Of a DNA stretch of 64,000 nt, positions 1-64,000 are shown in pieces (position 1 is the first letter of the stretch; each line of letters starts with the position of its first letter). The DNA comes from Candidatus Neomarinimicrobiota bacterium (GTDB lineage Bacteria; Fidelibacterota; Marinisomatia; SCGC-AAA003-L08; TS1B11). The position numbers were made by a program, and so were the translations under genes. The DNA is taken from assembly GCA_022560655.1 (NCBI GenBank), contig JADFSS010000004.1, positions 1 through 64,000 on the forward strand. The letters run 5' to 3'. The notes beneath the pieces are model-generated. The model did not search any database and was not told where the DNA came from. It saw only the letters and a program-made list of their open reading frames with translations.

Positions 1-2
1 AT

Positions 3-1217
3 TCCCTGCCGGGAATGATGGCCATCGGCCATACACGCTACTCCACCACCGGCAGCCTGGATGCCAAGAACATTGGGCCCCTGCTGTTTAACGTGCAGGA
101 GCAGCCGGTTTCGGTGGCCCACAACGGCAATCTGGTCAATATCAAAGCGACCCGGCAGCGGCTCCAGAAGGAAGGGGCCATCTTCCAGACCACCACCGAC
201 ACGGAAGTCATCATCCACCTGATGGCCAAGGCGACGGGGGAGCGGATGGTGGACCGGCTGGCGGTGGCGCTGACCCAAGTGGAGGGCGCCTACTCCCTGC
301 TCATTCTGACTCCCGATGGCCTCATCGCCGCCCGTGACCCGTACGGCTGGCGCCCCTTTACCGTGGGCCGACTGGGCGAGACCTGGGTGGTTGCCTCGGA
401 AACCTGCGCGCTGGACCTGATTGGCGCAGAGGGTTTTGGCGATGTAGAGCCGGGCGAAATCGTGCTCATCAACGGCGCTGGCTATCAGACCATCCACACC
501 CTGCCCAAGCAGGTTCCCAAACACTGTAGCTTTGAGTACATCTATTTCTCCCGCCCCGATTCCCGTATTTTCGGCGCCAATGTGGACAAGATGAGACGCA
601 GGCTGGGCAAGATCCTGGCTGATGAAAATCCCGCGCCCACCGCCGACATCGTGATATCAGTGCCCGATTCCAGCAACACCGCCACTTTGGGGTTCTCCCG
701 CGCCAGCGGCATCAAATACGAGATCGGCCTCATCAGGAACCACTATGTTGGGCGCAGCTTTATCCGGCCCGAACAGCACTTGCGTGACCTCACCGTCAAA
801 CTCAAGTTCAACCCGGTGAAGGGCGTGCTGAAAGACCGGGAGGTGGTCATCGTTGATGATAGCATTGTCCGTGGCACCACCATGCGCAATCTGGTGCGCC
901 TCCTGCGCGAGGCGGGCGTCGCAAAGGTGCACGTACGGATTTCCTCGCCGCCGATCCGGCACCCGTGCCATTTTGGGTTGGATTTTCCCACCGAGAAGGA
1001 ACTCATCGCCAACCAGCGCAGCCAGAAGGAAATCGAGGGCTACCTGGAGGTGGATAGTCTGGCCTACCTCTCGCTGGAAGGCATGCTGGAGAGCATGGAT
1101 CTCCCCGCCGAAAACTATTGCACCGCCTGTTTCTCGGGTCAGTATCCCGTGATGCCGGAGGAAGAGCTGGGCAAGGATGTTTTTGAGCACCCTAAAACCG
1201 CAGCGGCAGACGCCTAA
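3..1217 (+). CDS. purF: Amidophosphoribosyltransferase PurF, 5' end cut by window edge
   Basis: Catalyses the first committed step of purine synthesis, PRPP plus glutamine to 5-phosphoribosylamine. The frame is open to the window edge, so the N-terminus with the nucleophilic Cys1 lies outside. What remains begins in the glutaminase domain (IGHTRYSTTG) and continues into the phosphoribosyltransferase domain with the PRPP loop VVIVDDSIVRGTT. Four cysteines, in KHCSFEYIYF, HPCHFG and YCTACF, occupy the positions that ligate a [4Fe-4S] cluster in the Bacillus-type enzyme, so I infer the cluster-bearing subtype. The next gene follows after 16 bases and may be cotranscribed. purL lies far away at 36.3 kb, so the pathway is dispersed. 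Confidence 0.95.
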   Translation, partial: SLPGMMAIGHTRYSTTGSLDAKNIGPLLFNVQEQPVSVAHNGNLVNIKATRQRLQKEGAIFQTTTDTEVIIHLMAKATGERMVDRLAVALTQVEGAYSLLILTPDGLIAARDPYGWRPFTVGRLGETWVVASETCALDLIGAEGFGDVEPGEIVLINGAGYQTIHTLPKQVPKHCSFEYIYFSRPDSRIFGANVDKMRRRLGKILADENPAPTADIVISVPDSSNTATLGFSRASGIKYEIGLIRNHYVGRSFIRPEQHLRDLTVKLKFNPVKGVLKDREVVIVDDSIVRGTTMRNLVRLLREAGVAKVHVRISSPPIRHPCHFGLDFPTEKELIANQRSQKEIEGYLEVDSLAYLSLEGMLESMDLPAENYCTACFSGQYPVMPEEELGKDVFEHPKTAAADA

Positions 1218-1233
1218 CACCTGAGACTTTCGC

Positions 1234-2244
1234 ATGGCCGGTTCGGAACGGGGCAACGCCCCTGGCGCACTCACAAGACTTAAGGCTGTTGCTGTACGTG
1301 GGCAGGAAAAATTCGACCCCGTGCTGAACGCTCTCTTCCTGTTCCGCCCCACACTGTTCATACCCGCGCTGATTATCTCCGTGGCGGGTCTGGCGGCCGG
1401 AAGAGCAACATTTCAGCGGTACTTTTTCTGGCGCGCCGATTGGAGTTGGACCGGCCTGCTGCTCTTCACGGGCGTAACGCTGATTACGGCCGCCTCTTTT
1501 GCCAACGCGAAGCCAGGTGAAGGCGGGGAACTGGCGCTGAAGGGTTATCCATCACCGCCCGCCGCTCGGTCCGGGACGGCTGACACTGCCCGGCGTTTGG
1601 GCAGGATCGTCCTGGTTCTCGGCCTGGTGCTCATGCTGCCCGCAGGGTGGTTGGCGGTTGCCGGTGGAGGCGCCCTGTACCTGTTTTGGGGAGAGCTCTA
1701 CGCAGCGCGGGTTGCCCTGTGGAAAAGCAACCTGGCGCTGGAGACGGCACTACACACTTTGGCGGGCATGGCGCTGTTCTACATCGGGTGGGCAGCGAGC
1801 GGCGCTCCACTTACCGGGAACCTGCCCGTGGCGGCACCCTACGCCCTTATGCTCGCCGCGTTTGGAGCCCATATTGCCATCACTCACGGCCCCGCCGAAG
1901 ACAGAGCCGCAGCCCTGCCCAGTCGCAATCTGGTGGCCGGCGTGTCCGCATTCGCCGCCACTGCCACGGTTCTCGCCGCTGCGCTGGGGATGAAATTCAG
2001 TGACCCAGTCATCTCCACCAGCGCCATTTTGACGCTGCCGTTCTTTGTCGTTGCCCTGGTACTGCGGCGGAATAGAGATATCGTCTATAGCAGCCGCTAT
2101 GGGTTGCTTATCATTGGCATTCTAGTAGGCTCCCGCTATCCCTGGCTCTACGTGCCGACCATTCTGCTGTTCTATCTGTCCAGATATTACTATCGTCGAC
2201 ACCTGGGCCTGCTGCACCCCACTTTTCAAAGCTATCACCCATAA
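1234..2244 (+). CDS. Multi-pass membrane protein, unrecognised (weak UbiA-like look)
   Basis: A 336-residue protein with about eight or nine hydrophobic segments after a short basic N-terminus. The beginning of the membrane part (LFRPTLFIPALIISVAG) and the very end (a YYRRH-type basic terminus after a final helix) recall UbiA-type prenyltransferases, but I cannot find the two Asp-rich substrate motifs (NxxxDxxxD) of that family, so an enzymatic role should not be assumed. It may be a degenerate or divergent UbiA relative, or an unrelated integral membrane protein. It follows purF by 16 bases in the same direction, which suggests cotranscription without indicating a function. No clear Shine-Dalgarno is visible before the ATG. 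Confidence 0.7.
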   Translation: MAGSERGNAPGALTRLKAVAVRGQEKFDPVLNALFLFRPTLFIPALIISVAGLAAGRATFQRYFFWRADWSWTGLLLFTGVTLITAASFANAKPGEGGELALKGYPSPPAARSGTADTARRLGRIVLVLGLVLMLPAGWLAVAGGGALYLFWGELYAARVALWKSNLALETALHTLAGMALFYIGWAASGAPLTGNLPVAAPYALMLAAFGAHIAITHGPAEDRAAALPSRNLVAGVSAFAATATVLAAALGMKFSDPVISTSAILTLPFFVVALVLRRNRDIVYSSRYGLLIIGILVGSRYPWLYVPTILLFYLSRYYYRRHLGLLHPTFQSYHP

Positions 2245-2328
2245 TTCATGGTAGGGTAGCCCACAGCGGGCCGGTGCTGATTTTCGCTATGAGACCGTTG
2301 GGCAGGATACTAGCTTCCCGGTTTCAAT

Positions 2329-2348
2329 CTTGCTTGGCCTTGCTTGGC
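2329..2348. repeat. 10-bp tandem duplication in intergenic region
   Basis: CTTGCTTGGC occurs twice in direct succession in the 207-base gap before the DinG-like gene. No function is apparent; a simple slip duplication is the plainest reading. Confidence 0.6.
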
Positions 2349-2395
2349 GGTTAATATTTCGGAGACGGTTGCCTGCCTCAATTCACTCCTATCAC

Positions 2396-2440
2396 GGGAC
2401 TCAGATGAACGCAGCTGATGGGGCTCGCTGCGTGAGTCCC
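2396..2440 (+). promoter_or_regulatory. Bulged hairpin in the leader of the DinG-like gene
   Basis: GGGACTCA (2396-2403) pairs with TGAGTCCC (2433-2440), and inside it CGCAGC (2410-2415) pairs with GCTGCG (2427-2432), leaving a six-base bulge on the left arm and an 11-base loop. The structure ends 11 bases before the ATG at 2452, which has no good Shine-Dalgarno of its own. There is no T-run, so it is not a classical terminator. It could affect translation of the helicase gene, but that is inference. Confidence 0.45.
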
Positions 2441-2451
2441 AGCTCCCGACG

Positions 2452-5298
2452 ATGACCACCTCCCAGCTCCTGGAGCAACTGGAACTAGACGACTTTGTCG
2501 TCATAGATTTTGAAACCACCGGCCTCGACTCCGAAACCAATGCCATCATTGAGCTGGGGGCCGTCAGGTTCAGCGGGGGAGAGCACGCGGACACGTTTCA
2601 ACAATTGGTCAATCCGCTGGAGCCGATTCCGCGACTGGTTGTGGATCTCACCAACATCACCGACGACATGGTGGCGGGGGAGCCAACCATCGCGGAAGTA
2701 GGTCAGGAATTCCTGGACTTTGTGGGCCAGCGACCCCTGGTAGCCCACAACATCCGGTTCGACCTGGCATTCCTGCGCTCCATCTACCGTTCCCTGGGCC
2801 AGCCGGACGAAATTGGCAATGTCCTTTACGACACACTGCCCCTGGCGCGAACCCTGCTCTATTTTCACTCCGGATTCAGTCTGGGCGCCCTTTGTGAGTA
2901 CTATGGCATCTCACATCGGGACGCCCACCGCGCGTATCATGATGCCCTCCACACGGGCCAAATCTTTCTGCGTCTGATTCATGAAGCTGCGGCCTATCCA
3001 CTGCCGGTCATCCAGGCGCTGCTGGGGGTGCAGGAGCATGTGACCAACCCCAACAGGATGCTCTACTCCCGCCTGGTGCAGGTGATGTCTTCCCGGGGCC
3101 AGGTTAAGGGCCTCACGGAGTCCGCGCTGGACCACCCCGTGCTCCAGTCCGTATTTGAGCAGGAGGGGCGCGGCGATGATTACGGTCCAGCAAGTCCCGA
3201 TGGATTTTTCGGTCCGGAGGGGCTCCTTGCGTCTCAGTGGGAGCGGTTCGAATATCGCGCAGTCCAGGCAGAGTTCGCCCAAGCGGTGGCGGGAGCCTTC
3301 GAGGACGGGCACATTGCGCTGACGGAGGCGGGAACCGGACTGGGTAAATCCCTGGCCTACCTGCTCGCGGCGGTAAACCATACCTACGTGCACAACGTAC
3401 CGGTGGTGATATCGTGCCAAACAAAGCACCTCCAGGACCAGCTGTTCTATAAGGAGATACCCCGGCTGGCAGCTACGCTGGAGGCGCCGCTCAAAGCAGT
3501 CATGTTGAAAGGGCGCCGCAACTACCTTTGCCGAACCCGGCTCGAGTTCGTTCTGGCCAATGCCAGGCGGCTCTTGGGGCCTGGCGACTGTGAACGCATT
3601 CTGCCCATTCTCATTTGGGAACAGTTTACGAAAACAGGTGACATAGACGAATGTCCCGGCTTTTTGGTGCCGGCCAGTGGCCGCCTGTGGGCCATGCTGC
3701 GCAGCGAGCGGGGCTTCTGCCTGGGTAATATCTGCCGCCGGCACCACGGCTGTTTTCTGGGTCCCATCCGTCGTGCCGCCGATTCCGCCAGCCTCGTGAT
3801 CGTGAACCATGCGCTGCTCATCGCCGACGCGGCCGGTGACGTGGGGGTGCTGCCCGATGAATTCGCCTTGGTCCTGGATGAGGCCCATAACCTTCCCCGT
3901 GTCACCACCGATCAGCTTACGATGACTTTTGGGGAGGAAGTGGTGAGCCGTCTCACGGAAAACTATCTGGCCGGCAGGTTTCGGCAGATCTACCGCAAGC
4001 AGCTGCAAGAGGCGCTCCAGGCCATTGATGAGGACAGGAGCTGGTACGAGGAGGTTCGCCAGGCGGCCAGGACCCTGCAGAAGATCACTCCACAGCTGCT
4101 GCAGGCCTATCTCGAGCAACACAAGATTGAGGCCTCGCCCGATTGGAAGTTCGCCACACAGCAGACCAGGTATATCGACCCCCGGACCGAGTTCCGGGGA
4201 TTGGACCCCGAGGTGCTCGCCACGGGTGAGGCGCTGACGGCCTTTACCCAGTCCTTGAAGGAAATACACACACTTATCAGCACGACGGACATTACCGTCG
4301 CGGAGACGCTCCTCAGTGAGTTGGAGCTGGACCTGGCGGATGCCGCTGCGCTGGGCAACGCCTTCCAGCGTATCGCGCTGGAGGCACCCACCGGAGATCA
4401 TGTGCTGTGGCGCGAGGTGCGGGTGGTGAAGGGGCAGGCCAAGGTCGCGTTTCAGTCCGCACCGCTGACGGTGGGGGCGTTTCTACGCGAGCAGCTATTT
4501 GAACAACGTCCCGGAACGGTGCTCTGTTCGGCCACGCTGCAGGTGGGTTCCACGTTCGATTATTACCGGAGGCAGGTGGGCCTGGACGAGCTGTTCGAGG
4601 CCTGGCCGGTGGTAGAACGAGAGTTCCCCTCACCGTTCTACTACGCTGAGCAGTGCGCCGTGCTGGCCTGGGATACAAGTGTCGATGTCACCGATCCGCT
4701 TTACCCCCAACGTCTGGCCGACCTGATCGATACCCTCACTGACCAAATTGAGCGCCGGTTGCTGGTGCTGTTTACCTCCTATGCCCAGCTGCAGGCGGTC
4801 CACACGGCTCTTTACGCACGGCTCTTTCGAACGGAACGACGGCTTATTGCTCAATTCGGTGGCAGCAGTCGACGCAGTCTGCTGGACGCCTTCCGGGAGC
4901 ACCGCCGGGCCATCTTGCTGGGCACCACCAGCTTTTGGGAAGGGGTCGACCTGCCCGGTGAACTCCTGGAGATGCTTATTATCGCCCGACTGCCCTTTGC
5001 CAATCCCACCGATCCGGTGGTGGAGGCGCGCATCGAAAGCCTCCAGGAGCAAGGGCGCAATCCGTTCCAGGATTTTCAGGTTCCTGAGGCTATTACGCGA
5101 TTCAGACAAGGCTTTGGCCGCTTGATTCGTTCGTCCACGGATGAGGGGGTCTTCATCGTGACCGATTCCAGAGTCTACCGGCGGCAATACGGCCAGCAGT
5201 TCCTGGATGCCCTCCCCGTGGAGGCGATTCCGTTCAGCCATGCCGACAGTATCGTCCCGCTGGTAGGCAAGCAAATATTTAGGGAAGCAAGGGTTTAG
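2452..5298 (+). CDS. dinG: DinG-family helicase with N-terminal DnaQ-like 3'-5' exonuclease
   Basis: A 948-residue two-part enzyme. Residues about 14-170 form a DEDDh exonuclease: VVIDFETTGL carries the first acidic pair, and LVAHNIRFDLAFL and HRAYHDAL supply later motifs. The rest is an XPD/DinG-type superfamily 2 helicase, with Walker A EAGTGLGKS near residue 292 and the DEAH box VLDEAHNL near 473. Cysteines in NYLC and in the C-x4-C-x5-C run GFCLGNICRRHHGC match the [4Fe-4S] ligands of E. coli DinG in spacing. This fused layout resembles the DinG proteins of Firmicutes rather than E. coli DinG, which lacks the exonuclease. The likely role is in DNA repair or R-loop and recombination-intermediate processing. 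It stands alone, 34 bases before hutH. Confidence 0.9.
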   Translation: MTTSQLLEQLELDDFVVIDFETTGLDSETNAIIELGAVRFSGGEHADTFQQLVNPLEPIPRLVVDLTNITDDMVAGEPTIAEVGQEFLDFVGQRPLVAHNIRFDLAFLRSIYRSLGQPDEIGNVLYDTLPLARTLLYFHSGFSLGALCEYYGISHRDAHRAYHDALHTGQIFLRLIHEAAAYPLPVIQALLGVQEHVTNPNRMLYSRLVQVMSSRGQVKGLTESALDHPVLQSVFEQEGRGDDYGPASPDGFFGPEGLLASQWERFEYRAVQAEFAQAVAGAFEDGHIALTEAGTGLGKSLAYLLAAVNHTYVHNVPVVISCQTKHLQDQLFYKEIPRLAATLEAPLKAVMLKGRRNYLCRTRLEFVLANARRLLGPGDCERILPILIWEQFTKTGDIDECPGFLVPASGRLWAMLRSERGFCLGNICRRHHGCFLGPIRRAADSASLVIVNHALLIADAAGDVGVLPDEFALVLDEAHNLPRVTTDQLTMTFGEEVVSRLTENYLAGRFRQIYRKQLQEALQAIDEDRSWYEEVRQAARTLQKITPQLLQAYLEQHKIEASPDWKFATQQTRYIDPRTEFRGLDPEVLATGEALTAFTQSLKEIHTLISTTDITVAETLLSELELDLADAAALGNAFQRIALEAPTGDHVLWREVRVVKGQAKVAFQSAPLTVGAFLREQLFEQRPGTVLCSATLQVGSTFDYYRRQVGLDELFEAWPVVEREFPSPFYYAEQCAVLAWDTSVDVTDPLYPQRLADLIDTLTDQIERRLLVLFTSYAQLQAVHTALYARLFRTERRLIAQFGGSSRRSLLDAFREHRRAILLGTTSFWEGVDLPGELLEMLIIARLPFANPTDPVVEARIESLQEQGRNPFQDFQVPEAITRFRQGFGRLIRSSTDEGVFIVTDSRVYRRQYGQQFLDALPVEAIPFSHADSIVPLVGKQIFREARV

Positions 5299-5332
5299 AC
5301 GCCCGCCAACGCGCGCGAGTGGACACAGGACC

Positions 5333-6862
5333 TTGAGCGAATTTGTTGTTGAACCAAGGGAGTACACCCTGGATGACTTCAGGGATTACTTGAACCACAA
5401 TCCCCCCGTGGTGCTCAGCGGCAAGGCCCGCAGCAGGCTCGAGCGCTCCCACCGCGTGCTCCAGGAACTCTTATCCAGGAATGATGTCACCATTTATGGT
5501 GTTAACACCGGGTTCGGCAAGCTCAGCACCGTGCGTATTGCAGCTGAGGATACGGCGACCTTGCAGCGGAACCTGGTCCGCTCCCATGCTGTAGGTGTTG
5601 GGCCGCCCTCAGACACAGAGATCGTGCGACTTGCGCTGCTATTGAAAGTGATCGCCCTGTGCCAGGGGTATAGTGGCGTCCGTCCCGAGCTGGTTGACCT
5701 GCTGGTGTTATTCCTGAACGGAGATGCCCTGCCTGTGGTTCCATCCCAGGGCTCGGTGGGCGCCAGCGGAGACCTCGCCCCGTTTGCCCATGTGGCCCTG
5801 GCCCTGATGGGGGAGGGTGAGATGGTCAGGGCGGGTGCGATAGCACCGGCCCGGGAGGTCTTGGGTGCCCTGGGCCTGGAGCCGCTCGTGTTGCAGGCCA
5901 AGGAGGGGCTGGCATTGCTTAACGGCACCCAGTATTCCACCGCACTGGGTATCGTGTCCGCGGTCAAGCTACACAATCTTGTGAGAGCGGCTGACGTCAT
6001 CGGCGCCCTTTCGGTGGACGGGCTGATGGGATCGCCAGGTCCCTTCCGGAAAGAGGTCCATGCCTTGAAGAAGCACGCGGGACAGCAGGCCTCAGCTGCA
6101 AACCTGTACAATCTCATGGAAGGGAGTACCATCCGCGAAAGCCACCGGCTGGGAGATTCCCGGGTGCAGGATATGTACAGCATGCGCTGCATGCCACAGG
6201 TCCATGGCGCCTGCCGCGATTCGCTGGCGTTTGCCGCCCAGCAGCTGTTGCAGGAGGCCAACAGTGTCAGCGATAATCCGCTGGTATTTGTCGACAGCGG
6301 CCAGGTGCTTTCGGCGGGACACTTTCATGGTGAGGCTACGGCACTGGCCTGTGATCTGGCTGCCATTGCGGCTGCGGAGCTGGGCAGCATAAGTGAACGG
6401 CGCATCTTCGCCCTCCTGGCCGGCAATGGCGGGCTGCCCGCTTTTCTTGTGCCCCAACCCGGTCTAAATTCCGGCTTCATGATGCTCCAGGTAACGGCAG
6501 CTGCCCTGGTCTCCGAGAATAAGACGCTCGCCCACCCCGCCAGCGTAGACTCTATTCCCATGAGCGATGATCAGGAAGATCACGTCCCTATGTCTGCCTG
6601 GGCGGGACAGAAACTGCTACTGATCGTGGCGAATCTTGAGCATATCCTGAGTTTCGAATACCTGGCTGCGGTTCAGGCTATCGACTTTCACGAGGGGCTT
6701 GAAGCGGGACGAGGAGCCATGGCGGCCTACCGGCTCTTGCGCGACCAAAGCTCCTTTGTGGAGGAAGACCGGCTCCTTGCCCCGGACATGGCTGCAGCCC
6801 GCAATTTGATTGCTTCGGGAGCCGTGGTTGCGGCCGCCCATGCGGCCGTGCCCCTGCAGTGA
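5333..6862 (+). CDS. hutH: Histidine ammonia-lyase
   Basis: Converts L-histidine to trans-urocanate and ammonia. The start is TTG. The Ala-Ser-Gly triad that cyclises to the MIO cofactor is at residues 144-146 within GSVGASGDLAP, and the fingerprint GVNTGFGKL is at about 57-64. Ser-His at 84-85 (NLVRSHAVG) is the histidine-selective pair; phenylalanine and tyrosine lyases carry other residues there. At 509 residues it has the usual family length. No hutU, hutI or formimidoylglutamate genes occur in the window, so degradation beyond urocanate is encoded elsewhere or absent. Its stop overlaps the next start (GTGA), implying translational coupling to the RpiB-like gene. Confidence 0.95.
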   Translation: MSEFVVEPREYTLDDFRDYLNHNPPVVLSGKARSRLERSHRVLQELLSRNDVTIYGVNTGFGKLSTVRIAAEDTATLQRNLVRSHAVGVGPPSDTEIVRLALLLKVIALCQGYSGVRPELVDLLVLFLNGDALPVVPSQGSVGASGDLAPFAHVALALMGEGEMVRAGAIAPAREVLGALGLEPLVLQAKEGLALLNGTQYSTALGIVSAVKLHNLVRAADVIGALSVDGLMGSPGPFRKEVHALKKHAGQQASAANLYNLMEGSTIRESHRLGDSRVQDMYSMRCMPQVHGACRDSLAFAAQQLLQEANSVSDNPLVFVDSGQVLSAGHFHGEATALACDLAAIAAAELGSISERRIFALLAGNGGLPAFLVPQPGLNSGFMMLQVTAAALVSENKTLAHPASVDSIPMSDDQEDHVPMSAWAGQKLLLIVANLEHILSFEYLAAVQAIDFHEGLEAGRGAMAAYRLLRDQSSFVEEDRLLAPDMAAARNLIASGAVVAAAHAAVPLQ

Positions 6863-7491
6863 AGCGCCAGGTCATCGCCGAAGCCGATGTGCGCAGGGCT
6901 CACCGGGAGCGGCGCCCCCTCGAAATTGAAGAAGGCGCCATCCTCACACCTTCGGCCCGTGATGCGGTGCGGGCGCTACAGGTTGAAGTGGTCCAGGCCG
7001 GACAGCTGCGCACGCATTTGCCACCCATACCTGCGTTCCGCGTGGTGGGTGTCGCCAGCGATCACGGGGGTGTGGAGGCCAAGCGGTGGGTCTGTGAGGC
7101 ACTGGAGGCATTGGGAGCGGAGTACCGGGATCATGGGGTAAACTCCAGCAGCGAGAGCGTTGATTACCCGGACAAGGCGGCTGAGATCGCCACCAAAGTT
7201 CAATCCGGCGCCTACTGGCGTGGCATCATCATTGATGGGATCGGCATCGGTTCGGCCATTTCAGCCAACAAATTTATCGGTATTCGTGCCGGTCAGGTTT
7301 ACGATACCATCACGGCCATCAACGCCCGCGCCCACAACAATGCAAATATTATCACGCTAGGTGGACAGTTGCTGGGTCAGAAAATGGTGAAAGAAATTGT
7401 AAATCTGTTTCTGAGTACCGAATTTGAGGGTGGTCGGCATCAGCGCCGAATCGACAAGATTCAGCAGATCGAGATTGATCAAAGGGGGTAG
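6859..7491 (+). CDS. RpiB/LacAB-family sugar-phosphate isomerase-like protein with N-terminal LTPSARD segment
   Basis: From about residue 60 the protein follows the RpiB fold: SDHGG at 67-71, DYPDKA at 102-107, the GIGIGSAISANK loop near 127-138 and NANIITLGG at 161-169. The cysteine that acts as catalytic base in E. coli RpiB (in the CGTGIGMS loop) is replaced by Asp126 (IIIDGIGIGSA), so ordinary ribose-5-phosphate isomerase activity is doubtful. Residues 1-55 form an extra segment with ILTPSARDAVRAL, a motif I associate with proteins of bacterial microcompartment loci (EutQ/PduL-type and planctomycete RpiB relatives). No shell protein genes are present here. It starts with GTG and overlaps the hutH stop by 4 bases. 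Confidence 0.75.
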   Translation: MKRQVIAEADVRRAHRERRPLEIEEGAILTPSARDAVRALQVEVVQAGQLRTHLPPIPAFRVVGVASDHGGVEAKRWVCEALEALGAEYRDHGVNSSSESVDYPDKAAEIATKVQSGAYWRGIIIDGIGIGSAISANKFIGIRAGQVYDTITAINARAHNNANIITLGGQLLGQKMVKEIVNLFLSTEFEGGRHQRRIDKIQQIEIDQRG

Positions 7492-8946
<1,455 letters not shown>

Positions 8947-8967
8947 AAGCAGCCCTGCGGGGCCAAA

Positions 8968-9228
8968 TCAGGAGGCGAAACGGGTTGCTACCAGATGCGC
9001 AAGCCTGGATTTGAGGCGCGCGGCCTTGTTCTTGTGAAGCAGGCTGGTGCCAGCTCCTTTATCGAGCAGGCTGATGGCTTCCTTCAAGGCCGCCTCCGCC
9101 GGACCTTTCGCTTCGGCCAGCCGCACCGTCTTGATAGACGACCGCAGCCGGGCCCTAATGCCCCGATTCCGAGCATTGCGCTTCAGCGATTGCCGGTGCC
9201 GTTTGATGGTGGAGGCGTGTCGATCCAT
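8968..9228 (-). CDS. rpsT: 30S ribosomal protein S20
   Basis: An 86-residue, Lys/Arg-rich helical protein that binds 16S rRNA early in small-subunit assembly. The pattern (STIKRHRQSLKRNARNR near the N-terminus, IKTVRLA in the middle, and LLHKNKAARLKSRLA near the end) is that of bacterial S20. It is monocistronic and convergent with guaB. Its promoter must lie in the 121-base gap shared with the divergent crp-like gene. Confidence 0.95.
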   Translation of the reverse strand: MDRHASTIKRHRQSLKRNARNRGIRARLRSSIKTVRLAEAKGPAEAALKEAISLLDKGAGTSLLHKNKAARLKSRLAHLVATRFAS

Positions 9229-9349
9229 AAATGTGCTCGTGTTTTGCGAAAACTGAGCCTAAAGTTTACACCGAACCTATCAAAACTGCAAATAGGGTTT
9301 ATCACACAATAGAATTGCCTATTTTGCCCGGTTGATATAAGTTTCTGCC

Positions 9350-10033
9350 ATGAGTCACACATCGAGTATCCTCAGGGAAGTGCCCATCTTTACGGAATTG
9401 ACGGAGAGAGATATGGGCCTAATCATGGATATGACTGTCAGGCGCACCTACCCCAGGAACACCTTGATCGTGATTGAAGAGGACAAGGGGGATACGCTAT
9501 ACCTCATTGAATCCGGATCGGTAAAAATTACGCGCCTGAACGAGGAAGGCCGTGAGGTGATTCTTGCCATTCTTGGATCCGCGGAGTTTTTTGGCGAGAT
9601 GGCCCTGCTCGATGGCCAAGGCCGCTCCGCCAATGTGATGGCCATTGAGGACACGGTGCTGTTTACCTTGAATCGACGGAACTTTTTGGATGTTCTGGAG
9701 CGGTTCCCCTCCATCTCCATCCACCTGCTGAAGGAAATGACCCTCCGCCTGCGAAAATCCGACCAGCAGATCAAATCCCTATCCTTGTCCGACGCCGAAC
9801 ACCGCATCGGTATTGCTATCCACCGTTTCGCCGAGGACATGGGCATTTTCAAGCAGGGCGTGGTCACCATCAATCGGCTGCCGTACCAACAGGATATCGC
9901 CAACATGGCAGGCACCAGTCGGGAGACGGTATCGCGCATGCTGAAAAATCTCGAGCAGAAGGGTCTGGTGGAGCGCGAAGGCCGCCATTTGATCATCCGA
10001 AACTACGCCACTTTTACCCGGCTATTTGGATAG
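9350..10033 (+). CDS. Crp/Fnr-family transcriptional regulator
   Basis: A 227-residue regulator with an N-terminal cyclic-nucleotide-binding barrel, a long dimerisation helix and a C-terminal winged helix. The phosphate-binding cassette reads FFGEMALLDGQGRSANVMA, keeping the Gly-Glu and Arg-Ser pair used by E. coli CRP to hold cAMP. The recognition helix SRETVSRML matches the Arg-Glu-x-x-x-Arg contact set of CRP, so a CRP-like half-site is plausible. There is no N-terminal cysteine cluster, which argues against an oxygen-sensing FNR. The ligand is not proven. A weak promoter-like pair (TTGCCT at 9315, TATAAG at 9336, 15-base spacer) precedes it. Divergent from rpsT. Confidence 0.88.
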   Translation: MSHTSSILREVPIFTELTERDMGLIMDMTVRRTYPRNTLIVIEEDKGDTLYLIESGSVKITRLNEEGREVILAILGSAEFFGEMALLDGQGRSANVMAIEDTVLFTLNRRNFLDVLERFPSISIHLLKEMTLRLRKSDQQIKSLSLSDAEHRIGIAIHRFAEDMGIFKQGVVTINRLPYQQDIANMAGTSRETVSRMLKNLEQKGLVEREGRHLIIRNYATFTRLFG

Positions 10034-10082
10034 CCAGCTGCCCCGCCTGGCCACCTTTACCAGCACGATCAAAGTCTAAGCC

Positions 10083-11003
10083 ATGGCATCACCGCTGGTG
10101 GAGGAGCTGTTGGCCGGATCAGCGCTCGCCATGGCAAGAGCCATCAGCATACTGGAGAATGACTCGCCGGACGCCCCCGCCCTTATTGACGCCCTGCACC
10201 CTTCCGCCAACTCCGGCTACCGCATGGGCATCACGGGCCCGCCCGGTGCCGGCAAAAGTACCCTTGTGGATCAGCTCACCCGGCTCTACCGCAACGCTGG
10301 GCAGAAAGTAGGCATCCTCGCGGTGGATCCCACCAGCCCGTTCAGCGGTGGCGCCCTGTTGGGTGATCGCGTGCGCATGGGTGAGCATTTTCTCGATCAT
10401 GACGTTTTCATCCGCAGCATGGCGAGCCGGGGGGAGCAGGGGGGGCTAGCCGCACGCAGCCAGGAGGTTGGGGATGTACTCTCGGCCGGGGGCTTCGACG
10501 TGATCATTTTCGAGACAGTGGGGGTGGGTCAGATGGAGCTGGATGTCGTATCGGCTGTGGATACTACGATGGTGGTGCTGGTTCCAGAGTCGGGTGACGA
10601 TATCCAGCTGATGAAGGCAGGCATTTATGAGGCGGCCGATATCTTCGTTATCAATAAGTCTGACCGCCCGGGTGCGGACCGACTGCACAAGCTGGTAGAG
10701 CAGCTGCTGGATACCAAAGAAGACCCAGCCGAATGGCAGGTACCTGTCTGTCAGACCAGCGCGCTGCAGGGCGTAGGGGTAGCCGAGTTGCAGTCGCATT
10801 TGGAGCGGCACCGGGCCTATTTACGGTCGTCGGGAGTCCAACTGGAAAAGCGGCGCCTGCGGGCTCGACGGCAGGTCGAGTCCCTCCTGGCCAAGCAGGT
10901 CATGGGTGCTTTCTGGACCGCCAAGCGCCTGGACGCGCTTGAGGACGGCCTGGACGCGGTGCCCCCCTACCAACTGGTCCGCACTCTGCTGGACACCTCC
11001 TGA
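10083..11003 (+). CDS. meaB: MeaB/ArgK-type G3E GTPase, chaperone of methylmalonyl-CoA mutase
   Basis: A 306-residue P-loop GTPase of the G3E class. The Walker A GPPGAGKST is near residue 54, the Walker B region is at VDPTSPFSGGALLGDRVRM, the switch region IFETVGVGQMELDV follows, and the guanine-specificity motif is NKSD. Members protect and reload adenosylcobalamin-dependent acyl-CoA mutases. Older annotation as an arginine kinase (ArgK) is misleading. No mutase or epimerase gene is in this window, so the partner must lie elsewhere. TatC follows 6 bases after the stop. Confidence 0.92.
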   Translation: MASPLVEELLAGSALAMARAISILENDSPDAPALIDALHPSANSGYRMGITGPPGAGKSTLVDQLTRLYRNAGQKVGILAVDPTSPFSGGALLGDRVRMGEHFLDHDVFIRSMASRGEQGGLAARSQEVGDVLSAGGFDVIIFETVGVGQMELDVVSAVDTTMVVLVPESGDDIQLMKAGIYEAADIFVINKSDRPGADRLHKLVEQLLDTKEDPAEWQVPVCQTSALQGVGVAELQSHLERHRAYLRSSGVQLEKRRLRARRQVESLLAKQVMGAFWTAKRLDALEDGLDAVPPYQLVRTLLDTS

Positions 11004-11009
11004 CGCTCC

Positions 11010-11735
11010 GTGCCTGCCCCCAACGAAATGACATTCCTGGAGCACCTGGAAGAACTTCGCTGGCGCATACTTAAGAGCCTGGCGGTCATTGTTGTCATCG
11101 CCATTGCGGCCTTTATCAAGGCCGACTTGCTCATTGCCTTCCTAACGGCCCCGGCACTCAACCTGGAGCAGACTGTCGCCCTGCAGGCGCTCAAGGTATC
11201 CGACATGTTCATGATGCGCCTCATCGTCAGCCTGATGGCGGGGTTGGTGCTGGGCAGTCCCGTCACGATCTACCAGCTTTGGCGGTTTGTGGAGCCAGCC
11301 CTCGGCCGGTCATCCCGCCGCACCACGTTATCCATCGTCCTCTTTGGTTCAGCGTTCTTTCTCACTGGCGTCAGCTTCGGATACCTGGTGCTGCTCCCCA
11401 TCAGTTTGCGATTTTTTACCGCCCTGGGTGCGGGTATGGTCGCCGCGAACTACAGCATCCAGGCCTACCTCAGTTACGTGGTGTGGATGCTGCTTGCAGC
11501 TGGCCTTATTTTCCAGATGCCGGTGGTTTCCTACATATTAGCCCGCATTGGCCTTCTAACCCCGGCCTTTTTACGCCACTACCGCAGGTATGCGCTGGTG
11601 GTGATCTTGGTTTTGGCGGCCATATTTACTCCCCCCGACCCTTTAAGCCAGATCATGATGGCGGTGCCGCTGCTGGGCCTGTATGAATTCTCCATTCTCA
11701 TTGCAAAAGTATTTGGCCCGACGCCACACGCTTGA
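11010..11735 (+). CDS. tatC: Sec-independent translocase subunit TatC
   Basis: The core membrane subunit of the twin-arginine translocase, which recognises Arg-Arg signal peptides of folded exported proteins. The N-terminus carries the family signature MTFLEHLEELRWRI, followed by about six hydrophobic segments over 241 residues. The annotated start is GTG; the ATG at 11028 (MTFLEHL) is an equally good family start and no Shine-Dalgarno decides between them. No tatA or tatB is adjacent. The upstream neighbour meaB ends 6 bases before. Confidence 0.95.
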   Translation: MPAPNEMTFLEHLEELRWRILKSLAVIVVIAIAAFIKADLLIAFLTAPALNLEQTVALQALKVSDMFMMRLIVSLMAGLVLGSPVTIYQLWRFVEPALGRSSRRTTLSIVLFGSAFFLTGVSFGYLVLLPISLRFFTALGAGMVAANYSIQAYLSYVVWMLLAAGLIFQMPVVSYILARIGLLTPAFLRHYRRYALVVILVLAAIFTPPDPLSQIMMAVPLLGLYEFSILIAKVFGPTPHA

Positions 11736-11767
11736 TTTAACCCCGACGGTGCACGTAAGTTGGTGTG

Positions 11768-12745
11768 ATGCAAGTTCATCTTAGCGACATTGTCGCCCCC
11801 ATCCTTGACGATATCAAGTTGTTCCAGCTGGAATTCGAGCAGGCTCTGCGCTCGGAAGTGCGGCTGATCAACACCATGGTCCGCTACGTGTTGCGAAACC
11901 GGGGCAAGCGTATCCGGCCCATCCTTACGATTCTATCCGCCAGGCTTTGCGGGCAGGCAAATCTGAATAGCTTTAGAGCCGCGGCTCTGGTGGAAATGAT
12001 GCACATCGCCACATTGGTTCATGATGATGTGGTTGATGACTCGGACCTGCGGCGCAGCTGGCCCTCGCTACGCAGGGTCTTCAATAACAGGAAGGCCGTG
12101 CTGGTAGGCGACTATTTCCTGGCCAAGGCACTGAGCAACATGATCAGCCTGCGGGATTTTAGGGCCCTGGACCTGCTCTCAAGGACGGCGGAGCGCCTCA
12201 GCAGTGGTGAAATCCTCCAGATGGAGAAGGCACTTCTGGGGGGTATGAATGAAGAAATCTACTACCAGATGGTAAGGGACAAGACCGCCAGTCTTTTTGA
12301 GATAGCCTGTGAACTTGGCGCCATAACTGCCACAGGCGACGAAGAGCAAAGGCGCGCGCTGGCGCAGTACGGCGTTAACCTCGGCATAGCCTTTCAGATT
12401 CAGGACGACCTCTTTGACCTATTGGGCAATAAACGGCTGGTGGGCAAGCCAGTGGCGTTCGACGTGAAGAAAAATCTACGCACGCTGCCGCTGATCTACG
12501 CCCTCAAGCAACTGAGCCCGGGTGACCGCCGCCAGTATCTCAGGATGCTAAAGTCCCACGCACGGCGCGGCAATCGGGCGCAGCTGCGCGCAGCAATTGA
12601 GGAGGGGGGTGGCATTGAATATGCACGCCAGCGCATGGAGCATTATAGCGACGAGGCCCTCGTGGCGTTGGAGCCATTTCCTGATTCCGAATACAAATCC
12701 GCGCTCATTAACGTGCTCCACTTTAACGCCCACCGCTCCTCTTAA
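11768..12745 (+). CDS. Polyprenyl diphosphate synthase (all-trans, IspB-like)
   Basis: Elongates allylic diphosphates with isopentenyl diphosphate to a long prenyl chain, typically for a quinone tail. Both Asp-rich motifs are intact: LVHDDVVDDSDLRR (first) and QDDLFDLLG (second), with NRGKRIRP at the start of the catalytic domain. The bulky region before the first motif is not informative enough to give chain length. I prefer the ATG at 11768 over the GTG just before it. The glycosyltransferase gene follows 3 bases after the stop. Confidence 0.93.
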   Translation: MQVHLSDIVAPILDDIKLFQLEFEQALRSEVRLINTMVRYVLRNRGKRIRPILTILSARLCGQANLNSFRAAALVEMMHIATLVHDDVVDDSDLRRSWPSLRRVFNNRKAVLVGDYFLAKALSNMISLRDFRALDLLSRTAERLSSGEILQMEKALLGGMNEEIYYQMVRDKTASLFEIACELGAITATGDEEQRRALAQYGVNLGIAFQIQDDLFDLLGNKRLVGKPVAFDVKKNLRTLPLIYALKQLSPGDRRQYLRMLKSHARRGNRAQLRAAIEEGGGIEYARQRMEHYSDEALVALEPFPDSEYKSALINVLHFNAHRSS

Positions 12746-12748
12746 CAG

Positions 12749-13759
12749 GTGACCCGTGCGCTGGTAATCCGGTTCAGTTCCATGGGGGACATTATCCTCA
12801 CTGCGCCTGTCATCAGGCTCCTGAGCGAATCCGATCCGCAGATGACCATCGACTACCTCGTCCACGACCGGTACGTTCCGCTGGTGGCGCGATTCGCCCC
12901 GGCACCCCACAATGTGCTGTCATTCCCAGCGGATGTTGGGGCAACCCAGCTGCCTGCGTATGCACGCCAGCTGGCCGCCTCAGATTATGACCTGGTCATC
13001 GACCTCCACGACTCACTGCGCAGCAAGCTGCTGCGCCGCTATTTCCAGGGGGCGGAGCTTCGCGTGTATCGGAAGCCGCGACTCAGGCGCTGGATGCTGT
13101 TCTACCTGTGGCTGGATCGTTTTGAGCCGGATTACTCAGTCGTACGGGAGTATCTCAGCGCAGCTCAACTCTCTGCCCCGGAAGCACCCCCGCGTCCACA
13201 AATGGCGGTTGACCCCCAAGAAGCGGGCGAGACGCTGCAACGCTTTGGCCTACAGGAAAACTACCTGGTATGTGTACCTGGCGCCGCCTGGCCCCAAAAA
13301 TCGTGGTTGCCCCAGCGCTACGCGGAACTCTTTACGGGCTACGGGGCAGTCTCGTCCCGCCGGTTGGTACTGCTGGGCGGCCCGGGCGATGAGATTTGCG
13401 ACCGGCTGGCAGCAGAATTACCATCCGGGGTTGTGCACAATCTCAAAGGCAAAACGACCCTGGAGGAGTCGCTTGCCATTCTGTCTCACAGCCGGTTGGT
13501 TATCGGGGCGGATACGGGGCTGGTGCATGCCGGCGAGGCGCTCGGTGTGCCTGCGGTTGTGATTCTCGGACCCACATCCTGGCAGACAGGCGCCCGTGCC
13601 CATCATCCGGAAAGCCGGATCCACGAGGTACCCCTGTGGTGCCGCCCGTGCAGCCAGAACGGTCGACGGCGTTGCTATCGCCGGGAACAATACTGTCTTA
13701 CAGGCACCACGGCCCAACAGGTGGCTGTTAGTGTGAACCGGATTCTGGGACGGGCATGA
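12749..13759 (+). CDS. Glycosyltransferase family 9 (heptosyltransferase-like)
   Basis: A 336-residue GT-B enzyme of the ADP-heptose:LPS heptosyltransferase family. The N-terminus ALVIRFSSMGDIILTAPVIR is the family signature; the C-terminal half holds VCVPGAAWPQKSWLPQRYAEL, LVLLGGPGDE and GADTGLVHAGEALGVP, which line the nucleotide-sugar site. Acceptor and sugar cannot be read from sequence. Its position directly before kdtA, with an ATGA overlap, fits assembly of the LPS inner core. The start is GTG. Confidence 0.9.
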   Translation: MTRALVIRFSSMGDIILTAPVIRLLSESDPQMTIDYLVHDRYVPLVARFAPAPHNVLSFPADVGATQLPAYARQLAASDYDLVIDLHDSLRSKLLRRYFQGAELRVYRKPRLRRWMLFYLWLDRFEPDYSVVREYLSAAQLSAPEAPPRPQMAVDPQEAGETLQRFGLQENYLVCVPGAAWPQKSWLPQRYAELFTGYGAVSSRRLVLLGGPGDEICDRLAAELPSGVVHNLKGKTTLEESLAILSHSRLVIGADTGLVHAGEALGVPAVVILGPTSWQTGARAHHPESRIHEVPLWCRPCSQNGRRRCYRREQYCLTGTTAQQVAVSVNRILGRA

Positions 13760-15033
13760 TGGGTCGATTGTGGCGAGTAATCTATAATCTGCTGATTGTT
13801 CCGGCGATGTTTTTGACGGTCTATGCCGTGGCCCCGCTGAATCGCAAGGTCCGGCGGGGGCTTCGGGGTCGTCGGCGAACGCTGAGGCGGGTGACGCATT
13901 TCCGCGACCAGATTTATGACCGTTTTGGCCCCCTGTACTGGTTTCACGTGGCCTCGCACGGGGAGTACGAGCAGGCGCGCCCCGTTATCGAGGGACTGCG
14001 GGAAGTCGTGCCCGAGTGTATCATTGCGGTGAGCTTCTTTTCACCGTCAGGCTATGAGCATTTTGAGCATGAGGCAGTGGACTTCAAATTTTACCTCCCC
14101 ATGGATTTCCCCTGGGTTATGCGGCAACTGCTGAGGGTCCTGAAGCCCCACAAGGTGCTCTTTACCAGTTATGACCTGTGGCCCAACCTCATCTGGAGCT
14201 GCCAGAAAGCCGCTGTCCCCACGACCCTCTTCGCGGCGCGAATCGTGCCGGGCAGCACGAAGCAGTGGCCGGTGCTAGCGAGCTTCTATCGCCAGCTCTA
14301 CGGAGCCCTCACCCACATCTACACCGTGTCCAAGGCCGACTTCTTGAGGGTACAGACAGTGTTGGGCGCGGGCAGCAGGTCTGAGGTAAGGAACCTTGGC
14401 AATCCGCGCTACGATCGGGTCAAGGAGCGCAGCCCAAGCGGGACCAACGCCCTGCGGAACGGCGAGCAGCGCATCATTGTCCTGGGCAGCGTTCACAAGG
14501 AGGACGAGGCGGTTATAGGTCCGGCCCTCATCGAGATCATGCGGCAGGACGAGCGCGTGCAGGTGTTGTGGGCGCCGCACGAACCTGAGCCGGAAGTCGT
14601 TGACGCCCTGGCTGAACAGCTTTCGGCGGCCGGCATAGCCTGGGAACGGTTCAGTCGGCGACTCGGGCGCTTCAGGGACAGCCAGGTGCTGATCGTCGAC
14701 GGCGTTGGCTACCTGGCCGAACTCTACGGCCGTGGTACTTTGGCCTATATTGGCGGCGGATTTGGCACCAACGTTCATAACGTGATGGAGGCCGCCATCG
14801 CCGGCATTCCGGTCCTGTTTGGCCCGCGCTACAGCCGCAGCCACGAAGCTGAGCAGCTCATCGAATCGGGGGGCGGATTCTCGGTGGCTACCGCGGAAGA
14901 GTTTCGGCAGGGGGTGACCGCCTTTTTGGCCGATGATGATTCGCGGATTGAGGCCGGGCATGCAGCCCTGAAAGTCATCGAGGACAACCTCGGGGCCACC
15001 GCACGCATTCTGCAAGCAATCCTTGGGAACTAG
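13756..15033 (+). CDS. kdtA: 3-deoxy-D-manno-octulosonic acid (Kdo) transferase
   Basis: Transfers Kdo from CMP-Kdo to lipid A precursor at the inner membrane. The 425-residue GT-B protein has an N-terminal membrane anchor (IYNLLIVPAMFLTVYAV), the catalytic-base Glu in HVASHGEYEQARP near residue 72, and the C-terminal nucleotide-site signature YIGGGFGTNVHNVMEAA. The sequence resembles FCB-group WaaA more than enterobacterial WaaA. It overlaps the preceding glycosyltransferase by 4 bases and the following ABC gene by 11. Confidence 0.94.
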   Translation: MMGRLWRVIYNLLIVPAMFLTVYAVAPLNRKVRRGLRGRRRTLRRVTHFRDQIYDRFGPLYWFHVASHGEYEQARPVIEGLREVVPECIIAVSFFSPSGYEHFEHEAVDFKFYLPMDFPWVMRQLLRVLKPHKVLFTSYDLWPNLIWSCQKAAVPTTLFAARIVPGSTKQWPVLASFYRQLYGALTHIYTVSKADFLRVQTVLGAGSRSEVRNLGNPRYDRVKERSPSGTNALRNGEQRIIVLGSVHKEDEAVIGPALIEIMRQDERVQVLWAPHEPEPEVVDALAEQLSAAGIAWERFSRRLGRFRDSQVLIVDGVGYLAELYGRGTLAYIGGGFGTNVHNVMEAAIAGIPVLFGPRYSRSHEAEQLIESGGGFSVATAEEFRQGVTAFLADDDSRIEAGHAALKVIEDNLGATARILQAILGN

Positions 15034-16189
15034 CTATTCCCTTGGGGAGCTGCCTCCCGGACTGTATACCCTGGACCCGGCCGCGGGCAATGCATTGGAC
15101 GAACTTCTCGCCGCACTGGCGCACGCCGGTCAGGGCTATCTGGTCTTGCCCCATAATATCGCCGACTATCTGATCGCCGGCACAGTGCGCAGAGAGGTGG
15201 CGTTTGATCTGGAAAATCTCGGTCTGGCGGGTAGCCAATTGAGTCAGGCCGTCGAGGATATTATCGGGAGCGGCCCATTCAGAAACCGCGAGCAGGCTCC
15301 GCTATCCCTCTCCGGCGGGGAGCAGCAACTACTGGCGGTCACAGCTGCCCTACAGCAGGATCGATCCTACCTGTTGGGGTGGTACTGTTTTGACTACGTC
15401 AGTGACGCTAATCTGGAGAGCGTCATCCGGCAATTGGTAGCTCATGGCAAGCGCATGCTGGAGTTTACCCACCGCACCAGCCCTGCGCGGTGGCGATTGG
15501 CCGGACAGCGGCTGGAAACTTCGCCTGTGCTCCTACCTGACCATGACTGGCCCAGCTGGCCCCGGGCTTTGCCCCAGTGGGGGTTCAAGGCCGCCGGGCT
15601 GGCAAAATCCTACCCCAGCTCCAATTTCACCCTCAGTCTGCACAACACGGTCGTAGAGCAGGTGGGGTGCCTGGGCATCCTCGGGGACAACGGTTCGGGC
15701 AAATCTACCCTGGCTGACTGCCTGGCCGGTTTGACCGCCTATGAAGGTGAACTACGGGTGACGCTGCCAGCTGCCCCGGACCCAAAATTCGGGTACCTGG
15801 TGCAGGGGATTGATGGCTCCCTCAACGGCTTGGGCCGGTCGGATCTGATCCGGCGATTCGTGAGCCATGGTCGCATGACGGACAACGGGAGCGAGCAGGT
15901 GGAACGCTTCCTGCTCGCCTCGGACGCCTACCGGCTGCTGGCAGATCTCGATGCCCGGGTAGGTTACCGGCTGGTGGTCATGGCGGCGCTGCTTGTGGGC
16001 GACTATGACATCGTCATTCTGGACGAGCCCAGCTACGGGTTACCGGCCCCGAATGTTGCCGAATTCCTGGTACAAGCCTGCGGGGCACTGGGGGCGAAGC
16101 CGTTGGTATTAATATCCCACGACCGTAATTTGCTGGCGCCGCTCTGTGATATTATCATTGATCTGGATAGGGGCGCCATCAGTGAGTGA
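15023..16189 (+). CDS. Tandem ABC ATPase of the CbiO/EcfA type with reciprocally degenerate halves
   Basis: Two fused nucleotide-binding domains in 388 residues. Half 1 (about 1-170) keeps a good signature, LSLSGGEQQLLAV (95-106), and an EcfA-like stretch (AGTVRREVAFDLENLGL), but its Walker A position reads LDPAAGNALDE and its Walker B reads LLGWYCFD, so it cannot bind ATP normally. Half 2 has intact Walker A GDNGSGKST (221-229), Q261, Walker B VILDEP (331-336) and switch His366, but its signature is replaced by ARVGYRLVV. Together they leave one composite ATP site. The usual strands before Walker A of half 1 are missing. TTG start inside the end of kdtA. No membrane component is adjacent, so substrate is unknown. 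Confidence 0.82.
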   Translation: MGTSYSLGELPPGLYTLDPAAGNALDELLAALAHAGQGYLVLPHNIADYLIAGTVRREVAFDLENLGLAGSQLSQAVEDIIGSGPFRNREQAPLSLSGGEQQLLAVTAALQQDRSYLLGWYCFDYVSDANLESVIRQLVAHGKRMLEFTHRTSPARWRLAGQRLETSPVLLPDHDWPSWPRALPQWGFKAAGLAKSYPSSNFTLSLHNTVVEQVGCLGILGDNGSGKSTLADCLAGLTAYEGELRVTLPAAPDPKFGYLVQGIDGSLNGLGRSDLIRRFVSHGRMTDNGSEQVERFLLASDAYRLLADLDARVGYRLVVMAALLVGDYDIVILDEPSYGLPAPNVAEFLVQACGALGAKPLVLISHDRNLLAPLCDIIIDLDRGAISE

Positions 16190-16733
16190 GACGTCGGATC
16201 GCGTCGTTACCGTCAGTAATTTGCTCAGCCTGTTTCGGGCGCTCTTGTCGCTGCCTATTATCTGGGCTTTGGAGACCGACCGCATGCAGGCAGTGGCTAT
16301 CATGGTCGCTCTGGCAGTGCTGTCGGATTTTCTTGATGGCTACCTGGCAAGGCGGGCGGGCGAAATAACCCACGTCGGCAAGCTCCTTGACCCTATCGCC
16401 GACAAGATTATCATGATGGCCGTCATGATCTATCTGATATTCGACCCAGTAAGAAGGTTCCCGATCTCCTTTTTTGTTTTGCTTGGGATTCGGGACATAA
16501 CGCTCTCCAACGTTGCCACCTTTCTCATGGATCGCAAGGCAAAGGTCTTCGAATCCAATGTGCCCGGCAAATGGTTTATTTTCATTACCACGTTGGCTAT
16601 CATCCTCTACATTGCGAATCTGACGGTGCTGGGTCGCGGCGTCCTGCTCGTGGCAACCGGGCTGATGCTGGTCAGCTGGTACCTTTACATCCGCACCTAT
16701 TTATCATTTTTCAGAGCCTTGCAACGAGATTGA
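16182..16733 (+). CDS. pgsA: CDP-alcohol phosphatidyltransferase, PgsA-like
   Basis: An integral membrane enzyme that moves a phosphatidyl group from CDP-diacylglycerol to an alcohol, most likely glycerol-3-phosphate. The family motif is complete: SDFLDGYLARRAGEITHVGK followed by LLDPIADK. I choose the GTG at 16182 because it gives a normal short N-terminus before VSNLLSLFRALLSLP; the frame is open further up but only by running deep into the ABC gene. It overlaps that gene by 8 bases. CdsA, which makes the CDP-diacylglycerol donor, is at 59 kb. Confidence 0.9.
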   Translation: MSETSDRVVTVSNLLSLFRALLSLPIIWALETDRMQAVAIMVALAVLSDFLDGYLARRAGEITHVGKLLDPIADKIIMMAVMIYLIFDPVRRFPISFFVLLGIRDITLSNVATFLMDRKAKVFESNVPGKWFIFITTLAIILYIANLTVLGRGVLLVATGLMLVSWYLYIRTYLSFFRALQRD

Positions 16734-16818
16734 TTGGGGTGGGCAAGGCGTTTCGCGGGGCCCTCAGACGCGCATGAAACTCCCTTGATGGCCGAGTGCC
16801 ATCCAGCGACGATCCCCT

Positions 16819-17391
16819 TCAGTGTTTGTGCTGGTGGCCCTCGTGGTTCTCCTCATTGCTAGCTTCAGTCTCAGTTTCCTGTGTAGACCGGCCATGCTCG
16901 TGGTTGCTGTGGTTGTGGACCTCGGCAGGCAGGGAATCCAGCTTTACGCCCATGCCATAACGGAACACCAACTCAGCGCCACGGTCTGTGCCAACAACTA
17001 GGATGCCCCCTGCCAACAGCAGAAGTGCCGGCCGCACAAGGGGCTTCCAACCGGGAACCCCCAGCCTTGAGCCGGGCCTCGAGATGATGACATTGAGCAG
17101 GGCTATGGATACCAGTAGGATCGTGAAAACCACCATTATGTCGCGGTGAATATGCACCAGCTCATGTCCGGGTGCCTCGTGTCCCAGCGTAGTGGCCGCC
17201 AGGTAACCCGTAAGGACCGTAACCAGGGCCGCCAGCGCCGCCAGGTAAATCAGCGCCGTGGCAATTTGTCGCCAGAGGTCCTTGTGCCGAATGACGTACA
17301 GGCCCTCAAACAGTAGGGCGGAGAGGGTCAGGGCGATGGGGAAGTGGACGAACAGTGGGTGGATGGTAAGGGTGTTTTGGATGCCAGGCAT
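16819..17391 (-). CDS. DUF2231-type membrane protein with His-rich C-terminal tail
   Basis: A 190-residue protein that starts IHPLFVHFPIALTLSALLFEG, the opening typical of DUF2231 membrane proteins, and has four hydrophobic segments. After the last helix comes an acidic, histidine-laden tail with HNHSNHEHG and, at the very end, HEGHQHKH, a likely metal-binding stretch. It ends the copper island and lies 27 bases downstream of the copper ATPase, with AAAGG eight bases before its ATG. A role in copper handling is inferred from tail and context; the family has no firm function. Confidence 0.8.
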   Translation of the reverse strand: MPGIQNTLTIHPLFVHFPIALTLSALLFEGLYVIRHKDLWRQIATALIYLAALAALVTVLTGYLAATTLGHEAPGHELVHIHRDIMVVFTILLVSIALLNVIISRPGSRLGVPGWKPLVRPALLLLAGGILVVGTDRGAELVFRYGMGVKLDSLPAEVHNHSNHEHGRSTQETETEASNEENHEGHQHKH

Positions 17392-17418
17392 AGGGGACCT
17401 TTTTTTATTACGCGGTGA

Positions 17419-19644
17419 TTACAACGATAGATTTCGCAGCCGCAGGGCATTGCCAATGACGGAAACCGAGCTGAAACTCATGGCGGCTGCGGCGATCATG
17501 GGGCTGAGCAGCAGCCCAAATAGGGGATAAAGCAGCCCCGCTGCAAGTGGAACCCCCAGGGCATTGTAGCCAAACGCCCAGCCCAGATTTTGTCGGATGT
17601 TGCGCATCGTGCCGCGGCTGAGCCGGCGCGCCTTGGCAATGCCCCTCAGATCGCCCTGCACAAGCGTTATGTCAGCGCTTTCCATGGCCACATCCGTGCC
17701 GGTGCCCATGGCAATACCCACGTCCGCCAGCGCCAGCGCCGGGGCGTCGTTAATTCCATCACCGGCCATGGCCACGCGATGGCCCTGCTGCTGCAACCTC
17801 TGAATGGCCGCACCCTTCTCTTCGGGGAGCACCTCCGCGGAAACGTCATCGATACCCAGTCGTTGTGCAACCGCCTGAGCCGTGGCCTCACTGTCGCCCG
17901 TGAGCATGACGATACGCAGACCGTAGCTGCGCAAAGCACTAAGCGCAGCGGGTGCGGTTGCCTTCACCGGATCGGCCACCCCCAACAGTCCCGCAGCGCT
18001 ACCGTCCACGGCCACATAGACCACCGTTGCGGCCTCTCGCTGACGCTCAGCAGCAGCACGATCCAGAGCGGTGATATCAACACTGAGACCTTCCATGAGG
18101 GCCCGATTGCCAACAGCGATGGACTGGCCATCCAAACGACCAGCTACACCCTTGCCGGTAAAGGACTGAAATTCTGACACGGACCGCAAGGCAAGTCCCC
18201 TTTCCTCCGCGGCAGCGATGATGGCCGCCGCAAGGGGGTGCTCACTGTGGCGCTCCAGGCTGGCTGCCATCCGCAAGACTTCTCCCTCATCCTGGCCAGT
18301 CGCCACAGCAACGGATGTAACGGCGGGCCTGCCCTCAGTGAGGGTCCCGGTCTTGTCGACAACAAGGACATCGACCTGCTCCATGGTCTCCAGCGCCGCG
18401 GCATTTTTGATGAGCACACCAGCCCTTGCACCGTGGCCTACGGCTACCATGATGGAGATGGGGGTGGCCAGCCCCAGCGCGCAGGGGCAGGCGATGATCA
18501 GTACCGCCACGGCATTGACCAACCCGTAGGCCAGCACCGGCTCCGGTCCCAGCAGCGCCCACAGAACAAACGTAAGCAGAGCGATTCCAATCACGATGGG
18601 GACGAAATACCCCGACACCTTATCGGCCAGACGCTGGATGGGCGCCCGCGTCCGTTGGGCCTCACTCACCATGGCGACGATGCGAGCCAGCAGGGTATCG
18701 CTGCCCACGCGTTGGGCTTCCATCACAAAGCTGCCAGTGCCGTTGACCGTAGCTCCGGTTACGGCGGCGCCCGTCGCCTTGGCCACGGGGACGGGCTCCC
18801 CGGTGATCATGGACTCATCCACCGTACTCTGGCCGTCCACCACGAGGCCGTCCACCGGTACCTTTTCGCCGGGTCTGACGCGCAACCGGTCGCCAGGCCG
18901 GACCTGGCTTAAGTGCACGGTTTCTTCGGACCCATCTTGCTTGACCAATAGGGCATTATTGGGCGTCAGGTTAAGCAATGCTTTAATGGCGCTGCCGGTC
19001 TGCGCCCGCGCCCGCAACTCCAAGACCTGGCCCAACAGGACCAGGGTGACGATGACCGCCGCCGACTCGAAGTAGACCGCAACCTGTCCGGTCGGTGTTT
19101 GAAAGGCCGCCGGAAATATTCCGGGAAGAATGGTCGCTACCGTGCTGTAGGCAAATGCCACGCCGGTGCCTAGAGCGATGAGGGTGAACATGTTCAGGCT
19201 GCGGCGCACCACCGAGGCGTAGCCCCGCTGAAAAAACGGGAGGCCGCCCCACAGCACTACCGGGGCCGCCAGGAATAACTGGCCCCAATTGAGCGCGGTG
19301 CCTGAAAGCCGGGCGAAAAGTGGGCCGCCGACAATCATCTCCCACATGGTGGCCAGCAGGAGGGGCGCCGTGAGTGCGGTGCTCACCCAGAAACGGCGGC
19401 TCATATCATCCAGCTCCGGGTTGTCCTCGTCCTCGGCCGCTGCGGTGCGCGGCTCCAGCGCCATGCCACAGATGGGGCACTGTCCGGGCCCCGCTTGCAC
19501 TACCTCGGGGTGCATGGGACAGGTGTAGTCACCGGCGCTGGCCGGGGGGGTCGATTCGGGTTCTAAGGCCATGCCGCATTTTGGACAAGCACCAGGTTCG
19601 TCATTTTGAACTTCGGGATGCATCGGGCATTGATAAGTCGTCAT
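17419..19644 (-). CDS. copA: Copper-translocating P1B-1 ATPase, CopA type
   Basis: Exports Cu(I) from the cytoplasm. In place of the usual HMA domains, the N-terminus has two Cys-rich heavy-metal-binding modules (CPMHPEVQ...CPKCGM and CPMHPEVV...CPICGM). Then come the membrane core with [11 protein letters not shown], the phosphorylation site DKTGTLTEG near residue 430, SEHPLAAAI and [12 protein letters not shown] in GYNALGVPL and the final MSFSS are the Cu(I)-specific residues of helices 7 and 8. The start is decided by AAAGGAG at 19653-19659, which lies between an upstream in-frame ATG (19662) and the ATG at 19644; the latter is the real one. 741 residues. It follows the HMA-AraC gene by 142 bases. 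Confidence 0.93.
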
Positions 19645-19786
19645 TGTGATTTCTCCTTTCATAGATCATCAGACGGCCAAATATGCTGATTAAACCGATA
19701 CGATCCGTTACAGAATTGTGGTAAAAATGTATATCTTTTTGGGGCCAGGCCAAGTCAGGCATGCGGCTCTGCAGGGAGATTGGATT

Positions 19787-20371
19787 TCAAGTCGCTGGGC
19801 TGCCCAACTTATCTATCAGGATGCGGCGCTGAGTTCTAATGGATTTAAAGTGGCTGGGCGTAAGTCCTGTCACGCTCTTAAACTGGCCGGAAAGATGCTG
19901 GACGCTGCTGTACCCAACTTGGTACGCAATCTCGCTGAGCGTTAGCTCCTCGTAGACCAGAAGTTCTTTGACGCGCTCAATTTTCTGCAAGATAATGTAC
20001 TTTTCAATCGTAATCCGCTCTACAGAAGAAAAAAGATTGCTCAGGTACGAGTAATCTCTCCCCACCTCATCAGCGATCACATCGGATAAATTCCTGTTCA
20101 AGTTTTCCAGCTGATTTTGGTAGATCAGGTTAATGATAACGATTTTTATTTTTTCGACGAGGCTGGCCTTTTTATCGACAAGGAGCTCGAACCCATTATC
20201 CTCGAGAACTCTTCTCACAATTTTCAGGTCAATGTCATCTCGCTGAGACGTGACGACCGCTTTTCCTAATTGGACTTCAAGTGGCGAGAATCCCACGGCC
20301 TCCAGCTCCTCCTTCACGACCCGGATACAACGTTCACAAACCATGTTCTTAATGATCAATTCTTGCTTCAT
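19787..20371 (-). CDS. HMA domain fused to AraC-type DNA-binding domain (metal-responsive regulator, inferred)
   Basis: A 194-residue regulator. Residues 1-70 form a heavy-metal-associated fold with the Cys pair in KNMVCERCIRVV, like Cu(I) chaperones. After a linker the C-terminus is an AraC/XylS helix-turn-helix: LTLSEIAYQVGYSSVQHLS, then FKSVTGLTPSHFK. AraC domains normally activate transcription, and the fused sensor plus position between copper genes suggests copper-dependent control of the island. The coding sequence is visibly richer in A and T than its neighbours, a sign of recent transfer; related proteins are, as far as I recall, common in Bacteroidetes. The gap to the His-rich gene upstream is 26 bases. 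Confidence 0.85.
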   Translation of the reverse strand: MKQELIIKNMVCERCIRVVKEELEAVGFSPLEVQLGKAVVTSQRDDIDLKIVRRVLEDNGFELLVDKKASLVEKIKIVIINLIYQNQLENLNRNLSDVIADEVGRDYSYLSNLFSSVERITIEKYIILQKIERVKELLVYEELTLSEIAYQVGYSSVQHLSGQFKSVTGLTPSHFKSIRTQRRILIDKLGSPAT

Positions 20372-20397
20372 CAGGATGCGATGGTCTGTCTGGCCGA

Positions 20398-20670
20398 CTA
20401 TTTCTCAATCTGCCAGATTTTACCCCCTTTTTCCACGATTGACTCCGCAGTGTTTGCGTTATCTTCATGAATGTGAGGATGCACCATGACCAGCGTCCCA
20501 TCAGGCAATCTTATTCGGTCAGCATGCCCCGTGAGCCCAGAGCCCAAAGCTGCATCCACCGAAACCGTGTACTTTGTGCCTCCGTGGTCAAATGTGACAC
20601 CCTTTGGGGCTTCATGGTCCCCTTGCGGATCTTCATGAATGTGATCATGTGGAACATGGTCGTTGTCCAT
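20398..20670 (-). CDS. Small His-rich protein in copper island, unrecognised
   Basis: About 90 residues, without signal peptide or membrane segment. The N-terminus is packed with His and Asp (DHVPHDHIHEDPQGDHE), followed by a small domain with VTFDHGGTKYTVSV and VMVHPHIHEDN. The ATG at 20670 has AAGGG nine bases upstream; a GTG at 20679 is the alternative start. It precedes the HMA-AraC gene by 26 bases. The composition and setting suggest cytoplasmic metal binding, but I do not recognise the family. Confidence 0.65.
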   Translation of the reverse strand: MDNDHVPHDHIHEDPQGDHEAPKGVTFDHGGTKYTVSVDAALGSGLTGHADRIRLPDGTLVMVHPHIHEDNANTAESIVEKGGKIWQIEK

Positions 20671-20679
20671 ATCATGCAC

Positions 20680-20894
20680 CCTTAGTTATCGGCTTCTGGA
20701 CTTTAAACTCAGCCCCTGAGTTCGACGCTCACGCCGGGAGATTCAGCCAGAATCCATCTGCCGTATTGATCTAAAGCCCCGGCGGTGATGGCCTTGCGTC
20801 TTAAATGTACTTTCGTAAATATCGCTGCAACACGGCAGTAGTAAGTTAAGTTGCGCCACCTCTCTGAGGACGATTTATGCCCCTGTGGGGGAGG
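20680..20894. other. Intergenic stretch in copper island, no gene seen
   Basis: Between the His-rich gene and the detached metal-binding tail of the multicopper oxidase I find no convincing coding sequence, RNA or terminator. With the fragment at 20895-21002 it makes about 320 bases without an intact gene. It may hold the promoter for the His-rich/HMA-AraC/copA genes. Confidence 0.5.
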
Positions 20895-21002
20895 CTATTT
20901 CCGTTCTGTCCGGCCCACGGCCGTAAGCTTCATACCGCAAACGGCGCAGGAGCCAGCTTGCGTATGACGAACCTCAGGGTGCATGGGGTATGCGTAGATC
21001 AC
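20895..21002 (-). pseudogene. Detached heavy-metal-binding tail, probably frameshifted from the multicopper oxidase
   Basis: Immediately after the oxidase stop, in another minus-strand frame, lies a 35-codon stretch reading VIYAYPMHPEVRH then GSCAVCGMKL and ending in TAG at 20895. This is the same Cys-rich module found twice in the neighbouring CopA (CPMHPEV...CPKCGM), with the first Cys changed to Tyr. The frame stays open upstream across the last 50 or so bases of the oxidase gene, so a single indel would join the two. Either a real frameshift, a sequencing indel, or a separately translated small protein from the GTG at 21002. Confidence 0.6.
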
Positions 21003-22279
21003 GGCTTCGTCGGCTCCAGACGCTGCCCCGCGGGAACCTTTTCGGCCACGGTCCCTTCGGGGGGCTGGTACCAGGCCGCCCCATCGCCGGCCTTTAGATG
21101 GTCTCTCACCTTCAAGATTGTGAACATCCCACCCATTTGGATGGCACCGTAGGGCCCGTCCCCGGCCATCATGGGGAGGGTGTTTTCAGGTCCTGCCATG
21201 TGCCCCGCCATGGCTTGCATGCCACCCATGCCTGTTCTCTCCATCGCCATGTAGTGCGGCAGAAGCTCCCGAATCTTCTCTTGCACATCTGCCTGGTCGA
21301 CGCCCAGCATGTTTGGAAGGTCGTGACCCATGGCGTTCATGGGATGGTGTCGTCGATGGCAGTGGAGCGCCCAATCTCCGGGATTGGCGATAAGCTCGAT
21401 GTCGCGAGTCTGGCCGGGCGCCACCAGTACGGTCGTTTCGGGCCACTGGGCGGAGAGCGGAATATCGCCCCCATCGGTGGCCACCACCTTGAATGAATGA
21501 CCGTGCAGGTGGATGGGGTGCGTTTCTTGGGCTACGTTGGCAAAGCGGATCCGAATGCGTTCCCCCGTGCGCGCAACCAGGGGTGCGGTCCCAGGATAGG
21601 CCCGGCTGTTAAACGTGAAGATATTGAAATCCGTCATGATTTTCGGGTTCGGCCGCGACGAGCCGGGGGCAACGAACCACTCGCTCAAAAAGATGGCGAA
21701 GTCACGATCGATCTTCCGTTCCCGCTGCTTGGGGTGGATGATAAAAAAGCCCATCGTTCCCAGACCGATTTGCGTCATCTCGTCTCCATGGGAATGGTAC
21801 ATCTGAGTGCCGTGTTGGCGCAGAGTGAACTCGTAAGCAAAGGTCTCACCAGGGGCAATTCCCCGCTGGGTCAGGCCTTGGACACCGTCCATCCCACTGG
21901 GCAGGATGACCCCGTGCCAGTGCACGGCGGTGGGTTCCGGCAGCTGGTTGGTCACCAGGATTCGGACCCGGTCCCCCTCAATCGCCTCAATGGTCGGTCC
22001 CGGCGTCTGACCATTGTAGCCCCAGGCCTTGATAACCATCCCCGGAGCTACCTCCCACTGGATTTCTTCGACCACCAAGTGAAACTCCTTTACCCCGTCC
22101 ACCATTTTCCAGGGGAGCGTGCTGCCGTTGGGCGTTACCACCGGGGTATAGGGCAGGTTCGCTTTGATATTCGTGCCTGGTGGACCGCTCCCTGCTAAGG
22201 GGATGGTCCCGAGCATCAAGACCAGGGCAACAGCTGCGCCGAGCGGTGTGAAGGAAAAATGAAAGTGGTGCTTCTTCAT
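20999..22279 (-). CDS. Periplasmic multicopper oxidase
   Basis: A 426-residue cupredoxin-domain oxidase with an N-terminal signal sequence. All four copper-ligand motifs are visible: HWHG, MYHSHGDEMTQ, HPIHLHGHSF and WALHCHRRHHPMNAMGHD. The last one, with extra His and Met, is the form seen in copper/manganese oxidases of metal-resistance loci. Likely converts periplasmic Cu(I) to less toxic Cu(II). Start ATG overlaps the stop of the outer-membrane gene (ATGA) and has GGAGGT eight bases upstream. The C-terminus is Met-rich (MGGMQAMAGHMAG) and then stops where a metal-binding module continues in another frame. Confidence 0.9.
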   Translation of the reverse strand: MKKHHFHFSFTPLGAAVALVLMLGTIPLAGSGPPGTNIKANLPYTPVVTPNGSTLPWKMVDGVKEFHLVVEEIQWEVAPGMVIKAWGYNGQTPGPTIEAIEGDRVRILVTNQLPEPTAVHWHGVILPSGMDGVQGLTQRGIAPGETFAYEFTLRQHGTQMYHSHGDEMTQIGLGTMGFFIIHPKQRERKIDRDFAIFLSEWFVAPGSSRPNPKIMTDFNIFTFNSRAYPGTAPLVARTGERIRIRFANVAQETHPIHLHGHSFKVVATDGGDIPLSAQWPETTVLVAPGQTRDIELIANPGDWALHCHRRHHPMNAMGHDLPNMLGVDQADVQEKIRELLPHYMAMERTGMGGMQAMAGHMAGPENTLPMMAGDGPYGAIQMGGMFTILKVRDHLKAGDGAAWYQPPEGTVAEKVPAGQRLEPTKP

Positions 22280-23850
22280 CGTGGCTTACCTCCTTGATGA
22301 TGGTGGTGCTCTTCAGGTGGTTTCTCTGGTTCGTCGTGCTGCATGTGGTGCTCCTCAGGCGGTTTCTTTGGTTCGTCGTGCTGCATGTGGTGCTCCTCAG
22401 GCGGTTTCTCTGGTTCATCGTGCTGCATGTGGTGCTCCTCAGGCGGTATCTCTGACTCGTCATTTTTCATTGGCGTTCCGTCGTCTCGGGTGAGAGTTGA
22501 CAACCTTCCACCCACAGCTCGCTCCAGCTCAGACTGGGCGACCCAGTAGTCCGTTAACGCCTCTATGTATTGGCTTCGCACATCGATTTCATTCCTTTTG
22601 GCCTGCAGCAGGGCGTAGACCCCCTTGAGCATGTAGTTATAATGCCGTTGTGATAAATGAACCACCTGCTCGTGTAGCGGGATGATGTTATCCCGATAGT
22701 ATTCCACCCTCGCTCGGGCGGCAAGCAACTGACTCCGGTGAATCCGCACCTCTGAGCGTACCTGCCGTTCCATGGCTTCCAGCTGCTTCTTGCTTTGCCT
22801 CAGTTGGCTCTGAATTCGGGCGCTTGCCGCCTGCCCCCGATCGAAGATGGGGATACCGATCTCCACTGTAGGACCCAGCAAGTTGGGCCGATCCGCCTCT
22901 CGCTCAGTATTCACGCCCAGCGTTACGGGCGAAACCACTCCAAATCGAGCCAGCGATAACGCCCGCTGAAGAATCTGGGTTTGTTGGCGCGCGGCAGCCA
23001 AATCCAAGCGTTGAGAAATAGCCCGATCTTCCAGTGCTCCCGAGGGGGGTTCCTGATGGGGAAGCTCGGGCAGAACAGCCTTGATCTTCCAAATATTATC
23101 AGGCTCCGCGAGACCCATGAGGCTGCTCAAACGCTCACGTTTGGCGACGATCCCAGCCTCGCTTTGCATGAGCCTGACCTTTGCCTCATGGAAGGCCGCC
23201 CGCTGGTTCGATAGGTCCAAAATGCTAATGTTACCGGCCATGTGCTGGTGCTCGGCCAACTCCGAGGCAGATTCAGCGGCTTGCACAACGGTCCGCTGCA
23301 TAGCTAGGAGCTGCTGATCACCCTGCAGCGTGTAATACGTCGAGCGTACTTCTAGGGCCAAGTTCAGCACGGCGCTTCCGACGTTGAAGCCAGCCTGTTT
23401 AAACTTCTCCGATGCGAGTTTTTTGCGCGCAGGTAGAAGTATAATGTCCAGGAAATTCTGCTCCACGGAAAACTCCGTGTTGTTGCTCCCTTCCTGAGCC
23501 GGAAAGCGAACGCGGGCAGCAAAGACGGGATTTTTCAGTAGACCGGCTTGCACCACATCGGCCTGGGCGATGCCGAGGTCTTCGAAGGTCGCCTGAAGGG
23601 AAGGGTTGTTCAGGAGGGCGACCTGCACGGCCTCATCCGCTGAGAGTTTTTTGCTCAACATCGACTGAATTTGTTCCACGACTTCACGGTCCTCAGGCTT
23701 TCCCTGGATCCAATGGATGTGTGCTCCCGACCGTGTTTCAACCTGTTCTTGCACACCACGGAACCCGCCGTCCAAGGGGACGGACGCACAACTGGAAACG
23801 ATGAACAGGCCGGCAAACGCCCTGACAGCTGTCCAAACATGATACTTCAT
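22276..23850 (-). CDS. TolC/CusC-like outer-membrane factor lipoprotein with His-rich repeat tail
   Basis: A 524-residue outer-membrane efflux protein. The signal peptide ends in a lipobox-like LFIVSSC, so it should be lipidated. Long helical segments rich in Ala, Gln and Arg, such as LALEVRSTYYTLQGDQQLLA and NEIDVRSQYIEALTDYWVAQ, are typical of TolC-family trimers. The last 60 or so residues are a tandem repeat of 14 residues (HMQHDEPEKPPEEH), ending HHHHQGG, which would add a metal-binding tail. No RND transporter or adaptor gene is in the island, so its inner-membrane partner is unknown. It overlaps the multicopper oxidase start by 4 bases. Confidence 0.88.
   Translation of the reverse strand: MKYHVWTAVRAFAGLFIVSSCASVPLDGGFRGVQEQVETRSGAHIHWIQGKPEDREVVEQIQSMLSKKLSADEAVQVALLNNPSLQATFEDLGIAQADVVQAGLLKNPVFAARVRFPAQEGSNNTEFSVEQNFLDIILLPARKKLASEKFKQAGFNVGSAVLNLALEVRSTYYTLQGDQQLLAMQRTVVQAAESASELAEHQHMAGNISILDLSNQRAAFHEAKVRLMQSEAGIVAKRERLSSLMGLAEPDNIWKIKAVLPELPHQEPPSGALEDRAISQRLDLAAARQQTQILQRALSLARFGVVSPVTLGVNTEREADRPNLLGPTVEIGIPIFDRGQAASARIQSQLRQSKKQLEAMERQVRSEVRIHRSQLLAARARVEYYRDNIIPLHEQVVHLSQRHYNYMLKGVYALLQAKRNEIDVRSQYIEALTDYWVAQSELERAVGGRLSTLTRDDGTPMKNDESEIPPEEHHMQHDEPEKPPEEHHMQHDEPKKPPEEHHMQHDEPEKPPEEHHHHQGGKPR
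22304..22460 (-). repeat. 42-bp tandem repeats encoding His-rich tail
   Basis: Three full copies (22304-22345, 22346-22387, 22388-22429) and a partial fourth of a 42-base unit encode 14-residue repeats of the outer-membrane factor tail. Copies differ at few positions, so the array arose by recent slippage or unequal exchange. Being in frame and coding, it is not a CRISPR or regulatory array. Confidence 0.9.
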
Positions 23851-24238
23851 ACGGGCAACCTACATTTAGCGATGATACGTCCCAACAGAGGGCCAAAGAC
23901 CGCTGCCACGCACCCGCTCATGGGCGGCCAAAGCGCTTTGCCCGGCTGCCTTGAGCGCCTGGTCGGTGCGAAAGAGTAGCTCCACATCTGGAGGTAGCGG
24001 CGCCGCAGCCTTCGATCCGCCTGGCTGGGCCGGACGCAGGCCGGCGAGCAACCCCGCGCACTGTGCCCAACAGGGCAGCCCGGGGAATTTGAGGACCGCT
24101 GGGCTCCAGTCATATCCGACCAGCTGGTGAGAAAAATCTTGGGAAGTCATACTACCTCGACAGTCGACAATAATTAGCAGTTGGCCACCGGTGTTTGTCA
24201 GCAACCGGCGATCCAGGAATCGGACGATCGAGGCTAGG
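23851..24238. other. 388-base stretch without a recognised gene
   Basis: Two minus-strand frames are open here. One (23866-24150) has a Shine-Dalgarno and is listed separately as a candidate. The other (23847-24113) overlaps the outer-membrane gene start by ATGA but has an Arg/Cys-rich, unprotein-like composition. I see no RNA gene or terminator. Confidence 0.4.
23866..24150 (-). CDS. Candidate small protein, unrecognised
   Basis: A 94-residue open frame starting ATG with GAGGT seven bases upstream, on the strand of the copper genes and ending 15 bases before the outer-membrane factor. It includes LPCWAQC and a helical-looking C-terminal half (RTDQALKAAGQSALAAHE). Codon use is compatible with coding but the frame is short and no family is recognised; it may be spurious. 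Confidence 0.35.
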   Translation of the reverse strand: MTSQDFSHQLVGYDWSPAVLKFPGLPCWAQCAGLLAGLRPAQPGGSKAAAPLPPDVELLFRTDQALKAAGQSALAAHERVRGSGLWPSVGTYHR

Positions 24239-24577
24239 CTAAATCAGAAGGGGAATAAGCTGGGGGGGATGAAAGGTCCGGGCGAAATCGACCCTCCCCG
24301 TCAGGGCGAAGGCTAAGCTTGCGCTGGCTCCTGCCGGGTAGAGCACGCTATACGTCGGCAAGGCTGCGCTCTTGTACTGTGGCGATACAACTGCCGGAAC
24401 CGCATGAGGTGCCACTTCTACATCCATAGCGAAGCATGCCTGCATGGACATTTCCGAGTGGCAGACGCCCACTTCCACCATGCAGCAGGGGCTCTCGCAG
24501 TCCGCCTGAGACGCCAGCAACGGTGACACGAGCGGAGCGATCCAGATCAGAAGTGCAAGGGTGGCTTTGGGTTTCAT
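24239..24577 (-). CDS. Small secreted Cys-rich protein at head of copper island, unrecognised
   Basis: 112 residues with a signal peptide (KPKATLALLIWIAPLVSPLLA) followed by a cysteine cluster, ADCESPCCMVEVGVCHSEM, plus further Met and Cys (MQACFAMD). A short hydrophobic segment and FHPPQLIP close it. Small periplasmic proteins with paired cysteines often head copper-efflux operons in FCB bacteria, so a periplasmic metal-binding or sensing role is a reasonable guess, not more. Divergent from the TPR protein gene across 158 bases, where the island promoter probably lies. Confidence 0.6.
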   Translation of the reverse strand: MKPKATLALLIWIAPLVSPLLASQADCESPCCMVEVGVCHSEMSMQACFAMDVEVAPHAVPAVVSPQYKSAALPTYSVLYPAGASASLAFALTGRVDFARTFHPPQLIPLLI

Positions 24578-24735
24578 CCTGGCCTGAAGTTACTGCTAAT
24601 TTCAATTTGCCAGCAAACGGATTGTTCCGTGCCGAGAGGGGGTTGCCGCCCTCAGACCGGGTGGCAAACCACTGGTCACCAGCCCTTGCGCAGCCTAATT
24701 TCACCCGTCGTCCGCCCGGGATATCGAGGATAAAC

Positions 24736-25449
24736 GTGCTCAAACCGCCCAAAACAATCACGCGCAAGGAACTCAAGCGCGACCCGCTCATGGAGGCACT
24801 TTACAAGTTGCGTCAGGTCTGGCTGGCTAAGCGAACTCGCATCGTCCGGTACGGCGGCGGCGGCGCGGCACTGCTAGTCGTCGTCTTTCTAGCCACCCTT
24901 GACCCCCCCCTCTGGCGCGTGGGGCAAGATGAAAAGGCAAGTGGAGCCGTGGGCATCAGTTTTATTGAGTACAGCCGGGGGAACTACAACACGGTTATTG
25001 CGCAGCTCAGCCCCTACGTGGAGGAATATCGCGGCCTCAAGTCCTTTGCCAATGGGTTGTTCCTGCTGGCACGGTCCGAGCTGCACGTGGGCGATTCTAC
25101 CCGCGCGGAAACCCACTTCCGGCTCTACCTGGACGAATACGGCAGCGATCCGTTGGGGAAGTCGGGTGCGCTGGCAGGACTGGGCGTGATTGTTGAGGGG
25201 CGCGGCGACTATTTGGAAGCCTCGGACCTATTTGAGCAGGCGAGGCGTTCGGCTCCAACCGCCTCCCTCCGGTGGCAATATGCCCTCCATGCCGGTCGCG
25301 ACCTGCTGCTGGCTGATCTACCCGCTGAGGCCCTTGAAATTCTCGAGCCGTTGCTTGAGGAGGAAAATATGGGTTTCCAGAAGCGCTATGAGGTCCTCTC
25401 CCTTGTATCCACAGCAAGAGCATTGCTCACGGGGGGCCGGGACGCTTAA
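24736..25449 (+). CDS. Membrane-anchored TPR protein (TPR_21/YfgM-like)
   Basis: A 237-residue protein with a basic cytoplasmic N-terminus (TITRKELKRDPLMEALYK), a single transmembrane segment (GGAALLVVVFLATL) and a periplasmic part made of tetratricopeptide-like helical pairs (YSRGNYNTVIAQLSPYVEEY, GDSTRAETHFRLYLDEY, GDYLEASDLFEQARRSAP). The layout resembles YfgM-type proteins that accompany exported polypeptides. I choose the GTG at 24736, with GAGGA five bases upstream, because the frame above it reads as non-protein-like sequence. A strong terminator follows 42 bases after its stop. Confidence 0.8.
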   Translation: MLKPPKTITRKELKRDPLMEALYKLRQVWLAKRTRIVRYGGGGAALLVVVFLATLDPPLWRVGQDEKASGAVGISFIEYSRGNYNTVIAQLSPYVEEYRGLKSFANGLFLLARSELHVGDSTRAETHFRLYLDEYGSDPLGKSGALAGLGVIVEGRGDYLEASDLFEQARRSAPTASLRWQYALHAGRDLLLADLPAEALEILEPLLEEENMGFQKRYEVLSLVSTARALLTGGRDA

Positions 25450-25490
25450 CTCCTTGCTGACAGTAATGCGAAACCGTAAATTGTGGGCTG

Positions 25491-25521
25491 GAAAGTGGGT
25501 CGGGCGACCCACTTTCTTTTT
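25491..25521 (+). terminator. Rho-independent terminator immediately before rimP
   Basis: Perfect 11-bp stem GAAAGTGGGTC / GACCCACTTTC with a 4-base loop, followed by TTTTT. It ends only eight bases before the rimP ATG, so besides ending the TPR gene transcript it may act as an attenuator in the leader of the rimP-nusA operon. Confidence 0.85.
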
Positions 25522-25529
25522 ATGAAAGT

Positions 25530-25994
25530 ATGGCAGAGGTGCTTGATATAGGTGATTATCTCTTGGGCAAGGCCCTGGGGGCGGACGTACATGTTTTAGC
25601 CGCCAGCATGAGCGATGGGGGCGCCCGTCCGGTTGTGAGAATTATAGTGGATACTCCCGGTGGCATCACGATCGATGAAATTGCCGACTTAACCCGGCGG
25701 CTCAAGGCCGATGAAGGCCTGGCAGAGCAGCTTGGCAGCGCTGAATTCGGGCTCGAGATCACCTCGCCCGGCATCCATGCGGGCCTGACTGAGCAGTGGC
25801 AGTATCCCCGCCACAAGGGGATGCTCTTGCAGGTGCAAATCCAAACTTCCGATGGTGACGAAAGCGGTGGCCGCAGTGTCAGCGGGCGGCTGGTGCGTAC
25901 CCGGCCGGAAGGCATCGTTCTAGAACTGCACGGGGGCGAGGAAACCATTGGCTGGGAGGAAATCAGGCATGCGGCGGTGCAGCTAGATTGGTAA
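25530..25994 (+). CDS. rimP: Ribosome maturation factor RimP
   Basis: A 154-residue protein needed for 30S maturation. The N-terminal alpha/beta domain (VVRIIVDTPGGITIDEIADL) and the conserved LEITSPGIH turn at about 86-94 are diagnostic, and a small C-terminal SH3-like barrel follows (GRLVRTRPEGIVLELHGG). The ATG at 25530 has no Shine-Dalgarno and sits beside a terminator hairpin; a GTG at 25539 is an alternative. Position before nusA is the classical arrangement. Confidence 0.92.
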   Translation: MAEVLDIGDYLLGKALGADVHVLAASMSDGGARPVVRIIVDTPGGITIDEIADLTRRLKADEGLAEQLGSAEFGLEITSPGIHAGLTEQWQYPRHKGMLLQVQIQTSDGDESGGRSVSGRLVRTRPEGIVLELHGGEETIGWEEIRHAAVQLDW

Positions 25995-26010
25995 CCGAGG
26001 AGAATCTATC

Positions 26011-27339
26011 TTGATACACCAGGAGATCGTCGAATCATTTTCCGCCATAGCCAGGGAAAAGAATATTGATCGGACTCTCCTGGGCTCCATTATGGAAGAA
26101 CTCTTCATGACGCTCATTGAGAAGCGGTATGGCGAGGAGTACACCAATTTCAGCGTGATTGTGAATATGGATAAGGGCACCATCGAGATTTACCAGGAGA
26201 AAACCGTCGTCGAGGAAGTAGACAATCCGGTGCTGGAAATAAGGCTGGAGGAGGCGCAGGCGGTAGAGCCCGATCTGGCGGTGGGTGATCCCTTCATCGA
26301 GATACTCGATCCCGCCGGTTTCGGCCGCCGCCTCATCACAACCGCAAAACAGTTTCTCAGTCAGCGTATACGGGAGATCGAGAAGCAGTCCATATACGAC
26401 GAGTATGTGCAACTGGTGGGCACCATAGCCGCCGGCGATGTCCACCAGGTGCGACGAGACAATGTCTTCCTCAATATTGACAAGGTGGAACTGCGGCTCC
26501 CCAAGCACGAGCAGATCCCCAACGAGCGCTACCGCCGGGGTAGTACGGTGCGGGCGTTGATCAAATCGGTGGAGATCACGCCGAAGGGGCCCGACATCGT
26601 CGTTTCCCGTAGCGATGATAACTTTTTGGTGCGCCTATTCGAAATGGAGGTACCGGAGATCGAGGACGGCATCATCGAAATAAAGGCTGTTGCCCGCGCG
26701 CCGGGTGAACGCAGCAAAATTGTGGTCTATTCCCACGATAGACGGATTGATGCCGTCGGCGCCTGCGTCGGCATGCGGGGCAGCCGAATTCAATCCGTCG
26801 TCCGCGAGCTCAATGGCGAGAAGATCGACATCATCAATTGGAGCGATCAGCCGGAAATCCTCGTATCGCGGGCGCTTACGCCTGCCAAACCCATCAACCT
26901 ACTCATCATGGAGGATCGCCCCTACATCATGGCGGTTTTCAGCGATGAGGAGCTGCCCACGGCCATCGGCAGAAGTGGCCAGAACATCAAACTTGCATCG
27001 CAAGTCTCCGGCTATACCATCGATGCGGTCAAGCAGTCTGAGTATGAGGGGCCCAAACTCAAGACCATCTACCTGGACGAGCTGGTAGCTCTTGGAAAGG
27101 CCCGCATAGAGGTGCTGGCACAGGCCGATATCCACACTGCGGACGAGTTCCTGAAGAGCGCCCCGGAAGATATCCTGGCACTCAAGGGCTTTGGACCCAA
27201 GACCTACGAAAAGGTGCACGGCATTATTTCTGAGGAGGTGTCAAACCTTGAGGAAAGCGAGGGCAACGGTGAGTCCGGAGATGAGGGTGCAGAAGTCACC
27301 GCGGCGGTAGAGGCAGGGTCAAAGGAGCCGGTCGCCTAG
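26011..27339 (+). CDS. nusA: Transcription termination/antitermination factor NusA
   Basis: Binds RNA polymerase and nascent RNA, influencing pausing, termination and antitermination. 442 residues: N-terminal polymerase-binding domain (1-120), S1 domain (about 130-200), two KH domains (including VGACVGMRGSRIQSVVREL and AIGRSGQNIKLASQVSG), a helix-hairpin-helix segment (LALKGFGPKTYEKV), then an acidic tail. The TTG start is set by GAGGAGA eight bases upstream. 16 bases after rimP. Confidence 0.96.
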   Translation: MIHQEIVESFSAIAREKNIDRTLLGSIMEELFMTLIEKRYGEEYTNFSVIVNMDKGTIEIYQEKTVVEEVDNPVLEIRLEEAQAVEPDLAVGDPFIEILDPAGFGRRLITTAKQFLSQRIREIEKQSIYDEYVQLVGTIAAGDVHQVRRDNVFLNIDKVELRLPKHEQIPNERYRRGSTVRALIKSVEITPKGPDIVVSRSDDNFLVRLFEMEVPEIEDGIIEIKAVARAPGERSKIVVYSHDRRIDAVGACVGMRGSRIQSVVRELNGEKIDIINWSDQPEILVSRALTPAKPINLLIMEDRPYIMAVFSDEELPTAIGRSGQNIKLASQVSGYTIDAVKQSEYEGPKLKTIYLDELVALGKARIEVLAQADIHTADEFLKSAPEDILALKGFGPKTYEKVHGIISEEVSNLEESEGNGESGDEGAEVTAAVEAGSKEPVA

Positions 27340-27371
27340 TCAGACGAAGCGGCGACCCGTACCCCCGAAAC

Positions 27372-29909
27372 ATGGAACAGGCCAGCAAGAAAAAGCGGAT
27401 ATTTCAGATCGCCAAGGATCTGAATATTTCCCACACCGAGATCATCGATTTCCTGGAGCGGGAAGGGGTCGCCGTCGCTAGCCATATGTCACCTGTGGAG
27501 CCCGAGGTTCTCGAGCGCATCTTGGGTGAGTTCGCCAAAGAGATGGTGATTGAGGACCGTAAGCGCAAGGAACTCGCCCGGCGGGGTGCCGAGCTCTTGC
27601 GTCGCGAAGATACGGGTACCAAAGCACGCTTTGATCGCATTCTCAGCCTTGAGGAGCAACAAAAACTCGAGGCGCAAGAGGCGGAGGTAGCCAAGAAGGC
27701 GCTTGAGGAAGCCGCCCACATTGCACAGCAGGAACTGGCCGAGACAGCGGGGAAAGCGGCGCCCAAATCTGAGCCAGCGGAGATGGCTGTTACCAGCCCC
27801 AAGGCTGAGGAGCTTGAGTCGGGCCCCGCAGATGCAGGCACAGCCCCAGACGGGGCGGAGGCAGGCATAAAGGATGCTCTCAAGGGCGACAGTAAGATTC
27901 CGACTGTTGAAACGGCAAAGCCCAAACTCAAGCGTATCGTCATCAGTGAAATTGAGAGCAAGATTGCCCAAGGGCGCCAGCGACTTCCCGGCAGAAAGGA
28001 TAAGAAGGAGCCGGCGGCACGTTCGAAATCGGTGGAGCAGACCCTGCGTCAGACCTTGGCCAGCATGTCCGCGCGTGAAAAAAAGCGCCGACCCCCAAGA
28101 CGCGAGCGAATTGAGAAGGACGCAGATGCCGCCTCCGCGGAGGGGCGGACCACCATCAGAATTCACGAATTCATGTCCGTCTCCGAATTGGCCTCCGCCA
28201 TGGATGTTTCCCCCATGGAGGTCATAAGCAGTTGCCTGGAGCTCGGCATTATGGCAACCATCAACCAGCGGTTGGATCTTGAGACACTGACCCTGCTGGC
28301 TGACGTGTTCGAATTTGCGATCCAGGAAGAGGACGTCCTCAATGACGATACTATCCTACAGGAAATCGCATCCAAGACCGATAGCGATGGGGCCGTAGCT
28401 CGGCCTCCAGTGGTTACCGTCATGGGTCATGTAGACCATGGCAAGACTTCGCTTCTGGATCACATCCGGTCCTCTGAAGTGGCTCAGGGCGAGTCAGGTG
28501 GAATCACGCAGCACATCGGTGCCTACAGCGTCGTACTGCCCGATGGACAGCAGATAACCTTTCTCGACACGCCTGGCCATGAGGCCTTCACGGCCATGCG
28601 GGCGCGAGGGGCACAGGTCACCGACATTGTCATTCTCGTGGTAGCCGCAGATGATGCCGTGATGCCCCAGACGATTGAGGCGATTAATCACGCTCGCGCC
28701 GCCGGCGTGCATCTGGTCGTTGCCATCAACAAAATCGATAAGCCCGATGCGGACGTGGAACGGGTCAAGCGCGAGCTGGCCGATCAGAAAGTACTGGTGG
28801 AGGACTGGGGCGGCAAGATTCAGAGTGCTGAAGTATCTGCAAAAATGGGGACCGGTATCGAAGACTTGCTGGACAAGATTCTCTTGGAGGCAGAGATATT
28901 GGACCTCCAGGCCAATAGAGATTCAGCGGGCGTAGGTACGATTATCGAGTCGAAACTGGATCGTGGCCTGGGCCCGGTAGCCACTGTGCTGGTTCAGTCG
29001 GGTACGCTGAGACAGGGCGAGACGTTTCTGTGCGGCAGCCAGATTGGGCGCGTGAGGGCCATGCAGGATGAGCACGGTGTTCGGGTTAAACAGGCCCTGC
29101 CCTCCGATCCGGTGCAAGTCCAGGGCTTTGAGCGGGTACCCCAGGCCGGCGACCGCTTTATTGTATTTGAGGATGAGCGCGAGGCCAAGCGCATCAGCAT
29201 GGAGCGCTCCCGGTTGCGACGTGAGATCGAATATCGCCGCAAGAGCATTCGTACACTGGATGAAATTTCCTCGCAAATCGCCACCGGCGCCATCCGCCAG
29301 TTGTCGATCCTGCTCAAAGCGGATGTCGATGGCTCGCTGGAGGCACTTGCCGACTCGCTCCAAGACCTCTCCACCGGGGAAGTGGCCGTGGATATCATCC
29401 ATCGCGGTGTAGGCATGGTCAGCGAAAATGATGTGCTCCTTGCCACGGCATCTGGCGCGGTCATCATCGCCTTTGGTGTCGGCACGTCGCCCGGCGCCAA
29501 GGTCCTGGCCAAGAAAGATAAAGTCGATATCCGCGGCTACGATATCATTTACAATGCCGTCAGCGAGATCAAACTGGCGCTGGAAGGTCTTCTGGAACCC
29601 GAACAGGTGGAGGAGACCTTGGGTTTGGCGGAGGTGCGGGCCGTGTTCCGGGTATCCGGGGTGGGGATCGTCGCGGGCTGCTACCTGAAGGAGGGCAAGG
29701 CAGTCCGAAACGCGCTGGTGCGGGTCAAGCGGGACGGCGAACTTGTCCACGAGGGGGAAATCATCTCCCTGAAACGTTTCAAGGACGACGTGAAAGAAGT
29801 CCAGGAAGGGTTTGAGTGTGGCATCGGCGTGGAAGGCTTTTCTGATTTTGAAGAAGGCGATACCTTGGAGCTATACGAAGTGAAAGAGGTGAAGCGGACC
29901 CTTGCCTGA
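27372..29909 (+). CDS. infB: Translation initiation factor IF-2
   Basis: GTPase that positions initiator tRNA on the 30S subunit and promotes 50S joining. 845 residues: a first IF2N module ([20 protein letters not shown]), a charged Ala/Glu/Lys-rich linker of about 180 residues, a second IF2N module ([18 protein letters not shown]), then the G domain with GHVDHGKTS near residue 352, DTPGHEAF and NKID, and the beta-barrel domains to the C-terminus. rbfA overlaps its end by 8 bases. Confidence 0.97.
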
Positions 29910-30282
29910 TCGCCGCACTACGGCCGTTCCCAGGGCTGTTCGTATGTCCGAGCAAGTCCAGCGCCTTATGGGCGACATTTTTCTTACCAAAGTACCCATT
30001 ACCTCCGTGACCATGTTGACAGTCTCCCGGGTTGAAATGACCAAAGATTTGCGAATTGCCCGCATCTATCTGAGTCTGCTCGAACCCAAGACCGGCGAGC
30101 AGGAAGTCATGCGGGAACTTTTCCGCAACAGGAAGGTCATTCGTTACCACCTGGGCTCCGCCCTGCAGGCCAAGTATGTGCCGGAGCTGCGCTTCCATCT
30201 GGACAAATCCCTGGAGCGCTCGTCCAAAATTCATGCCCTGCTGGAGAATATTCAGGATGGCGGCGGAGAAGGCGGCCCATGA
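29902..30282 (+). CDS. rbfA: Ribosome-binding factor A
   Basis: A 126-residue KH-fold protein for late 30S assembly and cold adaptation. The features RMSEQVQRLMGDIFLTKV near the N-terminus and VSRVEMTKDLRIARIYLSLL in the core match RbfA, as does the end ELRFHLDKSLERSSKIHALL. TTG start overlapping infB by 8 bases; the ATG at 29944 would give a shorter but still plausible protein. Its stop overlaps the truB start (ATGA). Confidence 0.92.
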   Translation: MPDRRTTAVPRAVRMSEQVQRLMGDIFLTKVPITSVTMLTVSRVEMTKDLRIARIYLSLLEPKTGEQEVMRELFRNRKVIRYHLGSALQAKYVPELRFHLDKSLERSSKIHALLENIQDGGGEGGP

Positions 30283-30941
30283 CCGGTTTTGTACAGCCCT
30301 TCTGGAAGCCGGTACACTGGACGTCGTTTGATGTGGTCCGCAAGGTACGGCATGTCGCCCAAGTCAAGAAAGTGGGCCATACCGGAACCTTGGACCCCTT
30401 CGCCGACGGCGTGTTACTGGTCTGTTTTGGGTCGGCCACGAAACGGGTAGCCCAGCTCATGGAATTGGAGAAGGAATATCTGGCGCACCTGAAGTTGGGC
30501 CGCACCACGGATACGCTTGATCCCACTGGCACTATCACGGAAACCGCCCCCGTGCCTGACCTGTCCCGTAGCGACATTCTGGAGGCAGTTGACCGCTTCA
30601 CAGGTGAGATCGAACAGGTGCCGCCCATGTTTTCGGCGCTGAAAGTCAATGGGCGCCGGCTGTATCAACTGGCACGTGAAGGCCGGACTGTTCCGCGGCA
30701 GCCCCGCACCGTCACGGTTTACGGCATCGACCTGGTCGCTTGGCGTCCCCCTGATGAGCTGGTCATACGAGTGACCTGTGGCAGGGGCACCTATATTCGC
30801 GTGCTCGGATCAGATTTGGCCCGCGCCCTTGATACTGTGGGCTACCTATCTGCCCTGACCCGAACGCGAGTGGGCCAGTATGGCGTCCGGGAGGCCATTA
30901 AAATGGACCAATTGGATTCATGGATACCTACCGCCGCCTAG
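30279..30941 (+). CDS. truB: tRNA pseudouridine(55) synthase TruB
   Basis: Makes the universal pseudouridine 55 in the T-loop of tRNAs. The catalytic Asp is in VGHTGTLDPFADGVL near residue 38; other family blocks are KEYLAHLKLG and VTCGRGTYIRVLGSDLA. At 220 residues it is about 90 shorter than the E. coli enzyme and lacks the C-terminal PUA domain, a form common outside proteobacteria. Overlaps rbfA by 4 and ribF by 22 bases. Confidence 0.94.
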   Translation: MTGFVQPFWKPVHWTSFDVVRKVRHVAQVKKVGHTGTLDPFADGVLLVCFGSATKRVAQLMELEKEYLAHLKLGRTTDTLDPTGTITETAPVPDLSRSDILEAVDRFTGEIEQVPPMFSALKVNGRRLYQLAREGRTVPRQPRTVTVYGIDLVAWRPPDELVIRVTCGRGTYIRVLGSDLARALDTVGYLSALTRTRVGQYGVREAIKMDQLDSWIPTAA

Positions 30942-31891
30942 AGGATATCCCAGCCCTGGAAGCATCGGCCCTCACCATTGGTACCTTTGACGGCTTGCAC
31001 CGCGGACATCTGGCCGTCATTGAGCAACTGGTCGCCCGGGCTAGCGAGCACCGTGTTCCAGCTGCGGTTTTGACCTTTGATCCGCACCCAAAGCAGGTGC
31101 TGGCCCCTAGGGACAGCGCAAGTTTTGAAGTGCTGGCTACATTAGCCAAGAAGCTCTTGCTCTTGGATGCTGCTGGGGTCGACCTGGTGGCTGTGGTAAC
31201 ATTTGACAAGCCATTCAGCCGCCTTGGCCCGCAGGCATTTCTCGAGCAGGTGGTAATGAAGTACTTCAACCCGGCACACATTGTGGTTGGCTACGACCAC
31301 CACTTCGGCCACGAGCGTAAAGGTAATACGGCTTACATCCGCGAACAGGCAGCGGTACAGCAGTACGAGGTGGATGTCGTTGACCAAGTGAACATCCTGG
31401 GTGAGCCCGTCAGCAGTTCCCGTATCCGTCAACTCCTGCGGGAGGGTCGCTGCGAGGAGGCCGAAACACTCCTGGGCTGGCCCTATGAACTGGCCGGCGA
31501 GGTTGTAAGAGGGGACGGGCGCGGGCGGTCGATTGATTTTCCCACGGCCAACCTGCGACTGGATGAACCCCTGCAGCTCATTCCGATGCGCGGCGTCTAT
31601 GTTGTCTCAACCGATATGGGTGGTCAAATCGTCTTCGGCATGTGCAATGTGGGCTTCAGGCCAACCTTTAACGGTAAGGTTTTGACCGTTGAGGCTCATT
31701 TCTTTAGCCCGCCCGAAAAGGATCTCTACGGACGCCAGTTGGCTTTCAGGTTCCATCACCGGCTCCGGAGTGAGCAGAAATTCACCGGACCGGACGCGCT
31801 GCACGCCCAATTGGAGCGCGACAAACTGGCTGCCCGGTCCTGGGTCGCTCAATTACCGTTAGGAGAACAGCAGTATGCCTCTGTCCAGTGA
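30920..31891 (+). CDS. ribF: Bifunctional riboflavin kinase/FAD synthetase
   Basis: Phosphorylates riboflavin to FMN and adenylates FMN to FAD. The N-terminal nucleotidyltransferase domain has [20 protein letters not shown] and [12 protein letters not shown]; the C-terminal flavokinase domain has [18 protein letters not shown] and ends with [13 protein letters not shown]. 323 residues is standard. The ATG lies inside truB (22-base overlap) and the 3' end overlaps rpsO by 17 bases. No flavin riboswitch is visible, as expected for an internal operon gene. Confidence 0.95.
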
Positions 31892-32144
31892 GAAGAAAAA
31901 GGAGCTGGTCAAAAAGTTTGGCCGCAGTGCTGCCGATACTGGCTCGCCGGAAGTGCAGATCGGGCTGCTCAGTGAGCGCATTGTAGAGCTAACCGAGCAT
32001 GCCCAAATTCACAAAAAAGATAACCATAGCCGACGGGGACTCATCATGATGGTGGGCCACCGGCGCAGGCTGCTTAAATATTTACGTCGCACCAACCTGC
32101 CAGCCTATTCAAAATTAATCAAGGACCTCGGCCTGCGGCGCTGA
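31875..32144 (+). CDS. rpsO: 30S ribosomal protein S15
   Basis: 89-residue primary 16S rRNA-binding protein. The signature [20 protein letters not shown], then [20 protein letters not shown] and the end LLKYLRRTN, is unmistakable. AGGAG lies ten bases before its ATG, inside the end of ribF. Followed by pnp, the usual partner. Confidence 0.97.
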
Positions 32145-32201
32145 GCCATCTGATCGCATAGAAATTGAATCATAAAACAATACACGCATAGAAAGAATAA
32201 C

Positions 32202-34388
32202 ATGATTGTCAAGAGCCTAGAATTGGCGGGCAGGACCCTGTCCATAGAAACCGGCCGCATGGCCAAGCAAGCTGACGGAGCTGTCCTGGTCAGCTACGCC
32301 GATACCGTAGCCTTGGTCACAGCCGTTGCATCAAAAAAAGTTGCACCTGACCGGGGGTTCTTCCCACTGTCGGTAGAGTACCGGGAGAAAACGTATGCCG
32401 CCGGCCGTATACCGGGCGGTTTCTTTAAGCGCGAAGGGCGACCCACTGAGAAGGAAATTCGCGGCGCGCGCCTTACCGACCGGCCTATCCGACCGCTGTT
32501 TCCCGACGGTTTCCTGAGCGAAACCCAAGTCATTATCAACATACTATCGGCAGATACCGAGAATACGCCCGACATCCTGGGCGTCATCGGTGCCTCGGCC
32601 GCTCTGAGCATCTCAGACATCCCCTGGGGGGGGACGCTGGCGGCGGTTCGGGTGGGCTGGTTTGACGGGAAGCCACGCCTGAACCCCACGAACGAGGAGC
32701 TCGAGACGAGCCAGCTGAATATGGTGGTGGCCGGGAACAAAGCTGGCATCGTCATGGTGGAGGGCGAAGCTGACCAGATATCTGAAGGCGATTTGGTCAC
32801 GGGCATGCAATATGGACACGAAGCCATCAAGGAGATCGTCGAGCTGATTGAAGAGCTTGTGGCCGAGGCGGGGAAGACCAAGCGGACATTTGATCCACCC
32901 GCCATTGACGAGGCTTTGCATAAGGCGGTAGATGCGCTGGTGGCTCCACGGACCGACGATCTTAACAGCCCCAAAGACAAGGCCGCTCACTATGGCGATA
33001 TTGACGCGTTTGTTGAGGAAGTCCAGGCCCAGCTCGCTGAGGAGTATCCGGAGCAGGAAAAGGCCATCGGCAAGCGCATCTCTGAACTGCTGCGGGATGA
33101 CCTGCGCCAGCGGACGCTGGGCGGCGTGCGGGCAGACGGGCGCAGGAACGATGAAATCCGGCCTATTACCGTGGAGACCGGGATACTTCCCCGCACCCAC
33201 GGCTCATCGCTGTTCACCCGCGGCGAGACCCAGGCACTTGCCGTTGCCACCCTGGGCTCCAGGAGGGACGAACAGCTCATTGATGACATTGAAGGCAGCT
33301 ATTACAATAACTACATGCTGCACTACAATTTCCCGCCCTTCTCCGTAGGTGAAGTCAAGCCGATGCGGGGGACCAGCCGAAGGGAGATTGGGCACGGTCA
33401 CCTGGCCGGGCGAGCCCTGCAAAAGGTGCTCCCCGCCTTTGAGGACTTCCCCTACACCATCCGCCTGGTTTCCGAGATTCTGGAGTCCAATGGAAGCTCC
33501 TCCATGGCCACCGTCTGTGCTTGTTGCATGGCGCTCATGGATGCGGGGGTGCCCATCACCGCACCCGTCGCCGGCATTGCCATGGGGCTGATCATGGAGG
33601 GCAAAAAGCAGGTGATTCTTTCAGACATTCTGGGAACCGAGGACCACCTGGGCGACATGGATTTCAAGGTGGCCGGCACCCGTGACGGGATCAATTCCAT
33701 CCAGATGGACCTGAAGACAGAGGGCATCAGCCTGGATACTTTGCGGGACGCCCTTGAACAGGCGCGCACAGGGCGTTTGCATATTCTTGATATCATGCTT
33801 GTGGCGCTGGATGCCCCCCGTCCCGAAATGAGTCCCTATGCCCCACGCATCGTCCATTTCACCATTGAACGTGATCGCATCGGTGAGCTCATCGGTCCCG
33901 GCGGTCGAATCATCAAGGCCATCACTCGGGAGACTGGGTGCACTGTGGACGTGGATGACGAGGGTACCGTCGTTGTCAGTGGAAAAGGAGATGACGCGCT
34001 CGATGAGGCTGCCCGTATGGTTGAACTTATCATCAAGGCGCCAGAGGTGGGAACCACCTACCACGGCAAGGTGAAGCGCATCATGGACTTCGGTGCCTTT
34101 GTGGAGATAGCTCCCGGCAAGGAAGGACTGGTGCACATCTCGGAACTGGAATGGCGTCGAGTCGATCGAGTCACTGACGTGGTCAAGATCGGCGATGAGC
34201 TCGATGTGAAGCTGGTCAAGATTGACGATTTGGGCCGCCTGGACTTCAGTCGCAAAGCGCTGTTGGAAAAACCTGATGGTTGGACCGAGCCTCCCAAGCG
34301 GGATAGAAGTTCAGGCTTCGGAGCGCGTCGAGAAAGATCGGGAGGTCCTCCCCGTGGAGGTCGCGGCAACCGCCGGCCACGCTCTTAA
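32202..34388 (+). CDS. pnp: Polyribonucleotide nucleotidyltransferase (PNPase)
   Basis: Phosphorolytic 3'-5' exoribonuclease central to mRNA decay. 728 residues: two RNase PH domains separated by the helical linker (the second carries FTRGETQALAVATLGS and FKVAGTRDGINSIQMDLKT with the catalytic Asp residues), then a KH domain (IGPGGRIIKAITRETG) and an S1 domain (GAFVEIAPGKEGLVHISEL). It ends in an Arg/Gly/Pro-rich tail, likely an extra RNA-binding element. 57 bases after rpsO. Confidence 0.97.
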   Translation: MIVKSLELAGRTLSIETGRMAKQADGAVLVSYADTVALVTAVASKKVAPDRGFFPLSVEYREKTYAAGRIPGGFFKREGRPTEKEIRGARLTDRPIRPLFPDGFLSETQVIINILSADTENTPDILGVIGASAALSISDIPWGGTLAAVRVGWFDGKPRLNPTNEELETSQLNMVVAGNKAGIVMVEGEADQISEGDLVTGMQYGHEAIKEIVELIEELVAEAGKTKRTFDPPAIDEALHKAVDALVAPRTDDLNSPKDKAAHYGDIDAFVEEVQAQLAEEYPEQEKAIGKRISELLRDDLRQRTLGGVRADGRRNDEIRPITVETGILPRTHGSSLFTRGETQALAVATLGSRRDEQLIDDIEGSYYNNYMLHYNFPPFSVGEVKPMRGTSRREIGHGHLAGRALQKVLPAFEDFPYTIRLVSEILESNGSSSMATVCACCMALMDAGVPITAPVAGIAMGLIMEGKKQVILSDILGTEDHLGDMDFKVAGTRDGINSIQMDLKTEGISLDTLRDALEQARTGRLHILDIMLVALDAPRPEMSPYAPRIVHFTIERDRIGELIGPGGRIIKAITRETGCTVDVDDEGTVVVSGKGDDALDEAARMVELIIKAPEVGTTYHGKVKRIMDFGAFVEIAPGKEGLVHISELEWRRVDRVTDVVKIGDELDVKLVKIDDLGRLDFSRKALLEKPDGWTEPPKRDRSSGFGARRERSGGPPRGGRGNRRPRS

Positions 34389-34429
34389 CTTCCTGGCCCA
34401 CAGCCGAACCGCGGCTGCGAAATGTCCTT

Positions 34430-35545
34430 ATGATCATTGGCGTTCCCAAAGAGATTAAGCCTCAAGAGAACCGGATTGCCCTCACGCCCTTCGGTGTGGA
34501 GCACCTGATCCGCAAGGGGCATCGGGTGCTCGTCCAGCACCTGGGGGGGCAGGGGAGCGGCTTTGACGACGAAGACTATGTCCGCGTGGGGGCCGCTATT
34601 CTCCCATCAGCCCGCGAAATATTCGAGCAGGCGGAGCTCATCGTCAAAGTCAAGGAGCCCCAATCTGAGGAGCTGGACATGATCCACTCCGATCAGGTCA
34701 TGTTCACCTACTTTCATTTCGCGGCTGATCGCGAGCTCACCGAGCGCTTTCGGGACAGCGGCGCCACGGCCATCGCCTACGAAACAGTCCAATTGGCCAA
34801 CGGCGAACTGCCTCTGCTCACCCCCATGTCCGAAGTCGCCGGACGCATGGCGATTCAGGAGGGAGCCCGAATGCTGGAGAGCAGCAATGGGGGCCGCGGG
34901 GTATTGTTGGGCGGAGTGCCCGGCGTAGAGCCGGCCACAGTCACTATCCTGGGTGGCGGCATTGTAGGCTTAAATGCCGCGAAGATCGCCGCCGGCATGG
35001 GTGCCCGCGTTTATGTTCTCGATGTGGATGTGAACCACCTCAGGCATCTGGATGATATCATGCCCAAAAATGTAACCACGCGCTATTCTGACCCCGCCAC
35101 CCTGCGGGAACTGCTTCCCGCCACGGACCTGCTTATTGGCGCGGTCTTGTTGGTGGGGGCGAAGGCACCCAAACTTGTCACCCGGGACATGCTCAGCTTC
35201 ATGCAGGCGGGCTCGGTCCTTGTGGATGTCTCCATCGACCAGGGCGGCTGCGTGGAGACCGGTCGTCCCACCACCCATGAGGACCCTACGTTTGTGGTCG
35301 ATGGCGTCATCCACTATTGCGTGACCAATATGCCCAGTGCGGTTCCCAATACGGCCACCCGAGCGCTCACCAATTCCACCTACCCCTATGTGGAACGAAT
35401 CGCACAGCTGGGGCCCGCGCCGGCATTAATGTCCGATGATGCCCTGCTCAAGGGGCTCAACATTTACAAGCACCAGATCACCCATCAGGCCATGGCGGCC
35501 GCACTGGAAGAGGACTATACAGATCCTCTGACTCTACTGCGCTAG
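34430..35545 (+). CDS. ald: Alanine dehydrogenase
   Basis: Reversible NAD-dependent deamination of L-alanine to pyruvate and ammonia. 371 residues, with IIGVPKEIKPQENRIALTP at the start, substrate residues Lys in IVKVKEPQ and His in MFTYFHFAAD, the Rossmann motif LGGGIVGLNAAKIAAGMGA, and a typical C-terminus (HQAMAAALEEDYTDP). Stands alone 41 bases after pnp; whether it shares the transcript is unclear. Confidence 0.96.
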   Translation: MIIGVPKEIKPQENRIALTPFGVEHLIRKGHRVLVQHLGGQGSGFDDEDYVRVGAAILPSAREIFEQAELIVKVKEPQSEELDMIHSDQVMFTYFHFAADRELTERFRDSGATAIAYETVQLANGELPLLTPMSEVAGRMAIQEGARMLESSNGGRGVLLGGVPGVEPATVTILGGGIVGLNAAKIAAGMGARVYVLDVDVNHLRHLDDIMPKNVTTRYSDPATLRELLPATDLLIGAVLLVGAKAPKLVTRDMLSFMQAGSVLVDVSIDQGGCVETGRPTTHEDPTFVVDGVIHYCVTNMPSAVPNTATRALTNSTYPYVERIAQLGPAPALMSDDALLKGLNIYKHQITHQAMAAALEEDYTDPLTLLR

Positions 35546-35600
35546 AGATCAGCACTGCCTGAGGAGCGAGCTCCCCGGCACCGATAGAGCTCCCCAGGTG

Positions 35601-35625
35601 CAAGGAGTCCTTGAAAAACTCCTTG
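35601..35625 (+). terminator. Hairpin after ald, possible terminator
   Basis: CAAGGAGT (35601-35608) pairs perfectly with ACTCCTTG (35618-35625) around a 9-base loop. There is no T-run after it, so intrinsic termination is uncertain. Confidence 0.4.
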
Positions 35626-35650
35626 CTTCAACGCGAATCTGTCTTTACAC

Positions 35651-35665
35651 TAAAGTAGTACTTTA
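35651..35665 (+). promoter_or_regulatory. Perfect 15-bp palindrome, probable operator of the MerR gene
   Basis: TAAAGTA-G-TACTTTA is a perfect inverted repeat of 7 bp around one base, 23 bases before the proposed CTG start. A TTTACA at 35644 just upstream could be a -35 box. MerR-family proteins bind dyads of this size between promoter elements, so autoregulation is a reasonable inference. Confidence 0.55.
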
Positions 35666-35688
35666 AATCACTTGCCCTAGAGGCTCCC

Positions 35689-36066
35689 CTGACTACAGAC
35701 GTCAAAAAACTGTACTACTCCATCGGCGAGGTCAGTGAAATCACCGGCCTGAAGTCATACGTTCTGCGGTACTGGGAAACCGAGTTTCCCAATCTGGCTC
35801 CCGCAAAAAATCGCGCCGGCAATCGTATCTATACGGAGAAAAATATCAGCATTATTTTGGATATCAAGCGTCTGCTCTATGAGGAAAGATTTACGATTGA
35901 AGGGGCCCGGCAGCATTTTAAGAGCCGGCAGTCCGATAACGATGGAGCCTCGAATTCGTTGGCATCGGCCAGCGCCATCCGGAAACATGAGATGGCTCGC
36001 AATACCCTCAAGAATGTGCAGCAATCCCTTGCTGAACTGCTGGATTATATCCGCCAACAGAAATGA
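35689..36066 (+). CDS. MerR-family regulator, apparent CTG start
   Basis: About 125 residues. The N-terminal MerR helix-turn-helix reads KKLYYSIGEVSEITGLKS then VLRYWETEFPNL, followed by NRAGNRIYTEKN and a short C-terminal helix with ERFTIEGARQH. No effector domain, as in the small MerR proteins of the FCB group. No ATG, GTG or TTG exists between the upstream stop at 35656 and codon 55, so translation from the first helix requires another start; CTG at 35689 has GAGG five bases before it and gives the N-terminus expected for the family. The only ATG (35857) would delete the whole DNA-binding head. Target genes unknown. Confidence 0.75.
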   Translation: MTTDVKKLYYSIGEVSEITGLKSYVLRYWETEFPNLAPAKNRAGNRIYTEKNISIILDIKRLLYEERFTIEGARQHFKSRQSDNDGASNSLASASAIRKHEMARNTLKNVQQSLAELLDYIRQQK

Positions 36067-36113
36067 GCGGCCATTGTGCCGTAACGCTCCCCTAAGTAAA
36101 TTCTGCTTGCCAA

Positions 36114-36187
<74 letters not shown>

Positions 36188-36336
36188 CACGCGTCTTCCG
36201 TCGAGAAATGATGTGGGTCGGGTGATGTCCAACGGGGATGCTTCCGTATCTAAGCTTTACCAACGGAAATACTATCAAATAGTGTAAAATTTGGGCTGTT
36301 ACGGGGTCCCTTTGGGGTCCCTGACTGGTCCCAAAA

Positions 36337-38592
36337 GTGACAACCACGACCCAAATCCCTTCCGAACCGGCCGTCACGGTGGAGCTCGCCCTTGATCATG
36401 GCCTCTCGCAGGAGGAGTATGACCAAGTCAACTCCATTCTAGGACGCGCGCCCAGTTTCACAGAGCTGGGCATTTTTTCCGTCATGTGGAGCGAGCATTG
36501 CTCCTATAAGAGTTCCATCCGAGTGCTGAAAACCCTCCCCCGCTCGGGTGGCCGCCTGCTGGTAGACGCCGGTGAGGAGAACGCCGGTCTCGTGGACGTA
36601 GGGGACGGGCTGGCGGTGGCGTTCAAGATTGAGAGCCACAACCATCCCTCGGCCGTTGAGCCTTACCAGGGGGCCGCTACCGGGGTTGGCGGCATCATGC
36701 GGGACATTTTTACCATGGGCGCCCGACCGATCGCCTGTCTGGACTCGCTACGATTCGGCAGTCTGGACGACCCCCACAATCGTTACCTGATGGAACGTAT
36801 CGTCCAAGGGATTGGCGACTACGGCAACTGCCTGGGCGTGCCAACCGTGGGGGGTGAGCTGTTCGTATCCGCTGGGTACCAGGGCAATCCGCTGGTAAAC
36901 GCCATGGCTGTCGGGCTTGTGCGCCACGATCGTGTGGTCCGGGCCATCGCCAGTGGCGCCGGCAATCCCGTCTTCCTGGTGGGCAGCAAGACCGGCCGAG
37001 ACGGCATTCACGGAGCTACGTTTGCGAGCGAGGAGCTCAGCGATACTTCCGAATCGCGCAAGAGTAACGTGCAGGTGGGGGACCCATTCACGGAAAAACT
37101 GCTCCTGGAAGCTGCGCTTGAATTGGCCAAGCGTCCATTCTTGGTAGGGATGCAGGATCTGGGGGCCGCGGGCATCACCTGCAGCTGCGCCGAAATGGCG
37201 GCGAAGGGTAAGGCCGGCATTCGGCTGGATTTGCACAACGTGCCCCTGCGCGAGGAAGGCATGACCCCGTATGAAATCATGCTGTCCGAGTCCCAGGAAC
37301 GTATGCTCGTGGTCATTCAAAAGGGATTTGAACAGGAGTTGGAGCAAATTTTTGAGCGCTGGGACCTGGCCTGTACGCAGATAGGGGTGGTGACCGACAC
37401 GCGCCGGTTGGAAGTGGCCATCCACGGTCAGGTGGTTGCGGATGTGCCCTGTAAATCGTTGGTGCTCGGTGGTGGCGCGCCGCAGTACGACCTGCCCGCC
37501 ACGACGCCTGTCTACCTGCGGGAAGCCTCCCAATTGGAGCTGGCCAGTTTGCCTGAACCAGACGATTTCAATGACGTCCTGCTCCGGCTCCTGGCCCAAC
37601 CTAATATCACCCACAAGGGGCTTGTCTTCGATCAATATGACAGCACTGTACGCACCAACACGGCCGTGGGGCCCGGGGCGGATGCTGCCGTCATCAGGCT
37701 GAAGGGCACCCGCAAGGCGCTGGCCCTCACCACCGACGGTAACGGCCGCTACACATGGCTCAACCCCCACAGCGGCGGCATGCTGGCGGTGGCGGAGGCG
37801 GCCCGCAATGTGGTCTGCGTTGGCGCCCGACCGGTGGCCATCACCAACTGCCTCAACTTCGGCAATCCCAACGATCCGGAGATCTACTACCAGTTCAAGG
37901 AAGCCGTCGCAGGGATGGGGGAGGCCTGCCGGCTGCTGAACACCCCCGTTACCGGGGGCAACGTCAGTTTTTATAACGAGAACCCCGCCGGGGCCGTATA
38001 TCCCACTCCCGTCATCGGCATGCTGGGCCTCATTGAGGACCTGGCCCACATTACCACTCCCGGCTTCAAGGAGCTAGGCGACTTTGTGGTCGTGCTGGGC
38101 TCCATCAACGGTGAGTTGGGTGGCAGCGAATATTTGGAAATGGCGCACGGGCGGGTCGCCGGGTCGCCGCCGGGACTGGACCTGGAGACAGAGACCCATG
38201 TCCAAGGGGTCTGCCTCGAAGCCATCCGGCAGGGGATCATCCGCTCGGCCCACGATATCTCTGATGGTGGTCTGGCCGTCTGCCTGGTGGAATCACTGCT
38301 GGCGGCGCCGGATGGCTTCGGCCTGGAGGTACATCTCACCCGCCGGCTGCGAAACGACGAACTGCTTTTCGGCGAGAGCCAGAGCACCATCATCGTCTCG
38401 GTCGCCGAGGAAGATTTGCTGCCCCTCCAACGCGTCGCCATGGACGATCAGGTGCCCTGCATTACCATCGGCAGGGTCACCGCTAGCGACCGCCTGCGCA
38501 TCAACGACATTGTCGAATTAGGCCGGGATGCTCTGCGCCAGGCATATTTTGACAGCCTCGCTGCCACCATGCAGGGACAGGCAGACAGCTGA
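36337..38592 (+). CDS. purL: Phosphoribosylformylglycinamidine synthase, PurL subunit (small type)
   Basis: ATP-dependent amidation of FGAR to FGAM in purine synthesis. 751 residues is the small PurL that needs PurQ (glutaminase) and PurS partners, neither of which is in the window. Visible blocks: [48 protein letters not shown], and in the second half [16 protein letters not shown] start. It follows tRNA-Pro by 149 bases, a gap with repeated GGGGTCCCT words but no gene. The stop overlaps the next ATG by one base (TGATG). Confidence 0.95.
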
Positions 38593-39221
38593 TGGCGGAC
38601 AATGTCCTGCCTGCCACTCCGGTTTCCGCCCGGCCCAACCCCCTCCGGCGCCTTTACGACTGGGTGCTCCACTGGGCGGAAACACCCTATGGCGCACCGG
38701 CCCTGTTTCTGCTGGCCTTTGCCGAGTCTTCCTTTTTTCCCATCCCGCCTGACATACTGCTGATCGCCCTGGCCATATCCCTGCCGTCCCGGGCGTTCTG
38801 GTTCGCGGCGCTGTGCACGGGTGGATCCATCGCCGGTGCGTTCCTGGGTTATGGCATCGGCTACTTCGGCTGGGAAGCGGTGGGTAAGCCGCTGGTGGTA
38901 TTCTATCAGCAGGAGACGACCGTTGACTGGATCCGGACACAATATGAGACCTACGGCTTCTGGGGCGTGTTCCTGGCGGCGTTGACGCCCATACCCTACA
39001 AAGTCTTTACCATCGCTTCCGGCCTGCTGCACTTCAACCTGGGCACATTTGCCATCGCTTCCATTCTCGGGCGGGGCTTGCGTTTCTTTGGCGTTGGCGC
39101 CCTGATCTATTTCTCTGGCCCGCCCATCAAGGGGCTCATCGACAAGCACTTCAATCTGATGGCGGTCGTGTTTGCTGCCCTGCTGGTGGGTGGATTTGTT
39201 GTTATCACCTTCTGGATTTAG
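38592..39221 (+). CDS. DedA/VTT-domain membrane protein, YqaA-like
   Basis: 209 residues with four or five hydrophobic segments. The core FAESSFFPIPPDILLIALAI, the Gly-rich stretch IAGAFLGYGIGYFGWEAVG, and ALTPIPYKVFTIASGLL are typical of the VTT (DedA/SNARE-associated) family, whose members move lipids across membranes. The YqaA branch usually has this shorter form. Translationally coupled to purL by TGATG, without obvious functional link. Confidence 0.88.
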   Translation: MADNVLPATPVSARPNPLRRLYDWVLHWAETPYGAPALFLLAFAESSFFPIPPDILLIALAISLPSRAFWFAALCTGGSIAGAFLGYGIGYFGWEAVGKPLVVFYQQETTVDWIRTQYETYGFWGVFLAALTPIPYKVFTIASGLLHFNLGTFAIASILGRGLRFFGVGALIYFSGPPIKGLIDKHFNLMAVVFAALLVGGFVVITFWI

Positions 39222-39262
39222 CCCGTGAAACAGTTCAGAATGCTTGGAGAAAGGGGTTAGTC

Positions 39263-39961
39263 ATGCAGCGCAGCTTCATAACCGGCGCCAACCGTGGCAT
39301 TGGCTTCGGGTTGGTGCGCCACCTATTGGCCCGTGGCGACCGCGTCTTTGCCGGCTGCCGCAATCCCGAACAGGCCTACGAGCTCAACGCGCTACAGCAT
39401 GAGCACGGCGACCAACTCTCCGTCGTGCCATTGGATGTAACTGATCCAGCTGCCGTGAACAGCGCGGCCGCAACGCTCCAGGGCTTGACGGACGGCCTTG
39501 ACCTGCTCATCAACAACGCCGGCGTGGGGGGTGGGCGGCAGAACCTGGGTGGCCTGCAGCCCGATGATCTCCTGGCTACGCTACGGGTAAATACAGTGGG
39601 GCCGCTGCTGGTATCCCAGGCGCTCCTGCCGCTGCTGAAAAAAGGTCGCCGCCCGGCCATTATCAACATCACCTCCCGCATGGGGTCGGTAGACGATAAC
39701 GGCAGCGGCGGCAGCTATGCCTACAGGGCCAGCAAGGCGGCGCTGAACATGGTGAACAAGTCGTTGGCGGTGGACCTGGCCGGCGCGGGCATCATCTCAG
39801 TAGTCATCCATCCCGGCTGGGTGCGGACCGATATGGGGGGACCGAACGCCAGAATTTCGGTCGACACCTCGGTTCAGGGCATGCTTGCAGTCATCGCCGG
39901 TCTGAGCGCCAGCGACACGGGCCGGTTTCTGGCCTGGGATGGCGAGGAGATTCCGTGGTAG
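39263..39961 (+). CDS. Short-chain dehydrogenase/reductase
   Basis: 232-residue classical SDR. NAD(P) motif TGANRGIG at 7-14, NNAG in [11 protein letters not shown], catalytic Ser in INITSRMGS and Tyr-x-x-x-Lys in YRASKAALN. Arg next to the glycine motif suggests NADPH preference. Overall similar to C-factor-like SDRs; substrate not predictable. Followed by tRNA-Pro(CGG). Confidence 0.9.
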
Positions 39962-40045
39962 CCCCCGCAACGCACGCGGCGTTGGCTGGGGCCTTGTGGC
40001 TGCCCGGCGGTGCCCGTAATTTCTGTCGGAGGATGAGCACTTGTG

Positions 40046-40119
<74 letters not shown>

Positions 40120-40125
40120 CGCACA

Positions 40126-40153
40126 GGCTCAGCGGAGAGCGCTGGGCCTTTTT
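40126..40153 (+). terminator. Rho-independent terminator after tRNA-Pro(CGG)
   Basis: Nine-bp stem GGCTCAGCG / CGCTGGGCC with one G-T pair and a 5-base loop, followed by TTTTT. Seven bases after the tRNA and 23 before leuS. Confidence 0.85.
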
Positions 40154-40176
40154 GATGGGGCTCCCAGTCGAAAATA

Positions 40177-42594
40177 ATGAGCGGCAAATACCCTTTTAGA
40201 ACGGTGGAGGCCAAATGGCAGCGGCGCTGGGAGGAATCCGGCGCTCACCACCCTGACATGGATAACCCGGGGCGTAAATTCTATAGCCTCACCATGTATA
40301 GCTACCCCTCCGGCGACCGCCTGCACATCGGTCACTGGTACAACTACGGCCCCGCCGACACCTGGACCCGCTTCAAGAAAATGCAGGGCTATGACATCTT
40401 CCAGCCCCAGGGCTTTGACGCGTTCGGCCTCCCGGCGGAAAATTATGCCATCAAGCACGGGATCCATCCCGCTGAGAGCACCGCCGCCAATATTAAGACC
40501 ATGCTCGGTCAACTCAAGCGCATCGGCGCCATGTACGACTGGGAAAGCTACGTGGACACCAGCCACCCCGACTACTACCGGTGGACTCAGTGGCTCTTCC
40601 TCAAGCTCTACGAGCTGGGGCTGGCAGTCCAGGAAGAGGCGCCGGTAAACTGGTGCCCCTTCGACGAAACGGTGCTGGCCAATGAGCAGGTCAATGATGG
40701 CCGCTGCGAGCGCTGCGGAACGGCGGTCATCCAAAAGGACCTGCGCCAGTGGTTTTTCAAGATTACCCGCTACGCCGACCAGCTGCTGGAAGGGCTGGAC
40801 CGCATCGACTGGCCCGAGCGCACCAAGGCCATGCAGCGCAACTGGATTGGCCGCTCGGAGGGTGCCGACATCAGTTTCCAGGTCGAGGGGCGGGCCGGCA
40901 GCGAAATCAAGGTTTTCACCACCCGACCCGATACCGTTTTTGGTGCTACTTACCTGGTGCTCGCGCCCGAGCTTGACTTGGTGGACATCATCACCTCGAC
41001 GGAGCAAAGCCAGGCGGTGCAGGCCTATCAGGCCGCTACCAGGGCCCAAACCGAGCGCGACCGCATAGCCCAGGGGCAGGCCAAGACGGGCGTTTTTACC
41101 GGGGCCTACGCCATCAATCCCTTTACGGAGCGGCCGATTCCCATCTGGATCGCCGACTACGTGCTGGGCGGCTATGGGACCGGCGCCATCATGGCCGTGC
41201 CAGGTAGCGACGAGCGCGATTTTGCCTTTGCCCAGGCCTATGGACTGCCCATTGTGGAGGTGGTGTCCCCGGATGGCATTGAGCACGGCGGCGAGGTGTG
41301 CTATCCCGGTGAGGGGCTCGCCCTGAATTCTGGTGAACTCAACGGTCTCACGACCCGAGCGGCCTTTGAGCAGGTCGTGGTCTTGCTGGAAGAGCGCGGT
41401 CTGGGCCAACGGGCGGTCCAATACCGCTTGCGGGACTGGTGCATCAGCCGCCAGCGCTATTGGGGCGCACCCATTCCCATGATTCACTGCGACCATTGCG
41501 GCGTGGTGCCGGTGCCATACGAGCAGCTACCGGTCCTGTTGCCCCGGGAGATCGATCTTGCTGCCGCCCAGGGGAGCGACATCTCGCCCCTGGCTACGCT
41601 GGCATCATTTGTCAATACCACCTGCCCTGATTGCGGAGCCGCCGCCAGACGCGATACCGACACGATGGACACGTTCGTGGATTCATCGTGGTATTTCCTG
41701 CGCTACGTGGACACCGCCTACACGGACGGCCCGTTCAATCCCCAGCGGGTGAACGCCTGGCTGCCCGTGGATATGTACATCGGCGGCGTCGAACACACCA
41801 CCATGCATCTGCTCTATGCGCGGTTTATCACCAAGGCGCTCCATGAGGCCGGCCTCATCCGTTTCGACGAGCCGTTTCAACGTCTGAGGCACCAGGGCAC
41901 CATCACCCATATGGGGAGGAAGATGTCCAAGCGGGCGGGAAATGTGGTCGCGCCCGACCCATTTATTGAGCGCTACGGCGCAGATGTATTTCGAGCCTAT
42001 CTCATGTTCATGGGCCCTTATCATGAGGGCGGCGACTGGAACACCAGCGGCATAACCGGCCTGGCCCGCTTTCAGGAGCGCGTCTGGCGCATCGCGCAGC
42101 TGCCCCTCAATGGAGCGGCGGCGCCACCTGACCACATCCTCCGGAAACAGCATACCACCATACGAGCGGTGACTGGCGATCTCGAGGCCCTGCACCTTAA
42201 TACCGCCATCAGCCGCATCATGGAACTCACCAATGCCCTGGTTAAGCAGGAGTATATTCATGAGGAGCAGCGCGATACCCTGATAGCGCTGATTGCGCCT
42301 TTCATGCCACACCTTGCGGAGGAGCTATGGGAGCTCACGGGCCACGCCGGCAGTATTTTTGCCGTCACCTGGCCAACATACGATCCCGCACTATGCGCGG
42401 CTGACACGATGACGCTGGGCGTCACCGTCAATGGCAAGCGCCGCGGGGAGGTGACGGTCCCCATTGACGCGGACGAGGAACTGATTTTACGGGAATCGGG
42501 GGAGCAGGAGGCAGTACAACGCCACCTTCACGGCAAGAAGATCCTCAAGCGCATAATTATACCGGGCCGGGTGGTGAATTATGTGGTACGCTAA
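40177..42594 (+). CDS. leuS: Leucyl-tRNA synthetase
   Basis: Class I synthetase charging tRNA-Leu. 805 residues. HIGH motif as RLHIGHWYNYGPADT near residue 50, the editing domain in the first half (TTRPDTVFGATYLVLAPE), WYFLRYVDT typical of LeuRS, and KMSKS as GRKMSKRAGNVV near 582. ATG start; upstream terminator means it needs its own promoter in a very short gap, or read-through. Confidence 0.96.
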   Translation: MSGKYPFRTVEAKWQRRWEESGAHHPDMDNPGRKFYSLTMYSYPSGDRLHIGHWYNYGPADTWTRFKKMQGYDIFQPQGFDAFGLPAENYAIKHGIHPAESTAANIKTMLGQLKRIGAMYDWESYVDTSHPDYYRWTQWLFLKLYELGLAVQEEAPVNWCPFDETVLANEQVNDGRCERCGTAVIQKDLRQWFFKITRYADQLLEGLDRIDWPERTKAMQRNWIGRSEGADISFQVEGRAGSEIKVFTTRPDTVFGATYLVLAPELDLVDIITSTEQSQAVQAYQAATRAQTERDRIAQGQAKTGVFTGAYAINPFTERPIPIWIADYVLGGYGTGAIMAVPGSDERDFAFAQAYGLPIVEVVSPDGIEHGGEVCYPGEGLALNSGELNGLTTRAAFEQVVVLLEERGLGQRAVQYRLRDWCISRQRYWGAPIPMIHCDHCGVVPVPYEQLPVLLPREIDLAAAQGSDISPLATLASFVNTTCPDCGAAARRDTDTMDTFVDSSWYFLRYVDTAYTDGPFNPQRVNAWLPVDMYIGGVEHTTMHLLYARFITKALHEAGLIRFDEPFQRLRHQGTITHMGRKMSKRAGNVVAPDPFIERYGADVFRAYLMFMGPYHEGGDWNTSGITGLARFQERVWRIAQLPLNGAAAPPDHILRKQHTTIRAVTGDLEALHLNTAISRIMELTNALVKQEYIHEEQRDTLIALIAPFMPHLAEELWELTGHAGSIFAVTWPTYDPALCAADTMTLGVTVNGKRRGEVTVPIDADEELILRESGEQEAVQRHLHGKKILKRIIIPGRVVNYVVR

Positions 42595-42737
42595 GAGTGT
42601 CTGAGATCGTTTTAACTTTACAGAATATATATTATGCGCCATAACGACCCAGTCTCGGAAAGACTCCGGACTATTCCGGCGATTATCTTTCGGCTCCCTA
42701 CGCGACATTTATGCGCTTCCAACCTACCGCACTGTTC

Positions 42738-43058
42738 CTACGCTAGACAGTCCCGCACCCAATCCATGTAGGGCTTATGCAGTACCTTCCCCTCCAGTTC
42801 AATTATCTCCGGCACATCATAACTGTGATTCTCCTCAAGTAATGCTTGCACCTCGGGCAACTTTTCCGCCGTGGTTTTGATAATCAGCAGCAGCTCGTTC
42901 TCTACTTGGACTTCTCCGTCCCAGCGAAAAACTGAGGTCATCCCGGGTATGATATTCACACAGGCGGCGGCGCGGTCTTCCACCAGCAATTTTGCCAGGC
43001 CCTGGGCCTGCATGAGGTTGTCGTGAGTCGATAGTATTATCTTGAGAGCCTCAGCCAT
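42738..43058 (-). CDS. cutA: Divalent cation tolerance protein CutA1
   Basis: 106-residue trimeric ferredoxin-like protein. Family blocks: AQGLAKLLVEDRAAACVNII, SVFRWDGEVQVENELLLIIKT and HSYDVPEIIEL. Linked to copper tolerance in E. coli, though the mechanism is unclear; it lies 19 kb from the copper island here. Convergent with leuS across 143 bases in which I see no clear terminator. Confidence 0.94.
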   Translation of the reverse strand: MAEALKIILSTHDNLMQAQGLAKLLVEDRAAACVNIIPGMTSVFRWDGEVQVENELLLIIKTTAEKLPEVQALLEENHSYDVPEIIELEGKVLHKPYMDWVRDCLA

Positions 43059-43164
43059 ATGTCAGTCACTCCATTTTACTCCAGTCGGCCCGGGCAGACA
43101 AATTTAGTTCTGCCATTCGTACCTTGGGGAATGTAAGCTAATCAGCGCAAAGGCACTTTGACTA

Positions 43165-44211
43165 GTGGACGAACGGGCATGCTACTTTACTGTGCGTAAA
43201 TATGTGTTAATTTTATTGCTGCTGACAGCGGGATTGAGCCTATCTCTGGCCCCGGCTCCAAAACCCATCGTTATCAAGCTGGCCACCCTCGCCCCCATCG
43301 GCTCGCCCTGGCACGATGTACTCCTGGACCTCATCCAGGACTGGGAAAAGATTTCCAATAACCGGATAAAGGTGAAAGTTTATCCTGGCGGTGTAGCGGG
43401 TGACGAACGGGATCTCATCGTCAAGATGCGCCTCGATCATTTGCAGGCGGCGGCCATGACGGGCACCGGGATGAGTGAGATCGACAAGGGAATCTGGGCC
43501 CTTTCGCTGCCCCTGATGCTGGAGGATTACAACCAGCTGGACTGGCTACGCGATCAGATCGACGAAGAATTGACCAGGCGCATCGAGGCTGGCGGCTTCA
43601 TCGTCCTGGCGTGGATTGACGTCGGCTGGGTCTACTGGTTCAGTCGGGAGCCTGTCCGCACTCCTGCAGACCTGAAAAAGCAGCGCATTTTTACCTGGTC
43701 AGGTGGGCCCAATGTGGAGGGCCTGTGGAGATCGGGCGGGTTTCACTCGGTCAGCATCGCGGCCACCGATGTGCTGCCTGCGCTACAGACGGGCCTCATC
43801 GATGCCCTGGGCACCTCCCCGCTTACGGCGGCCACCTTCCAATGGTTCGCCCTGGCCAAGAACATGAATCCCGTCAAGTGGTCGGTCATGACCGGCGCCC
43901 TTATCATTACCAAGACGGCCTGGGAAAGGATTCCCGCCGAATTGCGACCCAAGCTGCTGGCGGCGGCACACAGGCATCAGGAGCGCATGCAGAACGAGAT
44001 CAGGCATCTGGATGATAAAGCGATCAGAGTGATGCAGGAGCATGGACTCCAGGTGGTGTCAATCACCGAGGATGAGCGCCGCCAGTGGCACGAATGGATG
44101 GAGCTGCATGAATACAAGCTGCGGGGGCTTCTCACCGACACGACAATGTTTGACCGAGTCATGCAGCTGCGCAAGGAAATGCCCCCACCTGTTGCAACTC
44201 CGTCTCAATAA
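43165..44211 (+). CDS. TRAP-type (DctP) periplasmic binding protein without transporter neighbours
   Basis: 348 residues with an N-terminal signal peptide (YVLILLLLTAGLSLSLA), then the DctP fold: IKLATLAPIGSPWHDVLLDL, VKVYPGGVAGDERDLIVKMR, and the helix-rich C-terminal part. Usually paired with DctQ and DctM membrane subunits, which are absent on both sides here. Ligand unknown; the Arg that binds carboxylates in this family probably sits near SREPVRTPADLKK. GTG start with AAAGG upstream; a GTG at 43192 is possible. Confidence 0.88.
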   Translation: MDERACYFTVRKYVLILLLLTAGLSLSLAPAPKPIVIKLATLAPIGSPWHDVLLDLIQDWEKISNNRIKVKVYPGGVAGDERDLIVKMRLDHLQAAAMTGTGMSEIDKGIWALSLPLMLEDYNQLDWLRDQIDEELTRRIEAGGFIVLAWIDVGWVYWFSREPVRTPADLKKQRIFTWSGGPNVEGLWRSGGFHSVSIAATDVLPALQTGLIDALGTSPLTAATFQWFALAKNMNPVKWSVMTGALIITKTAWERIPAELRPKLLAAAHRHQERMQNEIRHLDDKAIRVMQEHGLQVVSITEDERRQWHEWMELHEYKLRGLLTDTTMFDRVMQLRKEMPPPVATPSQ

Positions 44212-44234
44212 TCACCGTGCCTGAGCACCGACCT

Positions 44235-44269
44235 ATAAAAATCCCCGCTAGCGAGGGGCTAGCGGGGAT
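44235..44269 (-). terminator. Rho-independent terminator closing the thrS-to-tRNA-Arg unit
   Basis: Perfect 12-bp stem ATCCCCGCTAGC / GCTAGCGGGGAT with a 5-base loop; on the minus strand it is followed by TTTTATAG. Located 10 bases past the tRNA-Arg 3' end. It may serve the convergent TRAP gene only weakly, since no T-run follows on the plus strand. Confidence 0.88.
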
Positions 44270-44278
44270 CGATGGCCG

Positions 44279-44352
44279 TACCCCGGGCGGGATTCGAACC
44301 CACGGCCTTTGGTTCCGGAGACCAACGCTCTATCCAGCTGAGCTACCGGGGC
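44279..44352 (-). tRNA. tRNA-Arg, anticodon CCG
   Basis: 74-base cloverleaf on the minus strand: acceptor GCCCCGG/CCGGGGT (G-T at the first pair), D-arm GCTC..GAGC, anticodon arm TTGGT-CTCCGGA-ACCAA giving CCG, T-arm GTGGG-TTCGAAT-CCCGC, discriminator A, no encoded CCA. Reads CGG. Confidence 0.95.
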
Positions 44353-44362
44353 AAATTCTGGC

Positions 44363-44764
44363 TTAGGCTACCGGCTCGCTGCTCGCCTCATCTCCAGTGC
44401 TGGACGGCACCACGAAACCGATATGTTTCTCGAATGGACTGGGGAAGTCATACCCCTCCCGGCCCGGAAAATGAACAATGGTGGCTATCTGGTCCCACCG
44501 GATCAGGAAATTGGCGTCAACCCGCTCATGGAGCTGCTTCTCCAGCGGCAGAGGTTTACCTTCCGGGTCATTGACCTTGACCACAATGTAATTGGGATGG
44601 GCTACCCAGACTCCCATGTCGTCGATTCCCACAACACGGAGAAACAGGGTGGTCTGCTCGAATCCTAATGCAACCAACTTGCTCGTCTCGTTCAGCAATA
44701 TCTGGACGACATCACCGACGATATCGCTGATGGTCATGACCTCCTGCTGCGACGTTGACCCCAT
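44363..44764 (-). CDS. Unrecognised 133-residue protein
   Basis: Soluble, no signal peptide. An N-terminal helical part (TISDIVGDVVQILLNETSKL) is followed by beta-rich sequence (LFLRVVGIDDMGVWVAHPNY, ANFLIRWDQIATIVHFPG) and a disordered acidic C-terminus (STGDEASSEPVA). I do not recognise the family. It lies 15 bases after folD and just before tRNA-Arg in the same transcription unit. Coding is supported by protein-like composition and consistent operon placement. Confidence 0.7.
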   Translation of the reverse strand: MGSTSQQEVMTISDIVGDVVQILLNETSKLVALGFEQTTLFLRVVGIDDMGVWVAHPNYIVVKVNDPEGKPLPLEKQLHERVDANFLIRWDQIATIVHFPGREGYDFPSPFEKHIGFVVPSSTGDEASSEPVA

Positions 44765-44779
44765 GTCGACGAAGTTTAC

Positions 44780-45706
44780 CTACGGGGTGGGAGTACCCCC
44801 AATACTAATTTCCGCCGCCAATACGGTGTTCCTTACCAGCATCGCCACCGTCATCGGGCCAACTCCCCCCGGCACGGGCGTCAGCGCACGGGCATGGCCC
44901 CGGACTGATTCCGCATCTACGTCACCCACCAGGTGATACCCCTTGGGCGAATCGTCCGCAATGCGATTCATGCCAACATCAATGATATCTACGCCTGCCT
45001 GCACCATTGACCGGCGCACCAGTCCAGCCTGTCCGGACGCGACAATGAGCAGGTCCGCCTGCCGTGTATGCAGTCCCAGATTCGGCGTACCTGTATGACA
45101 GAGCGTCACCGTGGCGTTACCCCGTTCCCATTTGTTGGCCAGCAGCGCCATCATGGGTTTGCCCACGATGGTGCTCCGTCCCACCACCACTGCATGGCGC
45201 CGCTGGGCGGAGATATCATAGTAATCCAGTAGCTCAAGAATACCTTGAGGTGTGCAAGGGATAAACCTTGGTTTGCCGATCAGGAGCATCCCCAAATTCT
45301 CGGGGTGAAACCCGTCTACGTCCTTGAGGGGCGACACCTGCGCCAGCACTTTGTGGGCATCTATCTGCAGCGGCAAAGGCAACTGGACCAGCATCCCGTG
45401 GAAGTGGCTATCTGCGTTGAGCTGGTCAACCAGCTCCAGGATCTCTGATTCCGTGACGGAGGCAGGCAGGTGGAAGGATTTCGCCCGGAGGTCCAGCCGT
45501 TGAAATGCCTTCGTCTTGGAGCGCACATAGATGGCGGAAGCGGGATCGTCACCAGCTAGGATCACCGCCAGTCCGGGAACCACACCGTGCTCGCCCAGAA
45601 TGGCAAGGCGCGGCTTGAGGCGCTCGAAGACGCGCTCGGCCACCGGCTTGCCCGCCAGCACACGCGTTTCAGCTCCTGTCTGTCCGCTCTTCTGCGCCGC
45701 AGTCAT
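44780..45706 (-). CDS. folD: Methylenetetrahydrofolate dehydrogenase/cyclohydrolase
   Basis: Interconverts methylene-, methenyl- and formyl-tetrahydrofolate for purine and formyl-Met supply. 308 residues: catalytic Lys in YVRSKTKAF, PLKDVDGFHPENLG, the NADP site GRSTIVGKPM, and PVPGGVGPMTVAML near the end. I place the start at the ATG 45706 (MTAAQK); a TTG 33 bases upstream is less likely. Located after zapA with a 125-base gap. Confidence 0.95.
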   Translation of the reverse strand: MTAAQKSGQTGAETRVLAGKPVAERVFERLKPRLAILGEHGVVPGLAVILAGDDPASAIYVRSKTKAFQRLDLRAKSFHLPASVTESEILELVDQLNADSHFHGMLVQLPLPLQIDAHKVLAQVSPLKDVDGFHPENLGMLLIGKPRFIPCTPQGILELLDYYDISAQRRHAVVVGRSTIVGKPMMALLANKWERGNATVTLCHTGTPNLGLHTRQADLLIVASGQAGLVRRSMVQAGVDIIDVGMNRIADDSPKGYHLVGDVDAESVRGHARALTPVPGGVGPMTVAMLVRNTVLAAEISIGGTPTP

Positions 45707-45831
45707 GAGCGGGGCTATGCCAGTACGCCCCCGGCGCAAGTTGTGGCCAGTGGGCCCCGTAAACGCGGACTATTGGGACGGGTATGGAATTGTGCAGGGG
45801 TGTTCAGGTTAGGGGCTAAACTGGAAAAGGT

Positions 45832-46143
45832 TCAATCCTCGGCCGGAGCTTCGAGGGCGTCATCGACGAGGTTGGCCAGGGCCGTTGCGCGGTTTTCAAT
45901 CTGGGCCAGCGAAGCAGTGCGCGTGCGTCGCTCAGTGAACAGTTCATCGCTGATGCTCATGGCGGTCAGTATGGCAATGCGGGTCGCCGATTGCGGCCCA
46001 TCAAGGTTGAGTTCCGTGTCACGCATGCGCTCATCCACGTAGGCCGCAACCTCGGTGATATAGTCCGCATCGGCCACCGCCCTTATGGAGTATTCATGTC
46101 CGTATATCGTGACCCGTACCAGGGACTGCTGCTTGTCGCTCAT
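45832..46143 (-). CDS. zapA: Cell division protein ZapA
   Basis: 103 residues; stabilises FtsZ bundles. The N-terminal beta-rich head VRVTIYGHEYSIRAVADADY and the following VAAYVDERMRD, then a long coiled-coil helix (AILTAMSISDELFTERRTRT), match ZapA. Start at ATG 46143. Follows pheT in the arrangement seen in many bacteria (pheT-zapA). Confidence 0.92.
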   Translation of the reverse strand: MSDKQQSLVRVTIYGHEYSIRAVADADYITEVAAYVDERMRDTELNLDGPQSATRIAILTAMSISDELFTERRTRTASLAQIENRATALANLVDDALEAPAED

Positions 46144-46165
46144 CCGCCGTACTCCCCTCTCCGGT

Positions 46166-48562
46166 TTACGACTGGCGCCACTTGGCCTTGTGCCGACGTT
46201 GGAGAGCGTCGGCGACACGCTGTATCTGGACATCGACTTCAGCGTCTTTCAGGGTGCGGTCGCTGGACTGAAAATAAAGGCGAAAGGCCAGGCCCTTGTT
46301 CCCTTCCCCGACGCCTTCACCCGAATATACGTCGAAAACCCTCACGTCACGGAGAAATTTGCCCCCCTTTTTCCGGATGGTGTCCAGCAACTGGCCGGCG
46401 GCAACATCCGCAGGGAGCGCCACGGCAATGTCGCGTTCCACGACGGGATAGGGTGCCACCTGCTGATACCCGGAGCCACTTGGGATGACACATTTGGCCA
46501 CCTCCGTCAGGTCCAGTTCCACGGCGGCAACGTGGGTCTCCAGCTCCTCCGCGGGGCCGCCGGATTGTGAATTGATTTCACCCATGAGGCCGAGTCGCCT
46601 GCCCTGGGAGGCAATTTCAAGGGCTGCGGTCAGTCCCCGCGCCGATGCGGCCTTAAAAGCAATGCCCGGTACGCCCAATGCCACCAGCAACTGCTCGGTG
46701 ACCCCCTTCAGATGATAAAGATCGCGCTTCGCGGGCCGCTTCCAATGCACCTTTTCGGTACCGGCACCAACCGTGGCTACCAGTCCCAGCATGAATCTCT
46801 CCCGGGTCAGATTATAGGCCTTCGACTCCTGCTGGTGAACAGCACCAATCTCGAACAGCTGAATATCGTGCAGCTGACGGCGCTCATTGAATGCCACGGC
46901 CTGCACCAGTCCGGGCAGCAAAGAGGTGCGCAGAAAGGCCAGCTCGGCGCTGAGCGGATTCGCCAACTTCACGGGTCGGCCCTCAGAGAACCAGTTGGCG
47001 AAATCATGGCGCGTCAGAGTGTTGGACAAATGTTCGGAAAAGCCCCACGGAATGAGGGCCTCCCGCAGCTGGGAAAATAGTGCCTGCTCATCCTGGGCCA
47101 GTCCCTGGAACCGTACGGGGACCCCCTCGACGGCCGGAATATTGTCATAGCCCAGGAGGCGGGCGATCTCCTCGATCAGGTCCACCTGTTCCGTCAGTTC
47201 CGGGCGGCTTGGGGGCACCGTGCACCGCAGGGCCTCCTGCCCCTTGCCTTCAACCTGTAAGCCCAACCGGCGCAGGTAAGCGGCCATTTCCTCAACCGGC
47301 AGACGGGTTCCCAGCAGGCGGTTTGTAAAGGCTGCTGAAAGATCGATCACTTTGGGTTCGTGAGCCGTGGGATATACGTCTATCATGCCCCTGGCAACCG
47401 TGCCCCCGGCAACCTCGGCAATGAGGCTCGTCACGCGTTCCAGCGCAAATAGGAGCCCGTCAATGTCTGTGTCCCGCTCAAACCGCTTAGAGGCCTCCGT
47501 GGCCAGCTCCAGCGACTTGGCGCCCCGGCGGATGACGGTGGGGTTGAAGTAGGCGCTTTCTATGAGGATACTTGTGGTCGTGTCGGTGATCTCGGAGTCC
47601 CACCCGCCCATGATCCCTGCCAATGCCACCGGCACCTTGCCGTCCTTGATCAACAGGTGGTGACGGGAAAGCTTCCGCTTCTGTCCGTCCAGCGTGGTGA
47701 AGGTCTGGCCATGCTTGGCGAAGGCAACCTCGATGCGCTGCTCCGCCAGGCGGTCATAATCAAAGATGTGCAGGGGATGGCCCAACTCCATGAGCACGTA
47801 GTTGGACGCGTCCACCACGTTATTGATGGACCGCATGCCCAGCGGCTCGAGGCGCTGCACCAGCCAGCTCGGCGACGGACCGATTTGAAGGCCGGTAATA
47901 ACCCGCGCCGCATAACGGTGGCATCCGTCCGGGGCCGAGATGCTCACGGCGGCCAATTCCTCAATGGCGGTTGCGCCTTCCTCGATCTTGATGGACGGCA
48001 GCCTCACCGTGCGGTTGAATTTCGCGGCCAGATCGCGGGCTACCCCCAGGTGACTCAGGGCATCGCCCCGGTTGGGTGTCAGGTCCAAAACCAGCACAAC
48101 CTCCTGTGTGGCTCGTAAGTATTCCTTGAAGTCCTGCCCCGGTTTCGCTTGCGGCGACAGGATCATGATGCCGGTATGATCGCCGGACAGCCCCAACTCG
48201 TCCTCTGCACAGAGCATGCCCTCAGAGAGCTGGCCCTGCAGCTTGGCCCGCTTGACCTGCATCCCGCCCGGCAGGCGCGCTCCTACAGTGGCCACCGGGA
48301 CCAGCGCCTCTGCGGCCACGTTGGGCGCGCCGCATACGATGGACAGCTGACCGTCGCCCGCGTCCACCCGGCAGACCGTGAGGTGGTCCGAATCAGGGAT
48401 GGCGCTCACCTGGAGGATTCTGCCCACCACCACGCCCTCGAAGGGGTAGTCGCGCTGCTCGACGGTGGCCTCCAATCCCAGCGCCGTAAGGGTATCCGCC
48501 AGCTCCTCCGGCGCAAGTTCGAAATCCACGAACTCCTTCAGCCAACTAACGGACAGTCTCAC
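46166..48562 (-). CDS. pheT: Phenylalanyl-tRNA synthetase beta subunit
   Basis: 798 residues in the usual domain order: N-terminal core (RLSVSWLKEFVDFEL), EMAP-type tRNA-binding domain (VVGRILQVSAIPDSDHLTVC), B3/B4 editing region, B5 domain, the catalytic-like core, and the C-terminal ferredoxin-like anticodon-binding domain (VVERDIAVALPADV, FRLYFQSSDRTLKDAEVD). The GTG start at 48562 overlaps the pheS stop (GTGA), giving the family N-terminus exactly; upstream in-frame codons belong to pheS. Confidence 0.97.
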   Translation of the reverse strand: MRLSVSWLKEFVDFELAPEELADTLTALGLEATVEQRDYPFEGVVVGRILQVSAIPDSDHLTVCRVDAGDGQLSIVCGAPNVAAEALVPVATVGARLPGGMQVKRAKLQGQLSEGMLCAEDELGLSGDHTGIMILSPQAKPGQDFKEYLRATQEVVLVLDLTPNRGDALSHLGVARDLAAKFNRTVRLPSIKIEEGATAIEELAAVSISAPDGCHRYAARVITGLQIGPSPSWLVQRLEPLGMRSINNVVDASNYVLMELGHPLHIFDYDRLAEQRIEVAFAKHGQTFTTLDGQKRKLSRHHLLIKDGKVPVALAGIMGGWDSEITDTTTSILIESAYFNPTVIRRGAKSLELATEASKRFERDTDIDGLLFALERVTSLIAEVAGGTVARGMIDVYPTAHEPKVIDLSAAFTNRLLGTRLPVEEMAAYLRRLGLQVEGKGQEALRCTVPPSRPELTEQVDLIEEIARLLGYDNIPAVEGVPVRFQGLAQDEQALFSQLREALIPWGFSEHLSNTLTRHDFANWFSEGRPVKLANPLSAELAFLRTSLLPGLVQAVAFNERRQLHDIQLFEIGAVHQQESKAYNLTRERFMLGLVATVGAGTEKVHWKRPAKRDLYHLKGVTEQLLVALGVPGIAFKAASARGLTAALEIASQGRRLGLMGEINSQSGGPAEELETHVAAVELDLTEVAKCVIPSGSGYQQVAPYPVVERDIAVALPADVAAGQLLDTIRKKGGKFLRDVRVFDVYSGEGVGEGNKGLAFRLYFQSSDRTLKDAEVDVQIQRVADALQRRHKAKWRQS

Positions 48563-49584
48563 TGCTGGAACTGACGCAGAAAGCGCAGGTCGCCCTCGTA
48601 GAAGGTGCGGATGTCGCCGATGCCCCACTTGAGCATGGCGATGCGCTCAAGTCCCATTCCGAAGGCGTAGCCGGTCCATTCCAGGGGGTCCAGATCGACG
48701 GCCTTAAACACGTTGGGATGCACCATCCCGGCGCCGAGAATTTCCAGCCAGCCGGTCCCCTTCGTGATGCGAAAATCCGTAGCGGTCTCCAGCCCCCAGT
48801 AGATGTCCATTTCGGCGCTCGGTTCGGTGAAGGGAAAATAGCTCGGGCGGAAGCGGGTCATGGTGTCCGGCCCATAGAGCTGGCGGGCAAAGTGTTCCAG
48901 CGTCCCCTTGAGCTCCCCCATGGAGACGTTGCGATCCACCACCAGGCCCTCGATCTGGTGAAAGGTGCAGTAGCTCCGGGCGCTGATAGCCTCGTTGCGG
49001 TAGACCCTCCCGGGCATGATGATGCGCAGCGGTGGCGGCAGGGCCTCCATGGCGTGAATCTGGTTGTTGGAGGTATGGGTGCGCAGCATGATCCCCGGCT
49101 TGACGTAGAACGTGTCCTGCATATCCCGGGCCGGATGATCGGGCTGGAAATTCAAGGCCTCAAAATTATAGAATTCGGTCTCCACTTCGGGGCCGTAGAA
49201 CACCGAGAAGCCCAGGCGCGAGAAAATATGCTTAATGGTATCCTCGATCTGGGTGACCGGGTGGCGCGATCCCCAGGGCAGGGGGTCCCCGGGCAGGGAA
49301 AGGTCCAAGGCCTGACTCCGGGCTTCCTCGCCCCCGGTTTCGGCACTGTCAACCGCTTCGAGGGCGGCCGAGACGTAGGTCTTAAGCTCGTTGAGCAGGC
49401 GGCCCGCCTCCGGGCGCTCTTGCCGGGTTAGCGAGGGGAGCTGGTCAAACAGGGCTGCAATCCGGCCCTTGCGTCCCAGGAAGGTGTAGCGCAGCTGTTC
49501 CCGGTCATGGTCTCCGCGCTGAACGGCGTCGAGACGGAGGTCGAACTCCGCACGGACCTGTTCAATGTCCGCGAGCAGACCCAT
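48559..49584 (-). CDS. pheS: Phenylalanyl-tRNA synthetase alpha subunit
   Basis: Class II catalytic subunit, 341 residues. N-terminal coiled coil, then motif 2 region (YRNEAISARSYCTFHQIEGL) and motif 3 (GYAFGMGLERIAMLKWGIGD), plus FEALNFQPDHPARDMQDTFY. Followed by pheT with a 4-base overlap and preceded by rplT. Confidence 0.97.
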   Translation of the reverse strand: MGLLADIEQVRAEFDLRLDAVQRGDHDREQLRYTFLGRKGRIAALFDQLPSLTRQERPEAGRLLNELKTYVSAALEAVDSAETGGEEARSQALDLSLPGDPLPWGSRHPVTQIEDTIKHIFSRLGFSVFYGPEVETEFYNFEALNFQPDHPARDMQDTFYVKPGIMLRTHTSNNQIHAMEALPPPLRIIMPGRVYRNEAISARSYCTFHQIEGLVVDRNVSMGELKGTLEHFARQLYGPDTMTRFRPSYFPFTEPSAEMDIYWGLETATDFRITKGTGWLEILGAGMVHPNVFKAVDLDPLEWTGYAFGMGLERIAMLKWGIGDIRTFYEGDLRFLRQFQQ

Positions 49585-49590
49585 GGGGAC

Positions 49591-49935
49591 CTAGGAGACG
49601 GACTTTACCAGGGCTGCGAAGCTCTCGGGGTCGCGCACGGCCATGTCGGCCAGGGTCTTGCGGTTCAACTCCAGGTTCTTGCTGCGCAGAGCAAACATAA
49701 ACTGTGAATAACTCATATTGTGCTGCCGGACGGCTGCATTGATCCGCGCGATCCACAGGCGTCTGAACTGGCGCTTGCGCTGGCGCCGGTCGCGGTAGGC
49801 ATAGCTCAGGGCCTTGATGATGGCATCTTTGGCGGTACGGTAATTGCGCGAACGGGCGCCGTAGTAGCCTTTCGCCAGCTTGACTACTTTGCGGTGCCGA
49901 CGGTGCCGGGGTACGCTGCTGTTGGATCTGGGCAT
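49591..49935 (-). CDS. rplT: 50S ribosomal protein L20
   Basis: 114 residues, strongly basic: [19 protein letters not shown], then [20 protein letters not shown]. In other bacteria L20 also represses its own operon by binding an mRNA site near rpmI; I cannot identify such a site here. Six bases separate it from pheS. Confidence 0.97.
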
Positions 49936-49947
49936 GCTCTCGGGCTC

Positions 49948-50142
49948 CTACGCGACGATCATTTTCTTCACGCGCTTGACTTCTACCGAGGTCAAGATTG
50001 TGCCCTTGCGGAGACGCCGCTTCCGCTTCGGAGATTTCTTGGTCAACATGTGGCTCTTGTTGGCCTTGTTACGCTTGATTTTGCCCGAACTGGTGAGCTT
50101 AAACCGTTTGGCTGCACCCCGGCGGGTTTTCATCTTGGGCAT
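49948..50142 (-). CDS. rpmI: 50S ribosomal protein L35
   Basis: 64 residues: [40 protein letters not shown], ending VKRVKKMIV. The start is the ATG at 50142; a longer frame above it overlaps infC and lacks L35 character. Confidence 0.96.
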
Positions 50143-50158
50143 TTTGCAGGCTCCTCTG

Positions 50159-50677
50159 TCATGTTTTGGGGACCAGATAAACAATCATGTTGCGTCCTTC
50201 TACCATGGGCGATTTGTCTATTTCGGCATAATCTGCCAGCATTTCCACCACCCGGTCCAGCAGGGTGGTGCCCAGATCCAGGCGGCTGAGTTCCCGGCCG
50301 CGAAACCGCACCGTTACCTTAAGGCGGCTCCCATCCTGCAAGAATTTGATGGCATGGTTGATTTTAGTCTCCAGATCGTGATCGCCAATCCCCGGTCGCA
50401 TGCGCATTTCCTTGTTGGCGATAACATGCTGCTTTTTCTTGCTCTCCCGCTTGCGTTTCTGCTGATTGTACCGGTATTTGCCAAAGTCCAAAATCTTGCA
50501 CACGGGCGGCTCCGCCTGAGGGGCCACCTCCACCAGGTCCAGACCCAGTGCATCGGCCTGCGCCAGGGCCTCATCAAGGGAGACCAATCCCAATTGTTCG
50601 CCGTCATGGCCTACCAGGCGCACCTCCAGCGCCGTAATCTCATTATTTACCCGGGGACCTGGATTAGCCTTGGCTAT
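50159..50677 (-). CDS. infC: Translation initiation factor IF-3, apparent ATA start
   Basis: 172 residues. N-terminal domain ([20 protein letters not shown]), linker, and C-terminal domain ([42 protein letters not shown]). No ATG, GTG or TTG lies in frame before the conserved RVNNEI block; ATA at 50675-50677 is preceded by AGGAG with 8 bases between and gives a normal IF-3 N-terminus. infC in E. coli starts with AUU, which IF-3 itself discriminates against, giving autoregulation; ATA would serve the same purpose. It overlaps the end of thrS by 14 bases. Confidence 0.93.
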
Positions 50678-52613
50678 GGGCAGGACTCCTCTCTCTGTTC
50701 CTGACTTCGCTCTTCAATCGCGCCACCGCATCATCCAGTGCCAGGCTTCCCTGGTCGCCCAGGTGCCGCCGACGCACGGAAACCGTTGTCTCGCCGGCTT
50801 CGCGTTCTCCGATAATCAGCATGACGGGAATCTTTTGCAGTTCGGCCTGCCTGATTTTCGCACCTATTTTTTCACCGCGGTTATCCAGCTTGCCCCGCAA
50901 GCCGGCCCTTTCCAGCGCCGCCACAACTGCCTCACCGTAATCTGTCGATTTTTCCGACACGGGCAACACGATTGCCTGCACGGGCGCGAGCCATAGGGGC
51001 AGATCACCCGCCGTATGTTCCAGATAGACGCCGATGAAGCGCTCTATGGAGCCCAGAATCGCCCGATGAATCACCACCGGTCTCTGCTCCTGGGATGCGG
51101 CGTCAATGTACTTCAGCCTGAATCGCTCTGGAAGTGAAAAATCCAGCTGGATCGTAGTCAGTTGCCACTTGCGCTTCAAGGCATCGCGGAAGTCAAAATC
51201 AATCTTGGGCGCGTAGAATGATCCCTCGCCCGGCGCCACCTGGTAGCTGTACCCCATTTCCTCCAGGCTCTGTTCCAGCAGCTCCTCGGCGCGGTCCCAC
51301 TGCTCGGTAGGACCGGAAAAATCCTCAGGCCGCGTTGAGAGCATGATCTCCACGTCTTCAAATCCGAATACGTCGTACACCTCCTGAATCATGGTAAACA
51401 GGCTGCGGATTTCCGAGCCAATCTGGTCCTCGGTGCAAAAGATATGGGCGTCGTCAATGACAAAGCTGCGCACCCGTGTCAGGCCCGAGACCACACCCGC
51501 TTTCTCGTCGCGGTGCAGGCGTCCAAAGTCGGCCAGGCGCATTGGCAAATCCCGGTAGGAGCGCAACTGGGAGGCATAGATCAGTGCGTGGCCGGGACAG
51601 TTCATCGGTTTGACCCCCATCCACGAGTCCTCGTCCTCTCCTTGGGGGATCAGGAACAGGTTCTCGCGGTAGTGGTCCCAATGTCCGCTGGTGCGCCACA
51701 GGTCCACGTTGTAGATCTCCGGTGTGATGACTTCATCATAACCGTATCTCCGGTAGAGCGTCCGCAGGTAGGTCAGCAGTTCCTGGTAAATGATGGCCCC
51801 CTTGGGGTGAAAGAAGGGGCTGGCCGGGGCGGACGGGTGAAATGAAAACAGGTCCAGCTCTTTGCCCAACTTGCGATGGTCCCGGCGTTTGGCCTCCTCC
51901 TGACGATGCAGGTAGTCCGCCAGCCCCGCCTTGTCCGGCCAGGCAGTGCCGTAAATACGCTGCAACATCTGGTTGCGCTCGTCACCCCGCCAATAGGCGC
52001 CGGATGTGCTGAGCAGTTTGAAATGCTTCAGCATACCCGTGGACGGGACGTGCGGTCCCCGGCAGAGGTCGATGAAACTGTCCTGCTCATAGGCCGAGAT
52101 TGTATCGTCTCCCTCGATCTGCCCGATAATCTCCAGCTTGTAATCCTCGTTCCGTTCGCCGAAGAGCTTGAGCGCCTCAGCCCGGCTCAGCAGCTTCCGC
52201 CGAACGGGATAATCGCGCTCCACAATGCGGCGCATCTCCCCCTCAATCTGCTCCAGCAGCTCCTCGGTAAGGGTACTCGCCAGCTCCACATCATAGTAGA
52301 AACGTTCTTCCACCACGGGTCCAATGGCCAGCTTGGCGCCGGGATAGAAATTCTTGATGGCATGGGCCATCAAGTGCGCCGTGCTGTGCAGCAGAATCTC
52401 ATGCCCTCGGTCATCCTGTTTGGTGATGATGCTGAGGGTGGCGTCGCCATCAAGGGGGGTGTTTAGATCCACCAGCACATTGTTGACCAGGGCGGCAACG
52501 GCGTCCCGCCCCAGTCGCTTACCAATAGAGTTGGCGATTTCGCCGGGGGTGGTGCCCGGTTTCACCGATCGGATGGAGGCATCGGGTAGGGTAATCTGGA
52601 GGTCTGACTTCAA
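50664..52613 (-). CDS. thrS: Threonyl-tRNA synthetase
   Basis: Class II synthetase, 649 residues: TGS domain (1-62), editing domain with HSTAHLMAHAI, catalytic core with zinc ligands Cys in MNCPGHALIY near 337 and His in HRDEKAG-like and VIHRAILGSIERF blocks, then the anticodon-binding domain (LPVSEKSTDYGEAV). TTG start. It opens the thrS-infC-rpmI-rplT-pheST series. I see no T-box or other leader structure in the short gap after tRNA-Val. Confidence 0.96.
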   Translation of the reverse strand: MKSDLQITLPDASIRSVKPGTTPGEIANSIGKRLGRDAVAALVNNVLVDLNTPLDGDATLSIITKQDDRGHEILLHSTAHLMAHAIKNFYPGAKLAIGPVVEERFYYDVELASTLTEELLEQIEGEMRRIVERDYPVRRKLLSRAEALKLFGERNEDYKLEIIGQIEGDDTISAYEQDSFIDLCRGPHVPSTGMLKHFKLLSTSGAYWRGDERNQMLQRIYGTAWPDKAGLADYLHRQEEAKRRDHRKLGKELDLFSFHPSAPASPFFHPKGAIIYQELLTYLRTLYRRYGYDEVITPEIYNVDLWRTSGHWDHYRENLFLIPQGEDEDSWMGVKPMNCPGHALIYASQLRSYRDLPMRLADFGRLHRDEKAGVVSGLTRVRSFVIDDAHIFCTEDQIGSEIRSLFTMIQEVYDVFGFEDVEIMLSTRPEDFSGPTEQWDRAEELLEQSLEEMGYSYQVAPGEGSFYAPKIDFDFRDALKRKWQLTTIQLDFSLPERFRLKYIDAASQEQRPVVIHRAILGSIERFIGVYLEHTAGDLPLWLAPVQAIVLPVSEKSTDYGEAVVAALERAGLRGKLDNRGEKIGAKIRQAELQKIPVMLIIGEREAGETTVSVRRRHLGDQGSLALDDAVARLKSEVRNRERSPAHSQG

Positions 52614-52658
52614 GGTTGCTGGTGGCCAGGTTTGGGGTCATGTTTCGGCATGCAGCTG

Positions 52659-52732
<74 letters not shown>

Positions 52733-52802
52733 CGTTTTCCCGACGGGGGAGAAGTTACATGGGCAGATTGAAGTATGTCAAACGAATAGGTCGGACGGGG
52801 GA

Positions 52803-54458
52803 TCAGTTGCGGGCGGCGTGGTCGCTGGGCGCCAGAATCTGCTGGTAGGCTAAAGGAGTCTGGATCAGTTCTACGGCGCGCAGGTAGGCGGCATCATCCT
52901 GCAACGAGGACTCGATCCGTGCTTCCACTCCCGCAATCAGGGCGGCAAACCCAAGGCGCAACCGCCGTCGAATCTGCTCGTACTCATCGTCGAAAGCGGT
53001 CGCCGCACGCGCTTCGTAGTAGGACTGCAGGGCAGCGAGGTCCACCTGGCCGTCGAAGGACTCGAGCGCTGCCAGGCTGGCCTCGAAGGACGCCAATTCC
53101 TGCTGGCCGGGGAAACTTGCCGTCACGTCTTTGCCCTGAACATAGGCCCGGAAATCTTCCATGACCTGGTCGCTGATGGCAACGGGCAGCGTCAGATTGT
53201 AGCGCCGCTGGTTTTCGGTGACGAAACTGAAGAACAGGCTGCGGGACCACAAACGGGTTGTCAACGGTGCCAGCTCCGGCCGCCGCACCTCTATGTCAGG
53301 ATTGATGCCCCCGCCTCCGGAAACCACCCGGCCGCTACGGGTCACAAAAACGGAGTCACGCATATCCAGCCCGTCCGTGAGGACGCCGTTGTTCAGGTAG
53401 TCCTCCTTCTGGATCAGCCGACCCGACGGGATGTAGTACTTGGCCGTGGTCAGTTTCAGCGACGTGTTCTTGCCCACCGGGAAAATACTTTGCACCAGAC
53501 CCTTGCCGAACGTCCGCTCACCCACGATGACCCCCCGGTCCAGGTCCTGGATGGCGCCGGCCACAATTTCGCTGGCCGAAGCCGAGCCGTGATTCACCAG
53601 AATCACCAGCAGGGTTGCCGGGTCGAGGGCCGGCTTCCGCTCGGATAGATATTTGCGGTTGGCCTTGCGCGTGCGGCCCCTGGTTTCCACGATCGCCAAA
53701 CCGGGCTCAACCATGGCATCTACCATGGCAACGGCGTCCTGCAGCAAACCCCCTGGATTTCCCCGCAGGTCAAGTACCAGTCCATCGAGGCCCTGCGCAC
53801 TCAGTTCCACCACCGCTGAGCGGAATTCTTTGGCGGCGTTCCGTGAGAAGCGGTTCAGGCGAATGTAGCCAATGCCGTCGTGGGCACCATAGAAAGGCAG
53901 ATCGTTGACCTTGATCTCCTCGCGGACCAGGACAACCTCAAGGGGCTCGGCTGCGCCCATGCGAATAAAGGTAAGGGTTACCTCCGTGCCGGGTTTGCCC
54001 CGGATTTTTCCCGCCGCCTCGTCTACGCGAACCTTGTCCGAACTCTCGCCATCAATCTTGATAATCTTGTCACCGGGCCGCACCCCGGCACGGTGGGCGG
54101 GGGTTCCCTCCATGGGGGCGATGACGGTAAGCGTGTCGCCGCGCACACCCAACCGGATGCCCACACCGCCATATTTCCCGCGGGTGAGCATGTTCACCGA
54201 GGCTTGGTCTTGTGCACGGATGAAGACGGTGTAGGGATCCAGGTCGTCGAGCATGCCCCGTATGGCTGCCGAGATCAGCTCCTCACTGTTGATATCATCC
54301 ACATATTCCGACAGCAGATGTTTGACCACGTTGTTGTAGGCGCGCAGGTTGGACGAAATGGATCTGAACAGGTCTGTTGCTGCCGCGGCGCCAAAACTGG
54401 CCAGCATCAATCCTAGCGCCAATAGCCACAGGCGGTATTGTTTCGAGCGTTCAGTCAT
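52803..54458 (-). CDS. ctpA: C-terminal processing protease (S41), CtpA-like
   Basis: 551 residues. An N-terminal signal/anchor segment (YRLWLLALGLMLASFGAAAA), a PDZ domain (GIRLGVRGDTLTVIAPMEGT, HRAGVRPGDKIIKIDG), then the peptidase core with nucleophile Ser in NHGSASASEIVAGAIQD and general-base Lys in ERTFGKGLVQ. Works in the periplasm on C-termini of exported proteins. The C-terminal 130 residues are an additional helical region. The ATG 54458 is chosen because it begins the signal segment; it overlaps tmk by 8 bases. Confidence 0.94.
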   Translation of the reverse strand: MTERSKQYRLWLLALGLMLASFGAAAATDLFRSISSNLRAYNNVVKHLLSEYVDDINSEELISAAIRGMLDDLDPYTVFIRAQDQASVNMLTRGKYGGVGIRLGVRGDTLTVIAPMEGTPAHRAGVRPGDKIIKIDGESSDKVRVDEAAGKIRGKPGTEVTLTFIRMGAAEPLEVVLVREEIKVNDLPFYGAHDGIGYIRLNRFSRNAAKEFRSAVVELSAQGLDGLVLDLRGNPGGLLQDAVAMVDAMVEPGLAIVETRGRTRKANRKYLSERKPALDPATLLVILVNHGSASASEIVAGAIQDLDRGVIVGERTFGKGLVQSIFPVGKNTSLKLTTAKYYIPSGRLIQKEDYLNNGVLTDGLDMRDSVFVTRSGRVVSGGGGINPDIEVRRPELAPLTTRLWSRSLFFSFVTENQRRYNLTLPVAISDQVMEDFRAYVQGKDVTASFPGQQELASFEASLAALESFDGQVDLAALQSYYEARAATAFDDEYEQIRRRLRLGFAALIAGVEARIESSLQDDAAYLRAVELIQTPLAYQQILAPSDHAARN

Positions 54459-55110
54459 CCTTATCGAGCTGCTGCTTGACATGTGCGGCAATCTCCTTGG
54501 CGATCGATTCCTTCGACTGGTCTCCCTCGACCACCAGCCACTCAGCTGGAGCCGCCTCCGCCAGCGCCAGGTAGCCCCGCCTGATGCGTTCCTGGAAGGC
54601 CCTTCCGGCACTCTCCATGCGGTCGGCAAAGCTGCCCAACAGCCGGGCTGCTGCCCGCTCGACGGGCAAATCCAGCAGCACCTTGAGGTCTGGCCTCAGG
54701 CCCTTCGTGGCGAAGGCTTGAATGGTAATGATCTCATCCAGAGGAAGTTCCCTCCCGTATCCCTGATAAGCAACAGTGCTGTCGGCGTAACGATCACAAA
54801 GCACATCCTCCCCCCGCTCCAGGGCTGGTATGAGTACCTCCTCCACCAACTGTGCTCGGGCTGTTGAGAACAGGAGCGCCTCGGCTCGCACGCTAAGGTC
54901 TCGGTCCCGGTGGTCCAGCAACAGGGTGCGGATCTCCTCGGACAGCCCCGCGCCCCCCGGCTCCCGCACGACGGTTACGGTTCGGCCCAGGGACTCCAGC
55001 TGCTGCTGAAGCAACCCGATCTGGGTCGTCTTGCCCGAGCCGTCGATGCCCTCAAAGGCTATGAAGCGTCCCCTTATGACAGCCCCTCCTTGGCCACGAC
55101 CAGCACACAT
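54451..55110 (-). CDS. tmk: Thymidylate kinase
   Basis: Phosphorylates dTMP to dTDP. P-loop FEGIDGSGKTTQ, the DR-x motif in DVLCDRYADSTVAYQGYGRE, and the LID region RMESAGRAFQERIRRGYL are present. The canonical ATG at 55110 overlaps rsmI by 37 bases, has a Shine-Dalgarno almost touching it and adds 11 residues not seen in the family. ATA at 55077, overlapping the rsmI stop as ATAA and with AAGGAGG seven bases upstream, would give the textbook start RGRFIAFEG. The start is therefore open. Confidence 0.93.
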   Translation of the reverse strand: MCAGRGQGGAVIRGRFIAFEGIDGSGKTTQIGLLQQQLESLGRTVTVVREPGGAGLSEEIRTLLLDHRDRDLSVRAEALLFSTARAQLVEEVLIPALERGEDVLCDRYADSTVAYQGYGRELPLDEIITIQAFATKGLRPDLKVLLDLPVERAAARLLGSFADRMESAGRAFQERIRRGYLALAEAAPAEWLVVEGDQSKESIAKEIAAHVKQQLDKDD

Positions 55111-55757
55111 TCTCCTTTTACGGCTTTTTGCTCGACACCCGCAAGAACCTCGCTAACCGTGCCCCTGACAACCGATTCAAATTTTTTGGTGAGCTCCCGA
55201 CAGAAGGCCACCCGGCGGTCGCCGAAGTGAGTCAACACGTCCTGGAGCGTGGCGCTGAGACGCAGGGGTGACTCGTAAATGATGACCGTGCCCTTAAATG
55301 TGGCCAACTCCTGCAGCCGGGCGGTGCGCCCCTTCTTGCGGGGCAGGAAACCTTCAAACAGGAAGCGGTCGGTGGGCAGTCCGCTGGCCACCAGGGCCGC
55401 CAGCAGCGCGCTGGGACCCGGTATGGGCACCACCGCGATGCCCCGTTCGCCAGCCGACGTGATCACCCGGTACCCCGGGTCGGAAATGGCCGGCGTGCCG
55501 GCATTGCTGACCAGGGCTACGTCCGCCCCCCCTTCCAGCAACGCCACCAGCTGGCTGGCTCTGCGGGTCTCGTTATGCTCGTGGTAGCTCATCATCCGGT
55601 GAGCAGTGATGCCGTGGCGCCTCAGGAGCATGCCCGTATGGCGCGTGTCCTCGGCGGCGATGACGTCCACCTGCTGCAGTACTTCCAGCGCCCGCAAGGT
55701 GATGTCGGCGAGGTTACCCACCGGCGTGGAGACCACGTACAGGGTGCCGGGCTCCAC
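55074..55757 (-). CDS. rsmI: 16S rRNA 2'-O-ribose C1402 methyltransferase RsmI
   Basis: 227 residues, SAM-dependent methylase of the tetrapyrrole-methylase fold. Diagnostic stretches: LYVVSTPVGNLADITLRALE, VIAAEDTRHTG, VSNAGTPAISDPGYR and PIPGPSALLAALVASGLP. GTG start directly abuts the stop of lat (TAG then GTG), so translation is likely coupled. It is shorter than the E. coli protein at the C-terminus. Confidence 0.95.
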   Translation of the reverse strand: MEPGTLYVVSTPVGNLADITLRALEVLQQVDVIAAEDTRHTGMLLRRHGITAHRMMSYHEHNETRRASQLVALLEGGADVALVSNAGTPAISDPGYRVITSAGERGIAVVPIPGPSALLAALVASGLPTDRFLFEGFLPRKKGRTARLQELATFKGTVIIYESPLRLSATLQDVLTHFGDRRVAFCRELTKKFESVVRGTVSEVLAGVEQKAVKGECVLVVAKEGLS

Positions 55758-57086
55758 CTAAGCGAGGCAGCTCCTGACGGAGGTGTGCAGCAGATCGCTC
55801 AGCTGGTCAAGCTCTTCCCGCGAAATGGTCAGGTGCGGCCGGAAACGCACCGACCGGTCACCGCTTCCCAGCACGATGGCCCCGTCGCGGTAGAGGGCCG
55901 CCAGTACGGCCTCGCGCTCCGTCTCCGATGGGAGGTCAAAGGCACAGAACAGACCCTGGCCCCGCACGTTGGAGACAAAGCCGGGAAACTCCTCCGCCAA
56001 GGCCTCCAGTTTGGCCAGCAGATAACTCCCCTGCAGCTGGGCAGCCACCATCAGGTTTTCGGCCTTGACGATCTGCAGAATGAGGTTGAACCGCACCATA
56101 TCCACCAGGTTGCCGCCAAATGTCGAATTGATGCGGCTGGATTCCTGGAACACGTTGTGCTCCACTTCATCGAATCGTGGCCCTGCCAGCAGGCCACAGA
56201 CCTGGCTCTTTTTCCCGAACGAGATGATGTCGGGCCGGGCATCGTCACCGAAATGTTCGTGGGCCCAGAAGGCGCCGGTAATGGCGACGCCGGTCTGCAC
56301 CTCATCGAAAATCAGGATGATCTCTTCCGCATCACAGAGCTGGCGCAGGTAGCGGGCAAATTCCGGGCGCATGTGGTTGTCGCCCCCCTCGCCCTGGATG
56401 GGTTCCACGATGACGGCGGCAATGTCGTGTGGGTGGTCGTGGATGGCCTGTTCCATTTCCCCTTTCGCCTGTGCCTCCAGAGCGGCTATTTCCTGCTCCA
56501 CAGCGTCGGTAATGGGGTATCGCAGCCGGGGAAAGGTGATGCGTGGCCAGTCGAACTTGGGGTAGTAAAGCGTCTTGCGGGGATCGTGGCTATCGGTGAG
56601 GCTCATGGTATAGCCGCTGCGCCCATGGAAGCAGTACTGAAAGTGCATGATCCTGCTGCCCAACGCCGGCCGTCCGGCCGCTAGATTTTTCCTCACCTTC
56701 CAGTCGAAGGCGGCCTTGAGGGTGTTTTCCACGGCCAGCGCGCCGCCCTCGATGAAGAAAGCGTGGGGCAGGTAGTCGGGCATGCCGATCTCGGCAAACG
56801 TGGCCACAAACTCGGCGAACTCCCCCGTATACATGTCCGACAGGGTCGGCTTGTTCACGGCCGCCCGGGCGAGACGCTCCCGGTGGGCCACGATGGTGGG
56901 ATGATTGTAGCCCACGGTCATGGATGAAAACATGGCGTAGACGTCCAAAAATTCCCTGCCGGTCACGGCATCGACGATCCACGATCCGTGGCTCTTCTCA
57001 AGGTCAATGACGGTCTCAAAGCCGTCGGTGTGGGTATGCCGTCCGAGGACTGCCCGGACGTTTTGGGGTGCAATGGAAGCTGACAT
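55758..57086 (-). CDS. lat: L-lysine 6-aminotransferase
   Basis: Class III PLP aminotransferase moving the epsilon-amino group of lysine to 2-oxoglutarate; the product cyclises to piperideine-6-carboxylate. 442 residues. HTHTDGFETVIDLEKSHGSW at the start and YAMFSSMTVGYNHP are typical of Lat rather than ornithine or GABA transaminases. The DEVQTG motif and PLP Lys in ISFGKKSQVCG (near 291) are intact. The neighbouring semialdehyde dehydrogenase supplies the next step. It starts at ATG overlapping a tiny ORF stop (TGATG). Confidence 0.9.
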   Translation of the reverse strand: MSASIAPQNVRAVLGRHTHTDGFETVIDLEKSHGSWIVDAVTGREFLDVYAMFSSMTVGYNHPTIVAHRERLARAAVNKPTLSDMYTGEFAEFVATFAEIGMPDYLPHAFFIEGGALAVENTLKAAFDWKVRKNLAAGRPALGSRIMHFQYCFHGRSGYTMSLTDSHDPRKTLYYPKFDWPRITFPRLRYPITDAVEQEIAALEAQAKGEMEQAIHDHPHDIAAVIVEPIQGEGGDNHMRPEFARYLRQLCDAEEIILIFDEVQTGVAITGAFWAHEHFGDDARPDIISFGKKSQVCGLLAGPRFDEVEHNVFQESSRINSTFGGNLVDMVRFNLILQIVKAENLMVAAQLQGSYLLAKLEALAEEFPGFVSNVRGQGLFCAFDLPSETEREAVLAALYRDGAIVLGSGDRSVRFRPHLTISREELDQLSDLLHTSVRSCLA

Positions 57087-57196
57087 CAGATCTCCAGTCG
57101 GATAGGCTTGAATTTGAATGCTTGGGCAACCGGGATATAAATGTCCCCGGTTACATCCAACTCGAGATCCGACTTGAAACCACGAACGCGGACCAA
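57086..57196 (-). CDS. Candidate 36-codon ORF between the dehydrogenase and lat
   Basis: TTG-initiated frame reading VRVRGFKSDLELDVTGDIYI and ending FKFKPIRLEI, whose TGA overlaps the lat ATG. The sequence looks protein-like (alternating beta pattern, normal codons) and fills the whole 126-base gap except its first 17 bases, but there is no clear Shine-Dalgarno and no recognised family. It might be a leader peptide, a small subunit or the remnant of a longer gene. Confidence 0.3.
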   Translation of the reverse strand: MVRVRGFKSDLELDVTGDIYIPVAQAFKFKPIRLEI

Positions 57197-57212
57197 TGGG
57201 GTTCGGCCGCTC

Positions 57213-58700
57213 TCATCGGTTGTCGATTTGCGCCCGCTGGAGCTCGCCGCTGTAGTCCACGTAGATGGTCTTGGCCTCGCTGAAAAAGTCGTACACCGCC
57301 GAGCCACCTTCGCGATGGCCGTTGCCGGTGTTTTTCACGCCACCGAACGGCATGTGGCACTCCGCGCCGATGGTGGGACCGTTGATGTAGGTAATGCCCG
57401 CCTGGATGTCCCGCATGGCCTGAAAGGCTGCATTCACGTCCCGGGTATAGAGCGAGGAGGACAGGCCGTAGCGGGTGGCATTCAGCAGCTCGATGGCCTC
57501 GTCAAGGTCTGCAGCCGTGAGGATTGACAACACCGGTCCGAAGATTTCTTCATCGTGTATGCGCATGCCGGGTTTTACTCCGGTGAAGATGGTGGGCTGG
57601 TAGAAGCTGCCCTGATCCAGGCTCCCTCCCGTGGCGATGTCGCCGCCCTGCTGCAGGCTGGCCCCCTCCTCGGCGCCTACCTGCACGTATCCGTGAATCC
57701 TCTCCCGGGCGTCAGCATTAATGACCGGCCCCACGTCCACCTCCTCATCCAGCCCGTCGCCCAGCCGCAGCGCTGCCGTGGCCTCCACCAGCTGTTCCAG
57801 AAACCGGTCGTGGATCGGCGCATGCAGGATCAGGCGGCTGGTGGCGGTGCAGCGCTGTCCGGTGGTGCCGAACGCGCCCCACAGGACCCCCTCCAGTGCC
57901 AGGTCCAGATCGGCGTCGGCCATGATGATCTGAGCGTTCTTTCCGCCCAGCTCCAGCGAAACCCGTTTCAGTTGCGCTCCCGCCTCCGCGTTGATCTGCC
58001 TGCCCACCGCCGTGCTGCCGGTGAATGATATGCCGTCGATGTCCGGGTGCTTGACAATGGCAGTGCCGACCTCCGTGCCGCCGCCGTGGACCAGATTCAG
58101 TGCCAGCGGGGGCACGCCTGCTTCCAGCAGAATCTCCACCAGCAGGGTGGCCGTGGCGGGGGTATCGGACGCGGGCTTGAAGACGACTGTATTACCGCTG
58201 GTCAGGGCGGGGAAAATTTTCCACGTGGGAATGGCCATGGGGAAATTCCAGGGCGATATCACGCCCACCACCCCCAGCGGCATGCGCGTGGTGAGGTTGA
58301 ACTTGTTAGGCAGCTCCGACGGGATGGTCTGGCCGAACATGCGCCGACCCTCACCGAAGGCGAAATAGGCGGTGTCGATACCTTCCTGAACGTCACCCAG
58401 TGTCTCGGCCAGGACTTTGCCCATTTCCCGGGTCTGCAGGCGGGCCAGCTCCATTTTGCGGGCCACCATAATGTCCCCGGCCCGTTTCATGATCTCCCCC
58501 CGCTCGGGTGCCGGCACCCTGCTCCAGCCCTGCAGGGCACTGCGCGCGGCTTGCACCGCGCGGTCAACATCATCGCCCGTGCTTTTGGGAAATGTACCGA
58601 TCACGTCACTGTTAACGGCGGGGTTGATATTGTCAAAGCGCCGCTGGCTCGCGGAATCACACCATTCTCCAGCGATGAAATTCTTGTATGCTTTCGCCAT
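57213..58700 (-). CDS. Aldehyde dehydrogenase, probable 2-aminoadipate semialdehyde (piperideine-6-carboxylate) dehydrogenase
   Basis: 495-residue NAD(P)-dependent dehydrogenase. Glu in [11 protein letters not shown] and nucleophile Cys in [13 protein letters not shown] are present, as is the NAD-site [14 protein letters not shown]. The GTTGQRCT and [14 protein letters not shown] blocks are of the kind found in lysine-pathway and related semialdehyde dehydrogenases. Substrate is inferred from lat, 126 bases downstream: together they take lysine to 2-aminoadipate. Start ATG 58700 has CGAGG nine bases upstream; a further in-frame start exists 27 bases earlier. Confidence 0.88.
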
Positions 58701-58756
58701 AACTCTACCTCGAGTAAATGCCCCCAATCAGTCTGGCTGGTATGAGTCTCTTCGGC

Positions 58757-58776
58757 GGGCGCCCAACCGGGCGCCC
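58757..58776. repeat. Duplicated GGGCGCCC palindrome
   Basis: Two copies of the self-complementary octamer GGGCGCCC separated by AACC form a perfect 8-bp hairpin in the 284-base gap between the cdsA stop and the dehydrogenase start. No T-run on either strand. It could terminate cdsA in a Rho-assisted way or act as leader structure. The rest of the gap holds nothing I recognise. Confidence 0.45.
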
Positions 58777-58984
58777 TGAATCGACCCGTCGTTCAGTTGG
58801 CAGGGAGGTATATGATCCCTGCTAAAGCCAAGAAAGTTACACAGGAACCGAGGGGCTATCAGGCAGTTTTCAAGCCCCTTTCAGATCCCTGCCGTCCGTT
58901 CCGCTCATGAGGAAGAGGTCCCCACAATGGCAGCCTTCAAGGGCCGTCCATGCCGGCCACGGACGGCCGGAGGAATGCGCCGCG

Positions 58985-59887
58985 CTAGGAGCGCAATAGG
59001 AATTCGATGTACAGATAGGTCAGTGGCATGACAAACAGTAGTGAATCGAAGCGATCCAGCACGCCCCCATGCCCCGGCAGGAGGGTGCCCGTATCCTTGA
59101 CGCCGAAATCGCGCTTGAACTGTGACTCCGCAAAGTCGCCCATCTGGCCCGCCAGCCCCACGATAAGCCCCAGCAATATAAGGCCATCCAGGGCGAAGGC
59201 CCCCTTGGGCAGCCAGCCTGCAAATCCCAGCAACAGCATGGTCGTGAGGGCGCCCAGCGCCCCTGCTAGCGTGCCCACCAACGTCTTGTTCGGACTCACC
59301 TTAGGCAAAATCCTGGTCTGGCCAAATCGACGCCCGATCAGGTAGGCCAGTGAATCACAGATCCACACCGCTACGTACAGCGCCACAGTCAGCCGGAAGG
59401 CCACATCCACGGTGGGGCCCACCGCAGGAAGCGCTGCCGACCGCACCAGCATGAACGTGCCGCCAAAGCCGGCGATCCACAGTACTCCCACCACGTTCGC
59501 GGCCAGATTGGCCCACCCGGAGCCGGCACTTGCCACCACCTCGACAGTCTGGAGCACCATGACCAGCAGGACCACCGCAGCCAGCAGGAAGAGTGCCGCG
59601 TCACCCCCTGCCAGGCCCGGCCCCAGCGTACCGGCCCGGTAGGCGAAGCCGGCCAGCAGGCCCAACGCCGCCGCATAGACCGGTAGCGGGCGCGGCACCA
59701 GTCCCCCCTTGGGCAGCACCGCCAGGTATTCCCGCAACCCCAGAAGCACCATCCCCGTCACGAAGAGGGCATAGGGCACGCCTCCCAGCCATGTGACCCA
59801 CAGCAGTGCAGGAATGCCCACTAGGGGCACAATCAGGCGCGCGCTCAGGGAGTCTTCACGCGCGGTTGCGGCAGGCTCGGCCGGCAA
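58985..59887 (-). CDS. cdsA: Phosphatidate cytidylyltransferase
   Basis: Makes CDP-diacylglycerol from phosphatidate and CTP in the inner membrane. 300 residues with about eight hydrophobic segments; the C-terminal signature SQFKRDFGVKDTGTLLPGHG then GVLDRFDSLLF is complete, as is RRFGQTRILPKVSPNKT. TTG start, weakly supported; an N-terminal cytoplasmic stretch of 15 residues precedes the first helix. Supplies the donor for pgsA at 16 kb. Confidence 0.94.
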   Translation of the reverse strand: MPAEPAATAREDSLSARLIVPLVGIPALLWVTWLGGVPYALFVTGMVLLGLREYLAVLPKGGLVPRPLPVYAAALGLLAGFAYRAGTLGPGLAGGDAALFLLAAVVLLVMVLQTVEVVASAGSGWANLAANVVGVLWIAGFGGTFMLVRSAALPAVGPTVDVAFRLTVALYVAVWICDSLAYLIGRRFGQTRILPKVSPNKTLVGTLAGALGALTTMLLLGFAGWLPKGAFALDGLILLGLIVGLAGQMGDFAESQFKRDFGVKDTGTLLPGHGGVLDRFDSLLFVMPLTYLYIEFLLRS

Positions 59888-59918
59888 AGTTAGCGGGCCT
59901 TATTTCGGTTTGCCAAGG

Positions 59919-60431
59919 TCATGGATTCTCCGGCAAGTGCTTCATATAGACGTCGTCTCCCAGTTCGATAATTTCAATGCGCACCCTGGTCGTGCCCTGC
60001 CCGATGAAACCCAGCTTGAGGGCGGCGCCGTAGGACAGGTCCAGCATGCGCCCCTCAATGTAGGGCCCGCGATCGTTGATCCGGACAATGAGGTGTCGCC
60101 CGTTCGCCAGATTCATCACCCTGATAATGGTGTTCAGGGGCAACGTCCGGTGGGCGGCGGTGAGCCCGTACATATCGTAGACTTCGCCGTTGGCGGTGAG
60201 CTTGCCGTGAAAATCGGGCCCATAGAACGACGACACGCCCGTCAGGACCGTCCCCGGCGGCAGCCTGACCGAGGGGAGCCGCTTGGCCGGGGGAGGAATC
60301 CGTCTGCTGGTGGCGGGTTTCTTGCGCGGCGTTTTTTTGCCGGAGGTGTAGCGCGGTGCCGAGGCGCAACCGGCCATCAGGAGGCTTGCCATCAGGCCCA
60401 CGGCCAGCCAGCGGAACTTCCGCGCGGTCAT
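59919..60431 (-). CDS. rlpA: RlpA-family lipoprotein (septal ring, DPBB domain)
   Basis: 170 residues. Lipoprotein signal with lipobox LLMAGC near residue 20-22, a basic Pro/Lys-rich linker (SGKKTPRKKPATSRR), then a double-psi beta-barrel domain: SFYGPDFHGKLTANGEVYDM, TAAHRTLPLNTIIRV, VRINDRGPYIEGRMLDLSYG. No C-terminal SPOR domain, so it is a short form. RlpA proteins cleave or bind glycan strands. The ATG overlaps the pyrD stop (ATGA). Confidence 0.9.
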   Translation of the reverse strand: MTARKFRWLAVGLMASLLMAGCASAPRYTSGKKTPRKKPATSRRIPPPAKRLPSVRLPPGTVLTGVSSFYGPDFHGKLTANGEVYDMYGLTAAHRTLPLNTIIRVMNLANGRHLIVRINDRGPYIEGRMLDLSYGAALKLGFIGQGTTRVRIEIIELGDDVYMKHLPENP

Positions 60432-61345
60432 GCCAGGCTGCTGCCCCAAAACCCGGAGATACGCTCGACACCCAGTTCCTCCATGAACACACTCACCTCC
60501 GCTGCCAGGCGCAGCCCGATAGCCGGGTCCCGGTAGTTGGCGGTCCCCACCTGTACGGCGTGGGCGCCCACCCGGAGAAACGCCACCACGTCGTCCACCG
60601 TCATGATGCCCCCCACCCCGACCACGGGAATGGTTACGGCTCGCGCAACCTGGTAAACGGCGGCCAGGGCGATGGGCCGTATGGCCGGTCCCGAGAGGCC
60701 CGCCAGGCCGCCCGAAACGTGGAACACGCCCGTGCGCGGGTCCACGCCCAGGCCCACCACGGTGTTGATGGCACTCACCGCGTCGGCACCGCCCCGCTGG
60801 GCGGCCAAGGCGATGTCGGCGATGGAGGTAACGTTGGGGCTGAGTTTCACCATCAGGTGCCGCTGGGTGAGCGGCCGCAGCAGCCGGGTGAGCTTTTCGG
60901 TCATCTCGGCGCTAACGCCAAACTCCATGCCCCCCGCGGCTACGTTGGGGCACGAGATATTGATCTCATATCCGGCGATGCCGGGGTCGCCGGCCTCGAG
61001 GATTTCCAGAACCTCACCATATTCATCCATGCTGGACCCGGCGATGCTCACCAGCACGGCCGTCTTCAGCCCGGCCAAAAAAGGTAAGTTTTCGGCGCAG
61101 AACCGCTCCACCCCGATATTTGCCAGTCCGATGGCATTGAGCATGCCCGCGGGCGTCTCTGCGATGCGTGGCGGCGGGTGCCCCTCCCGGGGGTAGCGCG
61201 TGAGCGATTTGGTGATCAGCCCGCCCAGCCGGTTGACATCCACCAGGTCCGGTGCCTCGTCGCCGTAGCCGAAAGTGCCGCTGGCCGTGAGAATCGGATT
61301 CCGCAGAGCCAGCTTCTCGCCCAGGGCAACGGTCAGGTCAGCCAT
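60428..61345 (-). CDS. pyrD: Dihydroorotate dehydrogenase, class 1B catalytic subunit
   Basis: Oxidises dihydroorotate to orotate using FMN. 305 residues, TIM barrel; NPILTASGTFGYGDE at the start, catalytic-base Cys132 in EINISCPNVAAGG, and INTVVGLGVD. The use of Cys and the pairing with pyrK identify class 1B, which passes electrons to NAD+. Located 18 bases after pyrK. Confidence 0.96.
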   Translation of the reverse strand: MADLTVALGEKLALRNPILTASGTFGYGDEAPDLVDVNRLGGLITKSLTRYPREGHPPPRIAETPAGMLNAIGLANIGVERFCAENLPFLAGLKTAVLVSIAGSSMDEYGEVLEILEAGDPGIAGYEINISCPNVAAGGMEFGVSAEMTEKLTRLLRPLTQRHLMVKLSPNVTSIADIALAAQRGGADAVSAINTVVGLGVDPRTGVFHVSGGLAGLSGPAIRPIALAAVYQVARAVTIPVVGVGGIMTVDDVVAFLRVGAHAVQVGTANYRDPAIGLRLAAEVSVFMEELGVERISGFWGSSLA

Positions 61346-61363
61346 GCTGCTACGGCCCTGAAC

Positions 61364-62152
61364 TCAAGCCAGATCGCGCGCCCAGAACACCGGTCCGTCC
61401 AGGCAGGCCAACTGGTAGTGCTCCCGGTAGCTATGCGGCGGCGGATCAGGCGGGCGGGTCAGCTCCACGGTGCAACCCTGACAAATGCCGAAGCCGCAGC
61501 CCATGATAGTCTCCATGGACAGCTGGCAGGCCAGATTGTGGTCACGGACAAACGCTTGGAGGGCCGCCAGCATGGGTGTTGGGCCACAGCCATAGATGGT
61601 AATTCTGTCGCTTCCGAGCCGTTCGCGGACCCCTGCGATCCCATCGAGCACCGTCCCCTTGATCCCCAGGGAACCGTCGTCCGTCGCCAGCGTAATGGCG
61701 TTTTCGGGCGCATGGGACAGGTAGTGCTCCGCCCGTGCCCGGGCACCCATAATCAGCTGGTGTTCGATGCCCTGCTCTAGCAGCTCATCGTGCAGGAAAC
61801 TGATGGGCGCGATGCCGACGCCACCACCCGCCAGTATGGGATAGCTCCCGTCGGCCAACTGCCAGCCGTTTCCCAGGGGCCCCAAAAGATTAACCGCAAC
61901 ATCGGGCTCCCATGCGGCCATGGTCTTCGTTCCCACTCCAAAAATTTTGTATATCAATGCGATGTGGTCGCCTTGCCGTGACGCCACGCTCATGGGACGG
62001 CGCAGCAGGGGCACGGGGCTCTCATCGATAAGCACTTCCACAAATTGGCCCGGCCTCACCGCCGCCGCAATCGCGGGTGCTTCCAGCTCCAGTTTGTAGA
62101 TGCCGCGGGCCAGCCGGTCGTTGGCACGTACGGTTGCGGTCTCAATCACCAT
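61364..62152 (-). CDS. pyrK: Dihydroorotate dehydrogenase electron-transfer subunit
   Basis: 262-residue FAD and [2Fe-2S] protein carrying electrons from PyrD to NAD+. Flavin-binding start (GIYKLELEAPAIAAAVRPGQ), PLLRRPMSVA, NAD-site LAGGGVGIAPISFL, and the cluster cysteines in MGCGFGICQGCTVEL plus Cys in LACLDGPVF. Adjacent to pyrD as in most class 1B organisms. Confidence 0.95.
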   Translation of the reverse strand: MVIETATVRANDRLARGIYKLELEAPAIAAAVRPGQFVEVLIDESPVPLLRRPMSVASRQGDHIALIYKIFGVGTKTMAAWEPDVAVNLLGPLGNGWQLADGSYPILAGGGVGIAPISFLHDELLEQGIEHQLIMGARARAEHYLSHAPENAITLATDDGSLGIKGTVLDGIAGVRERLGSDRITIYGCGPTPMLAALQAFVRDHNLACQLSMETIMGCGFGICQGCTVELTRPPDPPPHSYREHYQLACLDGPVFWARDLA

Positions 62153-62167
62153 GTGGGGTCAGGGGCG

Positions 62168-63988
62168 TTAAGGGGCTGCTCCACCATCCCGCGCGGTGGG
62201 CTTGCCAGACACATCTGCCTGAATGCGCCGCAGGAATTCCAACCGCCGGCTGGCAACCTGCTGGTAGGTACCCTGGGGATAGACAGTCAGATACTCGTCA
62301 TAAGCAGTGATAGCGCTGTCGAGCTCCGCCAGGTACTCGTCGTACAGATAGGCAATGGCAAATGCGGACTGCTCGGTCCCGAAGCGTCGGCGGATGTTGC
62401 GGAACAGTCCCAGCGCAGCTTCCGGCCGCCCGATCACCTGGTCACCAGCCTGAGCAACCAGCCTCTCCAACGCCGAATTACGCACGGTTGCAGCTGCGCC
62501 GCTCAACACCAGACCATACGTCGACCTGGGGTATTGTTCCAGGATCAACGATCTCCAAAACAGGGCTTGCTCGGGATTCTCAGCGGTCTGAACGTGTAAG
62601 ACGTAGGCGGCTTGCGCGGCAACTTCGGTCTCGGGCAGGGTGGAGACAATCGTGGCCATGAGCTTGAGCGCCAGTTCGCTGTTGTGCATGTCGAAGAATT
62701 GTATTTCCGCCGTACGGTACATGGCATAGGCCAGGTCCTGCCGCACCTGAGCCGTGTCCAGCTCCACGTCCTCCACCGTGGCTGCCCTGCCCTGCGCACT
62801 GTTCCCGGCACCGGCCCGCGGTTGGCGGGCTGGCCTCTCATCCAGCTGGGCACGGCCACGGGCACCCGGCTCTCCCGCCGCCGCGCCCTCATACCCCCCA
62901 CCGCTCAGCTGTGCCCGGAGAGTATTGATATTTTTCTCCAGCTGATCCAGCGTCTCCAACTGCTTCAACTTGATCTGTGCCGCCTGGTAGTACGACGTGT
63001 TCCGCTTGACGCGTTTGAAGTATGCTCGCGCCGCTGAGGCTTCGGATAGGTCGGCCAGATAAAGTTCGCCGGCGCGGTAGGCTGCCTCGCTGGCTTCGGG
63101 CAAAGTGGGAAATTCCTTGGCAACCTCCTCAAAGTGTTCAGCCGCGGCATCGGCATCCCCCTGCTGCAGCTCGATCTTGCCCAATTCCAGCACCAGCCCT
63201 GGGACAATGCTGGCGAATTCGCTGAGGGACATCATGTTGCGAATGTCCTGGTAAACGCTTGCCAGATCGCCCCCTTTTTGCAGCAGCTGCACGCGGGTCA
63301 ATCGGGCATTGACGCGTTCCCGTTCACTGGGTGTGGTCCGGGCGTACTTGTCGAGGTAGTCCAGCGCGCGGCCGTAGTCCGCCTGCTCAACCGCCAGGGA
63401 GTAGAGCTGGTGGTAGATGGTGGCCCTGCGCACAGGGTCGCCGGCCCGCTGGGCGCCACTCTCGAATGCGATGATGGCGGCTGCCGTATCGCCCTGACGG
63501 AGTGCTAGATCACCACGGAGCACAAAAATGTCGGTCAACAGCCTGCGGGGCGGCGATTTCATGGCTAGGACGGGGGCTAGGTCGGCTTCCAACTCTTCCA
63601 GCAGCCCTAATTCGGCATGCACCCGGGCAAGCCAGACCCGCGCCTCGTTGACGAAGGGGCTCCAGGGGTACTCCTGCAGCAGCTGGCGAAGGTACCGCTC
63701 GGCAAGGCCGTACTCCCGGCGATAAAAGTGGCTCCTGCCGAGGATAAAAAAGGCATCATCCACATAGCGGCTTTCGGGATATGTGTCGATGACCTTGAGT
63801 GATTTCTCCACGGCGGTGCCGAAAGCGTCGCTGGCAGGTTTTGGGATGGTTTCGCCCCCCGAACCGCCTGCTGCGGCCAGAGCCGCCAGGCCCGCCTTAA
63901 AATAACTGTTGGCGTTGTAAAAGGTGTTGAAATAGGCGCAGCCGGTGAGGGCGGTGGCCAACAGGATCGCCGCCAGCCCGTTTTGCAT
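62168..63988 (-). CDS. Large TPR lipoprotein of FCB type, 5' end near window edge
   Basis: 606 residues visible. The signal region ends in lipobox ALTGC (Cys17) followed by AYFNTFYNANSYF, a hallmark I associate with FCB-group TPR lipoproteins. Many TPR-like helical pairs follow (SRYVDDAFFILGRSHFYRRE, EYGLAERYLRQLLQEYPWS and others), interrupted around residue 370-400 by a Gly/Arg/Ala-rich low-complexity stretch. Probably an outer-membrane-attached scaffold, in the manner of BamD-like proteins; function unknown. The signal peptide lacks a positive n-region with the ATG at 63988, and the frame is open to the edge with an Arg just upstream, so the true start may be outside the window. Confidence 0.8.
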   Translation of the reverse strand: MQNGLAAILLATALTGCAYFNTFYNANSYFKAGLAALAAAGGSGGETIPKPASDAFGTAVEKSLKVIDTYPESRYVDDAFFILGRSHFYRREYGLAERYLRQLLQEYPWSPFVNEARVWLARVHAELGLLEELEADLAPVLAMKSPPRRLLTDIFVLRGDLALRQGDTAAAIIAFESGAQRAGDPVRRATIYHQLYSLAVEQADYGRALDYLDKYARTTPSERERVNARLTRVQLLQKGGDLASVYQDIRNMMSLSEFASIVPGLVLELGKIELQQGDADAAAEHFEEVAKEFPTLPEASEAAYRAGELYLADLSEASAARAYFKRVKRNTSYYQAAQIKLKQLETLDQLEKNINTLRAQLSGGGYEGAAAGEPGARGRAQLDERPARQPRAGAGNSAQGRAATVEDVELDTAQVRQDLAYAMYRTAEIQFFDMHNSELALKLMATIVSTLPETEVAAQAAYVLHVQTAENPEQALFWRSLILEQYPRSTYGLVLSGAAATVRNSALERLVAQAGDQVIGRPEAALGLFRNIRRRFGTEQSAFAIAYLYDEYLAELDSAITAYDEYLTVYPQGTYQQVASRRLEFLRRIQADVSGKPTARDGGAAP

Positions 63989-64000
63989 GCGCAGCCCGCT

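Follow-up and report, generated by a model that had tools for sequence, protein, structure and literature searches.

A fused EcfA-like ATPase with one composite ATP site, the probable motor of a dispersed ECF importer in Candidatus Neomarinimicrobiota

The open reading frame at 15023-16189 of the window (the whole 64,000-nucleotide stretch of Candidatus Neomarinimicrobiota DNA that was analysed) probably encodes the ATPase of a dispersed ECF importer, likely for a corrinoid, which would be driven by a motor with a single ATP site; we infer the complex, its stoichiometry and its substrate. A little less firmly, we also favor the view that this is a natural single-site ABC importer motor, that is, an ECF module that, with one composite site dismantled, binds and hydrolyzes exactly one ATP in each cycle and whose two-site, degenerate-site, and one-site stages persist at the same locus in living relatives.

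In the proposed mechanism, a pair of EcfA-like subunits would have become one chain, and one composite ATP site would have been eroded step by step. The remaining site would consist of the Walker A, Q-loop, Walker B, and switch His of half 2 together with the LSGGE of half 1. Since Glu58, at the EcfT-binding position, is invariant in 60 sequences, half 1 was plausibly retained for its signature and for coupling through the EcfT contact. In each cycle, a single ATP would be bound and hydrolyzed by the motor, which would drive an EcfT and an S component with genes at two further loci. The coordinates of these features are collected in Table 1.

Table 1. Coordinates of the ATPase, its motifs, its neighbors, and the putative partner genes. 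Positions are those of the window unless another contig (G000:contig) is given; strand is not given for the EcfT and S component entries.
Feature	Position	Strand	Detail or basis
Tandem ABC ATPase (fused EcfA-like pair)	15023..16189	+	388 aa; TTG start overlapping the kdtA end
Half 1 lost Walker A position, LDPAAGNALD, residues 17-26	15071..15100	+	alignment
Half 1 lost Q-loop/ECF Q-helix position, PHNIADYL, residues 43-50	15149..15172	+	alignment
Half 1 Glu58, position of the EcfT-binding acidic residue of ECF ATPases	15194..15196	+	spacing (PMC6828968)
Half 1 signature LSGGE retained, residues 96-100	15308..15322	+	LSGG 60/60
Half 1 lost Walker B position, YLLGWYC, residues 116-122	15368..15388	+	alignment
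Half 2 Walker A GDNGSGKST intact, residues 221-229	15683..15709	+	60/60
Half 2 Q-loop YLVQ intact, residues 258-261	15794..15805	+	Q261 invariant
Half 2 lost signature position, LDARVGYR, residues 309-316	15947..15970	+	SGG 0/60
Half 2 Walker B DIVILDEP intact, catalytic Glu335	16007..16030	+	DEP 60/60
Half 2 switch His366 intact (ISHD)	16118..16120	+	60/60 in alignment
kdtA (Kdo transferase), conserved upstream neighbor	13756..15033	+	PF04413; synteny
pgsA-type CDP-alcohol phosphatidyltransferase, conserved downstream neighbor	16182..16733	+	PF01066; synteny
meaB, GTPase chaperone of B12-dependent methylmalonyl-CoA mutase	10083..11003	+	PF03308, E=7.6e-84
EcfT	G000:C73:6646-7359		PF02361
S component	G000:C3:59968-60486		PF12822/PF07155

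Motif layout and conservation of the ATPase

The frame has no internal stop. The ABC ATPase profile PF00005 matched the whole chain at 44.9 bits (curated cut-off 25), mostly through half 2, and half 1 alone scored 12.9 bits, below the cut-off. AlphaFold2, run on the chain alone without nucleotide or partner, confidently predicted two ABC domains (pLDDT 90.6, pTM 0.85).

In ABC dimers, each site is formed by the Walker motifs of one half and the signature of the other (PMC7756269). The first-pass annotation had proposed a reciprocal motif loss in this tandem protein that leaves one composite site, and an alignment of 60 sequences (6 rows from the window's family and 54 from outside it) upheld both the placement of the motifs and the reciprocal loss, with LSGG in half 1 of every row and SGG in half 2 of none. 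The full half-1 signature, LSLSGGEQQ, spans residues 94-102. The half-1 Walker A pattern GxxxxGK[ST] was found in 54/54 rows outside the family and in 0/6 inside it, and the QxP[DE]xQ-hydrophobic pattern in 50/54 and 0/6, respectively. The half-1 Walker B reads hydrophobic-DD in all 54 outside rows, the catalytic Glu being already Asp, and is unrecognizable inside the family. The N-terminal strands of half 1 are also lost there, and in comparison with class relatives the trimming of the N-terminus that had been noted earlier is real. Glu58 is invariant (60/60) and takes the place of the acidic residue of the EcfT-binding groove, an equivalence drawn by spacing from PMC6828968 and not by structure.

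In half 2, the segment LDARVGYR at the lost signature is four residues shorter than in class relatives. Most fused class forms carry a recurrent D-[LI]-P-W-S-x-L-R in its place, which suggests that this position may have acquired a new conserved role. One same-family copy outside the 60-row alignment (L028) has Gln at the position of the half-2 switch His.

Orthologues were found in nine of ten same-family genomes, seven of them complete and two cut by contig ends. They belong to four other genera (five counting that of the window), are about 41-52% identical, and adjoin kdtA and pgsA wherever flanking sequence is present. A contig scan for the ATPase gave 65 loci. Almost all are from Candidatus Neomarinimicrobiota (now Fidelibacterota), and in most of them kdtA lies upstream and pgsA downstream. 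The overlaps with both neighbors noted in the first reading are real, and the linkage recurs in the synteny of the orthologue loci.

A decaying or inactive ABC pseudo-ATPase heading for loss would fit the missing half-1 Walker motifs, the failure to find an orthologue in the sampled genomes of the order's other families (f2-f5), and the long stem branch (2.13 changes per column) of the window's family, which forms one clade in the tree (support 100/100). We nevertheless consider it very improbable. The first-pass annotation had held that homologues with intact half-1 Walker motifs would mark this copy as merely decaying; homologues with an intact half-1 Walker A do exist outside the family, but the Walker A is missing in all nine same-family orthologues found. 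Since the identical losses are common to all nine, and so to five genera with the window's, they are not those of one decaying copy. The reading frames are open, and half 1 had a dN/dS of 0.15-0.29 in the pairs with measurable, unsaturated synonymous sites. Within the family, the elements of the live site are near-invariant (conservation 0.82-0.96) compared with those of the dead site (0.44-0.67), the exceptions being the D-loops of half 1 (0.77) and half 2 (0.85). Because of this dN/dS range and this contrast, half 1, the dead half, is judged to be under constraint.

Elsewhere in the window, two minus-strand frames were characterized by reading the sequence. The frame at 22276-23850 resembles an outer-membrane efflux-type protein whose C-terminus carries a His-rich repeat (42-base unit, 3.8 copies, 22303-22461) and lies near a multicopper-oxidase-like and a copper-ATPase-like frame, and that at 19787-20371 seems to join a heavy-metal-binding domain to an AraC-type helix-turn-helix region.

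Related forms of the ATPase and known ABC systems

Dozens of other Neomarinimicrobiota (Fidelibacterota) have an orthologue with an intact half-1 Walker A at the same kdtA-X-pgsA position. In this class form, a single chain, the half-1 Walker B Glu is replaced by Asp (DD) and the half-2 signature is gone; the window's family has further lost the half-1 Walker A, Q-loop, Walker B, and N-terminal strands. In other classes of the phylum, two separate EcfA-like genes, EcfA-a and EcfA-b (L212, L214-L223), homologous to halves 1 and 2, occupy the kdtA-pgsA position. Unlike the fused chain, they are two genes with both Walker A/B sets intact and, in most, the signature in both. Both carry Walker A, Q-loop, and DEP, and both sites are nearly intact: EcfA-a has the signature LSGGE or LSGGQ, with Gln for the switch His in 10/11, and EcfA-b has LSGGE in 9/11. 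The EcfA-like ancestry proposed in the first reading is supported.

Compared in this way, the relatives show the erosion of one composite ATP site in graded stages, and we infer the order of the steps from the distribution of the forms among them. In the tree, the window's family is the sister group of the other fused forms and is not nested within them. A fused EcfA pair with both ATP sites apparently intact was also seen in another class (L213:2-1270, genome G070), possibly an independent or early fusion.

With a consensus and a degenerate site arising from reciprocal motif loss, the ATPase resembles the asymmetric exporters Pdr5, TAP, TmrAB, and ABCC (PMC7756269). Those proteins are exporters, whereas the system proposed here is an importer. 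The degenerate site of Pdr5 keeps a substituted Walker A (Lys to Cys), whereas the half-1 Walker A, Q-loop, and Walker B are unrecognizable here and the N-terminus is trimmed. According to a review, the degenerate sites of asymmetric exporters still bind ATP (PMC7756269).

The EcfA-EcfA'-EcfT module of Lactobacillus delbrueckii with CbrT (6FNP; PMC5997447, PMC10368641) shares with the system described here the two ATPase halves, the EcfT, and S components encoded apart (group II layout), and its CbrT is the closest match of the putative S component found here. It differs in that neither ATPase subunit lacks a motif and both catalytic Glu residues are needed, mutation of either one having abolished ATPase activity and transport (PMC10368641); here, there is one chain with one site gone, and the genes lie at three loci. 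For ECF-CbrT, two ATPs per cobalamin were assumed, both subunits having all motifs (PMC5997447). A literature search, whose coverage misses most subscription papers, returned no report of a degenerate-site ECF module.

ECF membership and membrane partners at other loci

The NCBIfam matches of half 1 were ECF ATPases. The curated ECF ATPase models TIGR04520 and TIGR04521 scored 60.4 and 61.5 bits against cut-offs of 315 and 330, and neither half of the window's protein has the Q-helix motif X-P-[D/E]-X-Q-hydrophobic (PMC6828968). For these two reasons the ATPase was not filed as a member of the ECF A subunits, and we treat it as a derived relative that would work like one.

The best PDB matches by fold and by sequence were two-domain ABC-F and ABCE1 proteins, as might be expected of a soluble, non-transport tandem ABC protein of the ABC-F, EttA, or ABCE1 type. 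The shared two-ABC-domain architecture accounts for these matches, and an ABC-F or ribosome role was therefore rejected as a reading of them. The ECF Q-helix in half 1 of the relatives (50/54), the NCBIfam matches, and the co-occurring EcfT also speak against a soluble protein, which we regard as the least probable of the alternatives considered.

The first-pass annotation had seen no membrane partner. None adjoins the ATPase at its own locus, but the same genome has genes for an EcfT and an S component elsewhere, at two separate loci, and that claim did not hold. A single PF02361 (CbiQ/EcfT) gene was found in 20 of 60 genomes, including that of the window, and all 20 have a tandem-ATPase match. 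The EcfT profile matched the solved EcfT of L. brevis (4hzu, 5e-22), and an Arg in the C-terminal coupling motif is invariant (19/19). The possibility that this EcfT really pairs with a canonical EcfA encoded at another locus was rejected, no gene in the 60 genomes reaching the TIGR04520 cut-off. At the third locus, the S gene is flanked by an HD/OB-fold gene on one side and an outer-membrane-barrel-like gene on the other, and the barrel genes beside it are related between the class and family versions. The only significant PDB match of the S profile was the B12 protein CbrT (6FNP, E=6.3e-5). An assignment to the riboflavin or folate type was discarded, its profile scores being weak.

Among about 125 class genomes (an approximate total), 71 have the ATPase, 68 EcfT, 69 the S component, and 62 all three, with Fisher values for co-occurrence of 4e-22 to 1e-26, uncorrected for phylogeny. 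In one genome, G044, all three were undetected, apparently a case of concerted loss. There, 30 bases separate the HD/OB gene from the outer-membrane-barrel gene (L267, 2723-5377), and the S gene is cleanly missing from an otherwise conserved operon.

The gene neighborhoods could also be taken to mean that the module powers an envelope or lipid process (LPS or phospholipid) instead of vitamin import. The ATPase gene is flanked by kdtA and pgsA throughout, and the EcfT locus holds truA and lipid genes, in a run that was read from the sequence as homologues of lnt, truA, degP, psd, and pssA. Yet the EcfT and S profiles match solved subunits of vitamin ECF transporters, the three genes co-occur tightly, and in class relatives the S gene is found near cobalamin-riboswitch loci. 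We therefore hold an envelope process to be unlikely, and the non-transport envelope role raised in the first reading is now the weaker reading.

Probable substrate and significance of a one-site motor

A cobalamin riboswitch is found no more than about 7 kb from the S gene in 12 class genomes. Seven of them were scanned for the gene on the riboswitch side, which in each is a TonB receptor, followed in some by a DUF5074 gene; a DUF5074 protein of a same-family genome matched BtuG (3dsm, 1e-10; for BtuG, see PMC6143338). No FecCD/BtuC was found in the ECF carriers. BtuCDF was accordingly rejected as the carriers' corrinoid route, the FecCD matches being confined to four genomes without the ECF set. 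The presence of meaB in the gene run of the ATPase gives context for a B12 link as a hint only.

The substrate of the proposed importer is thus probably vitamin B12 or another corrinoid, which is our best guess. It is less certain than the motor, because genomes that lack the ECF set can have cobalamin riboswitches too, with BtuB/BtuG-like genes in at least one such case, and because the riboswitch and TonB receptor lie at another locus than the S gene in the window's family. The riboswitch was consequently not accepted as proof of the substrate and was kept as support only. In genome G013 (L268), which has no ECF set, a cobalamin riboswitch is followed by TonB-receptor-like and DUF5074-like frames, and a FecCD match is absent.

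A one-site ECF importer with a mainly non-corrinoid substrate (biotin via BioY, or another vitamin) overlaps our preferred explanation in all but the substrate, and we give it perhaps one chance in a few. Nearly every same-family genome has BioY, the S gene and the riboswitch occupy separate loci in the window's family, and the S component scores weakly on both folate and riboflavin S profiles. Against this, among solved structures the S profile significantly matches CbrT alone, the riboswitch is close by in the 12 class genomes, and one module can serve several S components. The ECF module may in fact serve more than one, including biotin (BioY).

Assuming that the importer works as proposed, it would provide a candidate inner-membrane corrinoid route, BtuC not having been found among the carriers, for a widespread uncultured marine phylum. 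Whether ABC importers use one or two ATPs per cycle has been argued mostly from mutants. Since each single Glu mutant of the L. delbrueckii module lacks ATPase activity and transport, a native one-site motor would be informative. Here, evolution has apparently removed one site and kept the machine, and the graded stages among the relatives could be used side by side.
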